This document shows positions 1-63,210 of a DNA stretch of 63,210 nucleotides, piece after piece. Position numbers and translations under genes: made by a program. The stretch is from positions 1-63,210 of the forward strand of contig JAIMKV010000022.1 of assembly GCA_020692205.1 (NCBI GenBank). The letters are read 5' to 3'. The number at the start of each line of letters is the position of its first letter. The stretch's first letter is position 1. This DNA comes from Myxosarcina sp. GA_180221_E-2-1-MAG-40_15. GTDB taxonomy: Bacteria > Cyanobacteriota > Cyanobacteriia > Cyanobacteriales > Xenococcaceae. The notes under the pieces were generated by a model. It did no database searches and was not told where the DNA came from. It saw only the letters and a list, made by a program, of their open reading frames with translations.

Positions 1-1467
1 ATCGCCCTTCTTTAATCCCTCAATTTAGTACCTGAATTCTTACCTATAGACTTGGAAGTGTTAGTTAATCGTAAGCGAAAAGCGATCGCAAGTTCAACTC
101 AGTTATTGACTATAGAAGAAACTGAAGCTAAGTCAGCAGCTAAACAAGCAGAAAAAACTCAAATAAATCATAAATTAACTCAACTACAGCATCGATTAGA
201 GCAAGCTAATAAAAAACGCGATCGCGCTCGCCAAAAATTCAATCAAGAAGGCGGTAAAATTGCTAGCGAAAGAGAACAAATTGAAAGCAAACTTAAAGAT
301 CTTAATCTTCAACTAGCAGCGAAAAGACAAGAGTTAATTATTTTAGGGAGTGAAAGTTTACCGTTAAACTTAATTACTCCTTTATTATCCGCCGCAGCAA
401 CTCAGGCTAAGCAAGAAATTGAAATTCAACAGTTGAAACAAGCTCAAAGTGTTTTGGCAGCTAGAGATAAAAAGTTACTAGATTATTTGAATAGCATTTC
501 TTTATCAGCCGAATCAATTAGTAAAGTTAATTTTTTTATTCAGCAAGAAAATCAAGCGATCGCCAACTCAATTCAACATGAATCAGCTAGTTTTTTACAT
601 TTGACTGAAGAAGAATTACAGCAGTTAATTAGTCTTAATCAAGATGTTTTACCGCTACAAATTAAGCAAGCTCAAAATATTATCGAGCAAATAAATTGGT
701 TAACAACGGAAATAGATAATACTGAAAGTCAATTAGCGATTGCTGCTTCACCTGAAGATTATCAACAGCTATTACAAGCAGTGGAAAATACTCAACAAGA
801 GGTGAGTAACTGTAAAGCTTTATATCAAGTTGAGCAAGAAAAATATACACAATTAGCTAGAGAAATCGAACGTATCCAACAAGAATTAAATCGTAAATTA
901 AAAAACTATAGCGAAGATGCGATTGATAATATTAACGACGAACATATTATTAAATCCGCAGCAAAAGTCCAACAAACTTTAAAGATATTTAAAGAAAAAC
1001 TCAGCCTCAAAAAACTCAATAAGCTTGAAACAGAAGTTAAAGATTGTTTTCTATATCTATTACATAAATCTAATTTAATTAACCGCATTACGATTGATAG
1101 CGATCGCTTTAAACTGGCTTTATACGATACTGATGGTCAACCCTTCCCGAAACAACGCTTATCCGCAGGCGAAAAACAACTACTGGCGATCGCTTTTTTA
1201 TGGGGTTTGGCTAGGGTATCAGGACGTAATTTGCCCGTCGCTATAGATACTCCTTTAGGTAGGCTCGATTCTTCCCACCGCAAGAATTTAGTTGAGCGAT
1301 ATTTCCCTACCGCGTCTCATCAGGTAATTCTGCTTTCCACCGATACAGAAATAGGCAAGAAAGAAGTAACAACACTAAGAGAACAAGAAGCAATTGCTCA
1401 GGAATACCTGCTTGAATATAATCCTAATACACGTCAAACTACTGTAAAAAAGGGCTATTTTTGGTAG
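1..1467 (+). pseudogene. dndD: dndD-type DNA phosphorothioation ATPase, 3' part with in-frame stop
   Basis: The 471 residues after a TTG at 52 match the coiled-coil and C-terminal part of DndD, the SMC/Rad50-like ATPase of the Dnd DNA sulfur-modification system. The middle is Gln/Lys/Glu-rich coiled coil. The C-terminus has an ABC signature (LSAGEKQ) and Walker B plus D-loop (VAIDTPLGRLD). Known DndD proteins are about 650-700 residues, with the Walker A P-loop near the N-terminus; that part is not in the window. Reading back in the same frame meets TAA at 13-15. The codons on either side (IALL, then SLNLVPEFLPIDLEVLVNRK) resemble a continuous stretch of the family, so I read this as a gene broken by a stop and cut by the window edge. 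The other two frames also stop within the first 35 bases. No ribosome binding site precedes the TTG, and no dndE follows. A truncated but expressed protein from 52 is the alternative. Confidence 0.7.
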
Positions 1468-1948
1468 TTTTTGTGATCTGTGTGTTGGTTTTAATCCGAT
1501 TAATCTCTTCTCAAAAAATTATTTTGATGGAGGATAAAACTTTGAAGCGCAACTATTTATCTTAGGGTCAGGCTGGCATTGCACACACTTTCCCATTATA
1601 AATATAATATCATGTCAAGTACTGTTTTTAGCAGCGCAGTAATTTTTTTTCTATTCTGAAATTAAATTCAAATTAAGAGCAGGAAAATAACGGCGGCAAT
1701 TTTAAGAGTATAGAGATCGCCATCTAAGCAATAATGATAGTGACAACATAGCTTTTAAATCGCCAAACTTTAGGTACTTGCCAATTTCTCCAGGACAGTA
1801 TTTCCAACAAGGAATAAGCGCGATCGCCTGATTGTTAAGTTAGTCTTTCCTCTTCTGTCTAAGTTCTAGGTATCTGAAATATCGAACCTTAAAGCAAGCT
1901 CAATGGCTGATAGATACAATAGTAAAGCTTCTTTCGATATAGATATAG
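1468..1948. other. Intergenic region, no gene seen
   Basis: About 480 AT-rich bases between the dndD remnant and the M16-like gene. I looked for a small dndE-like gene and found only a 12-codon reading frame near 1527. No convincing hairpin or repeat is visible. The promoter of the downstream gene is presumably here. Confidence 0.4.
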
Positions 1949-3409
1949 ATGAGTAGAAAAATATTTTCTTGGTTAAGTTTAGCCTTATTTACAGTCTTAT
2001 TATCATTTACGGTTCGGCTAACTGCGGTAGCTGATACTCCTAAACATTATACAGAGTTAGACTTTGAGCCTCTCCCAGAAATTCAGCTACCTGAGTATGA
2101 AAGGTACGAATTAGATAACGGCATGGTGGTATATCTTTTAGAAGATCGAGATTTACCATTGATTAGCGGTACGGCAATAATTCGCACTGGCTCGCGTTAT
2201 GAACCTGCCAACCAAGTTGGTTTAGCTCAGCTAACTGGAACACTGATGCGTAGTGGCGGAACTGAAAATCATCCCGCAGACAAGTTGAATTCAATTTTGG
2301 AACAAAAAGCCGCAAGCGTGGAAACCAGTATTGATAATACTTCTGGTAATGCAACCTTTAATACTCTCACCGAAGACTTAGAGCCAGTATTTGCTTTATT
2401 TACCGAAGTGCTGCGCCAGCCAGTCTTTGCTCCCGAAAAATTAGCGATCGCCCTTCAGCAGCAGCAGGGAACAATTGCTCGTCGTAATGACGATCCTAAC
2501 GAGATTGCCAATCGTGAATTTAATAAAGTTCTTTACGGTGAAACGAGTCCCTATGCTCGGACGATTGAATACAACACCTTAGATAACATTTCTCGTCAAG
2601 ACATGACTGACTTTTATCAAACCTATGTTCGTCCTGAAAACATAATTTTAGGCATCGTCGGTGATTTTGATTCCGATACCATGATTGAGCGAGTGCAGGA
2701 TGCTTTAGGAGATTGGCAAGCAGATACTTCTCTACCAGCTTTAGAACCACCGACAGCGAGTCAAAAATACGCTCAAGGAATCTTTGCCATTGATCGTCCC
2801 CAGCAAACTCAAAGCAACATCCTTTTGGGTCATATTGGTGGTCGGTTTGATCATCCTGATTACCCAACCCTTAGTGTCCTTAACGGCGTTTTAAACGGTT
2901 TTGGTGGACGTTTATTTAACGAAGTGCGATCGCGCCAGGGTCTAGCATATAGCGTATATGGCTCTTGGAGTCCTAGCTATGACTATGATGGGATGTTTAT
3001 CGCTGGAGGACAAACTCAAACCGATAATACCGTTCCTTTTATTCAATCGATTATTAACGAAATTCAAAAATTGCGTACTCAACTCGTTTCTGAGCAAGAG
3101 TTAGCCAATGCCAAAGAATCAATTCTCAACTCATTTGTATTTAACTTCCAAAACCCCAGTCAAACTCTATCTCGACTGATGCGGTATGAATACTTTGACT
3201 ATCCTGAAGATTTTATCTTTGAATATCAAGAGCAAGTCCAAAACACAACTAGAGAAGATATTTTAAATGTTGCTCAAGAATATCTACAGCCAGATCGCTT
3301 AGTTACTCTAGTTGTGGGCAACGTTCAGACAATGAAACCTCCTCTAAGCAGCCTGGAACAAGAAATAAATCTGGTTGATGTTTCTATTCCCGAACCAGGA
3401 AGAGGTTAA
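1949..3409 (+). CDS. M16 family peptidase-like protein, exported, zinc motif lost
   Basis: A 486-residue protein with an N-terminal signal peptide (hydrophobic residues 5-28, ending near VADTP) and the two-lobed M16B fold related to mitochondrial processing peptidase and PqqL. Where active subunits carry the inverted zinc motif HxxEH (GLAHLLEH), this protein reads GLAQLTGTLM near residues 91-100, so it cannot bind catalytic zinc in the usual way. The C-terminal lobe keeps the R/Y substrate-binding signature (EVRSRQGLAYSVYG, about residue 330). That pattern is typical of the non-catalytic partner in two-subunit M16B enzymes. The catalytic partner, often the adjacent gene, is not present. The ATG at 1949 starts directly before the signal peptide. 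Likely periplasmic. It converges on the mscS-like gene with only 11 bases between the stops. Confidence 0.85.
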   Translation: MSRKIFSWLSLALFTVLLSFTVRLTAVADTPKHYTELDFEPLPEIQLPEYERYELDNGMVVYLLEDRDLPLISGTAIIRTGSRYEPANQVGLAQLTGTLMRSGGTENHPADKLNSILEQKAASVETSIDNTSGNATFNTLTEDLEPVFALFTEVLRQPVFAPEKLAIALQQQQGTIARRNDDPNEIANREFNKVLYGETSPYARTIEYNTLDNISRQDMTDFYQTYVRPENIILGIVGDFDSDTMIERVQDALGDWQADTSLPALEPPTASQKYAQGIFAIDRPQQTQSNILLGHIGGRFDHPDYPTLSVLNGVLNGFGGRLFNEVRSRQGLAYSVYGSWSPSYDYDGMFIAGGQTQTDNTVPFIQSIINEIQKLRTQLVSEQELANAKESILNSFVFNFQNPSQTLSRLMRYEYFDYPEDFIFEYQEQVQNTTREDILNVAQEYLQPDRLVTLVVGNVQTMKPPLSSLEQEINLVDVSIPEPGRG

Positions 3410-3420
3410 TTAGCCTGATT

Positions 3421-4320
3421 TTAAGCAGATTTATTTGAGTTACTTTGTTCTAGATCAGCAGGAAAATAATCCTGATATTTTTCTTGGTCGTAGTAGTAAA
3501 GAGTACGGATGGGGTAAGGAATACTAATATCTGCACCATCCAAAGCTTTTTTAATCGCAATCATAGCTTTGGTTTGCACATCACGTATCTGTTTTTGCGA
3601 TGAATCACTCCAATAGCGAACTACAAAATCAATTGAACTATCGCCAAAGTTTACTAAATCAATTTCTGGAACTGGTTCTGCCATTACTCCAGAAACGCTG
3701 GCAATAGTTTGTGCTAAAAGTTGCTTAGCTTGTGGTAGTGGAGTGTTGTAATCTACACCTACACCCAGATCGGTTCGGCGATAGTCATAAGCGGTAACTA
3801 CTTTTACAGCATTGGTAAAGACAGCAGCATTAGGTAACAATACTCTCTCTCCTCTATAGGTGCGAATTTTAGTCGTACGAATGCTGATATTTTCCACCTT
3901 ACCCTCATAGTCACCAATTACCACTTCATCGCCAATGCGAAATGGCTCTTCTGCGAGTAAAATAATTCCCGCTAAAAAGTTTTTAAATATATCTTGGAAC
4001 GCAAAACCAATTGCTACAGAACCGATACCCAGAGTAGCAATGATATCTCCCAGTTCAAACCCAGGAAACGCTAAAACACAGGCCAGCAGAATCCCAATTG
4101 TCCAGACACCAATTCGACAAACTTTTGTTAGTAGTAGTTTTAAGGATCTGCTCTTAATAGTGCGCTTGCCTGTTTCATCAGCAATTTTTAGCACTATCTG
4201 TGTGGCATACCTAGTTAAGAACAGTACGACTATAGCAGACAGCAAACTGGGAAGTGCTTTTATTGATTGACCAAGCAATTCCAACAGTACTTCGACGATA
4301 GTGTTGATAATTTCATTCAT
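3421..4320 (-). CDS. MscS family mechanosensitive channel
   Basis: A 299-residue small-conductance mechanosensitive channel. Three transmembrane segments lie at about residues 15-40, 65-90 and 93-125; the third is the Gly/Ala-rich pore helix (TLGIGSVAIGFAFQD) running into the family signature IFKNFLAGIILLAEEPFRIGD. The beta-domain follows (VVIGDYEGKVENIS, RGERVLLPNAAVF), then the alpha/beta vestibule domain. The length is near that of E. coli MscS (286). It would release osmolytes on hypo-osmotic shock from the inner membrane. ATG start at 4320. No operon partner; it is convergent with the M16-like gene. Confidence 0.93.
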   Translation of the reverse strand: MNEIINTIVEVLLELLGQSIKALPSLLSAIVVLFLTRYATQIVLKIADETGKRTIKSRSLKLLLTKVCRIGVWTIGILLACVLAFPGFELGDIIATLGIGSVAIGFAFQDIFKNFLAGIILLAEEPFRIGDEVVIGDYEGKVENISIRTTKIRTYRGERVLLPNAAVFTNAVKVVTAYDYRRTDLGVGVDYNTPLPQAKQLLAQTIASVSGVMAEPVPEIDLVNFGDSSIDFVVRYWSDSSQKQIRDVQTKAMIAIKKALDGADISIPYPIRTLYYYDQEKYQDYFPADLEQSNSNKSA

Positions 4321-4726
4321 AGTTTATTAGCGAATGGTGAATTCAAATATATGTTTTAACATTCTTATTCACCAATAATGCAGCCTGTAAGTACTAAAAA
4401 TTGACCCGATCTTCCAGTAGCTATTTTGTTTTTGTAGTTTAGTATATTTCCTTAACTGAAATTAACTAGACAATAATCCTGAAAATCTTGGATCTCAGCT
4501 TGTAAGATATAAAGAAGATAGTTAATCACGAATGTGCTTTGAACCAATATCCTTGCCACAACTAGTTTTTAAGCGTTTTATGAGTAAATTTACAGATTAT
4601 TTATACAAATACTCCAATAATTACTTAAACTTTATACCAGGCCCTCATATTCACGGATATACTTGGATTAAATAACCAAAACAAACGCAGTTATTCTGTC
4701 ATATTAGTCAACATATCAGTAAATTC
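4321..4726. other. Divergent intergenic region, no gene seen
   Basis: About 400 bases between the starts of the mscS-like gene (minus) and the small coiled-coil gene (plus), so it should hold both promoters. No coding frame of note and no strong inverted repeat was recognised. Confidence 0.4.
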
Positions 4727-5002
4727 ATGGAAGATATTAATAACTACATCGCATCTATTCAGCAAGAGATTGTTGCTGAAGAAAAAACAGTAAAGGTTGC
4801 AAGATTAATTATTCTATTAATTAAAATTGAAAAAGAATTAGCCACTGTCAAAGAAACTTTAGCCAAGCTACAAAAACACCAGCAAAAATACAACCAAGAT
4901 TCTCAGCTATCAGGACAGATAGAGCAAAAAATTGCTACCGTTAATCGCCTCTCGGCTAAGATAAGTAAAGCAAGACTAAATTTGAACTACTACTTTATTT
5001 AG
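4727..5002 (+). CDS. Small coiled-coil protein of unknown function
   Basis: A 91-residue protein from an ATG at 4727. Nearly the whole length is predicted helix with heptad-like spacing of Ile/Leu/Val and many Lys, Glu and Gln residues. No signal peptide, membrane segment, cysteine pair or catalytic motif is visible. I do not recognise the family. Codon use resembles the neighbours. It stands alone between two sizeable non-coding regions, so context gives no functional hint. A chance open frame is possible but the composition argues for a real gene. Confidence 0.55.
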   Translation: MEDINNYIASIQQEIVAEEKTVKVARLIILLIKIEKELATVKETLAKLQKHQQKYNQDSQLSGQIEQKIATVNRLSAKISKARLNLNYYFI

Positions 5003-5080
5003 GGTTTAGACTTGAGCTGAATTTAATTAGCAATTAAATTTTGATTGGTAATTAGACTTAGCAAATTGCTTAATACACTG

Positions 5081-5133
5081 TTAGTCAGCTAAAAGGCTAG
5101 TTGATTAAATTATTTTAGGTATTAGTCAGCTAA
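5081..5133. repeat. Two copies of near-palindromic 12-mer TTAGTCAGCTAA
   Basis: Exact copies at 5081-5092 and 5122-5133, start to start 41 bases (close to four helical turns). Each copy is nearly self-complementary. Function unknown. Confidence 0.6.
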
Positions 5134-5237
5134 TGTGCGTATTATTAATACTCTTATCAAATGTTATAAACAGCATGACTTGTTAAACATAATCCAAAAA
5201 TCATAATTTAGAGCAGATAACTTAGCGTATTTGTTTG

Positions 5238-5260
5238 GGGTTGGTGATACCAACCCTTTG
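5238..5260 (+). terminator. Hairpin, possible terminator
   Basis: GGGTTGGT (5238-5245), loop GAT, ACCAACCC (5249-5256), followed by TTTGTTATTT. An 8-bp perfect GC-rich stem with a weak T-tract, downstream of the small coiled-coil gene on the plus strand. Confidence 0.5.
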
Positions 5261-5438
5261 TTATTTAGGAGCGACTAGATCCTAGATCGAAGTGTTAATT
5301 ATGAGGTTGAACTAGAAGAACATTTGGTGTTCCAGGCAAAATAATGGCTTGCCAACGCATACTAAAATATAAAATAAAAGAGCAAGAAACAAGATTGTGC
5401 TGCTTGCCTAAAACTCAGTCAGACTAGACAGTTAGCTA

Positions 5439-8400
5439 TTAATTCATTCTGCATCCCAATTGTATCATCGAATTAATTATTGCAGCAGAATCAGCAATAG
5501 CTAGGAGAGATTGACGGTAAGTATCGCAGGCTTCATTGTATTGACCATTTATGGTATGAATCAACCCTTTTTGGCTCCAAAGACGAGGATTTTGCGGCTC
5601 GAGTTCAATAGCGCGATTAATGGCAGATAAAGCCTGTTGATTTTGAGCGATCGCAGATAAGGCTTCTGCTAACCCCTGCCAGGTACTAGCATCATAGGTC
5701 GTCAGGTTGCTAGCTTTAGAGAGAGATTCAACAGCTTGAGGATATCTTGTTTGTTGATTTAAAGCCAATCCCCGATCGCGCCACAAAGGAGCATAATTAG
5801 GATACATTTCAATGGCTCGGTCATAAAGAGCGATCGCCTCGGTCAGATTGCCTTGATTTTGATGCACAGAGCCTTTAGCCTGTAAAGCCATATAGGACTG
5901 AGGACGAATTTGCAAGGCTTTATCTAAGGCTTTTAAAGCTGTTTGAGCTTGATCTAACTGAGTCAAAGTTTTGCCTTTGGCTAACCAAGCTTCATACAGG
6001 TTTGGCTTGAGCTTAATTGCCTGATCATAAGAATCAAGTGCTTTCTGATACATCCCGGCCGCGGCGAAAAAATCTCCTTGAGCTAGCCAATTTTGCTCAT
6101 TCTGAGGTTGTTCTTGCAGCAGTTTAATATAATTATTATTAACTTCTCGTTGAACTCGCTCTGCCTCTTGGGGACGATTTAAAGCTTTTAACACGAGCAA
6201 TTTGTTCTGCCAAAGTTTCCAACTTGAAGGTTCAATTGTCTGAACTTGGTTAAAGATAGTCAGAGCGTTATGATATTGTCCTAACTGTAGTAAATTCTGA
6301 GCGCGATCGCTCAAAAATTGGGCATTAAGTTCATCTATTTCCAAAGCAGTCTCCTGCATTGTTAAAGCAGTCTGGTACTGCTGAAGTTGATACAAAGCTC
6401 TCCCTTTGAGATTATAAAGCGAGCTATCCTTTGGTTCTAACTCTAAAGCGCGATTATAAGCAGCGATCGCCTCAGTAAATCTTTCTAAGCGATATAAAGT
6501 ATTGCCTTGTTTTTGCCAAATTTCAGCATTGTTTGAATTTAGCTGTCCTGCCTCAACATATGCTTCCAAAGCTTGGGGATAACGTGCTAAAAGCGACAAA
6601 GCATCTCCTCTACCAGACCAGGCTAGCCAATGAGGTTTTAAATTAATTGCCTTGATAAAGGCATTAAGAGCAGATTGAGGTTGCTCTGGCAGTAATTTTT
6701 TACCCTGATACCAATAATAAATTGGTCTAGCTGTCGGAAAAGCAAACTCTATGCTGCCTAATAAACAGCCAATACCTAACAAACCGATTAAGATCGGCAG
6801 TGTGGTTATTTTGGTAGCAAATCTTCTTTTCTTGGGTTGAAATTGCGCTGGTTGCCGACGACTCCAAGGATTATAACTGTTAACTTTTTGCAGATCGTGG
6901 AGAATCTTCTCGGCAGACTGATAACGCTGTCCTAAATCTAGCTGAACCATCTTGTCGATGATTTTAATCAAACGGCGATCTAAATCAATATTTTGGCTCC
7001 ACATCAGCTTTCCTGTCTGTTCGTTTCGACTAAAAGTGACTGGTTTGGCTTTAGTCAAAGCTTCAATTATCGTCATTCCCAGAGCATAAAGATCGCTGCT
7101 AATAGTAGGTCTACCAGCAATTTGTTCAGGAGACCAATAGTTTTGTTTATCTTGATTCTGGCTCTGATTCGTAGTATCAGGCAAAGCCTTAATATCAGTT
7201 AAAATACCAAAGTCGGTTAAGATTATTTGCCCATCTTGGTCACGGATGATCAAATTAGCAGGCTTAATATTGCGATGAATAATCCGATTTTGATGAATAA
7301 ATCTCAAAACAGACAAAGCACTGGTTAAAATTTGAACTATTTGGCAAGTAGCTAGATTCTGCTGCGCTATTTTTTGGGCTAAATTATCACCCCGAATATA
7401 TGCTTGAACTAGATAAAATTCGTCATTTTCGGCAAAATGATCCCATAATTGCGGAATTTGCTCATGATGTCCCAATCTCTCTAAGACTGATAGTTCTTCA
7501 GCAAAATGCTGTTCAATTTTAACTTTGCCGCCATCATCTGCTGGTGGTAGTTCAATTTGCTTAATTAGACAGGGAGATTGATATCGACGATGCAGATTAT
7601 CAGCTAGATAAGTTTCAATTTCCCCGTCTCCACCTAAATAACGAGTAATTGAATAACGTCCCCCTACTACTTGTCTAATTTTAAGTAATGGTCGTAAATC
7701 ATACAGCACTTCCAAAGCAGAGCCATAGCGTTGTTCTACGACTGGAGACATCATCTTGACTAAAATTGCCTCTAATTTAGGACTGATCTGACACTGCTCT
7801 TGCCAGTTTAGATTGGTTTGTTCTAGTTCCTGTGGCGATCGCCCTGTCAAAGCATAGATAGCAGTTCGAGCCAAGGCATAAATATCACTATTAAAGTGAT
7901 ATTTGCCTGCTTTTTGTTCTGGCGCTATGTAAGATCCGTCACCCAAAGAACGAGGAAAAATTCGCTCACCTTTGAGATTTATTTCCGTTGATTCAATCTC
8001 TCGAATAGCACCAAAATCAATCAAAACAAACGTATTATCTCGCTTGCGCCTAATCAAGTGAATTGGTTGAACATCGCGATGAATCACATTCGTTTTGTGA
8101 ATAAAATCGAGGATTCTTAGAACATCTTGAATTAAGTAGATTACATCTGCTTCATCAAATAGTTTACGAACAACTTCCTGCTCTAAATTATCTCCATCAA
8201 TATATTCACGAACCAAATAAAATTGTTTATTTTCCTCGAAGTAATTGTGAAACTGGGGGATTTGAGGATGATCTCCTAGTCTTTCTAATACGGCTACTTC
8301 CTGGCGTAAATGCTGCTGAATCATCTGCCAATTTGCCTCATGATCACAGTTAGGAATCAATTGCTGGACCACGCATCTAGCATCGACCTTAGCCTGCAAA

Positions 8401-8555
8401 TCTTTTGCCAGATAGGTTTTTCCTGCTTCTTCCCTACCTAACTTCTGAATAATCTGATAGCGATCGCCAACGATTGAGCCAGGAACGTGCATTATTTTTT
8501 GGGAGTTAGTAACTTGGGGGATAGAATTAAATGCATCCCGCTTAGAAGTAGGCAT
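5439..8555 (-). CDS. Tandem kinase-like (probable pseudokinase) membrane protein with C-terminal TPR array
   Basis: A 1038-residue protein; ATG at 8555 is preferred over a TTG two codons earlier. Two Hanks-type kinase domains lie at about residues 30-290 and 300-560. A transmembrane helix follows at 583-605, then some ten or eleven TPR repeats from 625 to the end. Domain 1 lacks the ATP-anchoring lysine (CVVQQL, Gln64) and has HRDVQPIH, so the catalytic-loop Lys and metal-binding Asn are Gln163 and His166; the catalytic Asp161 and DFG remain. Domain 2 has the lysine (LIKQI, Lys332), Lys431 and DFG, but HRN replaces HRD (Asn429; codon AAT at 7271-7269). Both glycine loops are degenerate (GREEAG, GGDGEI). 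Neither domain has a full canonical set, so scaffold function or weak or cooperative catalysis is inferred. Kinase part cytoplasmic; TPR probably on the other side of the membrane. Confidence 0.9.
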   Translation of the reverse strand: MPTSKRDAFNSIPQVTNSQKIMHVPGSIVGDRYQIIQKLGREEAGKTYLAKDLQAKVDARCVVQQLIPNCDHEANWQMIQQHLRQEVAVLERLGDHPQIPQFHNYFEENKQFYLVREYIDGDNLEQEVVRKLFDEADVIYLIQDVLRILDFIHKTNVIHRDVQPIHLIRRKRDNTFVLIDFGAIREIESTEINLKGERIFPRSLGDGSYIAPEQKAGKYHFNSDIYALARTAIYALTGRSPQELEQTNLNWQEQCQISPKLEAILVKMMSPVVEQRYGSALEVLYDLRPLLKIRQVVGGRYSITRYLGGDGEIETYLADNLHRRYQSPCLIKQIELPPADDGGKVKIEQHFAEELSVLERLGHHEQIPQLWDHFAENDEFYLVQAYIRGDNLAQKIAQQNLATCQIVQILTSALSVLRFIHQNRIIHRNIKPANLIIRDQDGQIILTDFGILTDIKALPDTTNQSQNQDKQNYWSPEQIAGRPTISSDLYALGMTIIEALTKAKPVTFSRNEQTGKLMWSQNIDLDRRLIKIIDKMVQLDLGQRYQSAEKILHDLQKVNSYNPWSRRQPAQFQPKKRRFATKITTLPILIGLLGIGCLLGSIEFAFPTARPIYYWYQGKKLLPEQPQSALNAFIKAINLKPHWLAWSGRGDALSLLARYPQALEAYVEAGQLNSNNAEIWQKQGNTLYRLERFTEAIAAYNRALELEPKDSSLYNLKGRALYQLQQYQTALTMQETALEIDELNAQFLSDRAQNLLQLGQYHNALTIFNQVQTIEPSSWKLWQNKLLVLKALNRPQEAERVQREVNNNYIKLLQEQPQNEQNWLAQGDFFAAAGMYQKALDSYDQAIKLKPNLYEAWLAKGKTLTQLDQAQTALKALDKALQIRPQSYMALQAKGSVHQNQGNLTEAIALYDRAIEMYPNYAPLWRDRGLALNQQTRYPQAVESLSKASNLTTYDASTWQGLAEALSAIAQNQQALSAINRAIELEPQNPRLWSQKGLIHTINGQYNEACDTYRQSLLAIADSAAIINSMIQLGCRMN

Positions 8556-8696
8556 AATCAATCTTGATTAAAAAACAAACTAGCAATTTTGGGCAAAATT
8601 TATGATTTTATAGTTTGATCTCACATAAATATAAAACTAGCCTCTACAAAAATAAGGTATCCAATCAATTTGAATGACTTATTGTACGATCGTTTT

Positions 8697-9911
8697 TTAT
8701 TTACTGGTGAAAGTCTGTTTAGAATTCGATATTTGCTTGAGGGAAATTATTCTGGTGGTGTTGCTTTCTCTAGCAACTCGCACCAACAAGCCTGCCAACA
8801 GTAATGAGGCAATAATTGAATTAATTCCATAGCTAAAAAAAGGTAATGGTAAGCCTGTCGTCGGCAGAGAACCTGTTGCTACACCAATATTAATTAATGA
8901 TTGCCCAACAATAAAAACCATTGCGCCTACAGCAACTAACCTAGGAACATTATGACTACATTTAATTGCCACTCTGAGGGCCAAAGTACCGTAGGCAATA
9001 ATCAACAATAGTAATAGTACACAGCCTACAAAGCCAAATTCTTCGGCGTAAACTGCAAAAATAAAGTCTGTAGAACGAATTGGCAGGTATGATAATTTTT
9101 GTTGAGAAAGACCAAATCCTGCGCCATTTAAACTCCCCGAGGCGATCGCCAATAGGCTCTGAATTAACTGATATCCTTTATTGTGATAATCTTGCCAAGG
9201 ATTGAGGAAAGAAGTAATCCGATCTAGCTGATAAGGGTTGATAGTCACACTGAGACTTGCTGTACCCAAGCCGCCACCAGCAACTGCAATTAGTTGACCC
9301 AAAGGTAATTCTGCTGCTAAGGCAACTAGCCATAAACTCATACCACACAATCCTGTAGTGCTTAAATTGGGCTGCTTTAGGATTCCCGCTAAGACTAAGG
9401 TAAACACAGTTAACCATACTAAACGCACTTTGTTTTGTAACCGATTCCATCGAGCAAACAAATAAGCTGCCTGTAACACCAAAAAAGGTTTAATTAGTTC
9501 TGACGGCTGTAGCGAAAATGGTCCAATGGCAATCCAGCGACTAGCTCCCATCGTTGTCTTACCCAAACCTGGAACCAGAGTGGCAAAAATTAACAACAAG
9601 AGAACCAGCACCATTATGGGAGAAATTTTAATTGTTTTTTTTAAAGGCTGATTCGTGACAAAATTAAACCCCACAATGCCTACAGCTACACCAATTAATT
9701 GGCGTTTGAAAATATATAGTCCATCATTATTATCAGTAATTCCCTCAGGATAAGAGGCAGATACCAAAGTAATTAAGCCAATAATCAACCAAACGCAAGT
9801 TAACCAATTTAATAGGCGAGCTTCCCATGCCCAAGACTTTACTTGAGGGGAGATGAAGGGAATAAAATAACTCAGATACTGCTTTACAACTTTAGCTTTC
9901 ACCAATACCAA
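8697..9911 (-). CDS. ftsW: FtsW/RodA/SpoVE family (SEDS) peptidoglycan glycosyltransferase
   Basis: About 404 residues with roughly ten transmembrane segments, matching FtsW/RodA in length. The family signature near the C-terminus is clear (TTGLPLPFFSYGINS, about residues 345-360), as is the central motif GASRWIAIGPFSLQPSEL. SEDS proteins polymerise peptidoglycan from lipid II at the septum (FtsW) or side wall (RodA). The soluble N-terminus with LNWLTCVWL resembles cyanobacterial FtsW. The start is uncertain: TTG at 9911, or GTG at 9902; there is no in-frame ATG nearby and no clear ribosome binding site. It is a single gene between the kinase-like gene and apcC. Confidence 0.9.
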   Translation of the reverse strand: MVLVKAKVVKQYLSYFIPFISPQVKSWAWEARLLNWLTCVWLIIGLITLVSASYPEGITDNNDGLYIFKRQLIGVAVGIVGFNFVTNQPLKKTIKISPIMVLVLLLLIFATLVPGLGKTTMGASRWIAIGPFSLQPSELIKPFLVLQAAYLFARWNRLQNKVRLVWLTVFTLVLAGILKQPNLSTTGLCGMSLWLVALAAELPLGQLIAVAGGGLGTASLSVTINPYQLDRITSFLNPWQDYHNKGYQLIQSLLAIASGSLNGAGFGLSQQKLSYLPIRSTDFIFAVYAEEFGFVGCVLLLLLIIAYGTLALRVAIKCSHNVPRLVAVGAMVFIVGQSLINIGVATGSLPTTGLPLPFFSYGINSIIASLLLAGLLVRVARESNTTRIISLKQISNSKQTFTSK

Positions 9912-9980
9912 TATTATTTTTATGTTTTTGCTTTTTAAAGGTAACAGATGTTCAAGGAATTGAATCTTAGATTAAGTAAT

Positions 9981-10004
9981 AAAAAAGAGGTCAATTAGAC
10001 CCCT
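9981..10004 (-). terminator. Rho-independent terminator of the apc operon
   Basis: On the minus strand: AGGGGTC (10004-9998), loop TAATT, GACCTCT (9992-9986), then a run of T (9986-9981). Seven-bp stem with one G-T pair, about 35 bases after the apcC stop codon. Confidence 0.8.
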
Positions 10005-10037
10005 TGTGTTTTTAACTTAAGTATCGCAATGTATAAC

Positions 10038-10241
10038 CTAGGACAAACCCGTATTCATTCCTTGTTTGCCTGTCGCCAACTCAACCTTGATAATTTTGCC
10101 ACCCATTTTCATGATGCGCTGCTGCTCACGAAACCAGTTATCATAAGGTATGAGCTTGGTAAAAAAAGTATTTTGCAATTCTCTTTGAGTACGAATTCTA
10201 GTTTGACTGGGAACACAAGCAGTCACCTTAAACATACGCAT
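10038..10241 (-). CDS. apcC: Allophycocyanin-associated 7.8-kDa core linker
   Basis: A 67-residue protein nearly identical to known ApcC (Lc7.8), starting MRMFKVTACVPSQTRIRTQR and ending TGKQGMNTGLS. It caps the central cavity of the allophycocyanin trimer at the ends of phycobilisome core cylinders and tunes its spectral properties. ATG at 10241 has an AGGAG box about nine bases upstream (minus strand). Last gene of the apc operon, followed by a terminator. An open frame on the opposite strand here is a shadow. Confidence 0.98.
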   Translation of the reverse strand: MRMFKVTACVPSQTRIRTQRELQNTFFTKLIPYDNWFREQQRIMKMGGKIIKVELATGKQGMNTGLS

Positions 10242-10262
10242 GAGATCATTTCTCCTGTTTAA

Positions 10263-10536
10263 ATAAAAAAAGTTAAATTTTCCTGTAATATAACTTTGCT
10301 GGATTAAAGCTATGTTGCTTATTTATGCCATCTTAACTGATGTACAGCTTTTTAAATAGCTACTAGCTACCTAAAAACACCAAAATTCGGGAGTCAGAAG
10401 TCAATACTAGATCTCGTCTAAACTTACTTTTCTTTCGCGCTCGAAAAACTAAGCTTTATTGGAACTAGCACTCACTCTAGACTTCCCGAATCTGTGCGAT
10501 CGCGCAATCTACGTTCAGCTTAAAATGCTAATTAAA
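10263..10536 (-). other. apcB-apcC intergenic region with long-range inverted repeat
   Basis: 274 bases between apcB and apcC on the same strand. ATTCGGGA (10385-10392) pairs with TCCCGAAT (10484-10491), and with one bulged base the pairing extends to 11-12 bp (ATTCGGGAGTC against GACTTCCCGAAT). It would close a loop of about 90 bases in an apcB-apcC transcript and may be a processing or stability element (inference). Confidence 0.5.
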
Positions 10537-11022
10537 TTAGCTTAAGCCAGAGCAGATATAGTCGAAATAAACGCCCATTTCTTTGCCAGCATCGGCACCA
10601 GTTAAGCTAGCAGTTACTTCTTTCATAGCTTGAATAGCTTGAACAGTAGAGGCAACAGGAACTCCTAAAGAGTTGTAAGTTTCTTTCAAACCGTTAAGTA
10701 CACGCTCATCTAGAATGGAGGGATCTCCAGCTAGCATAGCGTAAGTGGAATAACGTAAATAATAGTCTAAGTCACGAATACAAGCTGCATAGCGACGAGT
10801 GGTGTACATATTGCCACCAGGACGAGTAACATCAGAATACAGCAAAGATTTTGCTACTGCCTCCTTGACGATGCTAGCTGCGTTAGCACTAATTACGCTT
10901 GCTGCGCGAACTCTTAATTGACCAGTTTGAAAGTAGCTTTTGAGCTTGTCCATGGCAGCACCATCGAGGTATCTACCTTGAACGTCAGCTGAATTAATTA
11001 CAGAGGTAATTGCGTCTTGCAT
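10537..11022 (-). CDS. apcB: Allophycocyanin beta subunit
   Basis: 161 residues, the exact family length. Cys81 ([10 protein letters not shown]) binds phycocyanobilin and Asn71 (RPGGNMY) is the usual gamma-N-methylation site. With ApcA it forms the trimers that build the phycobilisome core and pass energy to the terminal emitters. ATG at 11022, 108 bases after the apcA stop; same operon as apcA and apcC. Confidence 0.99.
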
Positions 11023-11130
11023 AGTTTTATTTCCTTATCTTACCGAGTCTTAAGCTGTTTAACACTGATAAGTTAGTGTATTTTTGAAAAAGTTTGTTAC
11101 TAGTTTATGTTAGCAGCAGAGTATTACCTA

Positions 11131-11616
11131 CTACTGCATCGCTCCGATCACATAATCGAAGTAGGAAGCAGCTTCACCAGTGTCTTCAGCAGACATCATT
11201 GAAGTAGCTACATTTTTCATCTCACGGATGCTTTGAGCCATAGCACCTACATCGGTACCTAAAGACTTATACATTTCTTTAGCACCAACTAAACCAATTT
11301 CTTCAATTGGGGTGATATCACCAGCTACTACACCATAGGTAATTAGGCGTAGGTAGTAGTCCATGTCACGTAGGCAAGTTGCAGTCATTTCTTCACCGTA
11401 AGCGTTACCGCCAGGAGAAACAACGTCAGGACGCTTTTGGAATAGCTGATCTCCAGCTTGCTTAACGATACGCTCACGAGACTCAGTGAGAGTTTGAGCG
11501 ATACGCAAACGGCTTTCGCCAGTAGTTACAAAAGATTTAATTCTTTCTAATTCGCCAGGGCTCAAGTAGCGAGCCTCTGCATCGGCATTCACGATAGATT
11601 TCGTGACTATACTCAT
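11131..11616 (-). CDS. apcA: Allophycocyanin alpha subunit
   Basis: 161 residues starting [20 protein letters not shown], as in other cyanobacteria. Cys81 in [11 protein letters not shown] carries the phycocyanobilin. Core phycobiliprotein of the light-harvesting antenna, paired with ApcB. An AGGAGG-like box (TGGGAGGAATC) sits about five bases before the ATG at 11616. The 654-base gap upstream suggests its own strong promoter, as is known for apcAB(C) in other species. Confidence 0.99.
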
Positions 11617-12270
11617 CGATGGATTCCTCCCAAGACAATGAAATAAAATTAATAAACAAACTATCTTCTAAGTTGATAGCTTTAGTTAGAAAAGACTCCC
11701 AGCTACCTATTTTAATTAATAGCTTGATCGCTTGAGCTATTAAATATGGCACTATACAACTAAATCAGGCTTTTATGGTTGAAATCCAGGTTTAATTGCT
11801 GCTAGTTAAATCTTTCTTATAGATTACTCTGTTTTGTCACTCAGTTTCTAACTTTTGGCTACAAATTTTAGTATTGCAGCTTCACCAAATTAAAGTGCGG
11901 AAACCAGGTAGCGTATTAACAAACCTTTACATGCAGTTAATGTCTGGCAATATTTGCTTCCTCGATAACTCCAGGTAAATTTTGCCGCTAGACACAACTT
12001 AGAGTAAACGCTACCGTTAATTGCAGCCAAGCGTTTTATTACTTAAGCAAGCACCTAATACCTAGGATTATAATCCGCTATTTTGTTGCAGTTAATTACT
12101 CTTCCTTAACAGAATTTAATGTTACCTCTGACCAAGGTCAGAGGTTTTAATTATTGAAATAAAGTATTGACTGCCAGGGTAAAAAAGGGTAGACAAAACA
12201 GCTTGCTGATAAGCGATCGCAATTTAGCTGAGATCTGTCTACCTGACCACAATTAATTATACTTATTGCC
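11617..12270. other. apcE-apcA intergenic region
   Basis: 654 bases with no coding frame seen, between the apcE stop and the apcA start (both minus). It presumably holds the apcA promoter and a long leader. The only clear structure is the perfect hairpin at 12124-12145. I could not pick a promoter with confidence. Confidence 0.5.
12124..12148. terminator. Perfect 10-bp hairpin downstream of apcE
   Basis: ACCTCTGACC (12124-12133), AA, GGTCAGAGGT (12136-12145). It lies about 125 bases after the apcE stop. The T-rich side (TTTTAATTATT) follows on the plus strand, whereas apcE is on the minus strand, so it may be a processing or 3'-end stabilising hairpin rather than a classical terminator. Confidence 0.5.
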
Positions 12271-15439
<3,169 letters not shown>

Positions 15440-16423
15440 CTAAAAATTCATTTCTGCTGCTTGGACTCTTTCTACTTGTTTTTTCTTGATGACCAAGAGA
15501 ATTTGGCAAATCATAATACCGCCAACAAAAGCCATCAAACCAGCGATACGAGCAGGACTTTGGAGAACTACTTCTGTATCTTTCTGACCAAAGCCACCAA
15601 CGTTAGGATTATTGGTCAAAGCTTCACCCGCAGCAATTTGCTGTCCTTCAGCCACGATTAGTTCTGGCCCAACGGGGATCGTATCTGTTGCTGTGCCATT
15701 TTCAGTGTTAATAGTCACTTCGTAGCCTCCAGCCTCTTGAGGAGTGATGGCGGCAATTGTACCTGCAACAGAAGCCTTAATTTGGTTGTTATTGCTAGCT
15801 TCACCAGTAGGATATAACTGTCCGCGTCCTCGGTTAGCTCCTAAATGAACTGGATATTTACCAAAGTTAATATTTTTATTGGTTTTAGGATCGGGAGAAA
15901 GAACTGGGAAAGTAATTTCTTGGTATTGATCTCCAGGAAGAGGCCCGACAAGGACCACGTTATCTGCACCTTCTTTATATTCTTGGAAATAAACTCCACC
16001 AGTTTTTTCCTTCATTTCTTCGGGGATACGGTCTTCTGGGGCAATTTTAAATCCTTCAGGCAGCATTAGTACTGCACCAACGTTTAGGCCACCTTTAGAA
16101 CCGTCTCCAAGTACCTGTTGGCTGGCTAAGTCGTAAGGAATTTTGACTACAGCTTCAAATACGGTGTCGGGCAATACCGACTGAGGAATTTCTACTTCTG
16201 CTTCTTTTTGAGCTAGGTGGCAGTTAGCGCAGACAATTCTTCCTGTAGCTTCTCTAGGTGTTTCTGGAGCGGTTTGTTGCGCCCAAAAAGGATATGCGGC
16301 AGCAGATTGGGAAAAAGCCAGATCGCTGACTAAAAATATAGCCACAGTAGCGATCGCCACAACGGTCAATTTGGCAATTGTTTCCTTGGCAAATTTAATT
16401 AAAGCCAATGTCAATGTTCTCAT
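15440..16423 (-). CDS. petA: Apocytochrome f
   Basis: Cytochrome f of the b6f complex, 327 residues from the ATG at 16423; a longer reading from TTG at 16447 adds eight residues but is less likely. The signal peptide is cleaved before YPFWAQQ, so the mature Tyr is the axial haem ligand, as in the family. The c-type haem motif CANCH is at about 65-69. A C-terminal membrane anchor ([18 protein letters not shown]) ends in a basic stromal tail. It accepts electrons from the Rieske protein and passes them to plastocyanin or cytochrome c6 in the thylakoid lumen. Co-transcribed with petC (102 bases upstream). Confidence 0.98.
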
Positions 16424-16549
16424 TTGTTCGATCAATAATCTCAACAAGATTAATTTTTATGAATAATATTTAGCATCGCTCAAAAGATTTGAATGATCTG
16501 ATTAGGTTCGCATTAATATTTCCCAATCTTTCATTCTCGAGCTTTTAAA

Positions 16550-17110
16550 CTATGCCCAGTAAGGTTTTTCTCCAGTGCGGAAGTCAGTTTCTGTCCACTG
16601 ACTAAAGATTAGCTTGTCGTCTTTTTCCTCGGCGTGAACTAGTGCCAAAGATAAAGGTGCAGGACCTCTCACTACCTTGCCAGCTTCGTTGTACTGAGAA
16701 CCATGACAGGGACAGATAAATTTATTTTCACTATTATTCCAAGGAACTACACACCCTAAGTGAGTGCATACCGCATTAATCCCGTAGTTACGCAGGGTTG
16801 AATCTCCTTCGACTACGATATAAGTAGGGTCACCCTTCAAACCCTGAGCTAAAGTGCGATCGCCTGGTTGGTGTTCAGCCAAAAATTCGCTGACAACTAT
16901 ATCGTTGCCTAAAGCATCTTTAGCGGTTACTCCACCAGCACCGCTACCACCAGTATTAGGAATAAAGTATTTTACTACTGGATATAAAGCTCCCAAAGCT
17001 ACTCCCGTAATCGAGCCAAAGGTAAGTAAATTCATAAATTGTCTGCGCCCTAAATCGGGGACATCGTTATCCCCCATGTTAGGGACATTAGAACCAGAAG
17101 TTTGAGCCAT
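16550..17110 (-). CDS. petC: Rieske iron-sulfur protein of cytochrome b6f
   Basis: 186 residues. A single N-terminal membrane helix (about 27-47) follows a twin-arginine-like [12 protein letters not shown] motif. The 2Fe-2S binding motifs are CTHLGC (Cys115, His117, Cys120) and CPCHGS (Cys133, Cys135, His136). It oxidises plastoquinol and feeds cytochrome f. First gene of petC-petA. ATG at 17110. The N-terminus is a few residues longer than in some relatives (extra [10 protein letters not shown]), which has no obvious meaning. Confidence 0.98.
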
Positions 17111-17377
17111 AACTATAGATAAATCGTATTTTTTTGTAAACTATGATAATGACAGGAGAATGTTGAGACTCTTTTCTGCAAAAGAATTTGCGCAGTTCTC
17201 CATGTTTAAAAGTTAACAGTTGCGTGTATTTTTTTGAAGCTTGCCCTGGAGTATTTGTCACAATCAATTTGACATGATCAATTCAAGCTTGATTTAAAAC
17301 GCAAGGTAAACCAATGTATTAAATTATTACAGAGATTGAGTATCCGTTCCACTCATTAGTTTCTCTTTGGGTAAAAA

Positions 17378-17698
17378 ATGATGACAGGCGAACAATTACA
17401 CCAGCTTTTATTGTCCAAGTGGGGCTGCTCTTATGATATACAGCTCCGAAAAGTTAAGGGTAAAATCTTCGTCCAGGTAATGTGGAAATACTTGGAACAA
17501 GCCTCTTTTCCCTTATCTCCCCAAGAATATACCGAAAATCTCAACGCGATCGCACTTTATCTCAATGCTTGGAACGGTGTAGAGCAGATCCAATCTTTTA
17601 TTGAGAAAACTCGTGAGCGTCCTAGATTGGGTAAAGCCGTTAGTATTCAACTCGATCTTGGTGAACGCCGCTCTGAATGGATTTTAGACGATATTTAA
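17378..17698 (+). CDS. DUF3067 family protein
   Basis: A 106-residue soluble protein starting MMTGEQLHQLLLSKWGCSYD; the start is either of two adjacent ATGs (17378 or 17381). I recall this as the DUF3067 family, conserved in cyanobacteria and plastids. It has Trp/Tyr-rich helices (VMWKYLEQASFPLSPQEY) and ends in SEWILDDI. There are no catalytic or metal motifs and no signal peptide. It is divergent from petC-petA with 267 bases between the starts, so a role in b6f biogenesis is a guess from position only. Confidence 0.75.
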   Translation: MMTGEQLHQLLLSKWGCSYDIQLRKVKGKIFVQVMWKYLEQASFPLSPQEYTENLNAIALYLNAWNGVEQIQSFIEKTRERPRLGKAVSIQLDLGERRSEWILDDI

Positions 17699-17849
17699 AT
17701 AATGTTAAGAAATATTGCAATTACAATTAGTACGACCGACAAAATCAGTTATTGGCAGCGTTTAGCTAAAAGTGAGCCAAACTTTTCTCAGCAGGTTGAT
17801 GACTAGCTAGTAAACTAATTAATTGTTGCTAAAAACAGCTAGAGGAAGC

Positions 17850-18974
17850 ATGGACAAGCGAGTCGGTGTGATTGGTGGCGGTCAATTAGCTTGGATGATG
17901 GCCCAAGAAGCACCCAAATTAAATATTGAATTGATTGTACAGACCTCCGCTCAAGATGACCCAGCCGTGAGTAGAGCCAAACAGATTATTTGGGCTGACA
18001 TTGATGATGCTTATGCTACCGCCAAGCTTGCTACTTTATGCGATGTAATTACCTTTGAGAATGAATTTATCAACTTAACAGCGTTACAGCAACTAGCTCA
18101 ACAGGGAGTATGTTTTAGACCAAGTTTAAATGCTCTAGCTCCTTTGTTAGATAAATACAATCAGCGTAGTTTTCTCCAGCAGATTAACTTACCTGTCCCG
18201 AAGTTTAGTCTTTGGTCATCACCAGATGATCTTATGGCTAATTATGAGTTTCCTTTAGTTTTAAAAGCTCGTCGGCATGGTTATGATGGACAGGGAACTT
18301 TTATCGTTAAAGATCTTGAGACTCTGGCTGCTCTTGCTCAACGTATTCCCGTTGCCGAATTATTAGTTGAAGAATTTATCCCCTTTGAACGAGAATTAGG
18401 CATCATCGCTGCTCGTAACACCTGGGGGGAAATCGCTATATATCCTGTCACCGAAACTTTCCAGAAAAATCAGGTGTGCCACTGGACAATTACCCCCGCA
18501 GATGTTGATCAACAAGTGAGACAAGAAGTCACCGCGATCGCTCGTACTATTTTAGAGCAGCTAGAAGTAGTTGGCGTATTCGGCATCGAGTTTTTTTTGA
18601 CTAGCGATAACCGAGTCTTAGTTAATGAGATTGCTCCTCGGACGCATAATTCTGGACATTACACTCTAGATGGCTGTGATACTTCTCAGTTTGCCATGCA
18701 GTTAAGAGCCGTTTCTGGTTTGTCTTTGGGTTCGACAAATTTAAAAGCGGCTGGGGTAGTAATGATTAATCTTTTGGGCTATGAAGAATCTGAATCTGAC
18801 TATCAAGTTAAGCGCGATCGCATTTTAGAAATTGCTCATAGCTTTGTACATTGGTATGGCAAAACATCTCGTCCAGGTAGAAAATTAGGTCATGCTACAG
18901 TCCTTCTCGATACCGAACAACTAACTCAAGCTGAATCAATCATTAGTCAAATAGAATCAATTTGGTACGAATAA
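17850..18974 (+). CDS. purK: N5-carboxyaminoimidazole ribonucleotide synthase
   Basis: 374 residues; the ATG at 17850 has AGAGGAAG directly upstream and is preferred to a TTG at 17823. ATP-grasp enzyme that carboxylates AIR with ATP and bicarbonate in purine synthesis. The N-terminal PreATP-grasp begins VGVIGGGQLAWMM. The ATP-grasp core shows LVLKARRHGYDGQGTFIV, LVEEFIPFERELG and the metal-binding VNEIAPRTHNSGHYT. PurE is not adjacent. Length is typical. Confidence 0.95.
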   Translation: MDKRVGVIGGGQLAWMMAQEAPKLNIELIVQTSAQDDPAVSRAKQIIWADIDDAYATAKLATLCDVITFENEFINLTALQQLAQQGVCFRPSLNALAPLLDKYNQRSFLQQINLPVPKFSLWSSPDDLMANYEFPLVLKARRHGYDGQGTFIVKDLETLAALAQRIPVAELLVEEFIPFERELGIIAARNTWGEIAIYPVTETFQKNQVCHWTITPADVDQQVRQEVTAIARTILEQLEVVGVFGIEFFLTSDNRVLVNEIAPRTHNSGHYTLDGCDTSQFAMQLRAVSGLSLGSTNLKAAGVVMINLLGYEESESDYQVKRDRILEIAHSFVHWYGKTSRPGRKLGHATVLLDTEQLTQAESIISQIESIWYE

Positions 18975-19159
18975 GTCAGCCCCAAATCATCTTTTTTTCG
19001 CACCTAATCTCCAATTCTTCATCTCTCAACCAATAAACTCATCAAGCTAAAATTAGAAAAATCGAGCATTTGTAACGAAATGCAAAGTATAATAATCAAA
19101 TTAAGTCGTAGATCTAGCGACTTTGAGTACAAACCATTATTTGAGATTAGTATTTGTAA

Positions 19160-20578
19160 ATGCGAGTTGCGATCGCCGGAGCAGGATTGGCAGGATTAGC
19201 CTGCGCTAAGTATTTAGTTGACGAAGGACACGAGCCAATTGTCCTTGAGCGTCGAAATGTTTTAGGGGGCTTGGTAGCTGCCTGGAAAGATGAAGATGGA
19301 GACTGGTACGAAACTGGTTTGCACGTCTTTTTTGGCGCTTATCCCAACATGATTCAACTATTTAAAGAATTGGGTATTGAAGATAGACTTCAATGGAAAG
19401 AACATACTCTAATCTTCAATCAGCCAGAGAAGCCAGGAACATATTCCCGTTTTAACGTTCCCGATATTCCTGCTCCTTTTAACGTCATTACCTCCATTAT
19501 CCGTAATAACGATATGCTGACTTGGACGCAAAAGTTCAAGTTTGCGGTAGGGTTATTACCCGCAATTATTCGCGGACAGCAGTACGTAGAGAAGATGGAC
19601 AAGTACGATTTACTTGCTTGGTTAGAACAGCAGGGAATTGATGAGCGTGTTAATAGTGATATTTTTATTGCTGCTTCTAAGGCATTAACCTTTATCAACC
19701 CCGAAGATGTTTCTGCCAGTATTCCTTTAACTGCAATTAACCGCTTTCTTAAAGAGCGTTACGGTTCAAAAGTGGCGTTTCTCGATGGCTCGCCTACAGA
19801 AAGATTGTGTCAGCCTATGGTGGACTATATCATTGCCAGAGGTGGTCAAGTACGTCTTAATGCTCCGCTTAAGGAAATTATGACCGATGAAGTGGAGCGA
19901 GTGACAGGTTATTTAATTCGTGGTTTAAACGGTGCTAAAGACGAAGTAATAACCGCCGATGCCTATGTCTCAGCCATGCCTGTTGATCCCTTAAAGCCAA
20001 TGCTGCCCAAAGCTTGGCAAGCAAAAACTTTCTTCCAAGAAATGTGTAAATTAGAAGGGGTAGAAGTAATTAATCTACATCTTTGGTTTGATCGCAAGAT
20101 TACTGAGATCGACCATTTATTATTTTCGCGATCGCCTTTACTTAGCGTCTATGCCGACATGAGTAATACCTGCAAAGAATATGCCGATCCTGACAAGTCA
20201 ATGTTAGAACTAGTTCTGGCTCCTGCAAAAGACTGGATTACTAGGTCTGATGAAGAAATCATCGCAGCAACTATGACAGAATTGAGAAAACTGTTTCCCC
20301 AGCACTTTAATGGCGACAATCGGGCAAAACTGCTTAAATCTAAAGTAGTTAAGACTCCTAGATCAGTCTATCGTGCCTTAGCTGGTACACAGTCCGTTAA
20401 GCCTACCCAAAAAACTCCGATTGATAATTTTTATCTAGCAGGTAGCTTTACCAAACAAGAATATTTGGGCAGTATGGAAGGTGCGGTACTTTCTGGTAAG
20501 CTAGCAGCCAAAGCGATCGCGCAAGATTATTTAGCTGCAAAACCAATCAACCAAGAAACCGCAGTCGCCGCGATTTAG
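19160..20578 (+). CDS. crtP: 15-cis-phytoene desaturase (plant type)
   Basis: 472 residues. N-terminal FAD-binding Rossmann motif ([17 protein letters not shown], residues 3-19) and the C-terminal FAD motif [19 protein letters not shown]. It introduces double bonds into phytoene to give zeta-carotene, passing electrons to plastoquinone at the thylakoid. Length and sequence match the cyanobacterial/plant CrtP (Pds) rather than bacterial CrtI. ATG at 19160. Followed by crtB 123 bases downstream, the order conserved in many cyanobacteria, so an operon is likely. Confidence 0.97.
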
Positions 20579-20701
20579 TTTTATTACTTGTTATATGTCT
20601 CTAGTAGCAATAGGATGAGACAATGCTAAATGATTAGAGCCACTAAAATAGCTCCCCTTAATTCCTGCCAAACAAAAGACAGTACTTCTGCTTGCTTCTG
20701 A

Positions 20702-21631
20702 ATGTTGCAATTACCAAAAACAAAAACGCAAAAAAATCTAGTTTCTGTAGACGAGGCTTATGAAATTTGCCGTCAAATTACGGCAGAATACGCCAAAACT
20801 TTTTATCTTGGCACTTTGTTAATGCCCAAGGAGAAAAGTAAGGCAATTTGGGCAATCTATGCATGGTGTCGTCGCACAGATGAATTAGTAGACGGCGATA
20901 AAGCTAAATACACCACAAAAGAAACCCTCGCCGAATGGGAACAACAGCTAGAATCGATCTTTGCTGGATATCCGATAGATAACACCGATGTTGCTTTAGT
21001 TAACACCATTGAAAGTTATCCGATGGGTATTCAACCTTTTCGAGACATGATTGCAGGGCAAAGGATGGATTTAATTCAAAATCGCTATCAAACCTTTGAT
21101 AAACTTAAGCTTTACTGTTACCGGGTTGCTGGTACGGTAGGCTTAATGTCCAATGCCGTATTGGGGATTGGAGTAGATTCTAATGGCGTACCTTGGGAGC
21201 GAGATAAGCCGATTTATGTACCGACAGAGGAAGCGATCGCTCTTGGTATGGCAATGCAGTTAACTAATATCTTGCGTGATGTGGGGGAAGATATCCAGCG
21301 CGATCGCATTTATTTACCCCTAGAAGACTTACACACCTTCGGCTATACAGAGCAAGATCTGATGGCTGGGGTAGTTGATGAACGTTGGAAAGCAATGATG
21401 AAATTTCAAATTAAGCGTGCCAGGGAATATTATCGACAGGCAGAAGCCGGTATTCGTTATTTGATTCGTGATTCTCGTTTACCAGTTTGGGCTTCTTTGA
21501 TGCTTTATCAGGGTATTCTCGATGAGATTGAAGCCAACAACTATGATGTTTTTAATCAACGAGCTTTTGTCTCCAAGCCCAAGAAAACTTTATCGCTTCC
21601 AGTTGCCTGGCTTAGGGCGCAGGTATTATGA
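20702..21631 (+). CDS. crtB: Phytoene synthase
   Basis: 309 residues. Squalene/phytoene synthase fold with both Asp-rich motifs that bind the Mg-diphosphate groups: DELVD (residues 60-64) and DVGED (NILRDVGEDIQRDR). It condenses two geranylgeranyl diphosphates into phytoene, the substrate of the upstream crtP product. ATG at 20702. Confidence 0.97.
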   Translation: MLQLPKTKTQKNLVSVDEAYEICRQITAEYAKTFYLGTLLMPKEKSKAIWAIYAWCRRTDELVDGDKAKYTTKETLAEWEQQLESIFAGYPIDNTDVALVNTIESYPMGIQPFRDMIAGQRMDLIQNRYQTFDKLKLYCYRVAGTVGLMSNAVLGIGVDSNGVPWERDKPIYVPTEEAIALGMAMQLTNILRDVGEDIQRDRIYLPLEDLHTFGYTEQDLMAGVVDERWKAMMKFQIKRAREYYRQAEAGIRYLIRDSRLPVWASLMLYQGILDEIEANNYDVFNQRAFVSKPKKTLSLPVAWLRAQVL

Positions 21632-21661
21632 TTTTTAATCTTTATTATTAGTTCTCAGCTA

Positions 21662-21687
21662 TCAACCTTAATTTTGATTGAGGTTGA
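21662..21687. terminator. Hairpin after crtB
   Basis: TCAACCTTAAT (21662-21672), TTTG loop, ATTGAGGTTGA (21677-21687): an 11-bp stem with one G-T pair, 30 bases past the crtB stop. No strong T-tract follows, so termination is uncertain; it may stabilise the 3' end. Confidence 0.5.
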
Positions 21688-21877
21688 GTTAAGATTAGCT
21701 CTTCAATCGTCTAAGCGATCGCCAAACATACAATCAGCGACACCCAACAAAATTGCTAGCTTAACTGAAAAATTATTAAAATTATTGCTTCAGTTAAATC
21801 CAACTTTTACCCGATTATTGATTGCAGGTTAAGCTGAATTAATCGCCAAACTATTAGCAACAAAACAAATATTATTT

Positions 21878-22336
21878 ATGATTCGATTTTTAGCAGGGCT
21901 GCTGATCTCTATTTTTATCTGGCTAAGCAGCTTGATGATAACTTCCCCAGCAGCAGCCATGACTTCAGTTAAACTATCCGATCTTTCTTATGAGCCTTGT
22001 GCAGGAGATGAAGCAGCAGGTAGTGTTACCAGTGGCGATCTTCGCCCCGTAAGCTGTTATACCATCAAAGGGAAAGCAAAAAATATCTCAGGCAAGACTG
22101 TAGTGGATGCCGATGTATTTGGGCGGATCTATGATGCGAATGATAATTCAACCTTTGAGAATCGGGGTAGGATTGGCACGATTGAAGAAGTTCCTCCAGG
22201 CGTTAGCGACTTTGCAATTAGAGTCAGTGTTCCTGCAAATCAGCCAACGCCTCTAAAATTGAAAAACTTTAAAGCTTCTGGATTTGCAGGAAAAGTCCGT
22301 CCTTATTATTACGACGATTTTGAATCCGAAAATTAA
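21878..22336 (+). CDS. Secreted protein of unknown function, probable beta-sandwich
   Basis: 152 residues. A signal peptide (residues 1-28, SPAAAM) is followed by a domain of alternating beta strands with two Cys (CAGDEAAGS, SCYTIKGKA) that could form a disulfide. The segment KGKAKNISGKTVVDADVFGRIYD resembles FxLYD-type periplasmic domains. I recognise it as a conserved cyanobacterial protein without known function. ATG at 21878. Convergent with the yggT-like gene, with two bases between the stop codons. Confidence 0.75.
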   Translation: MIRFLAGLLISIFIWLSSLMITSPAAAMTSVKLSDLSYEPCAGDEAAGSVTSGDLRPVSCYTIKGKAKNISGKTVVDADVFGRIYDANDNSTFENRGRIGTIEEVPPGVSDFAIRVSVPANQPTPLKLKNFKASGFAGKVRPYYYDDFESEN

Positions 22337-22338
22337 GG

Positions 22339-22617
22339 CTAGAATCCGCTGGCGAGGGATGCAGCAGAAAATGATGCCAATGAACTTTGAACAAACTGGA
22401 GCAGAAACAGTGCCAAAATCGCCGAGATATCAATTCCGCCCAGAGGTGGAATAATTGAGCGAAATATGTTGAGATAAGGATCAGTAATCGGACTCAAAAA
22501 GGAGATAATTTGACCTGCCCATTCCGCAGTCTGAAACCAAGATAGCAAAATTCTAACAATTAACAATACCCAGTAAATTTGTAAAAAGCTAAGAAGACTA
22601 GTAATGATTAAATTCAT
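22339..22617 (-). CDS. YggT family membrane protein
   Basis: 92 residues with two transmembrane segments (about 5-25 and 60-85). The hallmark of the family lies between them: RILLSWFQ followed by LSPITDPYLNIFRSIIPPLGGIDIS. YggT proteins (Ycf19 in plastids) are linked to membrane-protein or chromosome organisation, and in cyanobacteria and plastids to photosynthetic complex biogenesis. ATG at 22617. Confidence 0.93.
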   Translation of the reverse strand: MNLIITSLLSFLQIYWVLLIVRILLSWFQTAEWAGQIISFLSPITDPYLNIFRSIIPPLGGIDISAILALFLLQFVQSSLASFSAASLASGF

Positions 22618-22805
22618 AAATTTAACAAACTCCGAAGTGAATTAATATTGGTTCAATGTAATTATCATAGCTTCACTTATTTTAGAGGAAAAGTTATCCA
22701 AATTTAAATGTCATTGGATCTAGTGATTACCGACAATCAAAGAATGAATTATCAATTTGAGCAAGTTAAAGGAAACAAGGACCAAATACATCTATACTTG
22801 ATTGC

Positions 22806-24167
22806 TCATAAATCGTCTTTTACTTCAGATCTCTCACTGTAGCCTCGCATTTTGTCAGGGTTAAGCAAACCGTAAGGATCTACTTGTTGTTTAAAAGCTA
22901 CTTTTTGCAGATCGATTTGTTTATTGCCACCGTCTTCAATTGTATAAACATGAGGATTGGCGATAAAAGCACCTTGAGATTCATGATTACGGATAATCTC
23001 ATTTAATCGTTCTTGGGTGGTGAAGCGAATTAGTTGCAACCCCGCAGGAACAGCTTTAGATCCCGTACGCAAAAATTCTAAGTGAATCATAATTTCATCC
23101 CCAAATTGTTGAGCGAGTTGCTCCAGCCTTTCTAAGGTGAAATAGAAGGTTTGCAAATAAGTTAAACTGGGATGAACTTTGCGAGCATGAAGGGTAGTAT
23201 GATTCCAGGTGAACTCTAGCAAACTAGTTCCTTTGATTGCTTCGGCTGCATTTTTACTGTAGGTTATTTTTCCTTGGTATTCTTTGACTAAATCCTGGAA
23301 AGGAGCGAAATCATATTCCGATACCATCAATAAAGCAAAGTGTTTTTCTTGAGGTAGGTAGTTTTGCAGCGTAGCAAAATAACTTGAAATGGGAGCTGCA
23401 TGAATGCTAACCAGTTTTTTAACAATGCCATTGCTGTCACTAAGAGCCTGTCCAAACTTAGCAGCGGTCATAAAATCATCAAAAATAACGATCGCCTCTT
23501 GCCAAGGATAAGCAGGTGCGAGGGGAAGCTCTAATTCGGTAATAATGCCTGTAGTGCCGTAAGCATGAAGTACGTTTTGCACTTCGTCTCCTTTTAATTC
23601 TATGACTTTAGGCTGTTCTTCTAGGGTGACAAGGCGCACTCGTCTTAAATTACCGCGATCGCTGATTTGTCCATAGTTAACCGAACCCATACCGACACTA
23701 CCACCACTGATAAAGCCGCCAATACTAGCTGTGCGGTAAGTCGAGGGAGCCATTCGTAATTCCCAACCAATTTCTCTTGCCTTTTTGTCGCAGGCTGCCA
23801 TTTTGACTCCTGGCTCAAGACAGGCCATACCAGGCTTGAGCCACTTGATCTGATTCATTTTAGAGGTATCTAGAATCATGCCACCCTTGAGGGGAATACA
23901 TTGACCATAGTTTCCTGTACCTGCACCTCTGACTGTCAAAGGAATTTTGTTGTTGACGCAAACTTCAGCAATTTGCAGCACCTGCGCTTCTGTGGTAGGA
24001 AATACTGCTAATTCGCCTCGCTTATCCTGTAGCTGCTTCTGAAGAATGGGACTAAAGTGATAATAGTCTAAAGATAATTTGCTTAAACGCTCGCGATCGC
24101 AAGTCGTTTCAATTCCTCTTAGCAAAAGCGCGATCGCCTGATAATTTATTTCTGTATTTGTATTCAT
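22806..24167 (-). CDS. FAD-binding (PCMH/GlcD-type) oxidoreductase
   Basis: 453 residues. The N-terminal PCMH FAD domain (about 50-225) shows RGAGTGNYGQ, LEPGVKM and SIGGFISGGSVGMGSVNYG, as in glycolate oxidase subunit D and D-lactate dehydrogenases. The C-terminal half is less conserved and ends in a motif around DPYGLLNPDKM, typical of the family. The substrate is probably a 2-hydroxy acid, but this cannot be fixed. ATG at 24167. Divergent from the short-chain dehydrogenase gene. Confidence 0.9.
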   Translation of the reverse strand: MNTNTEINYQAIALLLRGIETTCDRERLSKLSLDYYHFSPILQKQLQDKRGELAVFPTTEAQVLQIAEVCVNNKIPLTVRGAGTGNYGQCIPLKGGMILDTSKMNQIKWLKPGMACLEPGVKMAACDKKAREIGWELRMAPSTYRTASIGGFISGGSVGMGSVNYGQISDRGNLRRVRLVTLEEQPKVIELKGDEVQNVLHAYGTTGIITELELPLAPAYPWQEAIVIFDDFMTAAKFGQALSDSNGIVKKLVSIHAAPISSYFATLQNYLPQEKHFALLMVSEYDFAPFQDLVKEYQGKITYSKNAAEAIKGTSLLEFTWNHTTLHARKVHPSLTYLQTFYFTLERLEQLAQQFGDEIMIHLEFLRTGSKAVPAGLQLIRFTTQERLNEIIRNHESQGAFIANPHVYTIEDGGNKQIDLQKVAFKQQVDPYGLLNPDKMRGYSERSEVKDDL

Positions 24168-24566
24168 TAATTTAACTTGCTGTTTCGGTTTATTGTGACC
24201 GCCTCAGGCGTAAAAGTGCGATGCGCGATGCAAAGCGAGCGAGTCCTTTAGGGCAAGTACTGCCCCTTAGCTGATCCTGCTTGAGAAGACTGAGTACTGT
24301 CCAGCAGAATGAAAATAATCTCTGACTCTAAATAGATTTTCTCATAGAGTATATGACTGAAAATATTTAAGGTAGACGAGATTTGAGGTGGTGGAAAACT
24401 GCTTGTTTTAAATAGAAGCAGTCTCAAGTACCACCAACCAAAGATCCAATCTTACGAATGCTCAGATTTTTCACGTAATCAATCTTTGGTGAAGCATTGG
24501 GATGGCTCATGTTTGCCCATGCCTCGAATTAATAAACGCTAATAATTTTAAATTTAGAGAAACCAA
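24168..24566. other. Divergent intergenic region with repeat-like and structured segments
   Basis: 399 bases between the FAD oxidoreductase and SDR starts. Near 24215-24260 there is a GCGATGCGCGATGC-type segment of the kind dispersed in cyanobacterial genomes, ending in a short hairpin (GGGCA, AGTAC, TGCCC at 24251-24265). Two nested hairpins at 24387-24490 are listed separately. No small gene found. Confidence 0.5.
24387..24490 (+). ncRNA. Candidate structured RNA element upstream of SDR gene
   Basis: Two consecutive two-part stem-loops. The first: GGTGGT (24387-24392) with ACCACC (24430-24435) outside, ACTGCTT (24398-24404) with AAGCAGT (24416-24422) inside. The second: ACCAAAGAT (24437-24445) with ATCTTTGGT (24482-24490) outside, TTACG (24452-24456) with CGTAA (24474-24478) inside. 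They end 76 bases before the SDR start codon. It could be a leader element, a small RNA or a decayed palindromic repeat; strand is assumed from the downstream gene. Confidence 0.4.
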
Positions 24567-25511
24567 ATGCAGCTAAAACCAATTTCCGAACAAGTAGTTG
24601 CCATTATTGGAGCTTCCAGCGGTATTGGACGCGAAACGGCACTTCAGTTTGCCCAGCAGGGAGCTAAAGTAGTAGTCGCAGCCCGAAACGAACTAGGACT
24701 AAATTCTTTAGTCACCGAGGTACAGGCTTCAGGGGGCGAGGCTAAGTCAATCCGCGGCGATGTAGCAGACTTTGAACACGTCAAAGCGATCGCTGATTAT
24801 ACCGTTGAGCAGTATGGCAGGTTAGATACATGGGTACATTGTGCTGCTACTGGTATTCTCGCTCCTTTTAGTGAAATTACTCCCGAAGAATTCAAGCGCG
24901 TCATTGATGTTACCTTAATGGGACAGGTATATGGAGCAATGGTCGCATTGCCCTATCTTAAGCAGTCAGGACAAGGAGCGATGATTCATATTTCTTCAAT
25001 GGAAGGAAGGCGAGCTTTACCTTTACAAAGTCCTTATTCTACGGCAAAACATGGTCTAGAAGGCTTTCTTGAATCACTCAGGGTAGAATTGCAATACGAG
25101 AATGTGCCTATTAGCGTTACCAGTATTAAACCAGCGGTCATTAATACCCCCTTTTACAATCACGTCTTAACTAAGTTGGGAGTCAAACCTACAGGATTAC
25201 CCCCTTACTACTCGCCCAAATTAGTAGCCGAAGCTATTCTCTATACCGCCGAACATCCTACCCGCGACTTTATTGTCGGTGATGTGGGTCGAATATTAGA
25301 TCTTTGCCAGAGACTCTCACCAGAACTAGTAGATACTTTGTTATCCGCTATTGGTTTTTCAGGACAACGTACCTCCGAACCAAAATCTGCCGATGGACCT
25401 AATAATTTGTTTACGCCCATGGAAGGCTATACTCAAGTCGAAGGCGATTTTAACAGCTTAACCATTCCGAGTATTTCTGACTGGCTGGTCAAAAATTTTC
25501 ATCTGAAATAA
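24567..25511 (+). CDS. Short-chain dehydrogenase/reductase
   Basis: 314 residues. Classical SDR: NAD(P)-binding GASSGIGRE (residues 15-24), an acidic/variable turn (VVVAARNE), structural VHCAATG, catalytic Ser in HISSMEG and YSTAKHG (Tyr and Lys). It is about 60 residues longer than a minimal SDR, with a C-terminal tail (PMEGYTQVEGDFN) of unknown role. The basic residue after the cofactor strand suggests NADP(H). Substrate unknown. ATG at 24567, single gene. Confidence 0.92.
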   Translation: MQLKPISEQVVAIIGASSGIGRETALQFAQQGAKVVVAARNELGLNSLVTEVQASGGEAKSIRGDVADFEHVKAIADYTVEQYGRLDTWVHCAATGILAPFSEITPEEFKRVIDVTLMGQVYGAMVALPYLKQSGQGAMIHISSMEGRRALPLQSPYSTAKHGLEGFLESLRVELQYENVPISVTSIKPAVINTPFYNHVLTKLGVKPTGLPPYYSPKLVAEAILYTAEHPTRDFIVGDVGRILDLCQRLSPELVDTLLSAIGFSGQRTSEPKSADGPNNLFTPMEGYTQVEGDFNSLTIPSISDWLVKNFHLK

Positions 25512-25615
25512 AAGAGCAAAGGGTAACTCACAGGTTGTCTAGCTATGTCTCCAGGATTATACAGATGAGGACTAGCATTGATCAAGTTAAAGCGCGAGAG
25601 TTGAATTGTTGAGAC

Positions 25616-26824
25616 TTAAAGATCTTTTCTAAATCCCTCTCCCTGTTTAACTCTAGGGGTAGAAGAATCAGGTATGTCAGAAGGTGCAGGACGATCTAGT
25701 TGGGGTTGAAGAACAGTTTGCTGCATTAAAAAATATATACCACCGAAAATAACTGCTCCCAAAGCGATCGCACCAGTAAAAATTATCCTGGTAAACTTGG
25801 ATTTTTCAGAGCTAGAATTGGTTTTGCTAGCTGCGGTTTGCTTATTTGGTAGAACACTATAACTCTGGCTTGGCTCAATCGGGTTGCCCAAGTTAATACC
25901 AGGTAATAGAGATCTTGCTACTGATTCATTTTCCGTTTTGGCTGAAGCAGCAGTTGAATCATCTAAGACAGAGCGATCAATAGTCGTAGTCAACTGAAGC
26001 TTAGTTGGGACATCTTGAGAGAAATCATTTACAGCCTGTAAAGCTGACCTTGCTGATTGATAACGATCCTCGAAGTGATAGCGCGTCATTTGAGTCAGAA
26101 TTTGAGCCAACTGTGGGTCTATTTCAGCCAAATGCGTCCACCTCAGCTCGCCCTGATTATCTTCTTCTAGCTCTAGAGGTTCAACTCCAGTCAGAGCTTG
26201 AATGCCAATAATTCCCAGGGCATACACATCACTTGCTGGACGAGGTTTTCCTCTAGCTTGCTCTGCTGGCATATAGCCTTGTGTTCCCACTGGTACAGTT
26301 AGCTGACCAAGATTAGTTTGTCCTTGAAGCAAGTTTTTTACTGTACCAAAATCCACTAAGACAATTTTACGATCGCAACTACGGCGAATTAGATTATTAG
26401 GTTTAACATCTCGATGAATTACCCCTTTAGTATGAATGAAGTCAAGAATTTTCAAACCGTCTGCTAATAATTCGATTACCTGCGCCTGTGACCAAACTCG
26501 ATTGGGGGTTAACTCATGCTCAAGTGTTTTACCTTCAATATATTGCTGTACCAAATAAAATTTTTCTTCTTCCTCAAAATAAGCCAAAAGTTCTGGGATG
26601 CGATCGTGAGAACCTAGACTGTGTAGTGCAGAGGCTTCGGTTTTAAACAACCGCCGTGCCACCGTCAAAAATTGGGGAGCTTCAACACTGGGAGAGAGCT
26701 GTTTGACTACACATAGATCTCTGCCTGGGATTTGAGTATCTTCCGCTAGATAAGTTGTGCCAAACCCCCCCCTGGCAATATATTCAAGAACTTGATAACG
26801 AGAGCCTAAAATTTTTCCCTTCAC
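25616..26824 (-). CDS. Ser/Thr protein kinase with C-terminal membrane anchor
   Basis: 402 residues. An intact Hanks-type kinase domain (about 8-270): glycine loop ARGGFGTTY, ATP lysine in CVVKQL, helix C Glu in FKTEASAL, catalytic loop HRDVKPNN, DFG (VLVDFGTVK) and a MPAEQ activation-loop end. A Ser/Thr-rich linker leads to one transmembrane helix (about 347-368) and a short Pro-rich tail. All catalytic residues are present, unlike the tandem protein at 5.4-8.6 kb. The start is GTG at 26824, directly before GKILGSRYQVLEYI. Target unknown. Confidence 0.93.
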   Translation of the reverse strand: MKGKILGSRYQVLEYIARGGFGTTYLAEDTQIPGRDLCVVKQLSPSVEAPQFLTVARRLFKTEASALHSLGSHDRIPELLAYFEEEEKFYLVQQYIEGKTLEHELTPNRVWSQAQVIELLADGLKILDFIHTKGVIHRDVKPNNLIRRSCDRKIVLVDFGTVKNLLQGQTNLGQLTVPVGTQGYMPAEQARGKPRPASDVYALGIIGIQALTGVEPLELEEDNQGELRWTHLAEIDPQLAQILTQMTRYHFEDRYQSARSALQAVNDFSQDVPTKLQLTTTIDRSVLDDSTAASAKTENESVARSLLPGINLGNPIEPSQSYSVLPNKQTAASKTNSSSEKSKFTRIIFTGAIALGAVIFGGIYFLMQQTVLQPQLDRPAPSDIPDSSTPRVKQGEGFRKDL

Positions 26825-26985
26825 GGTTGAGCGTTGATTCAGATTTCCTAACCATTATTGGAGACAACAGTATTCTAATACCAAATAAATAAAATTATGG
26901 TAGGCAAGTATTTATTCAACCAGCAACAACCAGATGAAGAAAAGATGGATTATGTTTAATTTTAGATTTCCCTAGCTCAATTGCT

Positions 26986-27801
26986 TTAAAGTAAAAATTG
27001 CAATAACAATGAGCCAAAACTACCGATAAACTTGCCTATATGACCCATGCCTCCCTCTTGTTTGGCAACGTTGGCTTCGGCTTGCTCAATTAAAGTCATT
27101 TTTTGCTGGAAATTAGTCGCCGTTTGATAACCTAACTGATGCTTTTGTTGTTTAAATAGCCGAGCCGCTATTTTAGTATTTTGTTCGGCTTCGGCTCGTC
27201 GATCAAAATCGTATTGAATAATTGCTAACCCTAAGTAAGCAGGTGCTAATTCAGGATCGAGCTTAATTGCTTTACGATAATTGGCGATCGCGCCATTGTA
27301 GTTACCTCGTTCGGTTTCTTTGACTCCCCAGCGATGGAATTGTTCGGCAGAAGCAGCTGTTACGGAAAGGCCTTTAATACCTTCTAAATAAGCAGAATCT
27401 AAATCTACTTCGGCTAAATTAGCATTACCTACGTAAGCATTTCTCAGATCTACCCCAGTTAAGTTGGCTCCTGTCAAATTAGCTCCAGTTAAATTAGCTC
27501 CGTGGAGTGATGTCCCGGTTAAATTAGCACCCTGAAGATTTGCCCCAGCTAAGTTTGCTTGGCTGAGATTTGCCCCAGCTAAATTGGCTTGGACTAGATT
27601 GGATCCTGTTAGGTTGGCCTGTACTAAACCAGCATTAGTCAGATCGCATTGAGCGCATTGGTTAGTACTCAAAAGCTGGTTGAGATCGCTCAAGCTTTCT
27701 GCTTGAGTAGGCATAGATACAGCAATAGTAGTTAAAGTAGTTATTAGAGTTAATCGTAGCGGTTTCATAGACTTAAAAATAGAGCATAAAGATTTCGCCA
27801 T
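26986..27801 (-). CDS. Exported pentapeptide-repeat and TPR protein
   Basis: 271 residues from an ATG at 27801 with an AGAGG box upstream; an internal ATG at 27768 would also leave a signal peptide (VSMPTQA). After a short Cys-containing segment (NQCAQCDL, a possible metal or redox pair) come about 17 A(N/D)LXX pentapeptide repeats (about 50-138), forming a right-handed beta helix. One to two TPR-like repeats follow (ERGNYNGAIANYRKAIKLDPEL, about 160-215), then a hydrophobic C-terminus. It is a likely periplasmic or lumenal binding protein of unknown partner. Confidence 0.85.
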   Translation of the reverse strand: MAKSLCSIFKSMKPLRLTLITTLTTIAVSMPTQAESLSDLNQLLSTNQCAQCDLTNAGLVQANLTGSNLVQANLAGANLSQANLAGANLQGANLTGTSLHGANLTGANLTGANLTGVDLRNAYVGNANLAEVDLDSAYLEGIKGLSVTAASAEQFHRWGVKETERGNYNGAIANYRKAIKLDPELAPAYLGLAIIQYDFDRRAEAEQNTKIAARLFKQQKHQLGYQTATNFQQKMTLIEQAEANVAKQEGGMGHIGKFIGSFGSLLLQFLL

Positions 27802-27872
27802 TTTAGCCTCTATGTTCTAAATCAGCTTGATTCAGATTATTTTAATGTTTGAAACAAATAATCACTTGCTAC

Positions 27873-28775
27873 TTAGCTTTTTGGATCAAAAGCATCTCGA
27901 AGTCCATCCCCAATATAGTTAATACTAAGTACGGTTAAAAATATTGCCATTCCAGGAAAAATTGCCATGTAAGGAGCAGATTCTAAATAATCTTTGGCAT
28001 CAAACAACATTCTGCCCCAGGTAGGGACATCAGGAGGGAAACCCAAGCCCAAAAAGCTCAGGGTAGACTCGGTAATAATCGCGTTACCAACTGAAAGGGT
28101 AGCAGCAACAATAATAATGCTGACAACGTTAGGCAATAGGTGAACCCAAATCAGCCTATTGGGTTTAGCTCCAATCGCTCTAGCAGCACTAACAAATTCC
28201 ATCTCTCTTAATTTTAAAAAATTAGCTCTGACTAACCTGGCTACCGACATCCAATTTAAACCGCCGATCAATAGCACAATTAAAATAAATACACCTAATT
28301 CAGCACCAACAAGTTGTTTTATCGATTCACGAAACAGGTAAACAATTAGCAGTAGCAAAGGCAATTGAGGTAATGCCAGAAATAAGTCAGTAATCCGCAT
28401 TAAGATCCCGTCAACCATACCGCCATAAAAACCGGCGATCGCACCAACTACTGTCCCCAAACATATTGCTACCAGCATTGAAGCCACGCCCACGGTTAAA
28501 GATACTCTTCCCCCTTGTAAAATCCGCGCTAATTGATCTTGTCCCAAGGAGTCTGTTCCGAAAGGATGTGACCAGCTAGGAGGCGCAGCAGATGCCAAAA
28601 AGTCAATTTTGTCCCCAGGAGTTGTATAAAACCAGGGAGCAAAAACTACCGCCAAAGCAATAATTGTTATAATCATCAAACCTAAAACAGCAGTGCGATC
28701 ACGCTTGAATTTTTGCCAACTATCTAGCCACAGATTACTTTTGGTTTGATAATTTTTTTCTGGTAAAGAGGTCAT
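27873..28775 (-). CDS. Peptide/nickel-type ABC transporter permease (DppC/OppC family)
   Basis: 300 residues from ATG at 28775 (AGAGAAG directly upstream; a TTG five codons earlier is less likely). N-terminal OppC segment with FKRDRTAVLGLMIITII, then the BPD permease core with five to six transmembrane helices. The EAA loop is EFVSAARAIGAKPNRLIWVHLLPN. It forms the inner-membrane channel with the DppB-type protein encoded 25 bases upstream. No ATPase or binding protein is adjacent, so these must be encoded elsewhere. Confidence 0.95.
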   Translation of the reverse strand: MTSLPEKNYQTKSNLWLDSWQKFKRDRTAVLGLMIITIIALAVVFAPWFYTTPGDKIDFLASAAPPSWSHPFGTDSLGQDQLARILQGGRVSLTVGVASMLVAICLGTVVGAIAGFYGGMVDGILMRITDLFLALPQLPLLLLIVYLFRESIKQLVGAELGVFILIVLLIGGLNWMSVARLVRANFLKLREMEFVSAARAIGAKPNRLIWVHLLPNVVSIIIVAATLSVGNAIITESTLSFLGLGFPPDVPTWGRMLFDAKDYLESAPYMAIFPGMAIFLTVLSINYIGDGLRDAFDPKS

Positions 28776-28800
28776 CTTCTCTATTCTCAATCCTCAGGAT

Positions 28801-29757
28801 CTAATATTTAACTCTTGGATCGAGCGCGGCATAGACTAAATCAGCGATCAAGCTAAACAGCACGATCAAAATGGCGTAGATAAAAGTGATTGCCATGACT
28901 ACAGGAGTATCGCTGCGGTAAATCGACTCAATTAATAATGCGCCGATACCTGGTACGCGAAAAACCTGCTCTGTTACCAGCGCACCAGTAAAAACAGCGG
29001 GAACATCTAACGCAATTAGGGTGACTAAGGGAATTAAAGCATTACGCAAAATGTGATTTTTAATTACGGCAAATCGACTTAATCCTTTAGATAACGCTGT
29101 TCTAACGTATTCTTGTGGCAATTCATCTAAAACTGCCGAGCGCATAAAACGCATTAAAATTGCTGCATGATATAAAGCTAATACAGATATGGGCATAATC
29201 GATTGTTTAACTTGAGCGATCGCGCTTTGCCAGTCTGTTACCTGTAAGGTGCTATTGAAGATAAAAGGAACCCAACGCAGCTGAACGCTAAAAATAATAA
29301 TAAAGAGTAAACCTGTAAAAAAAGGCGGAATCGAAAATCCTAAAAAGGCGATCGTCGTAATTATTTGATCTATAGCTGAGTAACGTTTAATCGCTGAAAT
29401 TATGCCTAAAGGAAAAGCAATCAATAAACCTAAAATATAGGCAGAACCAACGACCAAAAGAGTAGTTGGCAATCGTTGCCACAATAATTCTGCTACTGGA
29501 CTTCGACTATTAAAAGAGTAGCCCATATCGCCGCGAATAAATGAGCTAAACCACTTGAAATAACGGATATAAGCGGGTTGATCCAAACCTAATGATTTGC
29601 GGATGTTTTCTCTGACTTCAGCTGTAATAGCGGGGTTAGAGGCAAATTCACCTAAAGGATCTCCTGGTGCTAATGACAAGATGGCAAAAATAATTATGCT
29701 GATAGCGACTAAAGTCGGTATTATAGCCAACAGTCTTTTGACGAGAAAATGCTCCAT
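28801..29757 (-). CDS. Peptide/nickel-type ABC transporter permease (DppB/OppB family)
   Basis: 318 residues from ATG at 29757; an upstream TTG at 29880 would add 41 residues that do not look like the family. N-terminus MEHFLVKRLLAIIPTLVAI is typical, followed by LAPGDP. Six transmembrane helices; EAA loop EYVRTALSKGLSRFAVIKNHILRNALIP. Partner of the DppC-type permease immediately downstream. Substrate unknown; these importers carry peptides, nickel or microcins. Confidence 0.95.
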   Translation of the reverse strand: MEHFLVKRLLAIIPTLVAISIIIFAILSLAPGDPLGEFASNPAITAEVRENIRKSLGLDQPAYIRYFKWFSSFIRGDMGYSFNSRSPVAELLWQRLPTTLLVVGSAYILGLLIAFPLGIISAIKRYSAIDQIITTIAFLGFSIPPFFTGLLFIIIFSVQLRWVPFIFNSTLQVTDWQSAIAQVKQSIMPISVLALYHAAILMRFMRSAVLDELPQEYVRTALSKGLSRFAVIKNHILRNALIPLVTLIALDVPAVFTGALVTEQVFRVPGIGALLIESIYRSDTPVVMAITFIYAILIVLFSLIADLVYAALDPRVKY

Positions 29758-30024
29758 GATAGATATATCATCAGTCTTTAATGAGTATATGTCTGCGTAG
29801 GAAGGAAATAAATCGTTTCTGAGCGCAGACAGTTTATACCTTGGTAAAGCTACGGAAAATAAACCTGTACCATTGTCCAAAAAATCGCTCGGTGGTTGAG
29901 CCGTATTTTTTCTTTGGGTAGAAAGATTAATTATCAGAAGCTAAAGCAGCTAGCAATATATAAAACCAACAATATTTGCTGAAGGTATCAAATTGATTAT
30001 TGGTATTGATCTATAATTGTCGAT

Positions 30025-31785
30025 CTAGACGGCTGAAAGCGTCGGTTCTTCTAAAGACGAAGATTTTGTGGGAGCATGAGCTACAGTAGAAGGATCTTCA
30101 AGCCCGACATCGCTACAGTGAGGTTCAATACCCAAACCCTTTCTAGGGTAATTTTCACAGATTTTCTGATATTGAGCGATCGCGCTATCTAATTCTTCAC
30201 GAGTTAGGGAATTGAGATAGCCACATTGACCAATTTTACCTTTGGGTAGTGGTGCAGCTAAGTTACCACCGCGCTTTTGGATGATTTTTACTTGTGATGC
30301 CCATAGGGTATCTGTTTTGAGCATTATATCATGCCAGAGACTTAATCCAAAAGAAGCGATTAAGCGCATAATTCTCTGGAACTGTGCTTTACTAATCCAC
30401 TCTAGGCGATAGGCTAAATAAGCTCCAAAGCCCATCCCAATTGAAACTGCGTGTCCGTGTAGTAAACCAGCTTCGATCTCAAATCCAGGTGACCAAGTAT
30501 GACCATAAGCGTGAGGACGACACTGATGTGTCTCATAAAGATTGTCGTATTCCGCAGCTACATAACTGCGTAAAGCAGCTCCTAAAATCTTTTGAGATAG
30601 GTCATTAATTTCGTCTTCTGGTTGGCAATCCACTGTACCAAAACGAGTCTCAATCAGCCGTGGTCCAGCTTGTTCCATATAGCTAAATAACTCGGCATCC
30701 TTGGTTACTGCCATTTTGATGATTTCAATCAGGCCGTGACGCAACCATCCTTCCCGCAACGTTTTAAAGAAATAGCGATCGGTAATTGATAGAACTGGTG
30801 GATGATACGCTCCAAAAAGATTTTTATAGCCAAAGCCATCACAACAGGTTCGAGGAGAAGGTCCAGCATCGATACCTGCCACAATTGAGGTAGAAAGCAT
30901 GATGTATGGAGTATTACGATGATATAAAGCGCAGGCTAGTCCAGCAGTATCGGCAAGCACGCCACCGCCAACTATCAATACAGGTTCGTTGCGCGATACC
31001 CCTAAACGCTTAAGATCGCCGAGCATTTTTTCAACTGTGTAGATACCTTTATCTACTTCCATTGCTCGGTAAACTAGCTTGTCTAATTCGATACCATGAT
31101 AATCAAAATAATGCTCGATCTGTTCGCCATAGTAACGCTCCACATTTTGATCTACTAGGCATACGCAGCGACCATGAGAGATATACATATCTCTTAAAAT
31201 CAACTGTTCGTGATTGAGGGAGTTGTCAATAACCTTAATTGAAGTAAAGGTGCTAGACCTCATCACTGCTTCAATGGTTTGATCATCGGCAGTACTTTCA
31301 ACATATCCACGGCTTTCACGATAGTTAGAAGTTGGATATATGGCATGAGGGTTGGACTGAACCAAACGTTCTGCTAAATCTCGATAAAAGTCTTGGTCTG
31401 TACTGTTTAATAGACAATCAAGCAATTTGGTTTTGCCAACTTCAGATGAGTGGATTTTGTTAGCAAACGTATACCATTCTGCGCCAGCAGCTCGATCAAA
31501 AGCAGCAATCAGCTCTGCTAATAGACCAAAAAAGTTACTCAAGGATAGATTGAGACAACTGCGAAGCTTACGACAGGCTGATAAACCTTCTACTGCTTCT
31601 ACCGCAGCAAACTCAGCTCCTAATTCTTGGGAAAAGGCTGGGCTTTCAATTAACGAAAGAAGCAGGCTTCTAAATTGCTCGCTACAACAAATATTTTCTA
31701 CGGCGTTGTTTGTGTTTTGATACGCCAGAGGCTCACAGTCATGCATGGAGATAAATGCCTTAACTGCTGAGGAAGTCTTTGTCAT
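30025..31785 (-). CDS. Sugar phosphate cyclase (dehydroquinate synthase-like; sedoheptulose 7-phosphate cyclase group) with N-terminal extension
   Basis: 586 residues. The C-terminal catalytic part (about 190-550) is related to AroB and to sedoheptulose 7-phosphate cyclases that make valiolone- or gadusol-type C7 cyclitols: NAD-binding VLIVGGGVLADTAGLA (269-284), GAYHPP, zinc ligands Glu354 (GLIEIIKMA), His429 (HAYGHTWSP) and His445 (LLHGHAVSIG), and the family end YQKICENYPRKGLGI. The stretch GPSPRTCCDGFGYKNLFGAYH separates it from plain dehydroquinate synthase. Residues 1-150 form a Cys- and Leu-rich helical extension that I do not recognise; known relatives are about 360-450 residues. No methyltransferase or ATP-grasp gene of a mycosporine cluster is nearby. 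Product undecided. Confidence 0.85.
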   Translation of the reverse strand: MTKTSSAVKAFISMHDCEPLAYQNTNNAVENICCSEQFRSLLLSLIESPAFSQELGAEFAAVEAVEGLSACRKLRSCLNLSLSNFFGLLAELIAAFDRAAGAEWYTFANKIHSSEVGKTKLLDCLLNSTDQDFYRDLAERLVQSNPHAIYPTSNYRESRGYVESTADDQTIEAVMRSSTFTSIKVIDNSLNHEQLILRDMYISHGRCVCLVDQNVERYYGEQIEHYFDYHGIELDKLVYRAMEVDKGIYTVEKMLGDLKRLGVSRNEPVLIVGGGVLADTAGLACALYHRNTPYIMLSTSIVAGIDAGPSPRTCCDGFGYKNLFGAYHPPVLSITDRYFFKTLREGWLRHGLIEIIKMAVTKDAELFSYMEQAGPRLIETRFGTVDCQPEDEINDLSQKILGAALRSYVAAEYDNLYETHQCRPHAYGHTWSPGFEIEAGLLHGHAVSIGMGFGAYLAYRLEWISKAQFQRIMRLIASFGLSLWHDIMLKTDTLWASQVKIIQKRGGNLAAPLPKGKIGQCGYLNSLTREELDSAIAQYQKICENYPRKGLGIEPHCSDVGLEDPSTVAHAPTKSSSLEEPTLSAV

Positions 31786-32354
31786 TATTAATTCCGAAAA
31801 AAAGGTATGTGCAAGATTGTTTAGGGTTGTGTAAGTCCCCGCTTAAGTTAAATTAACATGATTGCTCAAAAAAATTAAGAAAATTTTATAAAAATGCTTT
31901 TTTGGCGCATATCATGGTATTGGACAACACAATTTTGATGCTTTTTCATCGACAGCGAATATTACTCATTCTTAAAAGTTGCACTCAAAAAATGTCCAAG
32001 ACCGCACTGCAATAAAAGAGCAGCAACAAAGCCAAGCACTATAGCTATATAAGAGATTATTTGAGGAATAATAAAGAAAAATTCTTAGTAAATGTTCAGC
32101 ACTTACTTTACATAGTAACTATAAATCACCTATTCCTGACAAGTTTATCGATATATTCGCCGAAATTAATTTGAGCGATCGCCTGTTTGCCTACTTTTCA
32201 GACATTCTCATCAGGCAATTTGCATGTTATTGAGCGAAAATTCCTTTATTTAATCCATAATTAGCAACGCCCGAAAATAAATTAAGCAGCAACATTGGCA
32301 ACAGTCAGGACTAAAATTAAAATCGAGCCTACTTTAAGCTTTATTTTTTGATAA
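31786..32354. other. Divergent intergenic region
   Basis: 569 AT-rich bases between the starts of the cyclase (minus) and yaaA (plus). No coding frame of note and no strong hairpin was recognised. Both promoters should be here. Confidence 0.4.
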
Positions 32355-33134
32355 GTGCTGATCTTAATTTCCCCTGCTAAAACCGTAGATTTTGAAACCC
32401 CTGCCAGAATTTCTCGCTGTTCTCAACCAGAGTTTGTCTCGGACACCCAAGTTTTAGTCAAGCAACTGCAACGCTTATCGGCGCCAGAACTTGCCTCCCT
32501 AATGAAGATTAGCGACAAGCTAGGTAAGTTAAACGCATCCCGTTATCAGACTTGGCAGCCAAAGAGCGATCGCATTAATGCTAAACAGGCTTTGCTAGCA
32601 TTTCAGGGGGATGTTTATCAAGGGATGAATGTTGATCGCTTTGAAGCAGAGGATTTTGACTTTGCTCAAGAGCATCTGAGGATTTTATCAGGATTATACG
32701 GAGTACTGCGACCATTAGATTTAATTCAACCCTATAGATTAGAAATGGGGACAAAACTGGCTCACTCGAAGTTACAAGATTTATCCGTGAATACTCTCTA
32801 TGAGTTTTGGCAAAATAAACTCGCTCAAGGGATTAATCGGCAATTAGAGAAGTTGGAATCTAAAACTATCGTTAATCTAGCTTCTAATGAATATTTCCAA
32901 GCAGTAAAACCCAAGTTACTCACGGGAAATATTATTACTCCCGTGTTTAAAGATTGGAAAAATGACCAATATAAAATCATTAGCTTCTATGCTAAAAAAG
33001 CTCGGGGCATGATGGCAGCATATATTATTAAACACCGCCTGGAAAACATTGAGGCTATTCAAGATTTTAGTGAAGCTGGGTATAGTTATAGTGCCGAAAT
33101 GTCCCAAGATCATAATTTAGTTTTCCTACGCTGA
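32355..33134 (+). CDS. yaaA: Peroxide stress protein YaaA (DUF328/UPF0246)
   Basis: 259 residues beginning at a GTG (32355) that gives the family N-terminus MLILISPAKT. Conserved segments: LLAFQGDVYQGMN, RILSGLYGVLRPLDLIQPYRLEMGT, NLASNEYF and DFSEAGYSYS. In E. coli YaaA limits intracellular iron and oxidative DNA damage under peroxide stress and has a DNA-binding fold. Length typical. Single gene. Confidence 0.95.
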   Translation: MLILISPAKTVDFETPARISRCSQPEFVSDTQVLVKQLQRLSAPELASLMKISDKLGKLNASRYQTWQPKSDRINAKQALLAFQGDVYQGMNVDRFEAEDFDFAQEHLRILSGLYGVLRPLDLIQPYRLEMGTKLAHSKLQDLSVNTLYEFWQNKLAQGINRQLEKLESKTIVNLASNEYFQAVKPKLLTGNIITPVFKDWKNDQYKIISFYAKKARGMMAAYIIKHRLENIEAIQDFSEAGYSYSAEMSQDHNLVFLR

Positions 33135-33396
33135 TACTCTGTTTAATTTGGTTAATGAGCCAACGCAGATTGCTCGTGCTTAGGTTTTTTTAATTAAAGT
33201 CTGATTAAGAGGTGCGATCGCAGACGCACTCTTTGATTGACTATCAACTGTAATCTATTTAACCACTGTATTTATACTGGAATAATTAATTTAAATTGCA
33301 AATATGCGCTTTCTGCATTGATATTAGGTACAATTCTGTCTTCCAAGAATTTACTGATTCCCACGAATTTTGGTACAGAATAACTGATAACTTAAG

Positions 33397-34206
33397 ATGA
33401 AAAAATACATTGCAGAATTAATTGGGACTTTTTGGTTAGTCCTCGGTGGTTGCGGTAGTGCTGTATTAGCAGCAGTCTTTACTTCTGACTCGACTACCAT
33501 TGGTCAAGACACCTACTTTCCATTAGGAATTAGCTTTGTCGGCGTTTCTTTGGCCTTTGGCTTGACTGTATTGACTATGGCTTATGCTATTGGGCATATC
33601 TCTGGATGTCATCTCAATCCTGCCGTTTCTTTTGGTTTGTGGGCCGGCAAACGCTTTTCAGGAAAACTATTATTGCCATATATTGTTGCACAGGTAATTG
33701 GTGCAGTTTTGGCTGGGGGTTTAATTTACTTAATTGCTAGCGGCAATCCTGATTTTAGTTTAGCTGGGTCTAATCCTTTAGCAACGAATGGTTATGGTGA
33801 ACATTCTCCAGGTGGCTATCCTCTAATTAGCTGTCTAATTACCGAAATAGTTCTTACCTTTATGTTTTTAATGATTATTTTAGGCTCGACTGATTTGCGT
33901 GCGCCTGCTGGGTTTGCGCCTATTGCAATTGGTTTGGGACTAACTCTCATTCACTTAATTAGTATTCCTGTAACCAATACTTCAGTCAATCCTGCTCGTA
34001 GCACTGGTGTTGCTTTATGGGCTGGCACCGAACTTTTTGCTCAATTATGGTTATTTTGGTTAGCTCCTATTGTAGGTGCATTGTTGGCGGGATGGACTTA
34101 TCATAGTCTATTTTCTGAAGAAGTAGCAGAACAATTAATCCCTGAAGCATTAACAGATAGTGATTTTGATCGATCGCAATTAGAAGACGAGCAAACTTCT
34201 ATATAA
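33397..34206 (+). CDS. aqpZ: Aquaporin Z
   Basis: 269 residues with six transmembrane helices and the two NPA boxes: [15 protein letters not shown] (about residue 75) and [16 protein letters not shown] (about 200). The residues around the second NPA box (ar/R Arg following NPA) fit a water-selective AqpZ-type channel rather than a glycerol facilitator. The C-terminus has an acidic tail of about 25 residues beyond the last helix. ATG at 33397. Confidence 0.96.
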
Positions 34207-34249
34207 TAAAATCTCGTCGCGGTGTGACTCGCAGCTTCTAAAGCAACAG

Positions 34250-34344
34250 CATGGTTATTTACGTCGCACCGCTTATTTCATCTCAGGTATTAAGATCAAC
34301 GAATCAAAGTTTTAATCAACTACCAGAATTGAATAAGCTATAGG
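34250..34344 (+). pseudogene. Decayed fragment of a DinB-like gene
   Basis: Two blocks identical to the intact DinB-like gene downstream, in the same order and orientation: 13 bases at 34256-34268 (also at 35227-35239) and 22 bases at 34314-34335 (also at 35294-35315). Similarity continues around the second block (34303-34344 against 35283-35324). The blocks are 45 bases apart here and 54 in the intact gene. The fragment is not open. Confidence 0.65.
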
Positions 34345-34353
34345 AGAAAAACG

Positions 34354-34965
34354 TTGACAATGTTTGAAAGTTTAACCATCAATTCTAATACCCAAAGCGA
34401 TCGCATTTTAATTCTGACCGAAATGACTTGGTTCGACTACGAAAAGCTAGCTCAAGACAATTGGGAATATCGTATATCCTACTCAAGCAATGTAATCACA
34501 ATAGTGTCTCCTAGTAGAAATCACGAAAGAATAGCCCAGACAATAAGCATTTTAATTAATGCCTACTGTCGCAAGTATCAAATTCCTTATTTTGCTTTGG
34601 GTGCAAAAGATATTAGAAAGCAGTTTATAGCAGGGAAACAGCCAGATGCTTCTTACTGTTTTTGGACTGAAAAAGATCCCCCAGACTTAGCAGTTGAGGT
34701 TAATTACACAAGTGGCAGCATTAACGATCTTGAAAAATACAAACTGCTGAATGTGCCTGAAGTTTGGATCTGGCAAGATAACTCAATATCTTTTTATCGA
34801 CTAAAAAATGGTGAATATTTTAGCCAATGTGTGAGCTTTAATCTGAGTAGTCCTAATACATCTGTTAACTTTGCCCTTAATTCAGGCTTTCTCAATCAAT
34901 ATATTGCTAGAGGTTTAACCGAAGACAATCTAACTATCGAAACCGAGTTTTTTAATGCTCTTTAG
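34354..34965 (+). CDS. Uma2 family (DUF820) restriction-endonuclease-like protein
   Basis: 203 residues. PD-(D/E)XK-fold protein of the Uma2 group, very abundant in cyanobacteria and of unclear role. Seen here: the N-terminal TWFDYEKLAQDNWEYRI, the nuclease-like core KQPDASYCF, DLAVEVNYTSG and EKYKLLNVPEVWIWQDN. TTG at 34354 fits the GGAG box (seven bases upstream); an ATG six bases later is possible. The ribosome-binding site lies inside the decayed DinB-like fragment, which suggests the gene was placed here by rearrangement. Confidence 0.88.
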   Translation: MTMFESLTINSNTQSDRILILTEMTWFDYEKLAQDNWEYRISYSSNVITIVSPSRNHERIAQTISILINAYCRKYQIPYFALGAKDIRKQFIAGKQPDASYCFWTEKDPPDLAVEVNYTSGSINDLEKYKLLNVPEVWIWQDNSISFYRLKNGEYFSQCVSFNLSSPNTSVNFALNSGFLNQYIARGLTEDNLTIETEFFNAL

Positions 34966-35077
34966 CATCTAAGAAAGAATAGAAAAATTTGCTGTATAAT
35001 TACATCAGGAATGACGAGGAATTTTTAAAACAACATCTTACGGCTGGCTGAATAATAATAGTTTGTGAATATTACCG

Positions 35078-35611
35078 ATGAGTCTTTTGTCTAATTTACA
35101 GCTAATGAGCCAGTATAACCAATTGATGAATCAGAAAGTTTATCAGATAGCACAACAGTTAGGCGAGCAAAAAATTCAACAAAACCAAGGTGCTTTTTTT
35201 GACTCAATTTTAGGAACTCTAAATCATATTTACGTCGCAGATGTGATTTGGCTGAGACGGTTTGCCCAACATTCAAAACAATATCAAAGCTTAAATCAAC
35301 TACCAGAATTGAATAGCTATCAGGCATTAGATCAAATAGTTTCTAATAACCTAGAAACTTTGACTCAGCTCAGGCAAAAATTAGATATAATTATGATTAA
35401 TTGGTGTCAAGAAATCGAGTCGCAAGATCTAGAGAGTAGTTTGCTATACATCGATACCAAAGGACAGCAATACCAGAAAAACTTTGGACAACTAATACAG
35501 CACTTTTTTAATCATCAAACTCATCATCGAGGTCAAGTTTCGACTTTGATTAGTCAGCAGGGACTAGATTTGGGAGTAACTGACTTATTGATGATTATTT
35601 GCGAACAGTAA
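35078..35611 (+). CDS. DinB family protein
   Basis: 177 residues, four-helix-bundle DinB fold with the His triad for a divalent metal: LNHIYVADVIWLRR (about residue 47) and HFFNHQTHHRGQVSTLI (about 147-163). DinB/YfiT proteins include thiol-dependent S-transferases and DNA-damage induced proteins; the exact function is unknown. ATG at 35078. Partly duplicated 1 kb upstream (34250-34344). Confidence 0.88.
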   Translation: MSLLSNLQLMSQYNQLMNQKVYQIAQQLGEQKIQQNQGAFFDSILGTLNHIYVADVIWLRRFAQHSKQYQSLNQLPELNSYQALDQIVSNNLETLTQLRQKLDIIMINWCQEIESQDLESSLLYIDTKGQQYQKNFGQLIQHFFNHQTHHRGQVSTLISQQGLDLGVTDLLMIICEQ

Positions 35612-35671
35612 AGTTATATGCTGAAAATTATTGTGACAAGAATTTTACGTGCCGCTCTAAAGTAACTCATA

Positions 35672-36298
35672 ATGCCAAATATCGAAGCTATATCTGCCAT
35701 GCCCAATGGCGACAATCCAACATATTTACTCGTGGTGCTACATGGTTGGGGCGCTAACTATCAAGACTTTGTGCCTTTTGCTAAAGTGCTTAATCTCGAT
35801 GGCTTTGGCTACTTTTTCCCCAATGCTCCCTTCACTCATTTTCAAGTGCCAGGTGGCAAGGCATGGTACGCGCTTGAAAATAAAGAATTTACGGGTTTAG
35901 CTGAAAGCCGACGGTTATTATTCGATTGGTTAAACTCGCTGGAAGCTTCTACAGGAGTACCCCTGAATCAGACAGTTTTAGCTGGTTTTTCTCAGGGAGG
36001 GGCAATGACGTTAGACGTTGGCTTGACTCTGCCCTTAGCTGCTGTGTGTAGCTTTAGCGGCTATCTACATTATCAACCCCAACCACAGGAAAAAGCTGCT
36101 TTTCCACCCACCATGATTATCCACGGCAAACAAGATTTCGTAGTACCGTTACAGGCGGCGATTAAAGCCAGAGATGAATTAACCAAGATCGGCGTTAACG
36201 TAAAGTATCAGGAATTTGATATGGCTCATGAAGTTCAAGAACCAGCGATCGCCTTATTCAAACAGTTTCTCATCGAGCAAGTTATTAATCGGGATTAG
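35672..36298 (+). CDS. Phospholipase/carboxylesterase-type alpha/beta hydrolase
   Basis: 208 residues. Compact alpha/beta hydrolase of the carboxylesterase/acyl-thioesterase group: oxyanion region LHGWGANYQDF, nucleophile elbow AGFSQGGAM (Ser about 109), Asp in HGKQDFVVPL and His in FDMAHEV. Cytoplasmic, no signal peptide. ATG at 35672. Same strand and 60 bases after the DinB-like gene. Confidence 0.92.
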   Translation: MPNIEAISAMPNGDNPTYLLVVLHGWGANYQDFVPFAKVLNLDGFGYFFPNAPFTHFQVPGGKAWYALENKEFTGLAESRRLLFDWLNSLEASTGVPLNQTVLAGFSQGGAMTLDVGLTLPLAAVCSFSGYLHYQPQPQEKAAFPPTMIIHGKQDFVVPLQAAIKARDELTKIGVNVKYQEFDMAHEVQEPAIALFKQFLIEQVINRD

Positions 36299-36305
36299 GG
36301 CAGAA

Positions 36306-36644
36306 TTATTGCTCATATAGAATTTGTTCAAAACAAAATTGTCCTACCTCAACCAAAGCAGTTGCGGCTTTTTTGTCGGTTGTTGAAGCTGCGGTTAACT
36401 GTTGAAATTCCTGGAAATTGTATTGCTGTTCAAACTCGTTGATCGTACAATCACACAATCTTTTAGCTTCACTTTCCTCTAATCCTTCTTCCAAAGAGGT
36501 TTGGATACATTCTTGATTGTAATCCCGAACAAATTCGGCTGGGTATTGATTCGCTTTTTGAGCAGTGACAGTTCCCGCAGTGACTGCCATACCATCTGTA
36601 ACGAACCAAGATAAACTAAATAAAGCAGAGTAAAAATATTGCAT
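36306..36644 (-). CDS. Small secreted Cys-containing protein of unknown function
   Basis: 112 residues from ATG at 36644; GTG at 36653 is an alternative start. An N-terminal hydrophobic signal-like segment is followed by an acidic helical domain with four Cys (NQECIQ, RLCDCTINEF, FCFEQ) likely to form two disulfides. I do not recognise a named family. Convergent with the hydrolase gene, seven bases between the stops. Confidence 0.65.
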   Translation of the reverse strand: MQYFYSALFSLSWFVTDGMAVTAGTVTAQKANQYPAEFVRDYNQECIQTSLEEGLEESEAKRLCDCTINEFEQQYNFQEFQQLTAASTTDKKAATALVEVGQFCFEQILYEQ

Positions 36645-36780
36645 AGCAATCACAATAGGTTTTTTTGGCTAGACTTGGTTCAATTTAACAGTTAATTATC
36701 TATATCTTTTAGCTATTTATTTTAAGCAAAAGTATTTAAAAGCTAATGACTAGCAAGTTAAATCAGATGAGACGTACTTA

Positions 36781-37710
36781 ATGATCGATAGTTCCCAAAT
36801 CAAACAAAAGGCGATTGAGCTTGGATTTCATTTAGTTGGTATTGCCACAATTGATAACCATCAGGATCGCTCAGTAGAACACCTGAAACGCTGGCTGGAT
36901 TCAGGATATCAGGCAGACATGGCTTGGATGGCAAGCCCCAAAAGAGCAGATATTCGTACCTATATGCCCGAAGCGCAATCGCTAATTGCTGTTGCCTTAA
37001 ATTATTACACACCTCATCAACACTCCGATCAGCCTGAAATCGGCAAAATTTCTCGTTATGGTTGGGGCAGAGATTATCATAAAGTCTTAGGCAAAAAGCT
37101 CAAGATTTTGAGTAGCTGGTTGCGATCGCAAGATGAATCGATTCAGACTCGTTATGCGTTAGATACTGCCCCAATTCAGGATAAGGTTTGGGCGCAACGG
37201 GCGGGTTTGGGCTGGATTGCTAAAAATGGCAATTTAATTACTCGAAAATATGGCAGTTGGGTATTTTTAGGGGAAGTCTTGACTAATTTAGCACTAACTC
37301 CCGATCTGCCTCATGCTAGCCATTGTGGTAGCTGTACCCGCTGTCTAGAAGCTTGCCCGACTGGTGCGATCGTCAAGCCTCATGTAGTCGATGCTAATCG
37401 TTGCATTGCTTACCATACAATTGAAAATCGCGAGGTGAAATTACCCAAGGCGATCGCTGATAAGCTTTCAGGATGGGTGGCAGGATGTGATATTTGTCAG
37501 GATGTTTGCCCTTGGAATCAACGTTTTGCTCGCGAGACGGATGTGGCTGATTTTCAGCCTTACCCGACTAATCTCCAGCCACAGCTAAGCGAGTTAGCCA
37601 ATTTAGATGAAGCAGAATGGGATCGGCGTTTTCGCGCCTCTGCCCTCAGAAGAATCAAGCCAGATATGTGGCGACGCAATGCTTGTGCTAATCTCAATAA
37701 AGAGAAATAA
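36781..37710 (+). CDS. queG: Epoxyqueuosine reductase
   Basis: 309 residues. Cobalamin-dependent enzyme that reduces epoxyqueuosine to queuosine in tRNA anticodons. Two ferredoxin-like 4Fe-4S sites: CGSCTRCLEACP (Cys182, 185, 188, 192) and GCDICQDVCPW (Cys236, 239, 243), with Cys208 nearby. The N-terminal domain shows LGFHLVGIA, KRWLDSGYQADMAWM and KVWAQRAGLGWIAKNGNLI. ATG at 36781. The protein is short, without the C-terminal HEAT extension of some homologues. Confidence 0.96.
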   Translation: MIDSSQIKQKAIELGFHLVGIATIDNHQDRSVEHLKRWLDSGYQADMAWMASPKRADIRTYMPEAQSLIAVALNYYTPHQHSDQPEIGKISRYGWGRDYHKVLGKKLKILSSWLRSQDESIQTRYALDTAPIQDKVWAQRAGLGWIAKNGNLITRKYGSWVFLGEVLTNLALTPDLPHASHCGSCTRCLEACPTGAIVKPHVVDANRCIAYHTIENREVKLPKAIADKLSGWVAGCDICQDVCPWNQRFARETDVADFQPYPTNLQPQLSELANLDEAEWDRRFRASALRRIKPDMWRRNACANLNKEK

Positions 37711-37785
37711 TTGTTTTTATTTGACAGATATCATAATTTTTACTAATTATAATTGCCCTATTAATTCCCCCATACCGAGGATTCA

Positions 37786-38451
37786 ATGACTGCTAAGGTA
37801 ATTTTATTTGACTTTGATGGTACTATTGCTGATACTTACCAAGCGATCGCCAATATTACTAATCAATTATCAACTGAATTTGGTTATAAGGCGCTAGAGC
37901 CAGCAGAATTATTATTAATTAAAAATTTAAGCTCCCGCGAAATAGTCAAACGTTCCGAAATATCTGCGTTTAAGTTACCTTTTTTAGTCAGGCGGATTCG
38001 CTTAGAATTGAGCAAAGAAATCGCTGAACTAGAGCCAATTTCAGATATGGATCGGGCTTTATTAAGCTTAAAAACCCAAGGTTATGTTTTAGGTATTGTT
38101 ACTTCTAATAATCAAGAAAATGTTGAGATATTTTTAACTAAAAACCAGTTGAACCATTTATTTAGCTACACATACTCTGGCACAGGTATTTTTGGTAAAC
38201 ATCGAGTAATTAATCAAGCAATTAGAGAAAATGGGCTGAATAAATCTGAGGTAATTTATGTTGGCGACGAAACCCGAGATATTAGATCGGCTAGAAAAAG
38301 CCGTATTCCCGTGATTGCTGTAGGCTGGGGCTTTAATGCCGTCGAAATTTTAGCAGAACACCAACCAGATTACATTGCCAATAATCCGTCAGAATTATTA
38401 GCTGCGATCGCACTTTGGCAGTCTCATCGAGCAGAAACTAAGGTTAATTAA
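37786..38451 (+). CDS. HAD-superfamily hydrolase (phosphoglycolate phosphatase-like)
   Basis: 221 residues. Motif I DFDGTIADTYQ (residues 8-18), motif II (IVTSNNQ), a Lys in FGKHRV and motif IV VGDETRDIRSARKS. The helical cap after motif I places it in subfamily I with phosphoglycolate phosphatases and beta-phosphoglucomutases. The substrate is not determined by sequence. ATG at 37786, 75 bases after queG. Confidence 0.92.
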   Translation: MTAKVILFDFDGTIADTYQAIANITNQLSTEFGYKALEPAELLLIKNLSSREIVKRSEISAFKLPFLVRRIRLELSKEIAELEPISDMDRALLSLKTQGYVLGIVTSNNQENVEIFLTKNQLNHLFSYTYSGTGIFGKHRVINQAIRENGLNKSEVIYVGDETRDIRSARKSRIPVIAVGWGFNAVEILAEHQPDYIANNPSELLAAIALWQSHRAETKVN

Positions 38452-38479
38452 TTTTTACGAAGTCAGAGTCAGCCCCGTC

Positions 38480-38540
38480 GTTTAACACCCCAATGCGATG
38501 GGTGCAAGCGGCGGAGTACCTTCGACCGCTCGATAATTAT
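38480..38540. repeat. Short palindromic GC-rich segment
   Basis: In the gap before the hydrolase gene: AGCGG, then CGGAGTACCTTCGA, then CCGCT, preceded by AATGCGATGGGTGC. It resembles dispersed palindromic cyanobacterial repeats. A short hairpin with a 5-bp outer stem. Confidence 0.35.
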
Positions 38541-38610
38541 CTCAAGACATACATAAGTTATTAAGTTACGTTAAAAAAGTGTAATGAGTCGAGGCTTTAA
38601 GTAATTTTCG

Positions 38611-39522
38611 ATGACAATAGGTAATCATAATCCTCAATTTTTATTGTTTGCTCAACATGGATGGGCTGATACAGGTAATTGCATTGGTAGATTCGCCAAA
38701 GCAGCAGCCGATCCTGAGACGATGGTTATTGCCCCTAGCTTAGGATTAATTAAAACTTTTATTAGAATTGAACCTTTAGTTAAACAACTCGAACAAATTG
38801 CCACTGCAACAATCAACAACTATCCAGATACTCCAATTAAAATAATTGGACATTCGATGGGTGGATTGATGTGGCTAGAAGTACTAAATCGTAACCCTCA
38901 GTGGTGGCATAAAATTCACTCCTTAATTTTGCTTGGTTCTCCTGTAGGCGGTTCAAATATAGCCCGAATCATCGATCCTTTTAACTTTGGTATCGGTACA
39001 GCAAGAGATTTAGGCAAGAATCGCCGTCATATAGCCGAAAAAATTGCGCGAACAATTCCGACCCTTTCTGTCGCCAGCGAAACTGGGATGGGTAGTGATG
39101 GTTTAGTCACGGTAGAAAATACTAAGTTTGATCATAGTAACTGGCTGCTAATATCTGGTATCTCGCACAACGCAATGCGATATCATCCCGAAATGATCTC
39201 ACTTGTGCAAAACTTTTGGGCAAATCCTCAACTAGGTTTACCGCCAGAAGAAGATCTCCCCAATCAGTTTATCAGACGCTTACGTTCGATTCCTGGAATG
39301 ACTGATACCGACTATCGAAATTTTGAGCGATCGCAAATTATTGCTAGCTTTCCCACTCATCGTACTACGCTTCATACCTGGAACAAAACGTTAGGAGTCA
39401 ATCATGTGTATCTTGGCAGACAACAGCAATGTCTTTATGCTGGCTATGTTGGTTTGATGCACGCCAGTGATTTACGTCAAGCAATCCACGACATCCGAAA
39501 ATACAGTTGTCAAGACACCTAA
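38611..39522 (+). CDS. Alpha/beta hydrolase (lipase-like)
   Basis: 303 residues. N-terminal strand and oxyanion region LLFAQHGWADTGN; nucleophile motif IIGHSMGGLMW (Ser about 93) and a further LLGSPVGGSN. Candidate His in GISHNAMRYHPE; Asp in GMGSDGLV. The C-terminal 80 residues (RSQIIASFPTHRTTLHTW onward) are not typical of the fold. No signal peptide. ATG at 38611. Confidence 0.85.
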   Translation: MTIGNHNPQFLLFAQHGWADTGNCIGRFAKAAADPETMVIAPSLGLIKTFIRIEPLVKQLEQIATATINNYPDTPIKIIGHSMGGLMWLEVLNRNPQWWHKIHSLILLGSPVGGSNIARIIDPFNFGIGTARDLGKNRRHIAEKIARTIPTLSVASETGMGSDGLVTVENTKFDHSNWLLISGISHNAMRYHPEMISLVQNFWANPQLGLPPEEDLPNQFIRRLRSIPGMTDTDYRNFERSQIIASFPTHRTTLHTWNKTLGVNHVYLGRQQQCLYAGYVGLMHASDLRQAIHDIRKYSCQDT

Positions 39523-39590
39523 AAATCTTTACTCAAATTACTTGACAAATCTAGGTGAGTAATTGTTATACTAACTTTGTTGCAAAACGT

Positions 39591-39662
39591 TGGGGTGTCG
39601 CCAAGCGGTAAGGCATCGGTTTTTGGTATCGACATTCCTAGGTTCGAATCCTAGCACCCCAG
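39591..39662 (+). tRNA. tRNA-Gln (anticodon UUG)
   Basis: 72 bases, complete cloverleaf without encoded CCA. Acceptor TGGGGTG pairs with CACCCCA (39655-39661), discriminator G. D-arm GCCAAGCGGTAAGGC. Anticodon stem TCGGT/ATCGA with loop TTTTGGT, anticodon TTG at 39623-39625. T-loop GGTTCGAATCC. No intron. Confidence 0.97.
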
Positions 39663-39858
39663 TTTAACCCAGTGTTTTTAATTATTGGAGCAAGAGCTTG
39701 GCTGAGAGTTACGCCAAACTGATATTTCGGCAAGTATGCTACATAATTAGTTAAGTCAGATTACAAGCCAAGGCCAATCAGGATTATCTGATCCATAGCG
39801 CACACCATAATGAATATATCAGCTTCTTACCAGTACCAAAGTGGAGATGATAATTTGG

Positions 39859-41472
39859 CTAAAAATCAAAAGTAGTACGCAACACGCCTACATACTGTGT
39901 CTTATTGATGCTGTTATTTTCGGGATTGAAAATTACCCAAACCCCAGGGGTTACCGAGATGTTATCGTTAACCAGCCAGCGATAAAACGCTTCGGCGTGG
40001 TAAGCACGATCATTCTCTTCACGGACATCGCTAGAGGCAACATGAGGTGGCACACCAAAGAGAATTCCTGGTAGGTTGCCCTCACCTCCAACATCGGGCA
40101 AAGAAAGACCAACAGCCCCATACCAAGTATTGGCATTATCGCCCTCATTGACCAAAAGAGAATCAGTTTCACCTAAACCATTAGCAATAGCACTTAAACC
40201 AGAATTCTCAGCATTTGCCCAGATATATCCACCCCAAGCGTGAATTTGGAAATTATCCGCAAAGCGGTAGAATCCTTGCGTGCCTATAATGTTGTTAGAA
40301 GTAGCAATATTGTCTCCAAAGGGAGAACTGGCTAAGTTACTACCCGTTCCACCCGTCAGATTAACTTCGCCACCAGGAGCATAGCCATGAGAATAAGCAA
40401 CACCAATAGCTCCTTGCTCTCCTATATACGACAAATGTGCCAGGGCATTGTAACCGCCATTAAATAGACCGTTTTCTTGTAAGGGAGAACTAGGGTTATC
40501 GGCTAAATAACCTATAGTTAGGGTTAGGTTTTCAACGAATTCCCAGTTAGCAGCCCCACCACCGCCACCCCGACGAAATAGGGGATTATACGACCCAAAT
40601 AGTGAGGGAACTCCATTACCATCATCGGCAATCAGTGCAGGAGTGATCGTGTCTGTAATATCGGTGTAGCCAATACCGACTGGACCTACTACGAAAGACA
40701 GAGAATCAGTGACAGGAAAAAAATAACGAACATGGGGAATGGTGAGGTTATTATCCGTATTGCTGTCGAAATTCAAGCGTGTCATTCCCGTACCTGTAAC
40801 TGTGGCAATTTTACTATTGCCTTCAGAATCAAAAAAGTTGCCAAATTCCAGGCGGACTCGCAGTAAATCTCTGCCGGTAAAGCTACTTTCAAGGTTGAGA
40901 CGACCACGATTGGCGAGAAAGACCTCGGATTGGTCTTCATCGCTACCGACGCTATTGCCAAAGCTATCAGTGACGGCGGTAATAATCTGAGCATTTAGTC
41001 TGGTAGTAGTGGTAAACTGCTGTGATTCTAGTGTTGCTGTACGTGTTTCTAGGTTATCTACTTGCCCGCGCAAGGTTGCTAATTCTGCCCCAAAGTCAGC
41101 CTGCAATCTTTGTAGCACCGTTAAGTCTTCTCCCGCGATTAAATTGTTGGTGTCTGTAGCAATTAACTCATTAATTTGGTTGAGACAGGCATTCAAACTG
41201 GCAGCAAACTCATAACGAGTCAAAGTACTGTTGCCACGATAAGTAGAGTCGGGATAGCCTGAGATGCAGCCATAACGCTCGGCTAATGATTGTAATGCCT
41301 GATATGCCCAATCAGTAGGGCGTACATCAGATAACTCGGAAACTGAATTAACTTGTTGACTTGGCAAGGTGCGATCGCTATTGCTCAGAATAGAGCGATC
41401 GTTTAAAGGTGTTGCCAAGGCGGCGGTCGGCACCAATAATAAAATAGGGATGGATAAAAAACTTTTTAGCAT
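39859..41472 (-). CDS. SLH-domain outer-membrane porin (cyanobacterial Som/iron-uptake porin type)
   Basis: 537 residues. Signal peptide (1-21, AALATP), one SLH domain (about 46-100: DVRPTDWAYQALQSLAERYG, GYPDSTYRGNSTLTRYEFA) that tethers to the cell wall, a coiled coil (LATLRGQVDNLETRTATLE), then a beta-barrel of OprB type ending in aromatic FDF. It lets small solutes, including sugars or inorganic ions, cross the outer membrane. ATG at 41472. It lies just before sugar transport genes on the same strand, but these proteins occur in many copies per genome, so the link is only suggestive. Confidence 0.93.
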   Translation of the reverse strand: MLKSFLSIPILLLVPTAALATPLNDRSILSNSDRTLPSQQVNSVSELSDVRPTDWAYQALQSLAERYGCISGYPDSTYRGNSTLTRYEFAASLNACLNQINELIATDTNNLIAGEDLTVLQRLQADFGAELATLRGQVDNLETRTATLESQQFTTTTRLNAQIITAVTDSFGNSVGSDEDQSEVFLANRGRLNLESSFTGRDLLRVRLEFGNFFDSEGNSKIATVTGTGMTRLNFDSNTDNNLTIPHVRYFFPVTDSLSFVVGPVGIGYTDITDTITPALIADDGNGVPSLFGSYNPLFRRGGGGGAANWEFVENLTLTIGYLADNPSSPLQENGLFNGGYNALAHLSYIGEQGAIGVAYSHGYAPGGEVNLTGGTGSNLASSPFGDNIATSNNIIGTQGFYRFADNFQIHAWGGYIWANAENSGLSAIANGLGETDSLLVNEGDNANTWYGAVGLSLPDVGGEGNLPGILFGVPPHVASSDVREENDRAYHAEAFYRWLVNDNISVTPGVWVIFNPENNSINKTQYVGVLRTTFDF

Positions 41473-41651
41473 CGGTTTAAACTTAAATGTGTAGTGCGAA
41501 ATGAGCCAATATCATGCTGTTGAGACAGCAAAAAGTTATACCAATAGACCAAAAGAGCGCTCGAGATAAAACCTGGCGAATTTTAGCTAATAGCGGTTTT
41601 AAAACCTGAAATGGTATTAGTGATTTTTTGGGTTTGGGCTTTAAATGCTAA

Positions 41652-43052
41652 TTACATCTGTTCTAGCTCCATTCCTTTAGTTTCCTTGATAAAAAAGAGA
41701 ACGAAGAATAAGGAAATAGCTGCGGCAATTGTGTAAAGACCGTAAGCAGCACCCAAGCCAAAATATTCCAATATGGGCGGAAAAGTCGTAGAAATAGCGA
41801 AATTGGCTATCCACTGAGCAGACGCAGCAAGCGAAAGAGCAGCCCCGCGGATTTTATTATTAAACATTTCTCCTAACAAGACCCAGACCACTGGCCCCCA
41901 GGAAAATCCAAAGCAAAATACATAGAGGTTAGCTGCCACGAGAGCAACAATACCTGAGGTTCCAGCTAAAGTGGGATTTCCCGCAGCATCCACAGGAGCG
42001 TTGCCGAAAACATACGCCATCGTGCCTAGGGTGAAGGTCATGCCGATTGAACCAAGAATAAGCAAAGGTTTACGACCAAATTTATCGACAAAGGCGATCG
42101 CAATTAGGGTAGTCACAATATTTACTGCGGCTGTAATTACTGTAATAGTTAGCGAATTTGCTTCGGAAAACCCGACTGCTCGCCATAAAATACTGCTGTA
42201 GTAGAAAATGACATTAATCCCCACAAATTGCTGAAGTAGAGATAAGCCAATACCAACCCAAACAATGGGAAGGAGTCCGCCACTTCTGGCTAACAAGTCG
42301 GAAAGCTTAGGTGGACGCTCTCGTAAAACTGTCTGCCGAATTTCCTTGACTTTTTCTTTGACGTTACCTCCCAAAATTTTGCCTAGAACTTTGCTTGCTT
42401 CTTGTTCTTTTCCTTGGGCAACCAAATATCTTGGTGATTCGGGAATCATTAAAGCAGACATTCCATAAAGAACGGCTGGCGGAATTTCTGTCCAAAACAT
42501 CCACCGCCAGGCAGCTATACCAAACAAAAACGGCGATTCAGCTGAACCTGCTGATACAGCAATAAAATAGTCGCTTAAGAGGGCAATAAAAATCCCAATG
42601 ACGATCGCTAATTGTTGGAGCGATCCTAACCTGCCACGTAAGTGGGCAGGAGAACATTCAGCGATATAAGCTGGTGCAATTACGCTAGCAGCACCGACGG
42701 CAATTCCACCCAAGAGTCGCCAAAAAGTAAAATCCCAAATGCTGAGCGCTAGCCCAGAGCCAATCGCACTAATGGTAAATAATATCGAAGAGGCAATCAT
42801 TGCCTTGATGCGACCATAACGATCAGCAATTTTCCCAGCAGAGAGAGCCCCTAGAGCCGACCCCAACAATGCTAGAGATACAGCAAGCCCGACAAGCACA
42901 CTGTTGGCGTTAAAACCTGAAGCCAAAGCTGCAACTGCACCATTAATTACTGCGGTGTCAAAACCGAACAAAAAACCACCAAGGGCAGCAGCAGCAGCAA
43001 TTAAAATTACATATAAAGTATTGGATTTACGGCGAGAAGTAATGTTTGACAT
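41652..43052 (-). CDS. Sugar porter family MFS transporter
   Basis: 466 residues with 12 transmembrane helices. Sugar-porter signatures: GFLFGFDTAVINGA in helix 1, the D-R-x-G-R/K loops (IADRYGRIKAM, FVDKFGRKPLL), PESPRYLV after helix 6, QQFVGINVIFYYSSILW in helix 7 and a final KETKGMELE. Close in type to GlcP/XylE proton-sugar symporters. ATG at 43052. Downstream of the ribose-type ABC genes, 100 bases from the permease stop, so possibly in one transcript. Confidence 0.95.
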   Translation of the reverse strand: MSNITSRRKSNTLYVILIAAAAALGGFLFGFDTAVINGAVAALASGFNANSVLVGLAVSLALLGSALGALSAGKIADRYGRIKAMIASSILFTISAIGSGLALSIWDFTFWRLLGGIAVGAASVIAPAYIAECSPAHLRGRLGSLQQLAIVIGIFIALLSDYFIAVSAGSAESPFLFGIAAWRWMFWTEIPPAVLYGMSALMIPESPRYLVAQGKEQEASKVLGKILGGNVKEKVKEIRQTVLRERPPKLSDLLARSGGLLPIVWVGIGLSLLQQFVGINVIFYYSSILWRAVGFSEANSLTITVITAAVNIVTTLIAIAFVDKFGRKPLLILGSIGMTFTLGTMAYVFGNAPVDAAGNPTLAGTSGIVALVAANLYVFCFGFSWGPVVWVLLGEMFNNKIRGAALSLAASAQWIANFAISTTFPPILEYFGLGAAYGLYTIAAAISLFFVLFFIKETKGMELEQM

Positions 43053-43152
43053 AAGTTTTATTTCATAAAAGAATTTATTAAAAAAAGCTAATGGCTAATA
43101 GCTACGAACAGTAAGACTTTCAAATTCAGACTCTCAATCAGCAACGATAAAT

Positions 43153-44151
43153 TTATCTTCGAGAACGTTTACGGAGTCGGTCGATGATTACCGCCACAAT
43201 AATTACCAATCCTTTGACGACTAATTGCCAGAAGAAAGACATATTCAGTAGGGTCAAACCATTGTTGAGTACAGCAATGATTAACGCACCGAAAAGAGTA
43301 CCGACGATAGTACCAATCCCGCCTGTAAAGCTAGTCCCACCAAGAATTACTGCGGCGATCGCATCTAATTCATAGCCTTGACCTAACATCCCTGTGGCAC
43401 TGTAAAGACGGCTAGCACTCATGACTCCTGCCAAACCTGAGAGTAATCCACTTACGCCGTAGACAAATAGCAGCACGCGATTAACTTTAATCCCCGTCAG
43501 TCTTGCTGCTCGCTCGTTACCACCAACAGCGTATATCTGTACGCCTAAAACAGTCTGTCGCAGAACAAACCAACTTACCACTACGGTTAATAGGGCAATG
43601 ATTACTAACCAGGGAAGAGGACCGACATAGCTGTTGCCAATCCAAGCAAAATTAATATCGCGGTTAATCACCGTCGTGCCGTTGGCAACCAAAAAGGCAG
43701 CACCTCGCAAAGCTGTCAGCGTACCCAAGGTAACAATAAACGGTGGCACATTCAAAAAGGTAATCAGTGCGCCGTTGACTAAACCCAACAGTAATCCTGT
43801 TAGCAAAGCAACGGGGACTGCCAACCAACCAATAGCTGGCAGCAGAGATACCAACACCCCAACTACGGCAGAAACAGCCAAAATAGAACCCACTGAAAGA
43901 TCAATACCGCCAGTGAGAATAACAAAAGTCATCCCCGTAGCCAAAACGATGTTGATCGATGCCTGACGCAATATATTAACGGCGTTACCTGCACTCAAAA
44001 AGTTGGGACTGAGAAGGGCAAATAAAATGCAGATTGCCACCAAAATCGGCAGAATGCCGGCAATCTGAAGGAAATTGTTGATCGAACGACGTTGGCGTGA
44101 TTGGGGACGCTTCCCTGCTCTATTTTCCGCTGGTTTTAAGCTTTGTCTCAT
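43153..44151 (-). CDS. Ribose-type sugar ABC transporter permease (RbsC family)
   Basis: 332 residues, eight to ten transmembrane helices. Family signatures: [60 protein letters not shown] and [20 protein letters not shown]. Inner-membrane channel of a monosaccharide importer. Its ATG overlaps the stop of the ATPase gene by four bases (ATGA, 44148-44151), showing translational coupling. Confidence 0.96.
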
Positions 44152-45701
44152 GATGCTAGTACCTCCGTTGCTCCAGTTGCATATTGCATAATATTTTCTT
44201 GGGTAATCTCTTTACCCGCACTGTCGTCTAATTCGCCGACTAGCTGACCTTCTCGCATCACTAAAACGCGATCGCTCATCCCAATAACTTCTGGTAATTC
44301 GCTAGAAACCATCAAAATCGCAACGCCTTGGGCTGCCAAATCGCTCATAATGCGGTAAATTTCACTCTTGGCACCAATATCTACCCCCCGTGTCGGCTCA
44401 TCTAGCATCAAAACTATTGGTTTGATCGCTAACCATCTGGCTAACAGTAGTTTTTGCTGATTTCCTCCAGAGAGATCCACCGCTCTAATTTCTAAGTTAG
44501 CGAGTCGGATATTAAAGTCTTCTACCGCTTGCTTGGCAATATTATTTACCGAACCCCAGTTAATAAAACCAGCCTTCGCATCTTGCTTGAGTCGATTGAG
44601 GCCAATATTCTTGCGGGAACTCATTTCCAAAAATAAACCCTGGTCTTTACGGTCTTCGGGGACATAACCAATACCCGCAGCAATAGCATCACCAGGGGAA
44701 TTTATTTTGAGCTTTTTGCCATTGAGCCAAACTTCACCACTTACTTTGGGGTCAGCACCAAAGATCAACCGCGATACTTCCGTGCGTCCTGCACCTACTA
44801 GCCCGGCTAAACCCAGAATCTCTCCTGCATGCAGTTGAAAACTAGCTGGTTGAACCTTTCTTCCATCACTAATATTTTTGACTTCTAGCACTACTGGACT
44901 AGGATTAGTTCGTCGTTGATGTTCGTAAAAGTCCTGCATCGACCGACCGACCATCATCTGTACCAAGCGTTGGGGCGAAATTTCTTCTCTGGTGATACTG
45001 CCAACATATTGACCGTCGCGTAACACGCTGATTCGGTCAGCTAAGGCATAGATTTCTTCCATCCGATGGCTGATATAGATAATGGCAATGCCGTCAGCGC
45101 ATAGCTTGCGAATTACCTCAAACAAATGCTCGGTTTCTCGGTCGGATAGAGCTGCTGTAGGCTCATCCATCACCAAGATACGGCTATTGTCTTTTAAGGC
45201 ACGGGCAATTTCTACCTGCTGCTGTTCGGCGATCGCCAGACTACCAACAATGGTATTAGCGCCAAAAGTAGCTCCCAAACTGTCTAGCACTTTTTGGGCT
45301 TCTGCCTGCATAGCTTGACGGTCTAAGAATTGACCCCTTCTCAACTCGCTACCCATAAACATATTTTCGGTAACGGTTAAATTAGGTGCGACATTCAGTT
45401 CTTGATAGATTAAATTAATACCCGTTTGACGTGCCGAAGCTGGATCGGTAATTTTTACGGGTTTACCATTGATGCGAATCTCTCCTTCATCAGCAATATA
45501 AGCTCCAGCTAGGATCTTCATCAAGGTGCTTTTACCTGCTCCATTCTCACCCATTAGAGCATGAACTTCTCCTGGGTAAATTGTTAGAGCAACATTTTCT
45601 AATGCCGAAACACCATGAAATCGTTTGGTAATACCCCGCATTTCCAGTACGGGAATAACAGTCGATTTTTTATCAAAATCTGTTTCAATATTTGTTGTCA
45701 T
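44148..45701 (-). CDS. Ribose-type sugar ABC transporter ATPase (RbsA family, two ATPase domains)
   Basis: 517 residues; ATG at 45701, with a TTG one codon earlier. Two ABC domains in tandem. The first has Walker [12 protein letters not shown], signature-like [15 protein letters not shown] and Walker [12 protein letters not shown]. The second lacks a good Walker A ([16 protein letters not shown]) but has signature [15 protein letters not shown] and Walker [13 protein letters not shown]; this is normal for RbsA/MglA. Powers uptake through the adjacent permease. Confidence 0.96.
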
Positions 45702-45890
45702 CAATAAATCCTCGAAAAATAATTTTTAATACTGTTTAATTTATAGGCGGAGGCAGGAAATAGGGAATAGAAATCCAGTTTTTGTAATTAGTTTTGTCTA
45801 GGCGCTTAAAAGCATTTGCGAATATATGTCAGAAATAAGTTGAAAACTGCCTGCTTGTAAGAGTTACCTTATCTTTTGACTTGTGACTTA

Positions 45891-46889
45891 TTACCAACCT
45901 TGGGCTGTATCAACGTTGTCTTTGGTAATCAGCTGGACTGGAATCAAAATATCTTTTGACTCAAGTTTTTGACCTTGCCTAACCTTATTTCCCACCTGAA
46001 CCGCTGTTTGAGCCATTCCTCTAGGATCTTGGGTCGCTGTGGCAGCATAGATACTGTCTTCAGAGGCGATCGCCTCAATCGCTTCTGGCGCACCATCAAC
46101 TCCAACGATAAAAAAGTCATCGCGTTTTGCTTGATTAGCAGCCAAATCTGCTCCGACACCACTCGGATCGTTGATCGCGAAAACCGCATCGATATTGGGG
46201 AAAGTAGTCAGCAGGTCGCTCATTACTCTCAGTCCGCCATCTCGGCTTCCTTCTGCGTTTTGGTCTTTAGAGAGAATTTTGATCTTCGGATATTTAGATA
46301 ACACATCTAAACAGCCATCCACTCGCTCAATTACCGAAGTTACTGGAGGCCCATTAACAATTACTACATTGCCCTTACCTTGCAAGCGATCGGCGATGTA
46401 TTGACAGCTTACTTCTCCAGCCTGCAAATTATTTGTCGTTACCGTAGCATCTACATCTGCTTCTACGCCTGTATCTACCGCAACCACGACACTACCTGCT
46501 GCTCTGGCTTGATCGACGGCTGGTCTAATTCCTTTACTGTCGGCGGCGTTGAGAACAATTATGTCAGTATCGGCAGCCACGAAATTTTCCAGTTGGTTAA
46601 ATTGCTGATTCAAGTCATAGCCGCTGGAAACCACCGTCACTCTAGTATCCTCACCCCCAATCTCTTTGGCTGCTTGTTCGGCTCCTTGGGCCATAACCAC
46701 GAAGAAGGGGTTACTCAGATCGCCAACGCTAACACCTACCGAGTCTAATTTTGCATCTTGCTTGCCCTGCTGATTCTGCATACTTACATTAGTAGCATTT
46801 TCCTTGTCAGGGGCATTCGTACAGCCGAAAAGAGTACCACTAGCTAAACTTAGTATGCCAGCAGCGATCGCTATTTTGTTAGCATTCAT
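45891..46889 (-). CDS. Sugar ABC transporter substrate-binding lipoprotein (RbsB-like)
   Basis: 332 residues. Lipoprotein signal peptide with lipobox LFGC (Cys23). Periplasmic binding protein fold of the pentose/hexose group: LDSVGVSVGDLSNPFFVVMAQGAEQAA, IIVLNAADSKGIRPAVDQARAAG, VVAVDTGV, AVFAINDPSGVGA and FFIVGVDGAPEAIEAI. It delivers sugar to the downstream ATPase and permease; the substrate (ribose, fructose or other) cannot be told. 186 bases to the ATPase gene. ATG at 46889. Confidence 0.95.
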   Translation of the reverse strand: MNANKIAIAAGILSLASGTLFGCTNAPDKENATNVSMQNQQGKQDAKLDSVGVSVGDLSNPFFVVMAQGAEQAAKEIGGEDTRVTVVSSGYDLNQQFNQLENFVAADTDIIVLNAADSKGIRPAVDQARAAGSVVVAVDTGVEADVDATVTTNNLQAGEVSCQYIADRLQGKGNVVIVNGPPVTSVIERVDGCLDVLSKYPKIKILSKDQNAEGSRDGGLRVMSDLLTTFPNIDAVFAINDPSGVGADLAANQAKRDDFFIVGVDGAPEAIEAIASEDSIYAATATQDPRGMAQTAVQVGNKVRQGQKLESKDILIPVQLITKDNVDTAQGW

Positions 46890-47235
46890 TTTTCTCCAAT
46901 AACCTCAAAAATATTGATTCAAGTTCAGCAGTATTTAAATCTGCCAATGCTGCAAAATTTTCAACCAATAAGTGTAAAAACTTAGACCTATTGTTAGTGC
47001 ATTACGGTGTATCAAAAAATACCGTTTAAGGACTATAATTTTGATTCTGGCAGACATTTTATGAGAACGTATATTAAGTTTCTTTTCTAGGTTTCTGGAG
47101 AAAGCGAGTAAGGCTGGGAAGCTGCTGATAGTGCCAAGATACCTTTGATTGATCTGCCCATTTTTTGGCAATCAAAAGTTTAAGAAATGTAAAGAACGGC
47201 GTGCGACAAACTCAGTAAAAGCACCAGACTCAGGT
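46890..47235. other. Upstream region of the sugar ABC operon
   Basis: 346 bases. A 78-codon open frame on the minus strand (46935-47171) has no protein-like composition and is taken as chance. An imperfect inverted repeat ACGGT...ACCGT (47004-47025) lies about 115 bases upstream of the start codon and could be an operator (inference). Confidence 0.35.
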
Positions 47236-47910
47236 TCAGCAACTGGATTGAGTTTGTCTTTTAAAGGCATCAATTAGGGGTTTTCCTGCTTCGAGTAAGG
47301 ATTCTACAGTTTGAGAATCTGCTGTGTCTGGAGTACCAGAATTGTAAGGTGGTTGAGGATTATATTCCATCATTAATTGAGCCATTTGAGCGGTATCTGC
47401 ACCACACAGTAAACCCAACAAAGTTAAACCAAAATCAATTCCCGAAGTAACCCCTGCGCCTGTAATTCTATTTTTATCGATCACCACTCGTTGCGGAACA
47501 ACTTCTACTCCCATCATCGCCAACTGTTCGCGAAATGCCCAATGACAAGTAGCTTGATAGCCTGCTAACAAACCCGCAGCAGCCAAAATCAGCGAACCCG
47601 TGCAGACGCTAGTGATATATTGAGCTTCTTTCGTCTGACGTTGTAAAAATTCTAAAGTTACTTGGTCTTGCATCACCTCAACTTGTCCCATACCTCCGCC
47701 AGGGACACAAATTACATCGAATTGAGGGCAATTGTTAAAATCTACTGTGGGAGTCAAAGTCAAACCTTCGTTACTCACGACAGGTTTTAATGTCTTGCCA
47801 ATTAGATACGTCTCGATGTTTGGGGGAAAACTGAGAACTTGGTAAGCTGCGGTTACATCAAGCTGAATTACTTCAGGATAAATTAGAAATCCAATATGTA
47901 GCTGATTCAT
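47236..47910 (-). CDS. DJ-1/PfpI family protein (isonitrile hydratase-like)
   Basis: 224 residues. Glutamine amidotransferase-like fold with the nucleophile Cys in the elbow SVCTGSLILAAAGLLAG (about residue 102) and an upstream VICVPGGGMGQV. The pattern GLTLTPTVDF...GAGVTSGIDFGLTLL matches the isonitrile hydratase / AraC-associated branch. It lacks an HTH domain. Could hydrate isonitriles or act as a deglycase; not resolvable. ATG at 47910, divergent from the LuxR regulator (154 bases). Confidence 0.9.
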   Translation of the reverse strand: MNQLHIGFLIYPEVIQLDVTAAYQVLSFPPNIETYLIGKTLKPVVSNEGLTLTPTVDFNNCPQFDVICVPGGGMGQVEVMQDQVTLEFLQRQTKEAQYITSVCTGSLILAAAGLLAGYQATCHWAFREQLAMMGVEVVPQRVVIDKNRITGAGVTSGIDFGLTLLGLLCGADTAQMAQLMMEYNPQPPYNSGTPDTADSQTVESLLEAGKPLIDAFKRQTQSSC

Positions 47911-48064
47911 GATTAAGTACTGCTAAACAATTAATTTATAAGATAGTAACTGCAAGCTTTAGTACTGAGATAGTCCCCAAGTGGGTAGTCTTGATCAAGA
48001 GGATAATGATGAGGATTGAGGCAAAGTTGTTGCTAGCCTCTGATTATTAGTTTGTGGATATTTG

Positions 48065-48784
48065 ATGGTTGAATCTTTACAGAGTCTATTTAGAAATTTA
48101 GCTGCTGCATCAACAGAAGCAGAATTAAGCAGCTGCTTGATGGACAATATCAGTGAGCATTTTGGCGTGCAGCGCTGGGGACTGTATTTATTAGATGAGC
48201 AAAACAATCTTGCTAGCTTTGATGTGGTGGGAGTGAGTAGTGACTTTGTCGAAAGGTATGATGCGATCGGTAAGTCTGTCGATCCTGTTTTAAAATATGT
48301 TTTAGATTATCATGCCCCAGCCCACGAGGAGTTGGTTTTACCTGCAGGGCAATGGAAACAAAGCAAACTGTATCAACGCTGCTGTGCAGAATATGCTCAT
48401 GAACACATTATGACAGGGCCAATTGTGGGTAGTGGGAATTTAATTGGTACAGTTCACTTTGCTCGTGTTGGAGACAGTCAGGCTTTTAATTACTTTGACT
48501 TAGCTAGTTTAGGCGCAGTATGTCTTCATCTGTCGGCTTGTCTTGCCAAATTGCGATCATCGCCAAAAGCGAGGGAGTTATTATTAAGTAAGGTCAAGCT
48601 AACGCCAAGAGAGATTCAAATTGCCAATTTAGTGGCTCAAGGTTTAACTAATAATTCTATTGCTCAAGAGTTATGGATTACTAAAAATACGGTTAAACAA
48701 GCTCTCAAAAGAATGTTTATTAAGTTAGAAGTTAATTCTCGAACAGAAATGGTATTCAAAATCAAAGAGCTTTTAAATAACTAG
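48065..48784 (+). CDS. GAF-like/LuxR family transcriptional regulator
   Basis: 239 residues from ATG at 48065 (TTG just before). The N-terminal GAF-like sensor domain (about 5-155) has Cys pair YQRCCAEYAHEH, which could sense redox state (inference). The C-terminal LuxR HTH (about 175-235) shows LTPREIQIANLVAQGLTNNSIAQ and the recognition helix TKNTVKQALKRMFIKL. No receiver domain. Divergent from the DJ-1 gene, which it may control. Its stop overlaps that of the DUF1816 gene by four bases (CTAG). Confidence 0.92.
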   Translation: MVESLQSLFRNLAAASTEAELSSCLMDNISEHFGVQRWGLYLLDEQNNLASFDVVGVSSDFVERYDAIGKSVDPVLKYVLDYHAPAHEELVLPAGQWKQSKLYQRCCAEYAHEHIMTGPIVGSGNLIGTVHFARVGDSQAFNYFDLASLGAVCLHLSACLAKLRSSPKARELLLSKVKLTPREIQIANLVAQGLTNNSIAQELWITKNTVKQALKRMFIKLEVNSRTEMVFKIKELLNN

Positions 48785-49041
48785 AAAATATCATCTTCAG
48801 AGATAGTCAGTTTTTCAGGCTGCGATCGCTGTTCTAATTCAATGTGTATGCCTTGAGCATCTTCTTCCATCAAATCTTCGATATAGCCAGCCTGTAATGA
48901 CTTAGCTTCTGAAAAGCTATTAAACGGTCCAAAATAGTAGATACACTGTGGAACTTTCGTACTTATTTTCAGCCAATAAGGTAACTTTTTGTTGGTTTTT
49001 TTTAACCCGATTAGATTTAATAATTTTGTGGTCAACGACAT
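48781..49041 (-). CDS. DUF1816 domain protein
   Basis: 86 residues. The family core WLKISTKVPQCIYYFGPFNSFSEAKSL...GYIEDLMEEDAQGIHIELEQ is clear. DUF1816 proteins are small, cyanobacteria-specific and sometimes fused to phycobilisome CpcD-like domains; no function is established. A short basic N-terminus (KLLNLIGLKKTNKK) precedes the domain. ATG at 49041. Confidence 0.85.
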   Translation of the reverse strand: MSLTTKLLNLIGLKKTNKKLPYWLKISTKVPQCIYYFGPFNSFSEAKSLQAGYIEDLMEEDAQGIHIELEQRSQPEKLTISEDDIF

Positions 49042-49744
49042 AGTAGACTTTACTTTTTAAATAGATATTAATATTTAGAAATAGAATGTGATTGCAGTTA
49101 AACTATTTTTTAACTATCAGTATGGCAATTAAGGAAGGAAAAAATCTGCTAGTGGACAAAAAGTAATTAAATATACATTTTTAGGGAACGCTTTAAACAG
49201 CAACTATCGGCGATCGCGAATAATTGTTATTACTATAAGCTAATTTAGTTAAGATATAGAAGATGGTTGACGTTTGTTTGTAGCATAAAATTACTAGCGT
49301 ATTTTAATCTACCTCAGTTAGAGAATTTTCAATTCTACTATAAGTTATAAGTTAATCTTTTGATATTATTGCATCACTCTTGATTTTCTGATTGATCCAA
49401 GCTCTGTATTTTCCAGCACCTTCTATGATTAGAGAAATGATTTTAGCAATAGATTGTTTTTTTGATTCCCAAGAGTGAGCGGTACACCGCGGAAGGCGTT
49501 GAAAAAAGGACAGATTGCTAGATGTAATCGATTAGATTTTGATTGGTATGGCGATCGCATAATAGTTCTACTGACATTGTGCAGTTAAACTAACAAAGTA
49601 GATAATCTTGGCGCAGCAGAAAAATGCCAAAACCATTAGCTGCTGTGGGTAAAATTAATGACCAATAGCTGAGAAGACTGAATTGGATTAATTAAAAATA
49701 TTACAGGAATGAAGTTAAGAGTATCTTGACTAAATTTTGGACGC
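49042..49744. other. Long intergenic region, no gene seen
   Basis: 703 AT-rich bases, the longest gap in the window. Only a 14-codon frame at about 49122 and short repeats were seen. No tRNA, strong hairpin or recognisable gene remnant found. Confidence 0.4.
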
Positions 49745-50521
49745 TTAATTATTTATTTTTAAATGATAATTTTGTTCCTTAAGGCGCTTTAAGTACCATC
49801 TTCCATAGGAGTTGAATAGCGGACTATTCGTCTCAGCTTGATCGTCTTGGATCCATTCTATCTGATAGGTTGGAGATTCAATATCAGGTTGAAAAGCATG
49901 ACTGTCTTGCAAAATGGGCGACTCAGTTAAACGATAGTAATTAAACACGTTCATCACATAAATTGCCAAACCAATGTCTTCAGCAATATCTATTGCCACA
50001 TCAGCTTTACCAAAGTTGTGCATCCCACAGGAGTAATAATAATCGTCTGCTTCTACTAACGCTACAAATAGAGAATAAATCTCAAATACATCATCGGAAT
50101 CATAATTAGCTAACCAGCGGTTCTTTTCATGGACAATTCCTGCCGACTCGACTTTAATGGTAATTCCCCCGATCTTGAGCAAAATTTGAGCAAATCTAGC
50201 GATTTGTAGACAGGCATCGTATCCTATAGCAGTAGAAATTAAATAAATAACCTGTTGATGATCATCTATTTTTTGTAGCGTGGCAGCATTAATTTTATCT
50301 CCTGTAAATTTAACAGCATGAGTAAGACTAGCATCGCGATTAAACACAGTCGCCGCTACGCGCTCGCCGATCTCAATTTCGCAACTCTCATTCGTAGCTA
50401 TTGATCGCAACACTCGATCAATAAATTCATAATCTTGACCATACCTACTGACTGAGACAGAAGCAATTTCTCTACTATCTAGATTGATTGGTATGGAGAT
50501 GACAATTCTATTAGTCGTCAT
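49745..50521 (-). CDS. Protein of unknown function (possibly DUF4261-like)
   Basis: 258 residues, soluble, acidic, no signal peptide. Alternating strands and helices; the segment YYYSCGMHNFGKADVAIDIAEDIGLAIYVMNVF, followed by a conserved-looking tail with WIQDDQAE, recalls DUF4261-type domains (low certainty). The C-terminus is polar (YGRWYLKRLKEQNYHL). ATG at 50521. 59 bases before it begins, the next minus-strand gene upstream is 60 kb-position 50581, so the two may share a transcript. Confidence 0.6.
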   Translation of the reverse strand: MTTNRIVISIPINLDSREIASVSVSRYGQDYEFIDRVLRSIATNESCEIEIGERVAATVFNRDASLTHAVKFTGDKINAATLQKIDDHQQVIYLISTAIGYDACLQIARFAQILLKIGGITIKVESAGIVHEKNRWLANYDSDDVFEIYSLFVALVEADDYYYSCGMHNFGKADVAIDIAEDIGLAIYVMNVFNYYRLTESPILQDSHAFQPDIESPTYQIEWIQDDQAETNSPLFNSYGRWYLKRLKEQNYHLKINN

Positions 50522-50580
50522 TTGAATACTTAATTAGAGAATATAGATCGCAAGCACCACGATTAGAGACAACACCATGT

Positions 50581-52035
50581 TCACGGCAACCACTGGGGAC
50601 GAAAACCGATAAAGGGCAATTTTTCAGCATTAGCCAGCGAATTTGCCTGAGCGTCAGCAGGAATTAGTAACCAAATACTTTTATTGCTTTCAAAATCAAT
50701 CACTGCATTGGAAAGAGATCGCTCAAAGATAATTCCCAATCCATCTGGTGCAATACTCAATTTGCTATTTTGATATTCTGCCAAAGAGAGGAGAGTTTTA
50801 GCTTGTTTAGTTTTGAGATCGATTTCGGCTATGTAAGGTTTTTCAATATATTCCTGTCCTTGTTGTAATTCGGTTAACCAACAGTAGAGATGAGTTGCCG
50901 TAGGATCGAACTGACAATTTTGAATTGAACCATCAGTTTTCAAAAGTTCTTGTTGGATTCCTTGATTGTTGACGTAAAATAGCGATCGCGTGTAGCGTAA
51001 TTTGGCGTTATCGGTATTATAGTCAATCATTGCTGCTCCCGTACCATCAGCAGTAAAATCTAGAACTTGACCAAATCTCGGTAAAAAGTCTAGCGGTTCA
51101 GCATCGGCTGCTAAAGGCAATAAAGCAATCCCTTCCCCCTGGGCCACTGCTACAGTTTGACTATCTGGGGCAATTAAAAAATCGCCAATTTGACCATCAG
51201 TTATTAGTTGTGGCGGCTGATTATCGGCAATCATCCATAAGCCGTATTCAGCAGGGTTGTAACGGTTCAGTCTCTGCACCACAATTGCCTGACCATTTCT
51301 GGCTAAGTCAAACTTGTTATTTTGATATTGCTGATTATCTAAAATTAATTCTATTTGCGGCTTATTCGCTGATTTAGCATTCAAGCCTGTATTTACCCTG
51401 TAGAGTTGCAAATTTTGAACTCCCTTAGTACCTAGCTGAGTATCGGCAGCCGAAAATAGGATGCGATCGCCTTGAGGATAAGGTTCAAAATCAAATACGG
51501 TTAAATCATCGGGAGTGAGAATTTCCGATTGCTGTTGTGTCCAATTAAATAAAATTAACTTCCCTTGTTCTACCCCTTGAGTACCAATATAGGCAAAAGC
51601 GCGATCGCGACTACGAAATTCACCCTGAAAAGGCTTGATGGTTGTTCCGGCTTGTTCTTGATCGCTAAATCTATCTGTTGCACCTGCTAAAGATACCTGA
51701 TAAGTTTCCCCATAGGGTGCAGGAGATTTTAAAGTATAAGCTAGTCTTAAACCAGACCAGCTTATCTTACCAGGAAGAGGCGGAGTAATGGTTAAATTTT
51801 GTTCAACGCTATCGTGATTCATCGGGCGATTAAAACTCAAGACAAAAGCGCGATCTTCCCTACCTATTGTTTTATTTTGCCAATTAAAAGCACTTACTCT
51901 TGCCCCTGGATGAAAAATACAGTTGCGATCGCAAGCATTATTGCCCCAAATTAAAAATCCCATAATCAAAGCCAAAAGTATCATTAAGGCGATCGCTAGC
52001 TGATCAATTGGTTGTAACTGCTTTTCTGTGTTCAT
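50581..52035 (-). CDS. Membrane-anchored protein with Ig-like domain and beta-propeller-like repeats
   Basis: 484 residues. An N-terminal transmembrane anchor (about 12-31) is followed by Cys residues (NNACDRNCIF). An Ig-like domain of the bacterial SbsA type follows (about 42-150: AFVLSFNRPMNHDSVEQNLTITPPLPG). The rest (150-480) has six or more TolB/WD40-like blades with recurring FDFEPYPQGDRILFSA, FLIAPDSQTVAVA and LSIAPDGLGIIFE motifs. Probably a periplasm-facing binding or scaffold protein. ATG at 52035, 11 bases after the stop of the TIGR03943-type gene, so translationally close. Confidence 0.7.
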   Translation of the reverse strand: MNTEKQLQPIDQLAIALMILLALIMGFLIWGNNACDRNCIFHPGARVSAFNWQNKTIGREDRAFVLSFNRPMNHDSVEQNLTITPPLPGKISWSGLRLAYTLKSPAPYGETYQVSLAGATDRFSDQEQAGTTIKPFQGEFRSRDRAFAYIGTQGVEQGKLILFNWTQQQSEILTPDDLTVFDFEPYPQGDRILFSAADTQLGTKGVQNLQLYRVNTGLNAKSANKPQIELILDNQQYQNNKFDLARNGQAIVVQRLNRYNPAEYGLWMIADNQPPQLITDGQIGDFLIAPDSQTVAVAQGEGIALLPLAADAEPLDFLPRFGQVLDFTADGTGAAMIDYNTDNAKLRYTRSLFYVNNQGIQQELLKTDGSIQNCQFDPTATHLYCWLTELQQGQEYIEKPYIAEIDLKTKQAKTLLSLAEYQNSKLSIAPDGLGIIFERSLSNAVIDFESNKSIWLLIPADAQANSLANAEKLPFIGFRPQWLP

Positions 52036-52046
52036 CTGCTGATTGG

Positions 52047-52853
52047 TTATTTATAACTATAAGGATCGGCAGGAGTAGGGATTGATTTAATCGCTTTAGC
52101 AGCTAAAACTAAAGAACGTTGTTCAGTAATGTTCGAGTCGATTCGATCTTTACTTGGGATAGTTTCGGCGATCATTTCACCTTGAATTTCTAACCACGTG
52201 TCGGGAGAATAATCCCTACGGTTAGTTTCTAGTTTTACAGGAATGCCAATGGGATATGCATCCACCGCACAACAGGTAATCACAAACCGAGACAGCATCA
52301 GGTAATTATCGGGAAGTTCCTTTAAATGCAGGACAAAACCGCTAACATTAGCTGGTTGCCCGCTGTAAGCATCAGGTTCAGGATAGGCGTTAATTGTTCT
52401 AATCCAATCAATTAATGTGCGCGCTTCTGGCTTGGTTGCTACGCGAAAAGCCTGAGGTTGAGAACTACTCATAGAAATATCGCTAATTCCCCGTTTGAGG
52501 GCAGTTTGACTGGTTAAAATCTGGGGTGGAATTAAGAGTGCTGCGATCGCAACTATCAACAACAAGCCGCTGCCAAAACCAGGAGGAAAAAGACTAATAT
52601 GTTCGCTGCTATTTCCATAGCTACGAGCTAAAATTAATTTTACTTTGATCATACCTAAAGCGAGCAACAGGATTGCGCTGCCTAATACCAATCCATAATA
52701 ATTTGGGTGAATCAATAATTTGTATTGTCCTGTGATGGCATACTTTAATAGCAAAATTCCCCAACTTAATAAAGCTAATCCATCGATCCAGACCAAGGGA
52801 AAATTAGGTTTATTCTGGGAAGAATTTGATCTGAGTGACTTGTCGAGAATCAT
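52047..52853 (-). CDS. TIGR03943 family (DUF1980, YcgQ-like) membrane protein
   Basis: 268 residues. Four transmembrane helices in the N-terminal half (about 22-42, 50-68, 95-115 and an early segment), then a soluble OB-like domain with VSGFVLHLKELPDNYLMLSRFVITCCAVDAYPIGIPV. The CC pair is characteristic of the family. TIGR03943 proteins are encoded next to UPF0718 permeases, as here, and are thought to act with them; links to metal (zinc) homeostasis exist in other bacteria. ATG at 52853. Confidence 0.88.
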   Translation of the reverse strand: MILDKSLRSNSSQNKPNFPLVWIDGLALLSWGILLLKYAITGQYKLLIHPNYYGLVLGSAILLLALGMIKVKLILARSYGNSSEHISLFPPGFGSGLLLIVAIAALLIPPQILTSQTALKRGISDISMSSSQPQAFRVATKPEARTLIDWIRTINAYPEPDAYSGQPANVSGFVLHLKELPDNYLMLSRFVITCCAVDAYPIGIPVKLETNRRDYSPDTWLEIQGEMIAETIPSKDRIDSNITEQRSLVLAAKAIKSIPTPADPYSYK

Positions 52854-52953
52854 TAGTGTATGAAAATATTTTTGAGCAAAAGAACTAATAGCCAGTAGCG
52901 ACGAACAATATGATTAAATATCATTACCGTCTTCACCACACCAATTAACCACG

Positions 52954-53961
52954 TTAGAAAAAGTAACTGTAGACTAAAGTAAAAATGAAAGTTAATTGGG
53001 CAATCAAAGTAAGCATATAAACAATTATTTTTGGTTTAAAAATTGATGCCATTAAGCCGATACTCTTGATGTCTATAGTAGGACCAAATACTAAAAAAGC
53101 TAATAAAGAACTACTAGTAAAAGTAGCAGCAAAAGACAAGGCAAAAAAAGAATCGACTGTTGAACAAATAGAGACAATTGCTGCCAACAGCATCATTGCC
53201 AAAATAGAAGTTGTAGTATCTTGACCAAGACTCAAAACTAGTTCGCGAGGAACAAAAACTTGAATAATTGCGGCGATCGCACTACCAAAAACCAACATTC
53301 CCCCCAATTCACTAAATTCTTGGATTACGTTATCAAAAAAAGGCTGTAATTTAGATTTAAAAGCTAAAGTTGGGCTTTTAGCTATAGTTGTTGACCAATA
53401 ACTTTCCAATGGTAAAGATTGACCTTGTTCAATGATAAAACTACCAGACTGCAACAATGGCGAGATTAACTGAGCTGGTTCTGGCTGACAAGATTTAACT
53501 GGCTTTAACCTTTTAGCAAATGAATCTTGCAACAGGAAACGGACATCTTTTTGAATACTAAAAACACAGCCAACTGTAGTCGCAATTGTCCAAGAAAATA
53601 ATACTCGAAAAATTACTAGACTAGGGCGATCGCCAAAAGCAACCCAAGTAGACCAAATTACGATGGGATTTATCGTTGGTGCTGCTAAAAGAAATGATAT
53701 AGCAACGGCAGGAGAAACCCCTGCTAACAATAATCTCCGAGCTACGGGAACATTACCACATTCACAGACAGGAAATAAAAAGCCGACACAGCTACCGACA
53801 GCTGCGCCCAAAAAAGGATTTTTTGGTAACTGGGCGATTAACTGTTTTTCATTAATGAAAAATAATAGAGAACTTGAAAGCAATACTCCCAGCAATAAAA
53901 AGGGCATTGCTTCCACCAGTAAACTTAAAAATAAAGTAAAGGCGTTATGTAGCTGATTCAT
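52954..53961 (-). CDS. UPF0718 (ArsP_1/YcgR-like) permease
   Basis: 335 residues with eight or so transmembrane helices. The conserved motif FLFPVCECGNVPVARRLL (about residue 55-75) and the second inverted-repeat motif SICSTVDSFFALSFA (about 260) have the Cys residues of the PF03773 family, which includes organoarsenical efflux ArsP. A non-conserved soluble loop lies in the middle (about 150-215). Substrate unknown. ATG at 53961. First gene of a likely three-gene transcript with the TIGR03943 and beta-propeller proteins. Confidence 0.92.
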   Translation of the reverse strand: MNQLHNAFTLFLSLLVEAMPFLLLGVLLSSSLLFFINEKQLIAQLPKNPFLGAAVGSCVGFLFPVCECGNVPVARRLLLAGVSPAVAISFLLAAPTINPIVIWSTWVAFGDRPSLVIFRVLFSWTIATTVGCVFSIQKDVRFLLQDSFAKRLKPVKSCQPEPAQLISPLLQSGSFIIEQGQSLPLESYWSTTIAKSPTLAFKSKLQPFFDNVIQEFSELGGMLVFGSAIAAIIQVFVPRELVLSLGQDTTTSILAMMLLAAIVSICSTVDSFFALSFAATFTSSSLLAFLVFGPTIDIKSIGLMASIFKPKIIVYMLTLIAQLTFIFTLVYSYFF

Positions 53962-54196
53962 TAAAATATCTATACATATCTGATCTGTCGTTGACGTTGA
54001 TGATTATTTGGAAGACATGATGATTGCGCTTGATTTATCTATAATTTAAATGTCAGATGGAATTTCACTGCATTTGCTATTCTACCTGATAGTTTTCTAA
54101 AAGCAGTTGCATCAAATCAAGTGCTGATTGATGTCTTGATCGTTTATTCAACTGATAAGCTTAAGTTAATCAAATCGGGGAGAGGAGATAAATACT

Positions 54197-54544
54197 ATGT
54201 CGAAGCCAAATCCAACGGGAGTTTTTATTGGTGGATTGATGATTGGTAGTGCAGCCGGTACTGTATTAGGGCTGTTAATTGCACCACGTACAGGCAAAGA
54301 AACTCGAAAAGTACTTAAAAAGTCGGCTGATGCTTTACCAGAATTAGCCGAAGACCTAACTTCTAGTCTCCAGTTACAGGCAGATCGCCTATCCGAAGCT
54401 ACTCTAAATAATTGGGAAGGCACATTAGAGCGGTTACGGGAAGCGATCGCTGCTGGAATTGAAGCAAGTCGTGCAACTACCAAAGTCCCCAAAATTAACT
54501 CCATCAATCAAGATCTCAACTCGTCTATCACCGATCGCCTTTAA
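54197..54544 (+). CDS. YtxH domain protein
   Basis: 115 residues. The N-terminal Gly-rich hydrophobic helix and basic segment GGLMIGSAAGTVLGLLIAPRTGKETRKVL is the YtxH (gas vesicle-like/DUF3618-like) signature; amphipathic helices follow. YtxH proteins are stress-associated membrane-proximal proteins without a known reaction. ATG at 54197 with GGGAGAGGAG upstream. Followed 32 bases later by the DUF948-like gene; likely one operon. Confidence 0.85.
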   Translation: MSKPNPTGVFIGGLMIGSAAGTVLGLLIAPRTGKETRKVLKKSADALPELAEDLTSSLQLQADRLSEATLNNWEGTLERLREAIAAGIEASRATTKVPKINSINQDLNSSITDRL

Positions 54545-54576
54545 AATTGAAAGATGCGCTTTCACGCTCAATTTTT

Positions 54577-55017
54577 ATGATAGACCCTTTATTTTGGCTA
54601 GGATTGTCTTTGCTGCTAGTTTCTTTTAGCCTGTTTGCTGTTTTACTGGTAACTATTCCCACTTTACAAGAAGTGGCTCGAGCTGCCCGTAGTGCAGAAA
54701 AATTATTCGATACTCTTAATCGAGAATTTCCACCTACCCTCGAAGCAATTCGCCTAACAGGAAAAGAAGTGGGGGAACTCACTGATGACATTAATCAAGG
54801 AATCAGCAATGCGACGGGAGTAGTTAAACAGGTTGATCGCGGTTTAGTTAATGCCAAGCAGCAGGTAGAGCAAGTACAGCAGAACAGCCGTGGATTAGTA
54901 GCAGGAGTTAGAGCTGCTTGGAAAGTATGGCGCAATCCTCAAAGTATTAATCCTCCAGTTTCAGCTAAATTAAGAGATATTTCTCCCCCCACATTTCCGA
55001 GAGAATCTCAGGATTAA
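54577..55017 (+). CDS. DUF948-like membrane-anchored coiled-coil protein
   Basis: 146 residues from ATG at 54577; a TTG at 54547 would add ten polar residues before the membrane helix and is less likely. One transmembrane helix (about 5-27), then a long helical region (LQEVARAARSAEKLFDTLNREFPPTLEAIRLTGKEVGELT) of the kind found in DUF948 proteins, ending Pro-rich. Function unknown. A hairpin (AAATTGA...TCAATTT, 54543-54576) lies between this gene and the YtxH gene. Confidence 0.75.
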   Translation: MIDPLFWLGLSLLLVSFSLFAVLLVTIPTLQEVARAARSAEKLFDTLNREFPPTLEAIRLTGKEVGELTDDINQGISNATGVVKQVDRGLVNAKQQVEQVQQNSRGLVAGVRAAWKVWRNPQSINPPVSAKLRDISPPTFPRESQD

Positions 55018-55232
55018 TCAACTGGCACAATTATTTCTATTTCAGCTCAATCTGGAAATTTGAGTTAATTGCGATTGTTGCCCATAAAATTTAAAAATTA
55101 TTCTGATGGATGATAGTACTCAATACCACTAATTACTGATAATCTTAGAATAAGGTTAATAAATGTAACGAAAATAAGAGCATTTTTATCAAGCTGAAAT
55201 TGTATACTCATAAATTTTTAAACCAAATAATC

Positions 55233-56039
55233 ATGGTAAATAGATTGATACAGCGATCGCTGCTTATGTTGGGGGTTTGTTTCCTAGTCTTGGCTTCTTG
55301 GTTCACTTCACCAGCTTTGGCAGTTAACAACCCAGAATTATTACCCGATGAAGTAACACCAGTAGTGGATTTAGCCAACTTTTTACCCACACTGCAAGAA
55401 GAATCACTAGTCGAGAATCTAGAAGAATTTGAAGCAGAAACAGGCTGGAAAATGCGCGTATTGACTCAATATGATCGCTCTCCTGGTCGTGCAGTCAAAA
55501 AATTCTGGGGTCTTGACGAAAAAAGTATTTTGCTGGTGGCCGATGGCAGAGGAGGCAACCTACTAGCTTTTAGTATTGGTGACGATGTTTATGAATTATT
55601 ACCCCGTAATTTCTGGATTGAACTACAAACCCGCTTTGGTAATATGTATTACATTCGAGAACACGGTGAAAACAATGCAATTGTCGAAGCCTTAGAATCA
55701 GTTCAAGGATGTTTACAAAAAAATGGTTGTATTGCCGTACCTGGGTTACCTCAAGAGCAGTGGATTTTAACTTTGATCAGCTCTATTGTAGGAGGGGTAA
55801 TTTTAGGCGTTGCCGTTATTCCTCGTAATAAAGATCAGGTCATTGCCTGGCAGTGGGGTCTGATTATGTCTCCCCTGTGGGGAATTCTCTTTATTGCTTT
55901 TGGTATGGGACCTGTAGTAATTCGTACTCCTGAATTTCTACCTTTGTTTCGTAATATTATTGGCTTTTTGCTGGGTGCAGTAGTTGCTTTCTTGTCCCCC
56001 ACTTTTATGGAGATTCCATCCTCAGATTCGGAAACTTAA
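55233..56039 (+). CDS. TPM domain protein (Psb32-like)
   Basis: 268 residues from ATG at 55233 (TTG at 55200 rejected: it would bury the signal peptide). Signal peptide to SPALAVNNP, TPM domain (about 35-160: DLANFLPTLQEESLVENLEEFEAETGWKMRVLTQY..., GNLLAFSIGDDVYELLP), then three transmembrane helices near 185-255. Psb32 is a thylakoid protein that protects photosystem II from photodamage; the extra C-terminal helices here are more than the single anchor I recall for Psb32. Confidence 0.8.
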   Translation: MVNRLIQRSLLMLGVCFLVLASWFTSPALAVNNPELLPDEVTPVVDLANFLPTLQEESLVENLEEFEAETGWKMRVLTQYDRSPGRAVKKFWGLDEKSILLVADGRGGNLLAFSIGDDVYELLPRNFWIELQTRFGNMYYIREHGENNAIVEALESVQGCLQKNGCIAVPGLPQEQWILTLISSIVGGVILGVAVIPRNKDQVIAWQWGLIMSPLWGILFIAFGMGPVVIRTPEFLPLFRNIIGFLLGAVVAFLSPTFMEIPSSDSET

Positions 56040-56149
56040 GTCTTGCGCCGTTGACTGCTGACAGCTAGATGTGTTTGAGCAAAGTATTTGGTTAAAAATT
56101 AGTAGTAAAAGTTAATTAACCTAGCGTTTTGGGAGGAATTACTGAAACT

Positions 56150-56821
56150 ATGACCAACGAAAACCGAAGTATAGCACAAGAACTGGCTCAACAATCTTTT
56201 GCTCGCAACGACCCTACAGGGTGGTTTGAAGAGTTATATAGTCGAGCCAGTGGAGATGAGTCAGCTATTCCCTGGGCAAACTTGACGGTTAATGCCAATT
56301 TAGCTGATTGGATTGAGCAACATGACGTTCGGGGGCAGGGAAAAACTGCTTCTGTTGTTGGGTGTGGCTTGGGTGATGATGCTGAAGCTTTGGCAGAATT
56401 GGGTTTTACCGTAACTGGGTTTGATATTTCACCGACGGCTATTGCTTGGTGTCAAAAACGCTTTCCTGATTCTCAAGTAAATTACTTAGTCGACGATTTG
56501 TTACAGCCGACTAAGATTAACCAAAGCAAGTTCGATTTTGTTCTCGAATCCTATACGCTTCAGTCTTTACCTGCTCAGGTTAGACCTCGGGGAATAGAAA
56601 GCATCAGCCAACTTCTTGCTCCTCAAGGAACATTATTGGTTATCTGTCGTGGTAGAGATGCCAACGAGCCAGTAACCAGGTTACCTTTTCCTTTGACCAA
56701 AGAAGAATTAGCTTACTTTGAACAATTAGGTTTAACACAGGTAAAGTTTGACGATTACACACAGGGAGAAAAAACTCTAGTTAGACGCTTTCGCATTGAA
56801 TATCAATTAGAAGTTGCTTAA
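56150..56821 (+). CDS. Class I SAM-dependent methyltransferase
   Basis: 223 residues from ATG at 56150 with GGGAGGA upstream; TTG at 56129 overlaps that box and is rejected. Rossmann core: motif I SVVGCGLGDDAEALAELG, post-I VTGFDISPTAI, motif II-like FDFVLESYTLQSL and motif III GTLLVICRG. The N-terminal PTGWFEELYSRA and overall pattern recall thiopurine methyltransferase-like proteins. Substrate unknown. Confidence 0.9.
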   Translation: MTNENRSIAQELAQQSFARNDPTGWFEELYSRASGDESAIPWANLTVNANLADWIEQHDVRGQGKTASVVGCGLGDDAEALAELGFTVTGFDISPTAIAWCQKRFPDSQVNYLVDDLLQPTKINQSKFDFVLESYTLQSLPAQVRPRGIESISQLLAPQGTLLVICRGRDANEPVTRLPFPLTKEELAYFEQLGLTQVKFDDYTQGEKTLVRRFRIEYQLEVA

Positions 56822-56941
56822 AGTTAATCTAAACAAAGCTGAGTCAGGTTGGGAGTAAATGATTATTAATTATTTAAAGTAAGAAACGAATTTTGCGCCT
56901 ACAATAGCGCACATAAAAGTTTTCCTGTACGCTTAATTTCA

Positions 56942-57922
56942 ATGCTGAACTTCCAAATCCAGTCAGATAGCGACGTACCAGCCTCTAAGCAACTATTTGC
57001 TCAGATCCAATTTGCGATCGCTTCGGGACAGTATCCCCCAGCTCATCGTTTACCCAGCACCAGACAATTAGCAATGATTACTGGGTTGCACCGTAATACC
57101 ATCAGCAAAGTATATCAACAGTTAGAAGAAAGCGGACTAGTAGAATCGATCGCGGGATCGGGTATTTATGTAAAACTATACGAACGAGAAAATACGATTA
57201 AGTCGGACTCTCCTGTGGCTGCTTCCGTCAACGTCATTAAAGAAAGTATTGATCGGGTTTTGAACTTGGGCTGCACCATAGATCAAGTCAAAGAACTATT
57301 CATTGAAGAGATAGACTGGCGCATTAGCTGTTGCGAACGGGTTGTGGTTACTGTTCCCCGAAGAGATATTGGCGCAGGGGAGATGATCCAGCAAGAGTTA
57401 AAAAATTCATTCTCCATTGAGATTGAATTAATTGAATTAGAAAAGCTCCCGCAAATTTTGGCAGAAGTTAATTTCGGGACACTGGTGACTAATCGTTATT
57501 TTATTCAGGAAGTATTGGCAATTGTCCCACCAAACTCTTTTCGAGTAATTCCGATTGATATGTATGATTTTAATAAGGAATTGGAGATTATTAAAGCTTT
57601 GCCTTCTCAAGCTTGTCTGGGTATTGTTAGCCTTAGCGAAGGTACTTTAAGCGTTGCTTCTAGTATTGTCAACAGTCAAAGGGGAGATGATTTGCTGGTA
57701 TTGACTTCTTCGGTGAGCGATCGCGATCGGCTACGGGCTGTAATTAGGGCTGCTCATACGATTATTACTGGCTATACGAGTTATGATTTAGTCAAGGCAG
57801 AAATTATGGCGATGCGAGAGGATTTGATTCGGATTCCTGATGTTATCAGTACTGATAGCTATATTGGCGAGAAATCTATCAATCTTTTGAAACGAGAATT
57901 AGGCATCGCAAATACTCAATAA
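56942..57922 (+). CDS. GntR family transcriptional regulator
   Basis: 326 residues. N-terminal winged helix (about 12-75): QLFAQIQFAIASGQYPPAHRLPSTRQLAMITGLHRNTISKVYQQLEESGLVE. The C-terminal domain (about 90-325) is not the aminotransferase, FadR or UTRA type in any way I can see; it looks like two alpha/beta lobes (VVVTVPRRDIGAG, CLGIVSLSEGT, DDLLVLTSSVSDRDRLRAVIR) as in periplasmic-binding-like effector domains. 20 bases before the LRAT-like gene, so probably one transcript. Confidence 0.88.
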   Translation: MLNFQIQSDSDVPASKQLFAQIQFAIASGQYPPAHRLPSTRQLAMITGLHRNTISKVYQQLEESGLVESIAGSGIYVKLYERENTIKSDSPVAASVNVIKESIDRVLNLGCTIDQVKELFIEEIDWRISCCERVVVTVPRRDIGAGEMIQQELKNSFSIEIELIELEKLPQILAEVNFGTLVTNRYFIQEVLAIVPPNSFRVIPIDMYDFNKELEIIKALPSQACLGIVSLSEGTLSVASSIVNSQRGDDLLVLTSSVSDRDRLRAVIRAAHTIITGYTSYDLVKAEIMAMREDLIRIPDVISTDSYIGEKSINLLKRELGIANTQ

Positions 57923-57942
57923 TTAAATTAAATAAATACTTA

Positions 57943-58623
57943 ATGGCGAAAGGCGATTGTATCTACGTATATCGAAATTTAGGACAGTTGCAGGCACTGT
58001 ATAAACATTATGGTATCGATTGCGGTGATGGTACAGTAATTCATTATCGTAAGCCTAGCGAAATTATTGAACAAACTGCTTATGCAGAGTTTACTCAGGG
58101 CAACCCAGTATATGTGGCTGAATATAGCGATGGGTTTGGCTACATTCGGGATGTGGTTGTCGAAAGAGCTAAAAGCCGAGTCGGCGAGAACGATTATAAT
58201 TTGCTATTTAACAACTGCGAACACTTTACTAGCTGGTGTAAAACAGGCATTAGCGATAGTAAGCAAGTTAGAAACTATTTCCCTGTTATTAGCGAGCTTG
58301 ATATTTCCCAACTATATGAACCAATTAAACAAGCAATTAAAGGTAGAGATCATCGTACTTCCGAACAACTAACAGCAGAAACCTTAATCGATATTAAGTC
58401 TGTCTGGAATCAGGTACAGCCTCAATATCAACAAGCGATCGCCGAAGTACAAACCTGGCACAGAGTAGCTAAAAAGGCTTTACAACAAAATCGTGAAGAT
58501 TTAGCTCGCGCTGCGATCGCTAAAAAATTAAACTATGAACAGCAGGCTAGTAAATTAGAACTAGAATTGAGCGAACTAGCTGAATTAACGGAAAATATTA
58601 TTCGCGATCGAGAATTTAACTAA
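57943..58623 (+). CDS. LRAT-like (NlpC/P60 superfamily) domain protein
   Basis: 226 residues. Domain about 1-115: KHYGIDCGDGTVIHYRKP (His22, His34) and the catalytic-type NNCEHFTSWCK (Cys92), as in lecithin:retinol acyltransferases and related thiol hydrolases/acyltransferases. The C-terminal half is a charged helical region (EVQTWHRVAKKALQQ, AIAKKLNYEQQASKLELELSELAELTENI), probably coiled coil. No signal peptide; may act on membrane lipids. Follows the GntR gene closely. Confidence 0.88.
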   Translation: MAKGDCIYVYRNLGQLQALYKHYGIDCGDGTVIHYRKPSEIIEQTAYAEFTQGNPVYVAEYSDGFGYIRDVVVERAKSRVGENDYNLLFNNCEHFTSWCKTGISDSKQVRNYFPVISELDISQLYEPIKQAIKGRDHRTSEQLTAETLIDIKSVWNQVQPQYQQAIAEVQTWHRVAKKALQQNREDLARAAIAKKLNYEQQASKLELELSELAELTENIIRDREFN

Positions 58624-58636
58624 CTCAATCAAACAG

Positions 58637-59305
58637 TTAGCTAGCCGTTGATTGTGAGGTTACAGCTACCTCGGATAATTGCGGACGAACACACCAATAT
58701 GTCAAAGATCCTAATAATGGTACTAATGCCACTAGCCAAAACCATTTATCGGCATTTATGCCTCGGCGTTTCATATCGTCGCCCAACATAGCAGGAAATA
58801 AAAGACATAATAAACAAAAGTCTATACTCATCACATGAATAAATTGGCTAGTTTGCCATTGATTCATAAAATCTGTCCAGTTTCCCTGTGTCAAACCCCA
58901 GACTAAAAGCACGACAATGGTTACGGATGAGATAATTGCCATTAGACGAGAATCGAGAAGCTTGAGTAACCAGTTTTTGTCTCCATTCCAGGCAGTATTA
59001 GGTTGGCGTAGCGCGAAGTAAGGCAGCAAAGCAAATGCACCAACTCCAATCGAAGCGATAAAAAAAGGATAGGGCGAGATTTTTTGCTCTGTACGGTCAA
59101 ATAAGATAAAAGCAGCATATACCCAAGGAATTATCCCCATGATGTAGAAAATTGCCGTAACGATTGGATTGATTCCTGACAATTTACCCAGAGAGAGATT
59201 AACAATTAAATCTAAATCTCCTTGTTGTGTGGTAAAAAAAGAAGCAGCAACTGCATAAATTACTAAAGCTAACCAAATCAAACCGAAAGAAAGTTTTTGC
59301 TTCAT
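58637..59305 (-). CDS. Conserved multi-pass membrane protein
   Basis: 222 residues, six transmembrane helices. Distinct loops: NPIVTAIFYIMGIIPWVYAAF, ALRQPNTAWNGDKNW and HVMSIDFCLLCLLFPAMLGDDMKRRG. The last, with a charged DDMKRRG turn, resembles a family conserved in cyanobacteria and chloroplasts whose function I do not know. ATG at 59305. It ends 13 bases from the LRAT-like stop (convergent) and starts 15 bases after the ppx stop (same strand). Confidence 0.75.
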   Translation of the reverse strand: MKQKLSFGLIWLALVIYAVAASFFTTQQGDLDLIVNLSLGKLSGINPIVTAIFYIMGIIPWVYAAFILFDRTEQKISPYPFFIASIGVGAFALLPYFALRQPNTAWNGDKNWLLKLLDSRLMAIISSVTIVVLLVWGLTQGNWTDFMNQWQTSQFIHVMSIDFCLLCLLFPAMLGDDMKRRGINADKWFWLVALVPLLGSLTYWCVRPQLSEVAVTSQSTAS

Positions 59306-59319
59306 TTCATTAATATTAG

Positions 59320-60918
59320 TTATTGAGCGACAGGAAGCCTGTGAGAGATAGTCGCTACCAATTCTACGCCGAATTCTTCCTCAAATGCTTCTTTTTTATA
59401 ACTGAGATTCCATAACTCCAGGGAACACTGATCACCGATCTCCGTGGGGTGGATCTGGAAATCAAGAGAACGATTATTTTCATCGTACTGGCAATTTACT
59501 GAGGCGATCGCCCCTTTGTTTCTACGGTCTAAAGCTACTGCTAAGCGCAGAATTGCGCTTAGCTGCCGCACCATTAGTTGATAGTCCTTGTGAGGTAATT
59601 TTTGATAAGGCTCATGTTTTTTCTTGGGTTTGCTGCGGCGATGATAGCGGGCAATATTGGCAATTAATTCCAATTCTAGTTCGGTAAACCCAAGTAGTTC
59701 AGCATTGCGAATTAAGTAATAAGAATGCTTGTGATGGGAGGAATGGCTTACATAAACTCCACAGTTGTGTAACATCGCAGCAGACCATAACAGTTCTCTT
59801 TCTGCCTCATGCCAAGAGTGCAGCAATCCCTGTAGCTGATCAAAAATGCTGAGGGCAAACTTAGCTACCCTGTGACCATAATCTAAATCTACGTGATATT
59901 TTTGGGCAATTTTAATTACGTTGCGATTTTTGACCTCATTTTGGTAACGTAATCGACTACTAATCAGACCACGAGTCAACATCCAATCAACAATCATGCC
60001 TTCTCGTAGCGATCGCTCACAAATGGTAATCGAATTTAACTTAAGCAGAGTCATTGCTTCAAGCAAAATAACCGCTCCTGGCACGATAATTTCGGCTCGT
60101 TTTTCCGATAGACCAGACACTTCTAGCCGTTCTTTGTAGCTCATTTTCGCCAGCTTTTTGACGATTTTTTCGATGTCTTTGTAGGCAATTTCATAGCCAT
60201 TGAGAGGATCGGGAACTATGCCCAATTCATCTTTAGCGTGGAGTATGGCAATAGTCTCAATCGTACCAGAAGTGCCAATAGTGCGAGGAACTTCATTGAG
60301 CTGTAGGTTATGCCAAATCTCATCCACAGGACGCTCCAGCATCCCTTTAATGTAGGCTCTCAATACTTTTAATTCACTGTCACTAATTGGGTCTGTGGTC
60401 ACAAATTCTTTAGCTAAACGGACAGCACCAATTTTCGTGCTGCTTAAAAAGCGAGGTTCATGGATATCTGCCAAAATTAGCTCGGTTGAGCCACCACCAA
60501 TATCAATAATGATGTGAGGCTGTTCATTAAAGTCCATTCCCGACAACACACCCAAATAAATTCGTCGAGCCTCTTCTTTGCCCGAAATAAGATTAACTAC
60601 TATGCCCAATTCTGCTTCAATCTGACGTAAAAAGTCCCCTCCGTTGGGGGCTTCTCTGGTCGCACTGGTAGCAACGGCAATTATTTGTTCTGCTTGAAGA
60701 CTAGTTGCTAATTCCTGACATCGCTTCAAGGTATCGAGGGAACGTTTGATCGCTTCTGGGGTTAGTTTACCTGTTGCTAAATCGCGATCGCCTAAACGAA
60801 CCGTAGCTTTTTCCTTGGCGATTACGGTAAAAGCAGGGAGTGAAGGGTCTATTCGCACAATTACCATGTGAATTGAGTTAGTGCCGATATCGATCGCTGC
60901 AATAATCTGTTGGTTCAT
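59320..60918 (-). CDS. ppx: Exopolyphosphatase / pppGpp phosphohydrolase (Ppx/GppA)
   Basis: 532 residues. ASKHA-fold N-terminal domain: AIDIGTNSIHMVIVRI (phosphate-1 motif), VAVATSATREAPNG, IIDIGGGSTELILA (phosphate-2), GTSGTIETIA and SLREGMIVDWML. The C-terminal HD-type domain (about 330-510) shows YGHRVAKFALSIFDQL, AAMLHNCGVYVSHSSHHKHS and IARYHRRSKPKKKH. Releases phosphate from polyphosphate or pppGpp in the cytoplasm. ATG at 60918. Probably cotranscribed with the membrane protein downstream. Confidence 0.95.
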   Translation of the reverse strand: MNQQIIAAIDIGTNSIHMVIVRIDPSLPAFTVIAKEKATVRLGDRDLATGKLTPEAIKRSLDTLKRCQELATSLQAEQIIAVATSATREAPNGGDFLRQIEAELGIVVNLISGKEEARRIYLGVLSGMDFNEQPHIIIDIGGGSTELILADIHEPRFLSSTKIGAVRLAKEFVTTDPISDSELKVLRAYIKGMLERPVDEIWHNLQLNEVPRTIGTSGTIETIAILHAKDELGIVPDPLNGYEIAYKDIEKIVKKLAKMSYKERLEVSGLSEKRAEIIVPGAVILLEAMTLLKLNSITICERSLREGMIVDWMLTRGLISSRLRYQNEVKNRNVIKIAQKYHVDLDYGHRVAKFALSIFDQLQGLLHSWHEAERELLWSAAMLHNCGVYVSHSSHHKHSYYLIRNAELLGFTELELELIANIARYHRRSKPKKKHEPYQKLPHKDYQLMVRQLSAILRLAVALDRRNKGAIASVNCQYDENNRSLDFQIHPTEIGDQCSLELWNLSYKKEAFEEEFGVELVATISHRLPVAQ

Positions 60919-61142
60919 GATAATTGTAAGTGCTGATGATTGGCTTTTAAGGCAGATTTATAGCTAAAATTAAGCTGAAAAACACTTAAATAGTATGATA
61001 TTCGCCAAGCCAAACGTTAGTATCCAGATGCTTTATATAATCTCATGGATTTTGCACTAAGGAGCAGATCCCCTTAAGATTTTAAAAATATTTATTAATA
61101 TTAAGCCCAAAATTATTCGGCATCAAGCAAAACTTATTTAGC

Positions 61143-62024
61143 ATGACTCAATATCGCTCAACTGGTGAACCAACTTGGCAAAAAGTAATTCGTCTCTTGC
61201 GTTGGGACAAGCCAGCAGGAAGATTAATTTTGATGATACCTGCGCTGTGGGCCGTATTTCTTGCAGCCCAAGGAACTCCTCCATTACCCTTGGTAGGAGT
61301 AATTATTTTAGGAACTCTCTCGACTAGTGCCGCTGGTTGTGTGGTTAACGATCTATGGGACAGAGATCTTGACCCTCAGGTTGATCGAACTAAATCTCGA
61401 CCTTTAGCATCTCGCGCTCTTTCGCTCAAAATTGGCATGGTTATTTTGGCGATCGCTCTTGGCTGTGCTGCCTTACTAGCTTTTTATCTCAAACCGCTTA
61501 GCTTTGCACTTTGCGTTGCCGCTGTTCCTTTTATTGTGTTTTATCCTTTAGCTAAAAGAGTTTTTCCAGTGCCTCAACTAGCTTTGTCTTTGGCATGGGG
61601 TTTTGCCGTGTTAATTAGCTGGACAGCAGTGACAGGAAAGATCGAATCTGCAACCTGGTTACTTTGGGGTGCGACAGTAGCTTGGACTCTTGGTTTTGAT
61701 ACTGGATATGCTTTAAGCGATCGCGAAGATGATTTAAAAGTGGGAATTAATTCTAGTGCGATTTTTTTTGGCAAATACACCCCAGAAGCGATCGGCATTT
61801 TTTACTTGATTACTGTTGGTTTGCTTGCTTACCTGGGTATCAAACTGGCTCTAGGTTCAGCTTTTTGGTTTAGCCTATCCCTGGCTTCTGTTGGCTGGGT
61901 TTGGCAGTATATAAACCTACGTAAGCTTCACATTGCCTCTGCCATGTATGGCAAAGTTTTAGGACAAAACGTTTGGCTGGGTTTTATTTTGTTAGCAGGA
62001 ATGATTGTAAGCTATTTAGTTTAG
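61143..62024 (+). CDS. UbiA-type 4-hydroxybenzoate polyprenyltransferase
   Basis: 293 residues with eight to nine transmembrane helices. Both Asp-rich motifs of the UbiA family: NDLWDRDLDPQVDRTKSRPLA (first, split here at the D-x-x-D core NDLWDRDLD) and SDREDDLKVGI. In cyanobacteria the homologue prenylates 4-hydroxybenzoate in plastoquinone synthesis (solanesyl donor). ATG at 61143. Divergent from ppx (224 bases). Confidence 0.93.
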   Translation: MTQYRSTGEPTWQKVIRLLRWDKPAGRLILMIPALWAVFLAAQGTPPLPLVGVIILGTLSTSAAGCVVNDLWDRDLDPQVDRTKSRPLASRALSLKIGMVILAIALGCAALLAFYLKPLSFALCVAAVPFIVFYPLAKRVFPVPQLALSLAWGFAVLISWTAVTGKIESATWLLWGATVAWTLGFDTGYALSDREDDLKVGINSSAIFFGKYTPEAIGIFYLITVGLLAYLGIKLALGSAFWFSLSLASVGWVWQYINLRKLHIASAMYGKVLGQNVWLGFILLAGMIVSYLV

Positions 62025-62120
62025 AGAACAGATATTTATTGTCGCTCAAAATCTCTGAGCCAAATTTATGATAATATTTTTATTATATTTTAAGAAAATT
62101 GTTGGAAGGTATAAAGATAT

Positions 62121-62258
62121 ATGGAAGCTGCAATGATCTTGGCAGATTTGCCAGAAGCTTATGCTATGTTCAAACCTTTGGTAGATGTGCTACCGATTAT
62201 TCCTGTATTTTTCTTGGCTTTGGCTTTTGTTTGGCAGGCAGCAGTAGGATTTAAATAA
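62121..62258 (+). CDS. psbK: Photosystem II reaction-centre protein K
   Basis: A 45-codon gene. The product reads [20 protein letters not shown] then [20 protein letters not shown] and AVGFK, the PsbK sequence. The first eight or so residues are the cleaved leader, and one membrane helix follows. It binds near CP43. GGAAGG ribosome binding site (62104-62109) precedes the ATG. A terminator follows at 62286. Confidence 0.97.
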
Positions 62259-62285
62259 AATAGCTGAGCTGTATTCTGATTATCG

Positions 62286-62316
62286 AGCATCCATAATCAA
62301 TAATTGGGTGCTTTTT
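62286..62316 (+). terminator. Rho-independent terminator of psbK
   Basis: AGCATCC (62286-62292), 13-base loop, GGGTGCT (62306-62312) then TTTT. A 7-bp stem with one G-T pair, 28 bases after the psbK stop. Confidence 0.8.
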
Positions 62317-62487
62317 ATTTGCTTCAATGTCTAAAAAGTTAATCTGATTGCTTGAATTACCAGCCATCTTTTAACTTGATTGAGCTAAATTAAGCCCAGT
62401 AAAATCTCTATCTCTACTGCTTAAACTACCTAGCAAACGATAATATTTAATTATTCAGTATCTTCTATTTACACATCAAGGAAAAAA

Positions 62488-62841
62488 ATGCAGACACAAT
62501 CTAATTCGGATAAGCGCAAACTACTTTCGGCTTTAGCACATGGCTCAGTTTTTATTAGCGCCCTAGTTTTATCAATCGGAATTCCAATCGCTATTCTTGC
62601 TGTTTCTGAAGATCTGATTGTTCAAGATAATGCCAAGGAAGCAATTAATTTTCACTTAAATGTTTGGTTAATCGGAGGCATTATTGCCATAATGTCATTT
62701 TTCTCCTTTGGTTTGGCTGGCTTTGTATTAGGTCCTATTTGGCTTATTCTACACTGGGGTTTGTCAATTTGGGCAGTTGTTCAATGCCTACAAACCCCAG
62801 ATAAATCTTTTCGTTATCCGTTTATTTTCCGAGTAGTTTAG
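62488..62841 (+). CDS. DUF4870 (Tic20-like) membrane protein
   Basis: 117 residues with three to four transmembrane helices: LSALAHGSVFISALVLSIGIPI, EAINFHLNVWLIGGIIAIMSF and LGPIWLILHWGLSIWAVVQCL. The motif DNAKEAINFHLN is the DUF4870 hallmark. Function unknown; relatives are stress-associated. ATG at 62488 after an AGGAAA box. Convergent with the 28-codon frame; the stops abut. Confidence 0.88.
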   Translation: MQTQSNSDKRKLLSALAHGSVFISALVLSIGIPIAILAVSEDLIVQDNAKEAINFHLNVWLIGGIIAIMSFFSFGLAGFVLGPIWLILHWGLSIWAVVQCLQTPDKSFRYPFIFRVV

Positions 62842-62928
62842 TTATATGGTAAACATAAGCCAAGTACCGACAATAAAAGCAACGTAAGCGATCGCGACAA
62901 TGGTATAAGCTACGGTGTTGGTAATCAT
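62842..62928 (-). CDS. Possible 28-residue single-pass membrane microprotein
   Basis: Minus-strand frame from ATG at 62928: MITNTVAYTIVAIAYVAFIV then GTWLMFTI, stop TAA at 62842-62844. It is almost wholly one hydrophobic helix with small residues, as in the tiny subunits of photosynthetic complexes, but I cannot match it to PetN, PetL, PsbM, PsaM or Psb30. No clear ribosome binding site. Its stop abuts the DUF4870 stop, which is what real convergent genes do here. Confidence 0.4.
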   Translation of the reverse strand: MITNTVAYTIVAIAYVAFIVGTWLMFTI

Positions 62929-63132
62929 GGCTGATTTGTCTCAACTATTCTGTATTTCAGCCGAAGATCTTAATACCTGTTTTTAAGCTGAGAGGTATAT
63001 TACTATACAAGCATTTAATATTTGCTTAGTTGTTTTGTGTAACAGTTAGATCTAATTTGTAACCCTACGTAACTTTAAAAAGTATCTTATTTCAGAGTCT
63101 AATATCATCAGCTCAAAAAACTATACAAAAAG

Positions 63133-63160
63133 AGATGCCTCTCATTAATGAGAGGCATCT
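63133..63160 (-). terminator. Perfect 28-base palindrome, terminator of the gene at the right edge
   Basis: AGATGCCTCTCATT (63133-63146) and its exact complement (63147-63160), followed on the minus strand by CTTTTTG. Nine bases after a minus-strand stop codon at 63170-63172. Confidence 0.8.
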
Positions 63161-63169
63161 TGGAAATGA

Positions 63170-63210
63170 CTATCCAGAAATATAGTCAGGATTGGAAATT
63201 CTAACCGTTG
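63170..63210 (-). CDS. C-terminal end of an unidentified gene leaving the window
   Basis: Minus-strand frame open to the window edge, ending TVRISNPDYISG then TAG (63170-63172). The perfect terminator right behind it supports this frame. Too short to identify. Confidence 0.45.
   Translation of the reverse strand, partial: TVRISNPDYISG

Follow-up and report, generated by a model that had tools for sequence, protein, structure and literature searches.

A predicted double pseudokinase with receptor-like architecture, encoded beside ftsW in Myxosarcina

Organization of the locus

The window analysed here, a 63,210-nucleotide stretch at the start of a Myxosarcina sp. contig, carries a gene for a tandem kinase-like protein in which two domains, D1 and D2, are followed by a membrane helix and TPR repeats (Table 1). 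The frame has no internal stops in ORF translation; the upper coordinate originally given, 8555, corresponds to an alternative ATG.

Table 1. Features of the window considered in this study (positions counted from its first nucleotide)
Feature	Position	Strand	Basis or remark
Tandem pseudokinase-membrane helix-TPR protein (predicted), 1040 aa	5439..8561	-	TTG start; alternative ATG 8555
Kinase-like domain D1, residues ~27-292	7686..8483	-	Pfam; Q66, HRDVQPIH, DFG
Kinase-like domain D2, residues ~298-566	6864..7670	-	Pfam; K334, HRNIKPAN, DFG
Single hydrophobic helix, residues ~590-608	6738..6794	-	Hydropathy
~12 TPR repeats, residues ~626-1039	5445..6686	-	Pfam, whole-protein model
FtsW-type SEDS protein	8697..9911	-	Six NCBIfam matches, ftsW ranking first
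apcB and, presumably, apcA and apcE	10537..14979	-	Adjoin ftsW
Single kinase originally proposed as a possible partner	25616..26824	-	Pfam, alignment

Pfam recognizes two Pkinase (PF00069) stretches (E 6.6e-62 for the whole protein) together with many TPR families, and the protein has the Hanks-type kinase fold. The fusion to a membrane helix and TPR repeats, proposed from the sequence, stands: hydropathy gives one helix, Pfam matches TPR families, and the whole-protein model gives about 12 repeats, appearing as 24 successive helices over residues 628-1035 that are modelled mostly with pLDDT above 80, except around residues 731-810. The hydrophobic helix is preceded by KKRR, and judging by charge bias alone, the kinase side would lie inside and the TPR side outside. 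In the full-length AlphaFold model, the kinase N-lobes are mostly below pLDDT 40, D1 is poorly modelled and the relative placement of the domains is unreadable. The D2 model is a complete bilobal kinase (mean pLDDT 83.1, pTM 0.83), whose best match among solved structures in the PDB is Staphylococcus aureus Stk1/PknB, the other best matches being kinases too.

The ftsW gene, with a match of 308 bits that falls below the NCBIfam cut-off of 337.5, lies on the same strand, 135 bp upstream of the tandem gene, and is its upstream neighbour in 17/17 other syntenic copies, an association that reflects vertical inheritance inside one bacterial family. A link between the tandem gene and allophycocyanin was rejected, since the ftsW-apc neighbourhood is common across the order without the tandem gene: apcB lies at most 1.5 kb from ftsW in 7 of the 11 checked loci that have no tandem gene (L224, L226-L229, L231 and L232; not in L222, L223, L225 and L230).

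Loss of catalytic residues in both domains

On re-reading of the sequence, all residues originally assigned to D1 and D2 proved correct, the degenerate glycine loops included. In D1, the glycine loop reads GREEAGK, Q66 replaces the beta3 Lys next to a retained C-helix Glu, the catalytic loop keeps H161-R162-D163 with Q165 in place of the loop Lys and H168 in place of the Asn, and the DFG motif (D182-F183-G184) is intact. In D2, the glycine loop reads GGDGEIE, the beta3 Lys (K334) and C-helix Glu are both present, and the catalytic loop has H429-R430-N431, K433 and N436, followed by D450-F451-G452.

Twelve copies of the gene were found in the window's genus, and the 11 that are full length, the window copy among them, form the genus set. 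The substitutions turned out to be fixed across this set rather than local. In D1, the loop Lys is Gln in 11/11 copies, the beta3 Lys is gone in 10/11 (with Glu at that position in nine), and loss of the loop Lys is accompanied by loss of the beta3 Lys and/or the DFG Asp in every copy. D2 is HRN in 11/11 and keeps the beta3 Lys, C-helix Glu and Asn throughout. Its DFG Asp is kept in 10/11, the remaining copy having NFG, and its loop Lys is changed to R or Q in two copies; the D2 glycine loop is always degenerate. Thus held throughout the genus, the pattern is not due to chance. No domain of the 11 copies has a complete set of beta3 Lys, HRD Asp, Asn and DFG Asp, and neither D1 nor D2 is predicted to be an active Ser/Thr kinase in any of them. 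The window protein, which combines a conserved fold with conserved loss of catalytic residues, classes by sequence as a pseudokinase. The genus-wide fixation of the losses also favours the proposal that the membrane helix and TPRs are attached here to a pseudokinase serving as receptor or scaffold.

Kinases in which HRD is changed to HRN can retain residual activity, so that D2 may not be entirely inactive. If D2 were a genuine, though weak, kinase regulated by D1, the protein would be a slow receptor kinase, and this would account for the Lys, Glu, Asn and, mostly, DFG present in D2 across the genus and for the canonical D2 of genus g2 (HRDIKPSN with DFG in L013 and L014). We nevertheless regard it as rather unlikely, given that neither the fixed HRN nor the degenerate glycine loop has an exception among the 11 copies, and that one copy has lost DFG and two the loop Lys as well.

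The losses in the two domains had been described as largely complementary. This is literally true of the window sequence, and D1 and D2 together hold one of each catalytic residue in 7/11 genus copies, but complementary active sites had to be rejected as a conserved principle: in the other four copies at least one residue type is missing from both domains, and L004 has neither HRD Asp nor DFG Asp in D1 and D2 alike. Moreover, because each kinase active site is formed inside the cleft of a single domain, two domains cannot pool their residues, and a composite enzyme or obligate pair is scarcely credible even though another family shows the mirror-image split (see below). Acquisition by one domain of another nucleotide-transfer activity, like that of SelO (AMPylation) or SidJ (glutamylation), appears very improbable as well. 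D2 does retain a nucleotide-binding set, and such changes have been described for bacterial pseudokinases in PMC12599244, but unsystematic inspection brought no new active-site residue to notice, and the Glu that replaces the D1 beta3 Lys in 9/11 copies would hinder ATP.

Selection on the domains

The D1 losses differ among the genus copies, and the copy in the metagenome assembly G003 is split into three frames, so that the gene may not be required everywhere. Both observations could indicate a relaxed, disappearing gene, in which unused kinase domains decay while function rests with the membrane helix and TPRs alone, as could the finding that D1 dN/dS exceeds that of the TPR part in two of six genus pairs. 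Indeed, the closest pair, of which the window copy is one member, gives a D1 dN/dS of 0.25 against 0.17 for the TPR part; complete D1s have values of 0.08-0.09, two- to threefold lower, so that this D1 is less constrained than a working D1. Such decay is, however, decidedly unlikely. The other 11 of the 12 copies are full-length open frames, mean identity inside the genus is higher for D1 and D2 (0.70 each) than for the TPR part (0.61), and dN/dS is well below 1 for both domains in all six pairs (0.05-0.25 for D1). Both domains thus appear to be held by purifying selection.

Origin of the double pseudokinase and its paralogues

Orthologues with complete residue sets were the outcome originally said to point to local mutation, and here the evidence divides: all copies found in the window's genus show the loss, whereas D1 is complete in 5/5 syntenic orthologues from three sister genera, with D2 also complete in two of the five. 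The window's genus and g5 form one clade (support 97/96). Because the sister-genus D1 is complete at the same locus, the ancestor of the double pseudokinase was a tandem in which D1 had the complete kinase set, in the lineage that it shares with the three sister genera. D1 of the window's genus then lost ATP-anchoring, metal-binding and catalytic residues, and D2 its catalytic base. The receptors at this single syntenic place form a series that begins with an intact kinase domain and ends in full impairment, and these natural intermediates allow testing what a pseudokinase gains on ceasing to phosphorylate.

Paralogues in the same genome have lost the other kinase domain. In the paralogous tandem, D1 is complete and D2 dead in 26/26 cases, and G000:C50, encoded elsewhere in the genome, combines TPRs with a kinase tandem whose D1 is complete. 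The C50 family occurs in 20/20 genomes that carry the double pseudokinase; because it also occurs in members of the bacterial family that do not, this co-occurrence is uninformative. Still, G000:C50 is a better candidate partner than the single kinase originally suggested. The latter has the complete K, E, HRD, K, N and DFG set, as claimed, but the first Gly of its glycine loop is Ala (ARGGFGT), and its proposed role is not borne out, as it falls among single kinases of other kinds in the trees and distance was the sole link.

A separate cyanobacterial family shows the mirror-image split, with HRN in D1. We did not adopt a single origin for all tandems. Families A and B and the both-intact tandems fall into one D2 clade (SH-aLRT 97; 94/80 in another tree, where it is not starred), and joining the family-f9 tandem to that clade is disfavoured, not rejected (p-AU 0.087).

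A possible fasciclin connection

TPR receptor kinases often adjoin a gene for a secreted fasciclin (8 of the 22 best new fasciclin stretches versus 0/20 controls). No fasciclin gene lies beside ftsW in the window's genus, and none was found near family B in 20 stretches (19 with family B; L078 is a both-intact tandem). The correlation between fasciclin absence and dead D1 is not strict, because the dead-D1 gene of G005 and G011 is closely followed by a fasciclin gene, which adjoins a single pseudokinase-TPR gene. The idea that D1 died because the fasciclin gene was lost was rejected, since it concerns a single, unpolarised tree branch (g1 and g5 against g2, g3 and g6).

A broader and doubtful scenario is that of a cyanobacterial ligand-receptor system made of a secreted FAS1 protein and an adjoining TPR receptor kinase, in which the window's clade has no fasciclin in the ftsW slot and its receptor has become catalytically dead and allosteric; the division into an HRN, ATP-binding domain and a Lys-to-Glu/NFG domain, mirrored in another family, would then be a selected design, not decay. 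If real, the pairing would give a class of cyanobacterial receptor kinases what is, to our knowledge, its first protein ligand.

Proposed mode of action

Taken together, we consider it probable that the window protein is a conserved, non-catalytic double pseudokinase with receptor architecture, its D2 ATP-binding and HER3-like, and that its signalling most likely depends on shape and binding, not on phosphorylation. The TPR array would face either the exterior of the cytoplasmic membrane or the thylakoid lumen and bind a protein, and the signal would pass through the single membrane helix. Inside, D2 would bind Mg-ATP and serve as a conformational, HER3-like allosteric module, D1 would act as a docking domain for which nucleotide binding is not required, and, as output, another protein would be recruited or allosterically controlled. 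The likeliest target may be an active kinase of the TPR-receptor clan, e.g., the G000:C50 paralogue, or the adjacently encoded FtsW machinery, although the partner is a guess.

Comparison with known systems

The JAK family comprises two kinase folds in tandem, a pseudokinase followed by a kinase; one JAK domain is active, whereas both domains of the window protein are impaired. The C50 family, with one complete and one dead domain, resembles JAK in reversed order. The PASTA receptor kinases PknB and StkP have a kinase inside, one helix and a repeat ectodomain. The window protein is predicted to share this layout, and its best solved fold matches lie here, but it carries TPRs, unlike PknB/StkP with their PASTA repeats and single active kinase. 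It scores 196.8 bits against the PASTA receptor kinase model NF033483 (NCBIfam cut-off 450), and no PASTA repeats occur among the best 25 of its 26 Pfam matches. According to PMC3601408, mycobacterial pknA and pknB share an operon with rodA, and N-lobe dimerisation is a means of allosteric activation in bacterial kinases.

Bacterial pseudokinases are mostly unexplored experimentally, as the abstract of PMC12599244 states. The CP1 pseudokinases described there are largely cyanobacterial, some with partial motif loss, and have COG3899 but no membrane helices. By contrast, the window protein has the hydrophobic helix 590-608, and no ATPase family appears among the best 25 of its 26 Pfam matches, which sets it apart from CP1.

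As a cyanobacterial protein with kinase domain and TPR repeats, the window protein belongs with the cbSTKII kinases, sharing the broad kinase lineage and TPR C-terminus of this class of Zhang et al. 2007 (PMC2176072), but it has two kinase-like domains, both impaired. That survey left out 17 proteins without catalytic parts, and a term search of its main text gave neither 'tandem' nor 'two kinase domains'. We found no account of the tandem or the fasciclin pair in searches of the open-access PMC literature or by term search within PMC2176072, PMC1262709, PMC2877116 and PMC12599244.

The closest parallel to D2 is offered by HER3/ErbB3, likewise a receptor, which in a table of PMC13259870 has the same combination of HRN with retained beta3 Lys and DFG, but a C-helix His where D2 has Glu. 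HER3 is an animal tyrosine receptor with one kinase domain, and the two pseudokinase states presumably arose separately; even so, the residue set of D2 is compatible with a HER3-like allosteric pseudokinase.

Results

The window protein, a tandem of two kinase-like domains (D1 and D2), a membrane helix and TPRs, yields two Pkinase stretches plus TPR families in Pfam, and the catalytic residues listed for both domains in the original prediction proved right at every point in the sequence. The basic side of a membrane helix faces inside (the positive-inside rule), and, because KKRR precedes the helix, the kinase domains are probably inside and the TPRs outside. In a model of the whole protein (mean pLDDT 63.7), the kinase N-lobes are poor, and 24 helices correspond to about 12 TPRs. 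The model of D2, built from 17 rows (mean pLDDT 83.1, pTM 0.83), has as its best solved matches the bacterial receptor kinases Stk1/PknB of S. aureus and PknB of M. tuberculosis.

Table. Position and motifs of the tandem pseudokinase
Feature	Position	Strand	Content	Source
ORF	5439-8561	minus	1040 residues, no stop	sequence
D1	residues ~27-292		GREEAGK, Q66, C-helix Glu intact, HRDVQPIH, DFG	
D2	residues ~298-566		GGDGEIE, K334, C-helix Glu, HRNIKPAN, DFG	
Membrane helix	residues ~590-608		KKRR, then hydrophobic helix	

Searches of 60 relatives and of GTDB genomes with names (8 loci) assign the window to a Pleurocapsa/Waterburya-like genus, g1, for which the 60 relatives provided 11 full-length copies including the window (L001-L011). 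The copy in the g1 metagenome assembly G003 (L072, G003:C49) is broken over three frames, reflecting either gene loss or an assembly error, and the search of the 60 relatives found none in G001 (81% complete). More syntenic copies come from genera g2 (n=2), g3 (n=1), g5 (n=1) and g6 (n=2, one of which, L012, has a stop at its extreme start, ahead of the likely initiation codon). Two distant copies, at 32-36% identity and not next to ftsW, occur in g8. Outside the window and g8, FtsW is encoded upstream on the same strand in 17/17 copies, the broken one counted. The genes apcA/apcB/apcE follow beyond ftsW in 12/17, the exceptions being genomes G003, G006, G010, G017 and G022 (two are short contigs); apcB is also common beside ftsW without the tandem gene (7/11 loci, 1.5 kb on each side). 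Six ftsW loci from g4, g7 and g8 lack a tandem gene in the surrounding 1.5 kb; the gene therefore seems to have entered the site downstream of ftsW in the ancestor from which the five genera descend.

Table. Residues at catalytic positions in the 11 full-length g1 copies (broken copy omitted)
Position	D1	D2
beta3 Lys	E 9, Q 1, K 1	K 11
C-helix Glu	E 11	E 11
HRD Asp	D 9, N 2	N 11
Loop Lys	Q 11	K 9, R 1, Q 1
Asn	H 9, N 2	N 11
DFG Asp	N 8, D 3	D 10, N 1

The losses in D1 and D2 are fixed across the 11 copies of g1. D1 was once complete, as it still is in 5/5 copies of the sister genera g2, g3 and g6. D2 is complete in both g2 copies and carries HRN in both g6 copies, whereas the g3 copy combines HRD with a loop Asn and NFG. 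The g5 copy is severely degraded in both domains. In a phylogeny of the membrane/TPR region, g1 groups with g5 (97/96) versus g2, g3 and g6 (100/99), and the death of D1 therefore fits a single event in the ancestor of g1 and g5; g8, in which D1 is likewise wrecked, would represent a second such death. The HRN of D2 reflects either one event with reversal in g2/g3 or two events. As a mechanism, complementarity of the two domains is not conserved, the union of D1 and D2 holding all six residue types in 7/11 g1 copies and failing in 4/11, and L004 has neither the HRD Asp nor the DFG Asp in either domain.

Nei-Gojobori estimates for six g1 pairs, the more divergent of which approach synonymous saturation, put the dN/dS of D1 at 0.05-0.25; the complete D1 gives 0.09 (g2 pair) and 0.08 (g6 pair). 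Set against the corresponding TPRs, D1 gives the lower value in 4/6 pairs and the higher one in 2/6, the latter including the window's own pair (0.25 vs 0.17). Within g1, D1 and D2 each have a mean identity of 0.70, and the TPRs one of 0.61. Thus, D1 is still constrained after loss of its catalytic set, albeit less than the complete D1.

For a paralogous tandem, family B (~873 aa), one member was found in each of the 20 genomes with the window protein (L077, G000:C50, in the window genome). Among 26 members examined (L077 and 25 relatives, the fragment L030 left out), D1 is complete in 26/26, and D2 is dead in 26/26, with HxN and an Asn-to-Ser change. Three tandems (L021, L022 and L078) are complete in both domains at the residues compared. 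The D2 domains of window-type, family B and both-complete tandems form one clade (97 in one tree, 94/80 in another); hence, a single origin of the tandem is likely, followed by the loss of one domain or another in the paralogues. Another family, f9, encodes eight tandem TPR proteins of ~1050-1100 aa (L200-L205, L207, L208) that mirror the window protein: D1 has HRN with DFG in 7/8 and retains the beta3 Lys in 6/8, and D2 shows Lys to Glu plus NFG in 6/8. The six with both patterns are closely related members of one genus; D2 of L208 retains Lys and DFG, and L207 is wrecked in both domains. Placement of the f9 domains among single kinases points to a separate fusion event; a shared origin with the other tandems was not rejected (p-AU 0.087). 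The tandem TPR kinases L076 and L078, complete in both domains, have a convergent COP23-family gene with a signal-like start directly downstream and no fasciclin gene. The window genome encodes another pseudokinase of 501 aa (L108, G000:C65), with CKIERL, HLNIRPSS and DFA.

In five of the 17 syntenic copies, namely 5/5 of g2, g3 and g6, a fasciclin gene on the opposite strand separates ftsW from the tandem gene. Its product, ~190 aa with a signal-peptide-like start, aligns across all five and matches PF02469 in the one scanned. The gap is only 96-214 bp in 13/13 loci comprising the window (135 bp), 11 g1 relatives including the broken copy, and g5. Six genomes (G005, G008, G011, G018, G019, G023) also carry fasciclin paralogues that adjoin single pseudokinase-TPR genes. 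Overall, 22 genomes gave 53 fasciclin matches, at least 12 of which adjoin a kinase gene. At L058 and L060 (G005, G011), a dead tandem gene, a fasciclin gene ~80 bp on and a single pseudokinase-TPR gene stand side by side.

Outside the family, 195 genomes of the order were searched with eight neighbour fasciclins, and the surroundings of the 22 best new stretches were compared with those of 20 lower-scoring ones. Of the former, 8/22 have a kinase-TPR gene no more than 5 kb away vs 0/20 of the latter (one-sided Fisher p 0.0027, not corrected for kinship), a comparison in which the control is hand-picked and differs in score and the search model was built from the neighbour fasciclins themselves. 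Six of the eight stretches come from a single family, f20; both orientations occur, and all eight kinases are complete. The nine best matches to one of these kinases, itself included, have a fasciclin gene within 1.5 kb in 8/9 and at 3.1 kb in the ninth; for the 22 remaining loci, the sequence read contains none, at least four (L212-L214, L219) having one just outside. Counting against the pairing, no fasciclin neighbour was found for family B (19 stretches) or the f9 tandems (n=8, 1.5 kb on each side), and the two fasciclin genes of the window genome (C76, C68) have no kinase gene in the 4 to 6 kb covered on either side. Secreted fasciclin-domain proteins are encoded next to TPR receptor kinase or pseudokinase genes, in either orientation, at L067-L071, L058, L060, L099, L103, L104, L152-L156, L158, L161 and L168; this repeated pairing spans several families of the order, and L156 comprises three consecutive fasciclin genes.

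Discussion

These results show that the window protein is a conserved double pseudokinase with the architecture of a receptor. A 2007 survey of cyanobacterial kinases includes TPR kinases, and its main text contains neither 'tandem' nor 'two kinase domains' (PMC2176072); the words tandem, TPR and HRN do not occur in a 2025 review of bacterial pseudokinase families (PMC12599244). Among the open-access PMC papers listed by literature searches, no report of a kinase-fasciclin pair was seen.

The pseudokinase receptor is a kind already known, of which the window protein is a new form. D2 resembles HER3, the animal receptor pseudokinase, in combining HRN, the beta3 Lys and DFG, the set given for HER3 in PMC13259870, and differs from it in its C-helix Glu and degenerate glycine loop. 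By analogy, binding of Mg-ATP by D2 without efficient transfer would naturally be expected. Bacterial receptor kinases are activated via N-lobe dimers (PMC3601408), so that a catalytically dead partner might be able to activate a working kinase. Candidate partners are family B, whose TPR kinase is encoded in the same genome and retains one complete domain, and FtsW, the constant neighbour.
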